From the IMG/VR virus record IMGVR_UViG_3300035698_022351, positions 1 to 29,071 of that record: 29,071 nucleotides of DNA. The stretch is one strand, 5' to 3'. The position numbers and the translations under genes were made by a program. The first letter of the stretch is position 1, and each line of letters opens with the position of its first letter. The notes beneath the pieces were generated by a model. It was not told the origin of the DNA and ran no database searches. It was given only the letters and a program-made list of their open reading frames with translations. Below, piece by piece: positions 1 to 29,071 of this stretch. Source of the DNA: a virus.

Positions 1-2040
1 AACAGGAAATTCATCTATTGAAGATTTTTTGATAGTTCCAGTTCCCATTTTATAGCTGCCTGTCGTATCAGTGACTTTAACGTTAAAAAATTCTTGTAAT
101 ACTGAAGGAGCATTCTCAGGAAATCGAACCTCGCCTGGAGTTGTGTTATTTACTTGATTAGGCTTAAATTCCAAAGCTGTAACATAATCATCTAATTTTC
201 GTTTAGGTTCTTGTTTAAGCCATTCTGGTGTTTTAGGGTATGTTGGAACGATAGCGCTTGCATTATTACTACCCTTTATAGATTTTCCCGTCGGTTTCTT
301 TTCTTCCTCTGTTGGAAAAAACCCTGCTGTTTTTTTGCTTAATACCGCATTCGCTTTTATAGGCTTATATTTTTCTTCTTCTGAAAAAAATACAGAACCA
401 CTATTTGCCTTTAAACTACTATTCTGTACTTCTGTCCCACCTTTTCCATAATAAGGTCTTCTTGCAGCTGTAAGCGTCAAAGTAGTTGTAAAATTTGAAC
501 CAAAAGAAAAATTATGACTAATGCCTTTTACATAGAAAAATGTATCCCAGGATTTAATATAAACAGGAAAACCTATTCTAAGTTCAGGTCTTCCGATAAT
601 CTGCATACTGGCAGTAAACATATCTCTATTGAGATAATCTAATTCTCCTACAGCAATATTAAAAGCATCAGTTGAGTTCCTAACCCAAGGTAAAGAAACT
701 TGTTCACTTCTTATACCAAAGTGCCTTGCCAATTTATAATCAACATACATTCCGTAGGGTTTTGTTGGTTCAGTACTCTCAGCTGTCTCAGAAGCCCAAT
801 TTCCATATATGTTGATCCAAGTGACTACACGAGACTCTGCATAAGAAAAAGTCCAACTTATTATATCTTCATCACCTATTTCATAATATTTAATACCTCT
901 AACATCCATATTATAAAAAGGTGCTTTGAATATAACATCTCCTGTAGAATCCATATAAAGTTCATAATGAAGACTTTTAGCAGCCTCTCTCGCAACTGCT
1001 AAACGGCTCGCACTTTCTCCCTGCCAAGAACCACTGAATCCCCTTATCGGATTATATGGTTTTAACTCATCTATAATTTTTTTATTAAACTTTTGCTCAT
1101 GTTCAAAAAAACCTACTCTTTTTATAAATGGTGTCAATTTTGAATTATCTATAGCATCACTTTTTTTTGAAGAATTGTATCTACGATCATCTGCATTGTT
1201 AGACACATCTGTCTCAGTTCCAGCTTCTTTTTGAACTCTAACTGCTGCTCCATCAAGATCAAACATTATTAAACGTCTATATACTGTTTTAAACCTCTCA
1301 CTCCAATAATTAGATAATTCAGAGCCTTCATGCTGTATCTCTTCTTTTAACTCTGCAAATTTGTTTCCCGTATTGGCACCTAGAGTAACAAGGTCTTCTA
1401 CATTCACAGCAAATATCTGTTCAATAATTTGATATATATTTTTTTCTCTAAAGGTATGAATAAAATGGTTAGGTTGTACATTCCCAAATAAAATAGGGAA
1501 TAAAAGGCCTGCTTGTGTATTAACCTTTACCATCTCTAACATTCTAAGAATATCATGACATAAAACATCAATATAATGACGACCATCGTTATAAGTGATA
1601 TTAACTTCTGATATTATTCCCCAGAAAACTGGAAAGTATCTTGGAGATTTTTCTCCCTTAACTATAAAACGACCCTTTAGATATATTTCAACTTCATACA
1701 TAGGTTGAAGTATAAGATGTCCATTTCTAAAAAACTTTTTATAAAATTGACTCGACTGACTACGAGGAGTAGCAATTGTAAAATTAGCTGTACCAGGCAC
1801 AGAGTCAAGATTAAGACTAGTACCTATACTTGTAATTTCATTTGTAAGATTAACCGTAGATGATGTACCTTCATTTTTCTCGCCACCAAATTTAGATTCG
1901 GGGTCCATTGAAAATGGAAGTTCAAGAGGAACTTCCTGTGAAGTCATAATATAAACTATGCCATCAGGAGCAAATGTTAATGTTTCTTTAGGGATATACG
2001 GTAAATCTCTACGTTCTAATTTTCTTGTCTTTGCAACCAT
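1..2040 (-). CDS. Baseplate hub protein, C-terminus beyond the window (partial)
   Basis: The frame is open from an ATG at 2040 to the left edge without a stop (680 codons), so the C-terminus is missing. I read it as the baseplate hub (VgrG / gpD / T4 gp27-like), the ring that joins the tail tube to the cell-puncturing parts. Reasons are its place after the tape measure and a duplicated baseplate gene, and a beta-rich N-terminal part with hub-like features: a segment reading YEVEIYLKGRF near residue 114 followed by FWGIISEVNI and a stretch like HYIDVLCHDILRML. A beta-rich end near TLTLTAARRPYYGKGG leads into a Lys/Ser/Pro-rich linker. The start overlaps the stop of the preceding gene as TAATG and has only a weak Shine-Dalgarno, suggesting translational coupling. 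No lysozyme-like motif is visible in the part present. The family is inferred from position and pattern, so the hub call is moderately sure; that it is coding is near certain. Confidence 0.72.
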   Translation of the reverse strand, partial: MVAKTRKLERRDLPYIPKETLTFAPDGIVYIMTSQEVPLELPFSMDPESKFGGEKNEGTSSTVNLTNEITSIGTSLNLDSVPGTANFTIATPRSQSSQFYKKFFRNGHLILQPMYEVEIYLKGRFIVKGEKSPRYFPVFWGIISEVNITYNDGRHYIDVLCHDILRMLEMVKVNTQAGLLFPILFGNVQPNHFIHTFREKNIYQIIEQIFAVNVEDLVTLGANTGNKFAELKEEIQHEGSELSNYWSERFKTVYRRLIMFDLDGAAVRVQKEAGTETDVSNNADDRRYNSSKKSDAIDNSKLTPFIKRVGFFEHEQKFNKKIIDELKPYNPIRGFSGSWQGESASRLAVAREAAKSLHYELYMDSTGDVIFKAPFYNMDVRGIKYYEIGDEDIISWTFSYAESRVVTWINIYGNWASETAESTEPTKPYGMYVDYKLARHFGIRSEQVSLPWVRNSTDAFNIAVGELDYLNRDMFTASMQIIGRPELRIGFPVYIKSWDTFFYVKGISHNFSFGSNFTTTLTLTAARRPYYGKGGTEVQNSSLKANSGSVFFSEEEKYKPIKANAVLSKKTAGFFPTEEEKKPTGKSIKGSNNASAIVPTYPKTPEWLKQEPKRKLDDYVTALEFKPNQVNNTTPGEVRFPENAPSVLQEFFNVKVTDTTGSYKMGTGTIKKSSIDEFPV

Positions 2041-3407
2041 TAAGCATCACGACCAGAGGATTGAATAATTCTTTTTTGATAAAGGCTATTCATATCCATA
2101 TCTATTCCAGAAGGATCAAGAATTTCATTTTGATAAAAACCCCTGGTGAATGTTCTTCTTACCTTAAAATTAAAATCATAATTATGATAAAAACCTTTAT
2201 CCGCAGTTTCATTAAAAGTAAATTGATCAAAGCTACCTATATAAACTGAATCATCAAAAGTTATCCTTACTGCTCCAACCCTATCAATAAGTTTAATATT
2301 TCCAAGCGTTTTAGTTTTTTTCTTTTCTGCATCCCCATCAGTAGCGGGATTATAGCCCATATAAACATTACCATTATTTTTATAATATGATGTCAATGAG
2401 ACAAAATTATGCCAAGACACACTAGATCTTCTATTTAATCGATTCAATCCCGTCCCATTAATCCCGCCTCCTCTTGAAGTCTGTTGTTCTGGACAATAAC
2501 TATAATAAGCTGCTACATCCCCGGAAAACATTAATGTATCAAGATTGTCCCCCCAAAGTTCAGCAATAATATTGGCAGGTCTCTCAACTGGTACACCACC
2601 TCTTAAAAATTCTTCATGTACTTTCTTTGTCTTTTGTATCTGTAAGTTAGCAGGATTTACATAAAAATTAAGAGTTGGAATCGGTTTTCCATCTACATCC
2701 AACATCATCCCCCCATCATTATCCAAAAGCTCCATTATCATAACATGATGATTTTTCTTGACTGGCAATGACTGAACACCCTTTGCTTCAGCAAGACTTT
2801 GAACATGTTGTTGGACTTCATTCAAAGTTCCGAAATGTGCAGGAAGTAAATTGTCAGGAACTAATGCCAAATAAGGATGAGAGGTTCGAGCACTTAATCC
2901 CATTTTATGTTCAAGTACCTTAAAATTAAAAACAAAACGGAGATTAAAAGGTGATGTATCAGATTCATTTATTGAAAAATCTATAAAGAACCCCTTATAA
3001 ACATTCCCATCAAAGAACATTTCTAAAAGACCACTTTCATATATAGTTCCATCACTATTAAATAATGTGCCATTATTAAGATAAGCACTTAATAATTTTT
3101 GAAACCGCTTATAACCAGTTGTATCATATCTAAATTTCCTGGTCATGCCAGCTTCTTCAGTTATAAACATCTGACTCGTACCCTCAATTGTTATAGTATC
3201 AAGGCCGTCTCCCCAATGCTGTTCAACCCAGGCAGATCTAGTATTAAGTTCAGATTTTCTTTTTTGAAAAGCAGCAATAAAACTCTGAGGATTTATATGC
3301 ATATAAATCTCAGGGTAAAAAGAATCCCTTTTTATATTTTTTGCAATTCTAAAATATAACCAGGTTCTATCTTGATACTGATCAAATGTTCTTGATGTTA
3401 CTCCCAT
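2040..3407 (-). CDS. Baseplate / tube-initiator-like protein with an internal domain duplication
   Basis: 455 residues. It contains two versions of the same domain, about residues 38-165 and 245-420. Each begins with an NP(Q/A)-containing strand and a Lys/Glu-rich helix, has WGDGLDT or WGDNLDT in the middle (about residues 67-76 and 284-294), and ends with a VY.G.F..F..NE pattern followed by FNFKV. Beta-rich proteins of this kind at this point of contractile-tail operons usually form the ring between hub and tube (gp53/gp54-like or tail-tube-like initiators); the exact family is inference. A Gly/Asn/Arg-rich loop (RGGGINGTGLNRLNRR) and a Lys-rich loop interrupt the second copy. AGGAG lies ten bases before the ATG. 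The stop overlaps the start of the hub gene as TAATG, so the two are probably co-translated. Confidence 0.7.
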   Translation of the reverse strand: MGVTSRTFDQYQDRTWLYFRIAKNIKRDSFYPEIYMHINPQSFIAAFQKRKSELNTRSAWVEQHWGDGLDTITIEGTSQMFITEEAGMTRKFRYDTTGYKRFQKLLSAYLNNGTLFNSDGTIYESGLLEMFFDGNVYKGFFIDFSINESDTSPFNLRFVFNFKVLEHKMGLSARTSHPYLALVPDNLLPAHFGTLNEVQQHVQSLAEAKGVQSLPVKKNHHVMIMELLDNDGGMMLDVDGKPIPTLNFYVNPANLQIQKTKKVHEEFLRGGVPVERPANIIAELWGDNLDTLMFSGDVAAYYSYCPEQQTSRGGGINGTGLNRLNRRSSVSWHNFVSLTSYYKNNGNVYMGYNPATDGDAEKKKTKTLGNIKLIDRVGAVRITFDDSVYIGSFDQFTFNETADKGFYHNYDFNFKVRRTFTRGFYQNEILDPSGIDMDMNSLYQKRIIQSSGRDA

Positions 3408-3436
3408 AATTATTTAACTCCTAGATGAAGCTTTTA

Positions 3437-3452
3437 TTGAAATTAATTTCAA
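3437..3452. repeat. 16-bp perfect palindrome over the tape measure stop codon
   Basis: The sequence ttgaaattaatttcaa is its own reverse complement and includes the TGA stop of the tape measure gene. It has no loop and no adjacent U-run in the direction of transcription, so it is not a convincing terminator. It may be a protein-binding site or chance in AT-rich DNA. Confidence 0.35.
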
Positions 3453-6373
3453 ACCCCAAACGGATTCAATCTGAAAGCCGACGACATACCCGGCCCATGC
3501 TGAGTTTGAGTCTTAATATCTTCTTTTGCTGTAACTGTCACATCTTTATTATCAATAATAACTGTAACCTCAAGATTAGTAGGTTTAAACTTAAAAGCTT
3601 CACTCATTAATAAGTCTTTTACACTAACACTGCCCGTTGCACCTTCTGCGAATTTCAATATATCTTTTGATCTATTTGCTATATCTTCTGTCGATAGGCC
3701 TTGCCCTAACATTTTTCCCTTCATTGCAGCAACCAATTCTGCTATAGATGTTTTTGTATTTTTATCCTCACCTAAATAATCAGTTGTTGCCCCCTTCATC
3801 ATCTGTTTATAAATATAAATTTTTTCTTTATCTTCATCTGTATGATATCCCCTCCCTAATAGTTTTTTCATTTTTTCTTCTAGGTTCTGAAATCCTTCAA
3901 TTCTTTTTTCCTGTCCTCCTTTTCCTTTTAATTTAGTTCTTATTTTCTCAGAAGTCCCAAGAGCATTGCCTAAAGAAATATCTACCTCTTCACTTCGTCT
4001 CTGCATAAATTCTTTTTTTTCTTCAGCCATTTTGCTCTCTGGAGTTTTTGAAGTTCCAAATAATTTTCTAAAAGCAGCAGGTACACTATATTTCGCAACA
4101 TTACTAACTAGTGTATAAAGTTCAGAAATTGCGATTTGTATTCTTCTTAAATAATAAGAGATATAATTACCAGCTATTTCAATAAGATCTTTTCTTGACA
4201 TAGAGGTAATTTTCATAGCGTCTCTCAATTGCCTTTGGAATTTATCACTTAATTCTCCACCTTTTGCGGTTTCTTTTATAAAATCATCAAAAGCCTTATT
4301 ATATTTATCTTTATCTCCTTTCAATGCTAAAAACCCTTTTTCAAATTCTGCGGCCAATTCAGGGAAATTCTTTTTAAAATCTGCAAAACCAGCGTCCGAT
4401 ATTTCTCCTGTTTCATCCAATACCTTTTTAAGATCTGCATTAGCAGCTAACCATTTTTCTAAGTTTTTTTCAGTTTTAGTAAGTGGTCCCTTTTTCCCAA
4501 CAATTTTAGCTATTTCATTACTTACTCCTTTACCTTTAAACTGACTTTCAAAAGCTGCGTCCATATCTTTAATAATAAAATACATTTCATCTGCTGTTTT
4601 TTCTGATACACCATAAAGCTGTTTAACCATTTCTTTAGAGACACCACGCATATTATCAGGCATACTTCTAAATAATTGAGCAGTAACTCTCAAATTGCCT
4701 CTGGGTCCCATAGTTCTAATTAAATCTCTAATTCCAAAAGGGTCACCCTTTTCAAGTGCTAGAGTTAAATCAGTACCAATTCTACTTTTCTGACTTTCAA
4801 TATGTTTTATTTGTTTTTCTTTCTCCATTGCAGCCTTGTAAGAAAGCTTTCCTGCTTTTATTTCTAATTTTAAAGAATCTTGTCTAGCCGTTAATTCATC
4901 TTTGTTAGCCTTATGCGCGCTTATAACAACATCTTTAATCTTCTTATTATTCCAAAGTACAGCTGCACTAGTAACATTCATATTCTCAAATGTTGAATTA
5001 ATATCTTTGAACGTCTCAAGAAGTTTTGTAGGTCCTATACCTCCTCTACCCATTGCCGCTAAAGCCTCAGATGCATTATTTACAGATACCCCATAAAGCA
5101 TTAAAGCATTGTGAGCCTCTTTTACAGCTCCCCAAAAAGCTGTAGTTTGTATATTAGCAACTTCAGCGAGCCTGGTTACATTACTAAAAGAAGCACCTAT
5201 TTCATTAAAACTCATTTGAAAATCTTCTTTGAATTTACCTATAGTTCTACCCATTGCATCCATTGATTCACCCAAGGCTCGACTAAAAGTAAGAGCCATA
5301 TCCATAGGCCCCTTATAGATAGAACCTCCACTCTCAGCTATTTTCTTTGCATTATTAAGAGCAGAATAGACATCAGTCGTATATTCTGACATTCCTTTAA
5401 GGGTTTCATTAAATTCTTTACCACTCATATAAGTTTTCCCAACAGATTCTATAATATCTTCTCTTAGAGTAGCAAAATTAGCCATACGTCCTTTTATAGC
5501 TTTTTCTTTTTGGCCATAAGTACCTTCAAAATCAGTCAAAGATTTTCCTAAAAATAAAGTTCCTTTAGTATTATTTAAGATGCTTTTATTCATTGAAGCT
5601 GCTGCTTTAGAAGCTCCAAGTATTCCAGCCAGTACCAATCCAACAGCTCCAACGGCTCCTGTAAAAATTGCTTTTGGTATTATTTTATTCAACATTTTAC
5701 CAATAGGTGTTACAAAGCCAGACGCTCCCTCTGTAACTTTAGCACTTACATTAGGAAAAGCTGTTTTAAGCGACTTTTTTAAAAAATTAAACCCTTTGCC
5801 TGTTCCTTGAAGCGCCGTACTAAACCCCTTTAACTCTGTACTTGAATTTGATAATTCTGAAAAAATCTGTTTATAATAACGTGAACTATTTGTTTGTATT
5901 TCCTCTATATGGCCCTCTGTTTTTAATTTAATATCAGACATCAGTTCATCAGTAAGTGTCTGTGAAGGAGCTTTAACATCAACTATTTTTCCACTAAGCT
6001 CGTCTTTTACTTTTCTAGTACCTGCATCTTTCCATATCTTTTCAAATGAATATTTCATTTCTTTGAATAAATTTCTTGCCGCTGCTTGATCTGCTGTTTT
6101 TCCACTTTTTGTAGCCTTTATCTGTGCTTTTTCATATTCATTAAACCTTCCTTTTCCACCCTTTTTACCTCCCTCTTTAAGCCAATCTTGAAGCCCCTTC
6201 TGTTTCAATAGTCTATCATTAGAAGCATTTTCATCTTTTTCTTTAGTTTTCTTAATTGTATTAGAGGCATTTTTAACAGCAGTTGAAAGAGCAGCAACCA
6301 TAGTCTTTAATTCCTTAAAAACTGTTCCAGTATCGTCAAATTTAAGATTTACATCAAGAACTTCAGCTGCCAT
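3449..6373 (-). CDS. Tail tape measure protein
   Basis: 974 residues, the second longest tail-cassette gene. Tape measure proteins set tail length and are threaded through the tube. Evidence: position after the chaperone-like frames and before baseplate genes, great length, helical Lys/Glu/Ala-rich composition, and one hydrophobic stretch at about residues 230-255 (including GAVGAVGLVLAGILGA), typical of the membrane-active segment of this family. The N-terminal 200 residues are highly charged and probably coiled coil. By the usual rule of about 0.15 nm per residue, the tail would be near 145 nm (inference). Start: ATG with AGGAG six bases upstream. The stop is TGA, with TAA two codons later. 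No peptidase or lysozyme domain is visible. Confidence 0.85.
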   Translation of the reverse strand: MAAEVLDVNLKFDDTGTVFKELKTMVAALSTAVKNASNTIKKTKEKDENASNDRLLKQKGLQDWLKEGGKKGGKGRFNEYEKAQIKATKSGKTADQAAARNLFKEMKYSFEKIWKDAGTRKVKDELSGKIVDVKAPSQTLTDELMSDIKLKTEGHIEEIQTNSSRYYKQIFSELSNSSTELKGFSTALQGTGKGFNFLKKSLKTAFPNVSAKVTEGASGFVTPIGKMLNKIIPKAIFTGAVGAVGLVLAGILGASKAAASMNKSILNNTKGTLFLGKSLTDFEGTYGQKEKAIKGRMANFATLREDIIESVGKTYMSGKEFNETLKGMSEYTTDVYSALNNAKKIAESGGSIYKGPMDMALTFSRALGESMDAMGRTIGKFKEDFQMSFNEIGASFSNVTRLAEVANIQTTAFWGAVKEAHNALMLYGVSVNNASEALAAMGRGGIGPTKLLETFKDINSTFENMNVTSAAVLWNNKKIKDVVISAHKANKDELTARQDSLKLEIKAGKLSYKAAMEKEKQIKHIESQKSRIGTDLTLALEKGDPFGIRDLIRTMGPRGNLRVTAQLFRSMPDNMRGVSKEMVKQLYGVSEKTADEMYFIIKDMDAAFESQFKGKGVSNEIAKIVGKKGPLTKTEKNLEKWLAANADLKKVLDETGEISDAGFADFKKNFPELAAEFEKGFLALKGDKDKYNKAFDDFIKETAKGGELSDKFQRQLRDAMKITSMSRKDLIEIAGNYISYYLRRIQIAISELYTLVSNVAKYSVPAAFRKLFGTSKTPESKMAEEKKEFMQRRSEEVDISLGNALGTSEKIRTKLKGKGGQEKRIEGFQNLEEKMKKLLGRGYHTDEDKEKIYIYKQMMKGATTDYLGEDKNTKTSIAELVAAMKGKMLGQGLSTEDIANRSKDILKFAEGATGSVSVKDLLMSEAFKFKPTNLEVTVIIDNKDVTVTAKEDIKTQTQHGPGMSSAFRLNPFGV

Positions 6374-6424
6374 TTTTATCTCCTAAACCACTATATTAAT
6401 TAAATGAATTTACTTAATAGAAAA

Positions 6425-6826
6425 TTAATAATCTGTAGTTTTAATTCGGACTCCTCTTTTCATTAGTCCTTCTGGAACTTCACCTGTTTCTTCAAATTGT
6501 TTTTGTGCCCTGGGGTCTACAGTTGGTTGAAACCTATTACGCAAGTTCTCAGAGGTTTCTGGGTCCTGAATACTTCCTAAACTAGAAACTTCTTTATTCT
6601 CAGATGTAATAGCTATATCCTCTAATTCTTCATGAATACCTGTAGGATTAAAACGCTCTATAATTGCTCTATGCTCAGGGTCATGAACATCTAATCCCCC
6701 TAATGGATCACTGGGATTTTTTGTGGCTCCTGAAGCTAAATATTGGGATTTAGAAACCGCATCATGTTCTTCTTGAACAAAAGCACCTCTCATATCAACA
6801 ATATCTTCTCCATCTACTGGAGACAA
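6425..6826 (-). CDS. Small protein of unknown function between chaperone-like genes and tape measure
   Basis: 133 residues if it starts at the TTG at 6826, preceded by AGGAAGG. No ATG is available upstream. The same frame stays open for 28 more codons (6827-6910) back to the TGA ending the preceding gene, and that stretch reads like ordinary protein (for example DKIELRGKKEYYQEG). The product may therefore be an independent TTG-initiated protein or a C-terminal extension of the preceding one made by UGA read-through. The protein is acidic, rich in Pro/Glu/Asn, and has two related segments, DPEHRAIIERFNPT and DPETSENLRNRFQPT. I recognise no family. Its place just before the tape measure gene suggests a role in tail assembly. 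Confidence 0.65.
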   Translation of the reverse strand: MSPVDGEDIVDMRGAFVQEEHDAVSKSQYLASGATKNPSDPLGGLDVHDPEHRAIIERFNPTGIHEELEDIAITSENKEVSSLGSIQDPETSENLRNRFQPTVDPRAQKQFEETGEVPEGLMKRGVRIKTTDY

Positions 6827-6910
6827 TGCACCTTCCTGATAATATTCTTTCTTCCCTCTTAACTCAATTTTGTCATATAAAAGAGTTTCTTTCTCTGGAT
6901 GGTAACCTTC

Positions 6911-7858
6911 TCAATAATTTGGAAGGCCTTCACCTGGAAGATATGTGCCACTGCCATCGCCATATAATTCACTTTGAGACTTAGCCTGATCAATCATTTT
7001 TCTACGTGCAGCTTTTTCTTCCATCTTTTGCATATGGCGATTTTCATATAACTCATCCATGAAAGAATCATGTTTATCCTTTTTCCCCATAACCATATTA
7101 TTAAATTCTTCAAGAAGATCATCTTCACTCTCAATGGGGCGAGACCATTGCTGATCTTTGGGAATGGTCTTTAATAATTTAGCCTGCTTCTTTTTCTCTT
7201 TCTCAGCCTTTTCCATGGCCTCCCATTTTTTAACAGCCTTAGGAGCCCAACAACCTACAATTGCTTTTGTATTAGACCAGAGAAAATCCTGCTCTTCTTT
7301 TTTATCTAACATTCGGTTATAAGCAGTCCACATTTTTTGAACATCGCCATAACCTATTTGATCAGTACCTTGGATACCTGTAACACTAATGCTATTCAAA
7401 GGAAGTTCTTTATGCATGAGCCAGCTACTTCTAGATTCTCCTGTCTCCACATAATCTTTGATTAACTCCATTACTTCCATTTCTTTTCTTGTAAGAGCTG
7501 CAACAGGCTGTAAAGCCGCTTCAAGTATTTCTCTTCTCCAACTAGAAAACATTTTTACAAGATTAGGAATAATTTCATTGCGGATGGGAAAAACATTTTT
7601 TCCATTTATACGATAAACAGCATAGGCAAGAAAATAGGAAAAATAATCTACATTATCTAAAAAGGAATCTGAACCGCCATCAATATAAGAAGCATTTTCA
7701 AATATAAGTCGAAGCTCAATCTGATTTACATTCTTTAAAACGATCTTATGTTTTTCATATGAAAACTCATAGGTTAAAAACCCCTTAAACAGTAGAGCCT
7801 CCAGATCCTTCTTCTGATTCTGTGATATCGGTATTTCCCTTTCCGTCAGGTGATTCAT
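6911..7858 (-). CDS. Putative second tail assembly chaperone
   Basis: 315 residues, Lys/Glu-rich and mostly helical after a short beta-like segment (residues about 24-45, TYEFSYEKHKIVLKNVNQIE) that resembles in pattern the start of the preceding protein (LFTIENLSAKDEAD). In tailed phages, two overlapping reading frames between tube and tape measure genes usually encode tail assembly chaperones; that is the basis for the call. The first 74 bases overlap the end of the preceding gene in another frame. The ATG follows directly after an in-frame TAG, and GGGAG lies nine bases upstream, so independent initiation is possible. The stop is TGA, after which the same frame remains open through the next gene. 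The C-terminal part is charged and probably disordered. Confidence 0.62.
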   Translation of the reverse strand: MNHLTEREIPISQNQKKDLEALLFKGFLTYEFSYEKHKIVLKNVNQIELRLIFENASYIDGGSDSFLDNVDYFSYFLAYAVYRINGKNVFPIRNEIIPNLVKMFSSWRREILEAALQPVAALTRKEMEVMELIKDYVETGESRSSWLMHKELPLNSISVTGIQGTDQIGYGDVQKMWTAYNRMLDKKEEQDFLWSNTKAIVGCWAPKAVKKWEAMEKAEKEKKKQAKLLKTIPKDQQWSRPIESEDDLLEEFNNMVMGKKDKHDSFMDELYENRHMQKMEEKAARRKMIDQAKSQSELYGDGSGTYLPGEGLPNY

Positions 7859-8483
7859 CTACAACTTCTCCCGATTTATCTGGCTTTGGCATGTCAACTA
7901 TTGTACCAACTGGTTTTTCTTTTGCTGCGGCAATTTCCTCTTCAACTAAATCCTGAACATCTCCAGTTTTAGCCATTTGCTGTATCTTTGCCATTGTTTC
8001 TGCATCATCTTTATTTTCAAGTAATCTATCCAATAAAAGCATCCTATCAAGAAAAGTGTCATATTCTGATTTATATTCTTCAGGCAAATCTTTTTTACCT
8101 TCTTCAAGCATTGCCAAATATTCATCCCAGAATTTATTCACTACGGGAGTTTTTAAACTTCCAACTTTCTTTACAAGGAGTTTTCTTATTGTGATTTTTT
8201 CTTCACCAGCTGGATTCGCATAATTAATAACCATGTTAGGATTAAACCTAACATCGTTAATTGCTCTAATAGAATAAGCAAGAATCTTCACTCTATGAAT
8301 GGCAAGAAGTTCTATACCTTCATGCTTGTGAAGACCATTCCATACATCAGCTTCATCTTTAGCTGATAGGTTCTCAATGGTGAAAAGAGTGGAGCCAACT
8401 TTGACTTTCTTTTCAATTTTTGCAATCTCGGAAAGGGATTCAACATCTTTTAAAATATCATAAATTTTGCTCTCATCTGTCAT
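7785..8483 (-). CDS. Putative first tail assembly chaperone
   Basis: 232 residues directly downstream of the probable tail tube gene. Residues 1-180 look folded (KVGSTLFTIENLSAKDEADV near residues 28-47, then helices). Residues 180-232 are low complexity, rich in Asp, Glu, Gly and Ser, like the linker of many phage tail chaperones. These proteins are thought to coat the tape measure protein during tail assembly. The 74-base overlap with the next frame, which is in the +1 (equivalently -2) phase, is the arrangement in which programmed frameshifting makes a fused long form. The frame ends GTT TAA G, where a +1 slip of the valine tRNA to TTT would enter the downstream frame. Start: ATG preceded by GGAG seven bases upstream. 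The function is inferred from position. Confidence 0.65.
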   Translation of the reverse strand: MTDESKIYDILKDVESLSEIAKIEKKVKVGSTLFTIENLSAKDEADVWNGLHKHEGIELLAIHRVKILAYSIRAINDVRFNPNMVINYANPAGEEKITIRKLLVKKVGSLKTPVVNKFWDEYLAMLEEGKKDLPEEYKSEYDTFLDRMLLLDRLLENKDDAETMAKIQQMAKTGDVQDLVEEEIAAAKEKPVGTIVDMPKPDKSGEVVDESPDGKGNTDITESEEGSGGSTV

Positions 8484-8506
8484 TTCTAATCTCCAATTTC
8501 TAATCT
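8482..8506 (-). repeat. Short direct repeat in the chaperone gene leader
   Basis: The 11-mer AGATTAGAAAT (transcribed strand) occurs twice, at 8496-8506 and 8482-8492, 14 bases apart. The second copy runs into the ATG and is part of the GGAGATTAGAAATG initiation context. The same context occurs before the FmdB-like gene (14185-14195). Confidence 0.45.
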
Positions 8507-8514
8507 AAGTTAAT

Positions 8515-8543
8515 CCAGGGGGCGGCTCTAGACCGTCCCCTGG
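8515..8543 (-). promoter_or_regulatory. GC-rich stem-loop between tail tube and chaperone genes
   Basis: Eleven-base arms (8515-8525 and 8533-8543) around a 7-base loop; in the transcript CCAGGGGACGG pairs with CCGCCCCCTGG with one A.C mismatch. It is strikingly GC-rich against an AT-rich background. No U-run follows, so it looks less like an intrinsic terminator than an RNA processing or stability element. A closely similar hairpin lies at 26175-26205, with the same mismatch and a similar ATTAACT sequence after it. Confidence 0.6.
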
Positions 8544-8554
8544 CTATTAAACAA

Positions 8555-9331
8555 TTAATAAACTAAATTCGTATTTGATGTAATAGGAATCTGATTGCCA
8601 GAGAAGTTATTAAAACCACTTCTAGAAGCATTTGTATGACCCCTATTTCTACCAAATAGTGTGGATGAAAATTCATTTCCTGTACATGCACATTCGTTCC
8701 TGCTGAAGTCAAGGTCGAATATATCTGTAACAGTTATATCCACCGATTCTGCAACAAGAGTTGTGTCTGAAGTAAAGGAAACTCCATAAGAGTTCATCCA
8801 GCAACCCTGATAGATTGTTACGATAGCTTCGTTGTTTACTGGTTCACATTCACTACATTGTTTACCAGTAGGATCATGAGTAGTCTTATTAAGATTAAAA
8901 CTCGTCTTAACCCTATGTTTATCCTCAACTGCTATAGCTGAAAATATAACCTCATGACGAATATCGAAAGGCCACGCATGATCTTTCAATGCTCTAACAA
9001 AACCATCTACACCAGCGTTATATCCGAATGATTGCATAACATTCGCCAAATACAATGCTGTTCTCTCAACCGAAAGAGAAATAGGATCTGATGGGTCAGG
9101 TACTAGTTCAGCGATCTGATCACCAAAACCGATACCTCTAATCGGATTTACTCCTCTTGAATCGGTATGAGCGAAACTGGATACAAGCCCTACCTGAAGG
9201 AATAAGTTCCCCCCCTGGCCTCCAAGTCCTTCTGTCCCTGAAGCTGGAGCGAATATCCTAACCTTTGAAGAAAGTACTGCACGAGTGTTAGGAGCTATCC
9301 CGGCACGATATGCATAATTGTCAGTATTCAT
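8555..9331 (-). CDS. Probable tail tube protein
   Basis: 258 residues, directly downstream of the sheath gene, where contractile-tail phages carry the gene for the inner tube. The sequence is beta-rich with a phrase like GFGDQIAELVPDPSDPISLS followed by a helix (VERTALYLANVMQSFG), the pattern expected of tube subunits, whose central beta-hairpin and helix build stacked hexamer rings. It is longer than many tube proteins (about 140-200 residues). The extra length holds CSEC near residue 158 and CACTG near residue 215, so a metal site or disulfide is possible. Start: ATG preceded by a G-rich ribosome site (GGGGGTG). The GC-rich stem-loop at 8515-8543 follows the stop. The tube call rests on position and pattern. 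Confidence 0.72.
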   Translation of the reverse strand: MNTDNYAYRAGIAPNTRAVLSSKVRIFAPASGTEGLGGQGGNLFLQVGLVSSFAHTDSRGVNPIRGIGFGDQIAELVPDPSDPISLSVERTALYLANVMQSFGYNAGVDGFVRALKDHAWPFDIRHEVIFSAIAVEDKHRVKTSFNLNKTTHDPTGKQCSECEPVNNEAIVTIYQGCWMNSYGVSFTSDTTLVAESVDITVTDIFDLDFSRNECACTGNEFSSTLFGRNRGHTNASRSGFNNFSGNQIPITSNTNLVY

Positions 9332-9346
9332 CTAGTTTCACCCCCT

Positions 9347-12124
9347 TTATCCTAGCGTAGTTCTTACAGTGTAAGTAACAACAACCCAATTCAATGGCAA
9401 TACAGGAGAGTACTCTGCAGTAACTCTCATAACTGTCGCATCAATTGGATCACGGAATGCCTTAATGCCTCTATAAGCCACAATTATCTCTGAATCTACG
9501 AGAGATCTAAGTAATGAAGCTATCGTCATTTCTACATCAATATGAAGTTCATCTAAGTACTTCCTACCAATGTAACGATCAAGAACAGCTCTGGTTAACC
9601 TTTGAACCTCATCAGTTATAGCTGTAACTGTAGGTTCTCTGGTTAGAACAGTTGACATATCAGTTGTGAGAGCCTGTCTGACCCTTAAGAAAGGATCATT
9701 TTCTTCAATCACAGTATTACCTGCAACTGCAACTTCATTCTTTTCAATTTCATCAAGCTTTCTACCAAGCCTTGAAAAACCAACTATCGATTTGTGAGTC
9801 ATCGGTTCAGCTACATCGTAATCTGGTCTTACAACTACACCAGCCACAGCAGCAGCAAGGAATGGAGATTCAACAATAACCTCGTGACTCCTACCAAGTT
9901 CATCTTCCAGGCGCATTACCGCAGTATCAGGATAAAAGAATACTACCCTTCTGGAGTGATAATTAGCAGCCCTTGTTCTAGCCTCAGCAACCGTAGTTCC
10001 TGATTTATGACCGAGGTAAGCAATACATTCATTTCTATTCTGTATTGAACTCTGGATCTCACAATAGGTCTTTGTAAAAACCTGTACGTCTTCATTCGTT
10101 GTTAACGGTATGATGATTTCGGGTCTTGAATTACCTGAAAGTGGAAACCTTAAGCTCTCTATAGCTTCAATATAATCACTTGAACTAGCATCAGGTGATG
10201 TTGATGTTCGTGCAACCTGTAGCATTACAAGTTGTACTGCACCGTTCCTAAAAGCAAGTTCAGCAGCAAGAGCAAGATTATTACTTACATCTGGAGCACC
10301 GAACAGTAATGTAACCTGACTCATATTGCTAATAAGAACAGCCTCATAATTTTCTTTAGCATAACGATAAGTCACATAATATGTATCGGAAACCGAAGGT
10401 TCAGCCCCTGCCTTGTTATAAGTACAAAGAGCAACGGTATTATCTACGGCTAAACCAGTAGTTGTAGCAATAAAAACTCTCAAACCAGGAATCTGTTGAT
10501 TAGGAATACTGCTTGCTTCAAACTCACCTGCAACCGTTATGGTAAAAACCAATGTATCGCCTGGGGCGAATGAATAAGTTACAGGAGTCAGAATGGATAA
10601 AGCATTTCCTGTCTGCACATCCCTATAAGTCTGACCTATTTCACCTGTGCCATTACTTCCATAAATATCAGAAGATGTTACAGTAAATTCAGTCGGACTA
10701 GTAAAAGTTACAGTTAGTGTTTCATCTACTGAGTATCCAGGAACTGTAAGGCCATCAAAAAGGCTATTCGGCCAGTCAACACCTTCAGTACCAAAATTTG
10801 GATCTGCAACACTATGGCTAGATGTATCTTCAATAAAAGTAGCAAGAAATTTCTGCTTATCATCAGAAAAAACATTATATTTACCAATAGGTGCATTACC
10901 CACAGCAGTTACTTTCATGGTATAGCAATCATCAGTGATTCTGTTATACCAATAAGTAAGATAAACTTTATTACCAGAAGCCGGAGAATTTTTAAGAACA
11001 AATGTTTTATTTGCTCCGCTTACTTCATTAACGGTAACAGGGCCTGCTACAAGAGCAGCTGCGACTGTTGTACCAACATAAGCCTCTACTAAACTCGGAG
11101 AGTCAGTAGCTTTGTCTGTACCAGTACCATTAGTGATTGGGAATATAACTGAAAATTCCTTATTAATATCATCAACTAAACCGGAAACCTCTTCCATGTA
11201 AGATTTATTGTCAACAAGATTAGCACTAATCTCGCCTTCATCAAACTGACTGGAATTGACTGCAGTTACACCTGGGGTTAATAGAAAACCAGTTCCCCAA
11301 CAGATTTTATTGTCCTTGAGTATATAATCTACTCCTTCAACATAATCTGTAGCACCTGGCGTTAAACCAACAGAAAGAATTTTTGAAACATTCTTTTCAT
11401 AAAGCTCATCGCAAGTATCTTGATAGTCATTAAAATAATAAGTTATCCAAACACCCTTACCGACTGCTGGAATACTAACCAGTGTAACAGTACCATTAAT
11501 ACCATCAACTGCTTGCACTGCAACAGGGGCAGCACTAATAAGTTTGTCACCAACTAATACAGCAACATCACTTGTATTAGTAGTTGCTGTGCCATTGCCT
11601 GAACCATCAGTGATTCTATCACGAGCAACTTTAAATTCTTTAACTAAACCATCAACCTGATCACTGACATCTTCATTTTCTATGCGAGTGTCAGTTCTGT
11701 TAATGTAATAACTAGCTTCAACAAGCGCGCCTGCTTCTGGAATAACTCCAAGAAGTATAACACCTGTTTCACCAACTACCTGAATAACAGACACATCTTC
11801 GCCATTGACAAAAACCTGTACATCAACAGGATTATTAGTTATAAGCCCAGTACCATTCCCATCTACAAGAGGTGAATAGTTAGTTACAATAGTATTCTCT
11901 GTGCCTGTAAATTGAGAACTTTCATTCTCAAAAGGTATCAAGTTATCTACTATTGCACTACTACCTCTGATATGCTCTTCTGCTGTTTTTAATAGCATTT
12001 CATCAGCTGTACCGATAAGAGCAGGTAACCTTACACCTAAAGATACTGATAGATCGGACGGGGCCAAGATAGTTTCTGTATAAACTCCTGGTGGAACATA
12101 ATTCCTAAAAGGACCAATACTCAT
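9347..12124 (-). CDS. Contractile tail sheath protein
   Basis: 925 residues. The N-terminus YVPPGVYTETI is the usual sheath opening. The C-terminal 290 residues contain sheath-like core features: a helix-rich part with DEVQRLTRAVLDRYIGRKYL and a final strand region MRVTAEYSPVLPLNWVVVTY that would form the inter-subunit handshake. The sheath surrounds the tube and contracts at infection. The protein is much larger than the roughly 450-700 residues common for sheaths. The extra length lies in residues about 70-560 and includes three related beta-rich repeats (about 75-145, 160-236 and 318-398), each with an NGTG element, a G..G.V.L...P..G..V strand pair and an aromatic YY.N or YWYN end. A fourth beta-rich segment follows (about 430-560). 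Start: ATG with GGGAGG eight bases upstream. Confidence 0.9.
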   Translation of the reverse strand: MSIGPFRNYVPPGVYTETILAPSDLSVSLGVRLPALIGTADEMLLKTAEEHIRGSSAIVDNLIPFENESSQFTGTENTIVTNYSPLVDGNGTGLITNNPVDVQVFVNGEDVSVIQVVGETGVILLGVIPEAGALVEASYYINRTDTRIENEDVSDQVDGLVKEFKVARDRITDGSGNGTATTNTSDVAVLVGDKLISAAPVAVQAVDGINGTVTLVSIPAVGKGVWITYYFNDYQDTCDELYEKNVSKILSVGLTPGATDYVEGVDYILKDNKICWGTGFLLTPGVTAVNSSQFDEGEISANLVDNKSYMEEVSGLVDDINKEFSVIFPITNGTGTDKATDSPSLVEAYVGTTVAAALVAGPVTVNEVSGANKTFVLKNSPASGNKVYLTYWYNRITDDCYTMKVTAVGNAPIGKYNVFSDDKQKFLATFIEDTSSHSVADPNFGTEGVDWPNSLFDGLTVPGYSVDETLTVTFTSPTEFTVTSSDIYGSNGTGEIGQTYRDVQTGNALSILTPVTYSFAPGDTLVFTITVAGEFEASSIPNQQIPGLRVFIATTTGLAVDNTVALCTYNKAGAEPSVSDTYYVTYRYAKENYEAVLISNMSQVTLLFGAPDVSNNLALAAELAFRNGAVQLVMLQVARTSTSPDASSSDYIEAIESLRFPLSGNSRPEIIIPLTTNEDVQVFTKTYCEIQSSIQNRNECIAYLGHKSGTTVAEARTRAANYHSRRVVFFYPDTAVMRLEDELGRSHEVIVESPFLAAAVAGVVVRPDYDVAEPMTHKSIVGFSRLGRKLDEIEKNEVAVAGNTVIEENDPFLRVRQALTTDMSTVLTREPTVTAITDEVQRLTRAVLDRYIGRKYLDELHIDVEMTIASLLRSLVDSEIIVAYRGIKAFRDPIDATVMRVTAEYSPVLPLNWVVVTYTVRTTLG

Positions 12125-12219
12125 AAAATTTTCCTCCCTAAAACAAATCTCTAAAAAATCAATACATCCTCTAATCTCTCTTCTGAATTGTTTACAAGTG
12201 CAATTCTCTCTCTAATCTC
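12125..12219 (-). other. Leader region of the sheath gene
   Basis: This 95-base gap is purine-rich on the transcribed strand, with two AGAGATTAGAG motifs and a weak inverted repeat GAATTG / CAATTC with a 10-base loop. The sheath ribosome site GGGAGG lies at its end. I see no clear promoter or terminator. It is among the longer gaps in the tail cassette and precedes a gene that must be highly expressed. Confidence 0.4.
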
Positions 12220-13158
12220 TTAGCTCTTATCTGGGGAGGAACACGAAAGTAAGTCCTCCTTCATTGACATTGTTACAAAATCTAATGCCGCTGAAGCATA
12301 GACCCCTTTTTCGCCAAACGCTTTAAGCGTTTCTGACATATCTCTTATATCTTTAAAAATGTCATCATGCATATACGGTAACCCGCTTAATGATGATGCT
12401 AATCTTAAATTCTTAATCGCTTTGCCCATAGTTATAAGCTGACACTTTTGTACATTTAAACCAAGTTCATCCGCTATAAAATAAGCAATTTTGAATAACC
12501 TTTTTTCATGAGCTAACTTCATACTGCTACTATGTCTAAGAGTCATATAACCTTGAGCATCTATACCCTCATCTTTAAGGGCCAATTCTTCTCCTAGATG
12601 TTTAATCGTTTTATCTCTATTCTTTTTATAATTATGTCTTCCCTTGAATTCCTTTCTAAGCAGATCTCTAATTTCTTGAGTGAAATCTCCGTGCCTTACA
12701 GCACCCTGCCATAAAAGATTGACCTGGCCTCTTTCAGGATTCCAGGTTTGATCGAATTCATCTATTTCTATTTCAAGGTCTTTTAATCTTTCTTCTGAAA
12801 GCTTATTGCCTTTTCCTAATAGTTCTTTTATTTCATCTCGCCAGTATTCCTGTTTTTTACTTACAGCCCTGGCTATTCTATAAAGGATTTGACTAGTGGC
12901 ATACTCTAAAGCGTCTCCACCTTCAAGCCTGTCGTAGAATTCTGAAAAACGAGAATAAACTTTTCTCAGATCATCCATTTCTTCTTTCAGATAATCATTA
13001 AATTCTTTTCCGGCTTCTCTCTCAATTTCTTCAGCAATTTCTTCTTCAGACATATCTAAAGGATCTTTCTCTGTGGGCTTTTCTTCTGATTTTGGTACGT
13101 CTTCTTCGGCAACTAATAACCTGGCAAGCCTCTGCAATTTATTTGTGAATTCTGTCAT
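12220..13158 (-). CDS. Unrecognised helical protein upstream of the sheath gene
   Basis: 312 residues, strongly charged and predicted helical throughout. I do not recognise the family. The N-terminus (NKLQRLARLLVAEED) is a short amphipathic helix resembling the N-terminus of the next gene upstream (NRLMRLALSLG). It is followed by an acidic linker, then helices with a Lys/Arg-rich middle (residues about 170-190, FKGRHNYKKNRDK). The C-terminus ends in SCSSPDKS. The gene starts 3 bases after the stop of the acidic protein and ends 95 bases before the sheath gene. Position suggests a neck, tail-completion or minor virion role. No enzyme motif is visible. Confidence 0.75.
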   Translation of the reverse strand: MTEFTNKLQRLARLLVAEEDVPKSEEKPTEKDPLDMSEEEIAEEIEREAGKEFNDYLKEEMDDLRKVYSRFSEFYDRLEGGDALEYATSQILYRIARAVSKKQEYWRDEIKELLGKGNKLSEERLKDLEIEIDEFDQTWNPERGQVNLLWQGAVRHGDFTQEIRDLLRKEFKGRHNYKKNRDKTIKHLGEELALKDEGIDAQGYMTLRHSSSMKLAHEKRLFKIAYFIADELGLNVQKCQLITMGKAIKNLRLASSLSGLPYMHDDIFKDIRDMSETLKAFGEKGVYASAALDFVTMSMKEDLLSCSSPDKS

Positions 13159-13161
13159 TGC

Positions 13162-13560
13162 TTAAAATCCTCTTTTAACCTTTTTAACTAAACCACCTTG
13201 TCTTTTAATTAACTCAACAATATCTTTCAATGCATCTCTTATCTCTCCAAGGATAACTACATCTTGATCGTTATCAACTTTTTCAGCTTCAGGTAGCTCT
13301 GGATTTTTATCTTCATTTTTTTCAGCTTCTTCCTTAGCTCCTTCTTCTGCGTCTGTAAGCATATCCTCAGCACTATCAGATAAGGCATCATCTTTAGAAA
13401 TATCTCCTACTTCACTAATATCATCCTTTTTATCTTCTTTTTTATCTTTTTCGTCTAAATCGAAATCAGGAAGATCAAGAGGTGTATCCTCTTTTTCATC
13501 CTCTTTTCCTGCAGAACCCAAAGATAAAGCAAGACGCATTAGTCTATTCTCATCTAACAT
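13162..13560 (-). CDS. Acidic low-complexity protein
   Basis: 132 residues. After a hydrophobic N-terminal helix (NRLMRLALSLGSAG) comes about 80 residues made mostly of Asp, Glu, Lys and Ser, certainly disordered. A C-terminal helix (VVILGEIRDALKDIVELIKR) and a basic end (KKVKRGF) follow. This resembles no named family I know. Acidic disordered proteins in structural operons can be assembly or scaffold factors, but that is only a guess. The coding call is supported by a GGGG ribosome site before the ATG and by tight spacing to its neighbours (3 bases to the next gene). Confidence 0.7.
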   Translation of the reverse strand: MLDENRLMRLALSLGSAGKEDEKEDTPLDLPDFDLDEKDKKEDKKDDISEVGDISKDDALSDSAEDMLTDAEEGAKEEAEKNEDKNPELPEAEKVDNDQDVVILGEIRDALKDIVELIKRQGGLVKKVKRGF

Positions 13561-13604
13561 GTTATCCCCTTATGTTATTACTTATATTAAAGAAATATTT
13601 AAAG

Positions 13605-14186
13605 TTAATAATCATTCGATATAATAGTTATTTTTGGGTCCTTTTCCTTCTTAATTTCAGTCTTCTTAATTATTGCAGACTTATTATTAGATTTGCCTGG
13701 AGAACTATCTTTTAATTCTTTTTCAACATCCACGTAGTCACTACTTCTAAAAGCCTCTTGGTTACCGCTTGTGACCGTTTCAGTAAAAGAAGTTTTTCTT
13801 CCATCATTAACAATTATATACTCTCCATCTAAATCTCTTTTTATTCGACCCTTTGTATTCAATTTTTCATTTTTACCACTCGCTGAAATCAAGCTATATG
13901 GTCTCTCTGATGAAACTTTTGCAACTATCTTGCCCTCTGCCTTATTAATCGCATCAGCCACTTTTTGGCGCTCTCCATGAATCTCTTGCCACCGCTTAGC
14001 AGCTGAGGCTCCTATCTTGCTATCTATTGACTGATTATTTGATCCCTTAACATGAAAATTACAGGCTGTAATCTTTTTATTGACCTTTTGCTCACACTTA
14101 GGACAATTAGGAAGATCATCCCCTGTTGTCATAATTCTTTCAAATTCCACATTACAATGAGGGCAAACATACTCATAAGTAGGCAT
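13605..14186 (-). CDS. FmdB-type zinc-ribbon protein
   Basis: 193 residues. The N-terminus MPTYEYVCPHCNVEFE with Cys8, Cys11, Cys28 and Cys31 (CPHC and CPKC) is the FmdB / putative regulatory zinc-ribbon signature, which normally binds one zinc. FmdB proteins are usually about 60-110 residues; here a long polar tail rich in Lys, Ser, Asn and Glu is added (residues about 45-193). The tail contains helical (KRWQEIHGERQKVADAINKA) and beta-like stretches (GEYIIVNDGRKTSFTETV). The function of FmdB proteins is poorly defined. In a late phage operon it could be a minor virion protein or a nucleic-acid-binding factor. Start: ATG with GGAG seven bases upstream in the recurring GGAGATTAGAAATG context. 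Confidence 0.8.
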   Translation of the reverse strand: MPTYEYVCPHCNVEFERIMTTGDDLPNCPKCEQKVNKKITACNFHVKGSNNQSIDSKIGASAAKRWQEIHGERQKVADAINKAEGKIVAKVSSERPYSLISASGKNEKLNTKGRIKRDLDGEYIIVNDGRKTSFTETVTSGNQEAFRSSDYVDVEKELKDSSPGKSNNKSAIIKKTEIKKEKDPKITIISNDY

Positions 14187-14215
14187 TTCTAATCTCCTTT
14201 GCTCTTTTTCTTTTA

Positions 14216-14590
14216 CTATCTATTTTCAATAGTATCCTGTGCTAATTTTGCAGCAAGCCTTGATACCCTAGTCCAGGGATCTTTTGCGGCTTCCTGGTCA
14301 ATTTTCTTTTCTCTTTCCTTGAACCCATCCCAATTAGGATTTTCTAAAAGTTGTTTCTCATCTGCAGGCTCAACATAACCGTCCTGTAAATCTCCTACTT
14401 TCTGTTTTATCGGTTTCATAATACTCATTTCCTCCTTTAAATCTTTACGTTCTTTTTTATACTCATCATTTAATTTTTGCTCATCTTTAATAATAGTTTT
14501 TAATTGCCTATCTTTATTTTTATCTGGCAATTGCTGACCTATATCTTTAACTTGCTTATATTCAAAATTTGATAATGCCCATTTTTTCAT
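14216..14590 (-). CDS. Small charged helical protein, unknown function
   Basis: 124 residues, very rich in Lys, Asp, Glu and Gln, probably one or two long helices or a coiled coil (residues 15-60). The C-terminus has PWTRVSRLAAKLAQ, a short amphipathic helix resembling the N-termini of the products encoded at 12220-13158 and 13162-13560. The ATG is two bases after the stop of the preceding gene with only a weak GTGGG ribosome site, suggesting translational coupling. The stop is TAG. I recognise no family. Confidence 0.7.
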   Translation of the reverse strand: MKKWALSNFEYKQVKDIGQQLPDKNKDRQLKTIIKDEQKLNDEYKKERKDLKEEMSIMKPIKQKVGDLQDGYVEPADEKQLLENPNWDGFKEREKKIDQEAAKDPWTRVSRLAAKLAQDTIENR

Positions 14591-14592
14591 TG

Positions 14593-15843
14593 TTAACCCA
14601 CAATTCTGCTATACTTATCGAAATTTTTATCCCTATAAGGTAATGGATGCAAATCAGTTGCAACCTGTCCAATAAAGACTGAGCCCTCAAAACTAACCTC
14701 TCTCACCCTCAAAGGTATAGCCTCATGATATTCCCATGTTGTATAGAGAGGAATACTCATAGAAGCTTTATAATTGAGGCCCTGAGAACCTTCATCTTCA
14801 GTATCTTCAGACTCACCACCGATACTTGGTTCTCTAATCCAGATGTTAAACATCTCTAAACGCCTTTTCTTTTCAGCGACAAGAACAAAAGCAGCAAAAT
14901 CTGCTATCTCTGCCTCCTGGATAGTGTCCTGGGCTTTAACCTCAAATTCTATGGACATATCCCAGAAGCCACCTCGAACATAGGCTCCAAGCTCTCTTTC
15001 CTCAGTTATAATAACTGCTTGCTTATCTCCTTCAGTAATTCTATTACCAAAAGCTAAAATAACTCCTGGAATAGCTGTACTATGAAATTCATTCTCGGAT
15101 ACCGTAAAAGGCCCATAAGATTCACCGTCATAATTATAAGAGGCTCTGTAAATAGCTCTTTTAGCGGGATTAACAATCTGTATTGTTTTAGTTCCAGGAG
15201 ACCATAGATAATCATTTCCCTGGACTAAAAGACTCTGCCCCATAAAAACTTTAAGTGTTTCGGGGATGGGACAATTCTTAAATTCAAAAGTATCTGGATC
15301 ACCCTTTTTCCAAGCAGCAATCAAAACATCATTCAATTCTTCAAAAATCTGATCTACATAGAATGTAGCCGTTTTTACAAAATAGGCTTCTCTGTCATCA
15401 CCTGCAGGAGATTCCCAGGCAGGATCATCTTCCCATTGATCAACATTTGTAATCTCTACATAATAAATGCCACCAGGAGCCAAGTTGTGAAGATTTACTG
15501 TGTCTTCTCTAACCCATTCAATTGAATGGTTAGGTCTATGCTGTACTACATGATCTTTACCTGAACGACCGGAGGCAACCCTGGCTAATGCAACATGAGT
15601 TTTTAATGTACCCATAAAATGGGCTGCCTGAAGATTTTGATGAGATGCAGAAGCTCCACGGACTATAAGAACATGTTTTTCATTTTCATGCAAAAGAGGA
15701 TAACGAGTACTTATCCAGACTTTTTTATAAGCCGGATGCCTGCTAAAAGCATCTCTTAATTCAAGAACAATCCTATGCTTTACTTCACGTAGCATCCAAT
15801 TGTAAATGTATACAGGTTGTACACTAAGACTATCAATAGCCAT
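14593..15843 (-). CDS. Unrecognised virion structural protein, probably neck or tail completion
   Basis: 416 residues, mixed beta/alpha with no low-complexity parts, so a folded protein. It opens with a helix (YIYNWMLREVKHRIVLELRD) and has many Trp/Tyr-rich strands. The last third (residues about 270-400) reads like beta-strands with the segment FWDMSIEFEVKAQDT and an acidic loop GGESEDTEDEGSQG. The layout, and the position between fibre and sheath genes, suggests a neck, terminator or connector component, but I cannot name the family. The ATG overlaps the preceding stop as TAATG, and GAGGAG lies 11 bases upstream inside that gene. Confidence 0.78.
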   Translation of the reverse strand: MAIDSLSVQPVYIYNWMLREVKHRIVLELRDAFSRHPAYKKVWISTRYPLLHENEKHVLIVRGASASHQNLQAAHFMGTLKTHVALARVASGRSGKDHVVQHRPNHSIEWVREDTVNLHNLAPGGIYYVEITNVDQWEDDPAWESPAGDDREAYFVKTATFYVDQIFEELNDVLIAAWKKGDPDTFEFKNCPIPETLKVFMGQSLLVQGNDYLWSPGTKTIQIVNPAKRAIYRASYNYDGESYGPFTVSENEFHSTAIPGVILAFGNRITEGDKQAVIITEERELGAYVRGGFWDMSIEFEVKAQDTIQEAEIADFAAFVLVAEKKRRLEMFNIWIREPSIGGESEDTEDEGSQGLNYKASMSIPLYTTWEYHEAIPLRVREVSFEGSVFIGQVATDLHPLPYRDKNFDKYSRIVG

Positions 15844-16364
15844 TAAACGATTGTCTCCTCATCAGATTTATCTTCTGTTTCTAATTTCTTAACTAATTCA
15901 TCCATACCTACTGGTCTTTTATTACTTAAGATCCTTTCCCTCGTTGCAGAAACTAATTTAGGTTTCACCTGTTTTTCTTCTTTTTCTTTAACAAGAGGCT
16001 TTATTCCTTTTTTTCCAACCTCTACAGGTTTTATTTTCACTGCATCTACAATATTAATATTTGTGATAGGCTTTGTAGGCGCAATCGACTTCTGAATAGG
16101 TTTCTGAATATTTTGTGGCATTAGTTTTTTATTTGAAGATACCTTTTTTAATTTCAAAGCATCTCTTACAGGATCTCTACGAGGAGCAAAAACCTTCCCT
16201 CTGGTCTTAACAATCATTCTAAGTTTAAGATAATCTTTAATCCTACGCTCAGATAGATCACTTGTCATAAGGCATACTATTTGCCCAAAAGCATATTTGA
16301 CCCCTTTAATCTCTAACCCACCCACAACTCTAACTACAACATTAACTACTTGCTGCTGTTCCAT
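15843..16364 (-). CDS. Unrecognised basic protein
   Basis: 173 residues. The first 65 residues look folded (VVNVVVRVVGGLEIKGVKYA, then a helix SERRIKDYLKLRMIV). The remainder is a Lys/Pro/Ile-rich disordered tail with an acidic end (LETEDKSDEETIV). The opening strand pair followed by a helix resembles small proteins that accompany head-to-tail joining genes in phage operons, but this is only a loose likeness. AAGGAG lies four bases before the ATG, and the stop overlaps the next start as TAATG. Confidence 0.7.
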   Translation of the reverse strand: MEQQQVVNVVVRVVGGLEIKGVKYAFGQIVCLMTSDLSERRIKDYLKLRMIVKTRGKVFAPRRDPVRDALKLKKVSSNKKLMPQNIQKPIQKSIAPTKPITNINIVDAVKIKPVEVGKKGIKPLVKEKEEKQVKPKLVSATRERILSNKRPVGMDELVKKLETEDKSDEETIV

Positions 16365-16377
16365 ATCGCTCCTTTTC

Positions 16378-16983
16378 TCACTTCTTACCCGTTAAGGCAT
16401 ATATAATTTGTCTAGCAAAGCCTTTTACAAAATCATCATAAGAACCTGAGGAAGAGAACATTTCAATTTGTTTCCCATGTTGTTGTCTCTGCCTTGCTTC
16501 AAAATCTAAACGTTTACCAAAACGGGCAAATTTTTTAACTCTTCTAGATAATTTAGAATTTAAATCAGTGGATATAGAACGTCCAGCGATCTTTTTAATC
16601 TTTTTTGCAAACTTAATTCTTTTACTTTCTATTGAGGTCATTCGTTTAGTTATCCGCTTAACATTTTGAAAATTCTTTAAATCTAAAGATTTTACTTGAA
16701 GACTATTAGGGCCACTAAACTTTAAAAAATTATAAGGGATATCATCATAATTAGCCTTAAACTCATAGGAATCGTCTTTCTGGCTTATAGAGGTCTCATA
16801 TATATCCTTCAAGACATATTTGCTATATTTGAAACTTATTCCTCCCCTATCAGCAAAAAACCCAGTACTAGGGATTAAACTCGCCAAATAGGTTCCCTCA
16901 AAGCCCTTATGGATTAAACTAGTGAGTTTTTTTGCAAGGGAAACAATTATTTTATTTTTAATCGTTTCTAAGAAATCAGCCAT
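16378..16983 (-). CDS. Unrecognised basic protein without a ribosome-binding site
   Basis: 201 residues, Lys/Arg-rich (about residues 105-165 include KRITKRMTSIESKRIKFAKK), with a helical N-terminus (ETIKNKIIVSLAKKLTSLIH) and a C-terminal helix (DDFVKGFARQIIYALTGKK). No family recognised; a minor tail or head-completion protein is possible from position. The region before the ATG contains three copies of ATTAGTTAAT and no Shine-Dalgarno-like sequence, unlike nearly all other genes here. The stop is TGA, followed 13 bases later by the next gene. Confidence 0.7.
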   Translation of the reverse strand: MADFLETIKNKIIVSLAKKLTSLIHKGFEGTYLASLIPSTGFFADRGGISFKYSKYVLKDIYETSISQKDDSYEFKANYDDIPYNFLKFSGPNSLQVKSLDLKNFQNVKRITKRMTSIESKRIKFAKKIKKIAGRSISTDLNSKLSRRVKKFARFGKRLDFEARQRQQHGKQIEMFSSSGSYDDFVKGFARQIIYALTGKK

Positions 16984-16986
16984 ATT

Positions 16987-17020
16987 ATTAACTAATGATT
17001 AACTAATAGAATTAACTAAT
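16987..17020 (-). repeat. Three direct copies of a 10-bp AT-rich repeat
   Basis: ATTAGTTAAT (transcribed strand; ATTAACTAAT on the given strand) occurs at 17011-17020, 16998-17007 and 16987-16996. The first copy includes the TAG stop of the upstream gene; the last ends four bases before the ATG of the 201-residue protein. It occupies the place where a ribosome site would be expected. Confidence 0.6.
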
Positions 17021-18518
17021 ACATAATATTCTCGAACGTAATTGTTCGGCCTGTTAATTCTCTTGTTTCTGGAATTTCTCGATGATCTGTTTCCATAGCA
17101 ACAATAGGATAACTATTATATAATTTTTTAAGGACGAAATTATATTCAATAGAAGTTGTATCCAAATAGTTCAATGTAAAATGTTGCTGGAGAGTAGCTC
17201 CCCTCATATCAATAAATTGAATAGGGCCAAACTTATATATTTCTCCATTTTGTCGAACCAGGAAATCTCTCATTCTCAAAAGAGGGAAATTCGTTGTCCA
17301 GCTGCTAGGAATAACATTAAGTCTTGCACCTGTCTCTGTATAAGAGATGGTTCTTTCAGTTTCAAAAGGAGCTATGATTACTGAAATAGGACCCTCATAC
17401 CCTCCCTTAAAACCTGTTCCGAAACAATTGGGGCAATCATATTTAGTCTGAGCATAAGTAGTTGTAGCCACATCTCCACAACTACAAGTTTCCCCCATAC
17501 TCTTTTTTATAAAAACCATGGCCCTTTCGCCACCCTGGAAAAGCAAGAAACGATTTCTCTTTATAGCTTCTCGCCAAATCCAATCAATTTTTTCAATTTC
17601 TTTAGCAGAAACAGCTTTAACCCTATCCAGGGGAGTTTCATTACCTTCTTCATCTACTGAAGTAACTTTATAAAAAATCCTCTGGTCTAGATGAGTAGGG
17701 ATAATATTTTTAAACCCATAATAGAAAACATCAACTACAGAACTATCTTGGATCTCAGGGGCCCTTACAGGTCTCTGTCTTCTCAAATCAATATCAAAGC
17801 AACGATCTAATTTAACCACTCCATCTGCACCACTTAGAGATTTTACTAAATAAGGCTTTCCATCTATAGTTACAGCAATATGCCTGGGATTATCTGTAGT
17901 ACTCATATAGGGACTAATAATCATTGCCCTAGAATTAGGAATAACCACAGGAGTATTCTTTAATTGTAAAGAAATCTCTTGAAGAGGAGTCTCATCATCT
18001 CTTATTAAATCTCTACCACTTAATCTTTCATGGAATAACTGAACACTTGTAAAATCTCTATAAGATAATTCTGTAACAGGAGCTGTGTTTAACCTAAAAT
18101 ATGGTCCAGCTTCACTATTAAAAGATCTATAGATATTTACTCCAACTATACATCTTTCTGTATTAGCCGGAATCATTCTAGGGTTCGTCCACTTAAGATC
18201 AAAAGTTCCTCCTATAAATGGATAAAAAACATGCAGATTAAGAGGAGGAAGAGGATAAGGTTTAGTATTCCTTTTACCAGGAATAAAGTATCTCATATCA
18301 TATGGGCTTGAAGCATTTTCTTCCCTAGTCCCATCAGACACAGAAACAATCCCACCAGATGTAATCAATTGTTGAACCTTTAACTTAAGACGAAGATTAT
18401 AATAATCTACATCTCCAGGAGGCCCTCCAAACATTTTGGGAATCGTAATAGTACGATCCTCAACATTCGTGAAGGAATCTGGTTCAGCAGGATTACGAAA
18501 TCTGGCTTTCATTGTCAT
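17016..18518 (-). CDS. Virion structural protein with a four-cysteine zinc-finger-like cluster
   Basis: 500 residues from the ATG at 18518 (GAGG six bases upstream); the frame is open a further 18 codons upstream but that part overlaps the previous gene. It is beta-rich with a fibronectin-like stretch (PPLNLHVFYPFIGGTFDLKW and VGVNIYRSFNSEAGPYFRLN, residues about 90-140), resembling fibronectin type III-like modules of virion proteins. Cys345, Cys347, Cys362 and Cys365 lie in ETCSCGD and DCPNCFGTGFKGGYEG, a pattern like half of the DnaJ Cys-rich domain, likely to bind zinc. The C-terminal 110 residues are beta-rich. The product is probably a neck, connector or baseplate component; the exact role is unknown. 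The stop is TAG. Confidence 0.75.
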   Translation of the reverse strand: MTMKARFRNPAEPDSFTNVEDRTITIPKMFGGPPGDVDYYNLRLKLKVQQLITSGGIVSVSDGTREENASSPYDMRYFIPGKRNTKPYPLPPLNLHVFYPFIGGTFDLKWTNPRMIPANTERCIVGVNIYRSFNSEAGPYFRLNTAPVTELSYRDFTSVQLFHERLSGRDLIRDDETPLQEISLQLKNTPVVIPNSRAMIISPYMSTTDNPRHIAVTIDGKPYLVKSLSGADGVVKLDRCFDIDLRRQRPVRAPEIQDSSVVDVFYYGFKNIIPTHLDQRIFYKVTSVDEEGNETPLDRVKAVSAKEIEKIDWIWREAIKRNRFLLFQGGERAMVFIKKSMGETCSCGDVATTTYAQTKYDCPNCFGTGFKGGYEGPISVIIAPFETERTISYTETGARLNVIPSSWTTNFPLLRMRDFLVRQNGEIYKFGPIQFIDMRGATLQQHFTLNYLDTTSIEYNFVLKKLYNSYPIVAMETDHREIPETRELTGRTITFENIMY

Positions 18519-18519
18519 A

Positions 18520-19137
18520 TTAATCCTCTTTAAGTAAAGCCTCAATACCAGGATAATTTGAAAAAACAACATTAAACAAATTTATTTTTTTTGCCATATC
18601 AGAACCTGTTATTTGGCTTGGGTCTTTAAATCCCATTATTTCTGTAATCTGTCCTTTAGCTTTATTCCAACAAACCGTTGCTACTTCTATACAGAAAAAT
18701 TTTCTCGGATTCTGATCCAACATTGTTTCTTTACGCACATCAACTCCGAAAAAGACTTTTTCTATAACATCCTCAGCCATATTAGCTATAGCTCGCCTAT
18801 CATAAGGAGCATGAATTTCAGCAAGATGAAGAGCTTCTTTAGCTACGAGCTCTCCCTGCTGAACTGTAGCACCCTTCGGACGAAAAATAATATGATAATA
18901 ATGTTCACGATATTTCGAAATATCAACATAAGACTTTATGACACCTTCATTAACAGCTTCTACCATCATGAGATATTTAGGATCTATAAGAACTCCAGCA
19001 TGAGTCCAACGAGCATCTTCTCGATTTCCTCCACTCAACCATTGGAACTTTCTAATAAACCAATTGATAAGAAACTTAAACCTAAATTGATGCTTGTTCC
19101 TAAATAGGACTATATCACCAGGTCGCATTTCTAACAT
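18520..19137 (-). CDS. Permuted NlpC/P60-like (YiiX/YaeF-type) cysteine hydrolase
   Basis: 205 residues. The sequence has the order of the circularly permuted papain-like NlpC/P60 group: RPGDIVLFR at residues 5-13, WTHAGV with likely catalytic His46, Glu60 in MVEAVNEG, then Tyr112-Asp113 in PYDRR and the likely nucleophile Cys149 in FFCIEVA. Members of this superfamily cleave peptidoglycan peptides or act on amide and ester bonds; the substrate here is unknown. Placed within structural genes, it may be a virion-associated wall hydrolase or a processing enzyme. No signal peptide is seen. The gene begins 14 bases after the preceding stop with a G-rich ribosome site (AAGGGG) and ends 1 base before the next ATG. 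An alternative start at the fourth codon is possible. Confidence 0.8.
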   Translation of the reverse strand: MLEMRPGDIVLFRNKHQFRFKFLINWFIRKFQWLSGGNREDARWTHAGVLIDPKYLMMVEAVNEGVIKSYVDISKYREHYYHIIFRPKGATVQQGELVAKEALHLAEIHAPYDRRAIANMAEDVIEKVFFGVDVRKETMLDQNPRKFFCIEVATVCWNKAKGQITEIMGFKDPSQITGSDMAKKINLFNVVFSNYPGIEALLKED

Positions 19138-19151
19138 ATTTTACCGCCCCT

Positions 19152-20162
19152 TTAACTTGCCGTTTTCTTACGATGCATAATCAAGTTTATGACTACATCA
19201 ACATCATGATCTTCACCATAAATACCAAGCTCCATCAAGAGTCTCATTCCCTGCCCCATCTGTGCAGTGTCATTAGATATGAGTTCTTTACACAATGGGA
19301 ATCCTGGTGGTAAATTTAAGTCATGAACAAATTCTTTTAATGCCACTTGTACCGCAAACATATTGTAATAACCGTCCCCTAATGGAGCCGCTGTTACCCC
19401 TGTATATGATTTTGTAGTAGAATCCCACGTAGCGTTCCAGTATGCTATTTGCCTTACTCCGAGATCTGTTAGCGGCATATAAACTAAGCCACCTGTTGGA
19501 CTTTGTATTGCACCTGTTAGACCACCTGTAATTTCAAAATTACCATAACCAGGTTGACCCCCGGCAGCCTCAATTGGTATGATTGAATAACCATTAGCAA
19601 GATAATAATTAGTACCTGTTGCAGCCTGGCCAGCAGTTACTCTTGGAACTATGCCCATAGCAACGGTATCACCAATTTGAGATCCACTTACACCTACATA
19701 CCCGCGATAAAGCCAAGTCTTATTTTCAACAATATTGAAATCTATCAATAATTTTTCTGGATTTGTAGCTCCTGTAGCCCCTGCAACATGATTAAACATC
19801 ATTTGTTGCCCATAGCCAATTTTTGTAACATCACTCGAATCATCACCCTTGCCACAGAAATAAGTATCCAGACCTAACGGACGAGGTGTCTGTTGAACAC
19901 GAATTTTTCCGCTCTGATCCCTAGGATTATCACCATCTGGAACGATTCCAGTATGTGCAGCAACTACACCATCAAGAGTTGTTTTCTCAGCTTCACTCAA
20001 AGCTGCTTTCATCCAAATTTCAAGTGTATTTCCCGATGTAGCAATATAGCCAAAAGCTATTATTATTGAAGATTCCCCAATCTCATCTTCTAAAGAAGTT
20101 GGATAGACTTTCCCATTGGCTGTATCTTCGCTTATGCTGTATTCGTATCTGGTTGCTGCCAT
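19152..20162 (-). CDS. Structural / appendage protein with an N-terminal domain shared with its neighbour
   Basis: 336 residues. Residues 1-75 (MAATRYEYSIS... LSEAEKTTLDGVVAAHTG) are clearly related to the N-terminus of the 210-residue protein encoded just upstream. Short domains with this pattern (a tyrosine-rich start, a strand ending in IWMKAAL, a helix ending in VVAAH) recur in phage proteins and probably serve to attach or oligomerise them; no function is established. The remaining part is Gly/Thr-rich and beta-rich, with an aromatic core and a more helical C-terminus (FPLCKELISNDTAQMGQGMR). It may be a capsid or tail decoration or fibre-base protein. GGAGGAG lies four bases before the ATG and is itself inside the end of the preceding gene, which overlaps this one by 31 bases. 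Confidence 0.72.
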   Translation of the reverse strand: MAATRYEYSISEDTANGKVYPTSLEDEIGESSIIIAFGYIATSGNTLEIWMKAALSEAEKTTLDGVVAAHTGIVPDGDNPRDQSGKIRVQQTPRPLGLDTYFCGKGDDSSDVTKIGYGQQMMFNHVAGATGATNPEKLLIDFNIVENKTWLYRGYVGVSGSQIGDTVAMGIVPRVTAGQAATGTNYYLANGYSIIPIEAAGGQPGYGNFEITGGLTGAIQSPTGGLVYMPLTDLGVRQIAYWNATWDSTTKSYTGVTAAPLGDGYYNMFAVQVALKEFVHDLNLPPGFPLCKELISNDTAQMGQGMRLLMELGIYGEDHDVDVVINLIMHRKKTAS

Positions 20163-20764
20163 TTTTCTCCTCCATCATCTATTTTTTCCATTAATATATT
20201 AACTCTTTTTATATACGCCGTAGCTCTCTTTTGTGTTTTATAATTAAAATATATAACACCAGAATCATTTGCATTAAAATCAATAAAATGGAATCCAGAA
20301 ATAGGCTTGTAATCATCCGTTTTGAATACATAAGAATTTATTTCTAAAGTTCCATCTAAAACCTTAAAATAAGATTTTCTATTTGATGCCGACCCTTTAA
20401 CCTCAGCACTAAAAAACAACCTATATTTTCCTGCTTTAATACTGGAATACGGCATTGAAAGTTTAGTAATATAACTATCTGAAGTAGTACTAGATTCTAA
20501 AACATCATCTATCTGAAATACAGTTTGCCAATCTTCTGCTACGCCATCATGCTCAGCGACTACCCCATTAAGAGCTGTTTCATCCGCACTACTTAATCCT
20601 GATTCAAACCATATATCAATAGTGTCTTCGCCTAAATCAGTATTAACATAACTCAAAACACCAGAGATAGAAGATACCTGAATTTGTATTATTAATTTTT
20701 CTGTATTAACAGCACCGTTTAAAGTATCGTTAGCTATGCTATATGTGTATTTTGTAACAGCCAT
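20132..20764 (-). CDS. Two-domain fibre-module protein (chimera of its neighbours)
   Basis: 210 residues from the ATG at 20764; AGGAG lies six bases upstream, whereas the ATG two codons earlier directly abuts the AGGAG. This start also aligns with the start of the paralogous protein downstream. Residues 1-80 match the N-terminal domain of that 336-residue protein (KYTYSIANDTLNG, LSSADETALNGVVAEHDG). Residues about 88-195 match the last 110 residues of the 1195-residue collagen-like fibre (ESSTTSDSYITKL here, [13 protein letters not shown] there, then G.YR and an AYI+R segment). It therefore joins a probable anchor domain to a beta-sandwich tip-like domain. The last 10 residues are encoded by the ribosome site and first codons of the next gene. 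Confidence 0.75.
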   Translation of the reverse strand: MAVTKYTYSIANDTLNGAVNTEKLIIQIQVSSISGVLSYVNTDLGEDTIDIWFESGLSSADETALNGVVAEHDGVAEDWQTVFQIDDVLESSTTSDSYITKLSMPYSSIKAGKYRLFFSAEVKGSASNRKSYFKVLDGTLEINSYVFKTDDYKPISGFHFIDFNANDSGVIYFNYKTQKRATAYIKRVNILMEKIDDGGEKWQQPDTNTA

Positions 20765-20778
20765 ATTCATCTCCTACT

Positions 20779-24366
<3,588 letters not shown>

Positions 24367-24423
24367 ATTTTTCCCTTTATATAAGAATAAAAATAAATTA
24401 GTTTAAAAATATGGAAAATTTAA

Positions 24424-24449
24424 AAGTCCCTCTCAAAAGAGAAGGACTT
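24424..24449 (-). terminator. Probable intrinsic terminator upstream of the collagen-like fibre gene
   Basis: In the transcript AAGUCCUUCUC pairs with GAGAGGGACUU over 11 positions (one G.U) around a UUUU loop, followed by a U-rich run (UUAAAUUUU). It sits in the 157-base gap between the 148-residue gene and the collagen-like fibre gene, the longest gap in the window. It would end transcription from the upstream fibre genes, implying either partial read-through or a separate promoter for the collagen-like fibre. No convincing -35/-10 pair is visible between the hairpin and the next ATG. Confidence 0.72.
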
Positions 24450-24523
24450 AATAAAAAGACGTATTCTATTAAAAAATAATACTTTTATTACTTATCTAAT
24501 ATTTGTCTATTAATTTACGAGAT

Positions 24524-24970
24524 TTATATGGCAGGAATTAGCCCTTGCTTTATCAATATGTCACGTACTTCACTAATATCTGTACTGTTTTGCAAAATAT
24601 CATCATCACTTTGTTTTTCTGTATCTTCATCCAGTAATGATTGATATTTTACTTTAGATGCGATTATATTCTCTTGTTCAGATTCGGAAAGCTCTGCAAG
24701 TTCTGCCTCTGTTATTTCGTTAATCTCTGTCAAAGCTGTAACATCCATGCCGTTTTCTGTTACAGTGGCACCAAACACAGGAGTTCTGAATCCAGCGTCT
24801 TTTGCCAAAATCAAATGATCTATTGTAGAGGAAAATTCTTGTATATCACTACCACGAACAATTTTAGCTCCTCGGCTTTGTAAACTATTAGCTTGCGATA
24901 TACATCCATCTTCGATAGGTTGTATATTAAATGTTTTATCTGTTATAGTGATTGCGTAGTAAAACTTCAT
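24524..24970 (-). CDS. Small acidic protein of unknown function between fibre genes
   Basis: 148 residues. The N-terminal half looks like an alpha/beta fold (YYAITITDKTFNIQPIEDG, then a helix and a strand DHLILAKDAG). The C-terminal half is acidic and helical (EAELAELSESEQENIIASK). I recognise no family. Small proteins after fibre genes are often fibre assembly chaperones, but nothing in the sequence demonstrates that here. AGGAG lies five bases before the ATG and the gene starts 9 bases after the stop of the fibre gene. It is the last gene before a probable terminator. Confidence 0.7.
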   Translation of the reverse strand: MKFYYAITITDKTFNIQPIEDGCISQANSLQSRGAKIVRGSDIQEFSSTIDHLILAKDAGFRTPVFGATVTENGMDVTALTEINEITEAELAELSESEQENIIASKVKYQSLLDEDTEKQSDDDILQNSTDISEVRDILIKQGLIPAI

Positions 24971-24979
24971 AATCTCTCC

Positions 24980-26134
24980 TTATGCGACTCTATAACCTTC
25001 AACCTGTGTAATTGTTCTGTAAGCACCGTTTTGATATGCTGTTATATGATCATTAACACCATCTATTATAATCCTTGGAGAATCTGCTGTTAAACTCGAC
25101 GGCATAGTTGTAGTGTAACCGTTTCCAATTCTACAAAATACAACAGAATTTGCTGAACTACTGTCTGTATACATAACCGAAATCCACCAAATACCAGTAT
25201 CAAAAGCCGTACCAGTATAATCATATGTTGTTGTACTTATTCCTGTAACCTTCAATGCATCAATAAACCCGTGGTTTGATGTTCCAAGGGCACCAGTCGA
25301 TGCCAAAGTTGTAAATGAAGCATCACCAGTTGAAACTATATCATTAGATCCCAGATCCACATCACAACTAACTGTAAAGTCATTATCTGACTGGTCATAT
25401 TTTACAAGCAGCCTTGGGGCCCATGCTCCACCAGCAACCACAGAGGTAGAAGAATAAAGGTAAATGTCTCCATTGAATAACATAGCTATATTACAGCCCA
25501 TACCAGTATTGGCCATTTTCATAGTCCCAGCCGAATCCCTATAGGTATTATTTACAAATTCAATAGTGCCATTGCTATTACCAACAACGAATGGTTCATA
25601 TTCATTCGCTCCACGATTTACAGCTAAAGTAACCTGATTACCGTTTCCACTAATGGATTTAAGTGCCCCTTGTGGCAACGTGGCTGTAATTGCTGTACTA
25701 TTATGATGACCTAATATTTCTGTTACTGTTTCTGAATAAGTGCCATTTGATAAATCGCCTGTTGATATTAAGTTGTTACTTCCAATATTCAAATGAGAAC
25801 TAGTTATTAAATCTGTCCCATCCCATGATATAGTGCCAATTATAGAATTTTTATTAAACCTAAGGACAGCAGTTACATCATCATCATCATTATTTATTTC
25901 ATAAGAATTTGAAGACGTACCTGTTGAAGCTGCACCACCAGCCTGGATATCTACATAGGCTTTATTTGCAGCATCATTATCTGAAGTTGGTCCTGTAAGA
26001 CTAGTTAACATATTAAAATCCATTGACTGATTTTCAGTAAAAAGATTTGAACCATCAGAACGAATATAAGTATTTAACAACTTATTTTCTTCTATTGTAC
26101 TGTTAGTAATAAATTTATTTACCAACTTAGCCAT
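24980..26134 (-). CDS. Fibre protein with DAANKAYVD linker
   Basis: 384 residues, rich in Gly, Asn, Ser and Thr, beta-rich. The first 65 residues resemble segments of the 816-residue fibre encoded upstream: TYIRSDGSNLFTENQSMDFN, then LTSLTGPTSDNDAANKAYVD near residues 45-62, a linker motif found in many phage tail fibres and probably trimeric. The rest is a series of beta-strands (DLITSSHLNIGSNNLISTGD and, near residue 270, LGSNDIVSTGDASFTTL, which echo each other). The C-terminus (DHITAYQNGAYRTITQ) may form the tip. The role in host binding is inferred. Start: ATG with AAGGTGG six bases upstream. The GC-rich stem-loop at 26175-26205 lies in the leader. Confidence 0.8.
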   Translation of the reverse strand: MAKLVNKFITNSTIEENKLLNTYIRSDGSNLFTENQSMDFNMLTSLTGPTSDNDAANKAYVDIQAGGAASTGTSSNSYEINNDDDDVTAVLRFNKNSIIGTISWDGTDLITSSHLNIGSNNLISTGDLSNGTYSETVTEILGHHNSTAITATLPQGALKSISGNGNQVTLAVNRGANEYEPFVVGNSNGTIEFVNNTYRDSAGTMKMANTGMGCNIAMLFNGDIYLYSSTSVVAGGAWAPRLLVKYDQSDNDFTVSCDVDLGSNDIVSTGDASFTTLASTGALGTSNHGFIDALKVTGISTTTYDYTGTAFDTGIWWISVMYTDSSSANSVVFCRIGNGYTTTMPSSLTADSPRIIIDGVNDHITAYQNGAYRTITQVEGYRVA

Positions 26135-26174
26135 ATCGGACCACCTTATAAATGTTAATTCTTACTAGTTAATT

Positions 26175-26205
26175 GGGGGGCGAAAGGCTATCCCTCTCGT
26201 CCCCC
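26175..26205 (-). promoter_or_regulatory. GC-rich stem-loop between two fibre genes
   Basis: Thirteen-base arms (26175-26187 and 26193-26205) around a 5-base loop. In the transcript GGGGGACGAGAGG pairs with CCTTTCGCCCCCC with one A.C mismatch and one G.U. The transcribed strand lacks a U-run after it; the opposite strand has one (cccccattttt), so a terminator for + strand transcripts or a processing signal are both possible. It resembles the hairpin at 8515-8543. Confidence 0.6.
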
Positions 26206-26220
26206 ATTTTTATATATAGA

Positions 26221-28671
26221 TTAAATACTATATACGATTGTTAGTTTATCTCCGGCAGTCAATACACCGTTTAGATCCAGTGCAGTCCAGCCTACGAAGT
26301 CACTAGTTACTGTAAAATCATCACCATAGTACTGATGAGGTCCACCTTTAACATGCATTACTACGTCTGAAGCAGCAGTAGGAGTGTTAGCAAGGGTTAC
26401 ACCAGCAGTTGTGATATCTCCACCAGCAAGTACAAATTGTTCTACTATACGGCTATTAGCTCCACCAACCTGAGCATCAACATATGCTTTATTAGCAGCA
26501 TCAGTATCATTACTTGGATTGGTAACACCAGTGATCTTAAAAGTATTTCCAAGATCCCAGTTAGAAGTTAATCCTGTAAGAGCTACAGTATTCGCAAGGG
26601 CCAATATACCATTGCCTTCACCAACTGCAAGAGGAGAACCAGCACCACCAGTAAGACCAGCGCCAGCGACAGAAGCTGCAAGTTGAGTTGAACTAATACC
26701 TGCATCCTTAACACCAATTAAATCTGAAGAGATTTGCATAGTATCAGTATCAACTTTGGCAAAAATGGTATTACCATTTTTGCCAAGTCCGTCTCCAGCA
26801 TCTACCTGGCCAAAACCAGTAAACTGAACCCAATTCCCATTAAGCTCAAAAACATAACCTGCATTTATAGTTAGATAACTCTCTAAGCCATCATCTAAAG
26901 CTAATACAGCCCATCCTTCTTCAGGAGTAATACCAGTTATGCCACCAACTGTATTGTATTGATAAATCTTTTTATTAGCAGTCCATCCACCTGCGTCTCC
27001 AGAAGTATCAACACCACCAGTAGACCATAGAACTCTATCTCCATCAACATATAACTTACCATTATCATCATTTACCCAACCAGAAGCACCACTAACATAT
27101 TGCCATAATTCACTAGCTACTTCATCAAATGCCCATTCACCTGCAGTTGCACCTGTTCCAGTTGGAGCTGTCGTACCAACATAATTAACACCTAAAAGTA
27201 CTGGCTCTTTCCATGAAATTCCATTTATAAGGTTATCAACATATGCTTTATTAGCAGCATCTGTACTAGATACTGGAGCTAAAACATTTGTAAGTAAATT
27301 GGTACCCATTGACTGAGTGCCAGTAAAAGCAACAGATCCGTTAGCCTGGATATAGCTAACATCAAGCATTGCATCAGTAATACCGCCAGCTTTAACCTGG
27401 AGTGTATCAACATTGATTTCAATACTAGAATCATCAACCTGTACAGACAATGCACTACCAGCGCCACCAGTAAGTCCAGCACCAGCAACAGAGGCTGCAA
27501 GGGCATCTTCATCTACCCCACCGTCTTTAATAACAATCTGATCTCCAGAAGTTGTTAAAGTAGTATCATCTGTGTTAACTGCCAATGCACTACCAGCACC
27601 ACCAACAATACCTGTTCCTGCTACTGAAGTAGCCAATTGAGTTTCAGTTATACCAGCATCAAGTACATGAATGATATCCGCTGCTGTAACACCAACGGTT
27701 GAATCATCTAGATTAACAGAAAGAGTAACACCATTTTCTGTTAAACCAGTTCCAGCATCTACACCTTCAGTTACCTTGTTATCAACATACTCTTTATTAG
27801 CAGCGTCTTGATTATCTGTAGGGGCAGTTAGGCCAGTAATTTTATTATCGCCCATAGCAAGATCAGCAGCCATCGGCACTGTACCATCAGCTTTAATATA
27901 AGCTATTCTTACCCACTCTGAACCATTAGCGTAATATGTAGCCTCAAGTATATAATCTTTTGAACTCTGTTTGATAAAGAAGTAGAAACCATTATTATCA
28001 GCAGTGTTTTCAATTGTTCGATGGGACGTCTTATCAAATTCATCAACAAGCTGATAACCATAACCAGTAGCTGTAAATATTCCAGAATCACCTGAAGTAT
28101 CAGTACCACTTACATTATGCCATAGAACTTGACCTGGGAAAAGAACTACCCCAGCATCCCATCCAGTTGTATAAGTGTAAAGTTTTTTTTCATTCGTGTT
28201 ATAACAAAGTTCTCCATTAGTTGCAGTACCAGTTGGAGCACCTGCTGTCCCTTTCATATAATGAACACCAATAACAGCACTAAACCTATTAAGCTGGGTA
28301 TAGTAATCAGTAAAGTCTCCAAGGCTCATTGCATCATAATAGGACTGAGCTATAACAGACGTAAGACGATTATGACCCATAGACTGATCGCCAGTAAAGG
28401 CAACTGAGCCATTAGCTTTAATATAAGTTGAGCTAAGTTCACTATCTGTAATAGTGCTACTTGCGAGTTGACCACCAGTAATACCACCAGCCAGTTTAGT
28501 ATTCGCAATACTACCAGCCAGCATACCATTAGTTATACCACTGTCTTTAATATCAAGACCCGCTGCGCTTTTCTTTATTGCACCAGAGGGATCAATATAT
28601 ACCTCTAGATTTGTTGCCCCTGTTAAGGACTGAGCATCCTTATGTATAAGTCTTGCTAGTGTCTTAGACAT
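26221..28671 (-). CDS. Repeat-rich phage fibre protein
   Basis: 816 residues from the ATG at 28671, chosen because GGAGGT lies six bases upstream; the frame is open 15 codons further but lacks such a site. Three units carry ANGSVAFTG or ADGTVPMAA followed by an L-rich turn and DAANKEYVD / DAANKAYVD linkers (near residues 295, 474 and 729). Between them, a module with GAGLTGGAGS, DD(S/T) and VKDAGI-type phrases is repeated about four times, typical of long trimeric phage tail fibres. Two other segments (YNTNEKKLYTYTTGW and ASELWQYVSGASGW) are related to each other. The last 75 residues form a module ending in GWTALDLNGVLTAGDKLTI that is shared with the protein encoded next upstream. Host-binding role is inferred. 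Confidence 0.87.
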   Translation of the reverse strand: MSKTLARLIHKDAQSLTGATNLEVYIDPSGAIKKSAAGLDIKDSGITNGMLAGSIANTKLAGGITGGQLASSTITDSELSSTYIKANGSVAFTGDQSMGHNRLTSVIAQSYYDAMSLGDFTDYYTQLNRFSAVIGVHYMKGTAGAPTGTATNGELCYNTNEKKLYTYTTGWDAGVVLFPGQVLWHNVSGTDTSGDSGIFTATGYGYQLVDEFDKTSHRTIENTADNNGFYFFIKQSSKDYILEATYYANGSEWVRIAYIKADGTVPMAADLAMGDNKITGLTAPTDNQDAANKEYVDNKVTEGVDAGTGLTENGVTLSVNLDDSTVGVTAADIIHVLDAGITETQLATSVAGTGIVGGAGSALAVNTDDTTLTTSGDQIVIKDGGVDEDALAASVAGAGLTGGAGSALSVQVDDSSIEINVDTLQVKAGGITDAMLDVSYIQANGSVAFTGTQSMGTNLLTNVLAPVSSTDAANKAYVDNLINGISWKEPVLLGVNYVGTTAPTGTGATAGEWAFDEVASELWQYVSGASGWVNDDNGKLYVDGDRVLWSTGGVDTSGDAGGWTANKKIYQYNTVGGITGITPEEGWAVLALDDGLESYLTINAGYVFELNGNWVQFTGFGQVDAGDGLGKNGNTIFAKVDTDTMQISSDLIGVKDAGISSTQLAASVAGAGLTGGAGSPLAVGEGNGILALANTVALTGLTSNWDLGNTFKITGVTNPSNDTDAANKAYVDAQVGGANSRIVEQFVLAGGDITTAGVTLANTPTAASDVVMHVKGGPHQYYGDDFTVTSDFVGWTALDLNGVLTAGDKLTIVYSI

Positions 28672-28701
28672 TCCATTACCTCCAAAGTTGTCTAATAAGC
28701 T

Positions 28702-28717
28702 GATGCATACTTGCATC
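28702..28717. repeat. Small inverted repeat in the leader of the 816-residue fibre gene
   Basis: GATGCA and TGCATC separated by TACT form a 6-bp stem with a 4-base loop just after the preceding gene's stop. It is too short and lacks a following U-run, so a terminator role is unlikely. Confidence 0.3.
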
Positions 28718-28728
28718 GTAATAAAAAA

Positions 28729-29071
28729 TTAAAAGAACCTCATATAACTTATTCTTAATTCATCTCCTTCTATTAATAGGCCGTCCATATCTAATCCACT
28801 CCAACCCAACTTTTGTGTATTTATATTGTCCACTGTATAATCAACCTCAAAACTTTGAGGACCACCCTCTATAATGTCTAAAGTCACATTTTTCTTTACT
28901 TGAGGAATATAAGAAAGAAGTAAAAATTTATTTATAATATGCCCACCTGTTAGGCTGACATATTCAACTTCCCAAATCACATTGTCACCAGTAGGGCCAA
29001 TTAAACCAGTATTACCCTGTGCCCCTGTTGATCCCGTAAAACCTATACTCCCAGCTATTCCTGTAACTCCA
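28729..29071 (-). CDS. Collagen-like fibre protein, N-terminus beyond the window (partial)
   Basis: The frame is open to the right edge: about 30 codons upstream of a GTG at 28980 encode in-frame Gly-X-Y triplets (GVTGIAGSIGFTGSTGAQG and onwards), so the GTG is internal and the gene continues outside the window. After the collagen tract come 84 residues of a C-terminal domain with GGPQSF, DYTVDN and GWSGLDMDGLLIEGDELRI, matching the C-terminal module of the 816-residue fibre downstream. The product is probably a trimeric virion fibre with a small globular tip. The 57-base gap after its stop (28672-28728) holds the ribosome site of the next gene and a small inverted repeat. Confidence 0.8.
   Translation of the reverse strand, partial: GVTGIAGSIGFTGSTGAQGNTGLIGPTGDNVIWEVEYVSLTGGHIINKFLLLSYIPQVKKNVTLDIIEGGPQSFEVDYTVDNINTQKLGWSGLDMDGLLIEGDELRISYMRFF

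Follow-up and report, generated by a model that had tools for sequence, protein, structure and literature searches.

Two overlapping phage genes that probably encode paralogous, separately initiated short and long tail assembly chaperones

Two overlapping genes, ORF1 and ORF2, on the minus strand of a 29,071-base virus record (the whole stretch analysed, hereafter the window) very probably encode two separately initiated, paralogous tail assembly chaperones. ORF1 would provide the short form, comparable to lambda gpG or phage G gp181. ORF2 would provide the long form, joining in one frame a G-like domain to a T-like C-terminal part, comparable to lambda gpGT or phage G gp182. The latter two proteins arise by -1 frameshifting. 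For the myophage clade around the window, which is related by its sheath to phage G, a wider reading is reasonably probable: an ancestral duplication replaced the G/GT frameshift, one copy giving rise to the short chaperone and the other to a long one in a single frame, and the control of their ratio shifted from recoding to two starts. This clade would then be a second lineage of the kind besides the T4-like phages, and the point at which phage G shifts frame still matches a seam in the long protein.

Both genes are located behind the genes for the sheath and the tail tube candidate (Table 1). The window sheath shares about 34% identity with the sheaths of Tunturiibacter phage Tunturi_5 and of LR745208, a record of 485 kb. 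Its identity to the sheaths of phage G, Rhodococcus phage Finch and Mycobacterium phages such as Nappy is about 30% and confined to part of the protein. The Tunturi_5 relative of the tube candidate is annotated as a virion structural protein, and the tape measure candidate is similar to the matching ORF in the related locus L005 (E 1.6e-9). The 3' end of ORF1 reads ACT GTT TAA G, with GTT at 7790-7788 and TAA at 7787-7785, and ORF2 lies in the +1 (or -2) phase relative to ORF1. The open frame of ORF2 begins exactly at ATG 7858, which is also the only ATG, GTG or TTG ahead of the conserved domain of ORF2. All sequence facts of the original prediction, namely the 74-base overlap, the GTT TAA G, the +1 phase, the GGAGG and the ATG at 7858, were confirmed.

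Table 1 Features of the chaperone locus in the window
Feature	Position	Strand	Description
Tail sheath protein	9347..12124	-	925 aa
Tail tube candidate	8555..9331	-	258 aa; named from its location after the sheath; related to Tunturi_5 gp329
ORF1	7785..8483	-	232 aa; predicted short, G-like tail assembly chaperone
GGGAG, Shine-Dalgarno-like	7868..7872	-	9 nt before ATG 7858
ORF2	6911..7858	-	315 aa; predicted long, GT-like tail assembly chaperone with G-like N-domain and helical C-terminal part
ORF2 start ATG	7856..7858	-	TAG directly upstream, in frame
Overlap of ORF1 and ORF2	7785..7858	-	74 nt; ORF1 tail and ORF2 residues 1-24
GGAGG	7798..7802	-	7 nt before GTT; within ORF2 codons Leu-Glu-Ala (by inspection)
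LLFKGF codons	7778..7795	-	conserved motif of ORF2 residues 22-27
GTT TAA G, proposed slip site	7784..7790	-	out-of-frame reading of ORF2 codons Leu23-Phe24-Lys25
Tape measure candidate	3449..6373	-	974 aa; named by position and length

At its other end, ORF2 stops at a TGA (6911-6913), beyond which the same frame stays open for 161 codons (window positions 6425-6913, minus strand). From the off-frame stop frequency, the chance of such an open stretch is about 4e-8. Codon usage leans toward coding from the TGA onward, and the first ATG, GTG or TTG follows 28 codons later. Relatives of this frame were looked for and not found; a premature stop, a sequencing error, readthrough or a separate gene may each account for it.

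ORF1 and ORF2 are predicted to be tail-assembly-chaperone-like proteins, a function that we infer from gene position, model fold and sequence relation. They lie between the tube and tape measure genes, both named by position in the window. Compared with the PDB, the models of both proteins have 2OB9, the tail assembly chaperone of HK97, in first place, with Z 7.0, rmsd 3.5 and 101 aligned residues for ORF1 (next row Z 4.0) and Z 8.5, rmsd 5.6 and 103 aligned residues for ORF2 (next row Z 4.2); these Z values are middling by the structure tool's own note. At 9 and 11% identity to ORF1 and ORF2, respectively, 2OB9 is not a close relative. A Foldseek search of the PDB with the ORF1 model gave no match at E <= 0.001, and 2OB9 was absent among the 50 matches listed. 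Among the predicted viral structures of BFVD, phage G gp182 and gp181 are hit by both models, as is the chaperone of Finch. At the sequence level, the profiles of both families match the G domains of phage G, Finch and Nappy, the ORF2 profile only weakly in the case of Finch and Nappy (8.7 and 7.2 bits). The original prediction of a chaperone-like pair between tube and tape measure is thus borne out by position, by the 2OB9-like fold and by the G-domain matches.

The families have escaped model-based annotation: a scan of 40 members of each against Pfam and PHROGs returned scattered weak hits, with no family hit by more than two members. Single-sequence searches with the window ORF1, ORF2, sheath or ORF3 found no viral-contig relatives, and tblastn in the phage collection gave no match for ORF1 and one for ORF2. 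A scan of genome contigs yielded one sheath locus, L086, in which the profile search found no ORF2 match. Pairwise comparison of ORF1 with the upstream gene of LR745208 gave nothing; a later profile put both in one family. Many ORF1 proteins carry an NPRF motif near the C-terminus (L043, L063, L094, L121, L130, L003 and others); the window protein is without it.

ORF1 and ORF2 appear to share their N-terminal domain and to be paralogous. Alignment of the two family profiles with hhalign, computed after removal of one cross-member and one fragment from the ORF2 side, gave 96.6% (E 6.2e-10, about 110 columns), compared to 0.2% for the tube control; the first-round profiles had given 95.4%. A tree was calculated from 34 of 79 ORF1 sequences, 34 of 78 ORF2 sequences and three known G domains. 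Of 200 bootstrap trees, 88, 90 and 83% kept ORF1, ORF2 and the known G domains, respectively, together as a single group; the corresponding branch supports are 89/82, 93/86 and 82/13, in a tree whose root is not fixed and in which long rows, the ORF1 of the window and that of L087 among them, are unsurely placed. A single duplication before the clade diversified would be expected to give this grouping. The tree does not strongly support ORF1 as distinct from the known G domains.

The comparison with phage G suggests what each copy stands for. The ORF1 profile matches the G of phage G and not its T. The ORF2 profile matches both parts in order: residues 3-111 of G align to HMM positions 6-118 and residues 6-89 of the T frame to positions 122-211, and the two matches adjoin at about the in-frame A_AAA_AAC heptamer that G carries close to its end. 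Neither score was reached by any of 2000 shuffles each. Since ORF1 matches G alone and ORF2 matches G and T in order, the counterpart of the short product would be ORF1, and that of the long product ORF2, where it is encoded in one frame. Phage G's is the only one of the three annotated T frames that matches; those of Finch and Nappy gave no match to the ORF2 profile. The phage G pair gp181/gp182 also occupies the same place before the tape measure gene, gp181 matching ORF1 and the N-domain of ORF2, and the T frame matching the C-terminal part of ORF2. The two systems differ in that phage G, whose gp182 is annotated as a two-piece join, uses one start and, judged by frame phase and length, a -1 shift, whereas in the window each form has its own gene and start, and the long one is in a single frame.

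For the overlap itself, homology and codon usage point to different frames. Scored against a profile built without the window, ORF2 reaches 213.0 bits in full length and 200.2 bits without residues 1-24, that is 12.8 bits from the overlap. None of 1000 shuffles of residues 1-24 equalled their score, nor did any of 270 off-frame peptides. The AlphaFold2 model of ORF2 places a helix at residues 13-25 (block means 95 and 98), and a slip at the GTT would skip residues 1-24, the first helix of the conserved domain. Since the overlap residues carry family homology, translation of ORF2 most likely begins at its own ATG 7858. Codon usage scores 9.2 for the ORF1 frame and -6.6 for the ORF2 frame in the overlap. 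The former ranks at the 90th percentile of true coding windows and exceeds every off-frame window, whereas the latter falls below all 2512 true-frame windows of 23 codons. Both frames look coding, on different evidence, and we read the codon bias as ORF1 setting the codons of a doubly read stretch. The same bias is the main evidence against initiation at 7858, as it also fits an ORF2 frame that is unread in the overlap and leans toward a frameshift.

To characterize the junction in related phages, relatives were gathered by sheath and tube alignments (the best 80 of 420 and the best 80 of 124 viral-contig loci). Iterated profiles identified 106 ORF2-type and 109 ORF1-type open frames, the window and repeated contigs being counted. 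Of the 82 tube loci that continue for more than 3.5 kb beyond the tube gene, 78 contain both gene families, loci on one contig not being merged. Four tube-positive loci (L002, L018, L162 and L165) are without recognisable ORF1 or ORF2; at the chaperone place, L018 has a frame of 198 aa and L165 one of 277 aa, possibly diverged counterparts. The ORF2 set comprised 82 distinct rows, defined as non-identical over -60 to +200 around the domain start, and 81 of them had an upstream ORF, in phases 0, -1 and +1 in 31, 26 and 24 cases. Nine rows were left out (L126, L155, L118, L071, L153, L007, L012, L144 and a second L138 row, which is ORF1 itself). The ORF2 of L118 (5302-6395) and the ORF1 of L155 (5913-7225) are each split over two frames, probably by base errors in the contigs. 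In L126, ORF1 and a complete ORF2 flank a fragment (4117-4386) that matches the C-terminal part of ORF2 and looks like the remnant of a partial duplication.

The 73 remaining ORF1-ORF2 junctions, including that of the window, are nearly random in phase: 30 are in phase 0, 23 in -1 and 20 in +1, counted as sequences and not as independent events, since near relatives were kept. In 59 of the 73, the ORF1 stop has a start codon no more than 10 nt away, a number inflated by counting the start nearest to the stop (the chance level is roughly estimated at about 0.3); for a distance of 25 nt the number is 71 of the 73. Shine-Dalgarno-like words precede only 28 of the 73 ORF2 starts, compared to 335 of 1480 random ORF2 stretches. 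An in-frame X_XXY_YYZ heptamer was found in the last 60 nt of ORF1 in 2 of the 73, where about 4 would be expected from the ORF1 background of 0.055 per 66 nt. Phage G, Finch and Nappy, in whose records the chaperone is a two-piece join, served as positive controls: all three have A_AAA_AAC or G_GGA_AAA near the end of G and a -1 relation between the frames. Measured by the nearest start, the 74 nt of the window are the longest overlap among the 73 junctions, followed by L087 (23), L158 (20), L149 (14) and L090 (14). ATGs at -38 in L137 and -101 in L132 would give overlaps of 38 and 101; in L137 the ATG at -38 is the likelier start, because the domain begins at -5.

The window's long overlap could itself be artificial: an erroneous base close to the 3' end of ORF1 would have carried its frame into ORF2, and the true genes would abut. 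ORF1 is predicted to fold up to about residue 189, and the roughly 43 low-confidence residues that follow (about 190-232), at or beyond the end of the conserved domain, run into ORF2. Most relatives do abut, and L118 and L155 look broken by errors of this kind. The coding character of the ORF1 frame within the overlap speaks against an error, as do the overlaps in L087, L158, L149 and L090, and in L137 if its ATG is the start. We consider an artefact quite unlikely.

The original prediction raised the possibility of a +1 frameshift at the end of ORF1, with the valine tRNA slipping from GTT to TTT, AAG entering the A site and an ORF1-ORF2 fusion as the product. The prfB (RF2) gene has such a +1 site, CTT TGA C. 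The window resembles it in the stop codon in the A site, the Shine-Dalgarno-like word upstream and the +1 phase, but has GTT instead of CTT, TAA instead of TGA and a spacing of 7. Site, phase and GGAGG are all present, the codon usage of the overlap favours the ORF1 frame over that of ORF2, and tailed phages use -1, -2 or +1 shifts for chaperone pairs of this type, -2 being known for phage Mu (according to a passage in PMC5009743). The relatives argue otherwise. The phase is not conserved, and GTT_TAA or CTT_TGA ends none of the other 23 +1-phase rows (24 with the window). The other overlapping +1-phase junctions end in GAT_TGA (L087), TTA_TGA (L158), TCC_TGA (L149), AAA_TAA (L090) and AAA_TAG (L137). 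In L149 the ORF1 end reads TCC_TGA_C (6455-6461), a shift-site type known from antizyme genes. The original prediction had named conservation of GTT TAA G and of the overlap as its check, and separated frames in relatives as counter-evidence. Neither the site nor the overlap is conserved; the relatives' frames are separated by a few bases, often in phase 0 or -1, and in three of the excluded loci (L007, L012 and L144) the order is reversed, the long gene preceding the short one.

The proposed slip site is also explained by ORF2 coding. Members of the ORF2 family start with a helix followed by the LLFKGF motif, encoded in the window by CTA CTG TTT AAG GGG TTT. Shifted by one base, TTT AAG yields TAA, and it is because the conserved Phe-Lys codons of ORF2 create this stop that ORF1 ends where it does. 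Across the family, the out-of-frame reading of the LLFKGF codons has a stop at the aligned place in 23 of 80 rows, the window included, counted irrespective of whether ORF1 uses it; an upstream frame entering ORF2 in the +1 phase therefore tends to stop here. On the sequence, GTT TAA G is no signal in its own right; it is CTG TTT AAG (Leu-Phe-Lys) read one base off. The GGAGG is indeed found 7 nt before the GTT, as the original prediction had it, but as part of ctG GAG Gct (Leu-Glu-Ala), by inspection in the same helix as LLFKGF. Re-pairing from GTT to TTT would keep two of three pairs with a mismatch at the first position, judged by inspection alone. In general, programmed frameshifting would be expected to come with a conserved frame relation and slippery site, and with a downstream frame that has no start and no G-like domain of its own; the phases and heptamer counts show no such conservation, and ORF2 has both. 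With the family homology of residues 1-24 lost in any such fusion, slippage at GTT TAA G is highly improbable.

A -2 shift inside the overlap, as in phage Mu, is permitted by the phase, but the phase is unconserved and the sole in-frame X_XXY_YYZ in the last 60 nt of ORF1, G_GGA_AAT (7839-7833, minus strand), offers by inspection no good re-pairing for -2, which makes this reading the barest of chances. As a -1 site, the same G_GGA_AAT would lead into a dead end of 19 codons (by inspection) and was rejected.

Separate initiation of ORF2 at ATG 7858, which the original prediction had given as its alternative, is favoured by the overlap homology and the junction statistics. In vivo, initiation would be helped by the GGGAG and perhaps be coupled to translation of ORF1, inside whose low-confidence tail the ORF2 start would sit. 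The 74-base overlap would then be the extreme of a junction that is normally a few bases long. GeneTack recognises translational coupling by a downstream start that is no more than 10 nt from the upstream stop (PMC3711429), and the abutting starts and stops of most relatives, those 59 of the 73 included, would fit it. The window differs in that its start lies 74 nt before the end of ORF1. Plain re-initiation would require scanning far backwards, which makes initiation behind GGGAG the likelier route for the window member. The ratio of short to long form would be set by two initiation rates and not by slippage. A minor fusion product may exist besides separate initiation.

The arrangement has a parallel in T4-like phages. 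T4 genes 26 and 51, which we take to be the T4 tail chaperones, are located on opposite strands, in contrast to the tandem, overlapping and co-oriented genes of the window, and neither profile has detectable sequence similarity to T4 gp26 or gp51. In place of frameshifting, some T4-like phages have two separate chaperone genes, one short and one longer, the latter a fusion (PMC10274946, in a passage citing Vladimirov et al. 2022). The window has the same composition, a short gene and a longer single-frame gene that fuses the short and the downstream parts. The two-gene principle is thus already known, and by sequence the window clade appears to be a further instance in another lineage, whereas phage G, Finch and Nappy, more distant by sheath, use a frameshift. 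In open-licence PMC text, no paper on a two-gene chaperone arrangement in this lineage was found among the matches listed; the duplication described in the relevant part of PMC10034513 concerns the tube protein.

According to a passage in PMC5009743, the G/GT frameshift is widely conserved among long-tailed phages. It is the more likely reading that duplication does here what many phages achieve by frameshifting. Tools that join adjacent chaperone frames by default would wrongly join ORF1-ORF2 pairs. The results give a likely identity to unannotated genes of uncultivated phages, in families without a recognisable Pfam or PHROGs model. A clade that apparently makes both forms from two genes would offer a natural comparison for how the ratio of short to long chaperone is set.
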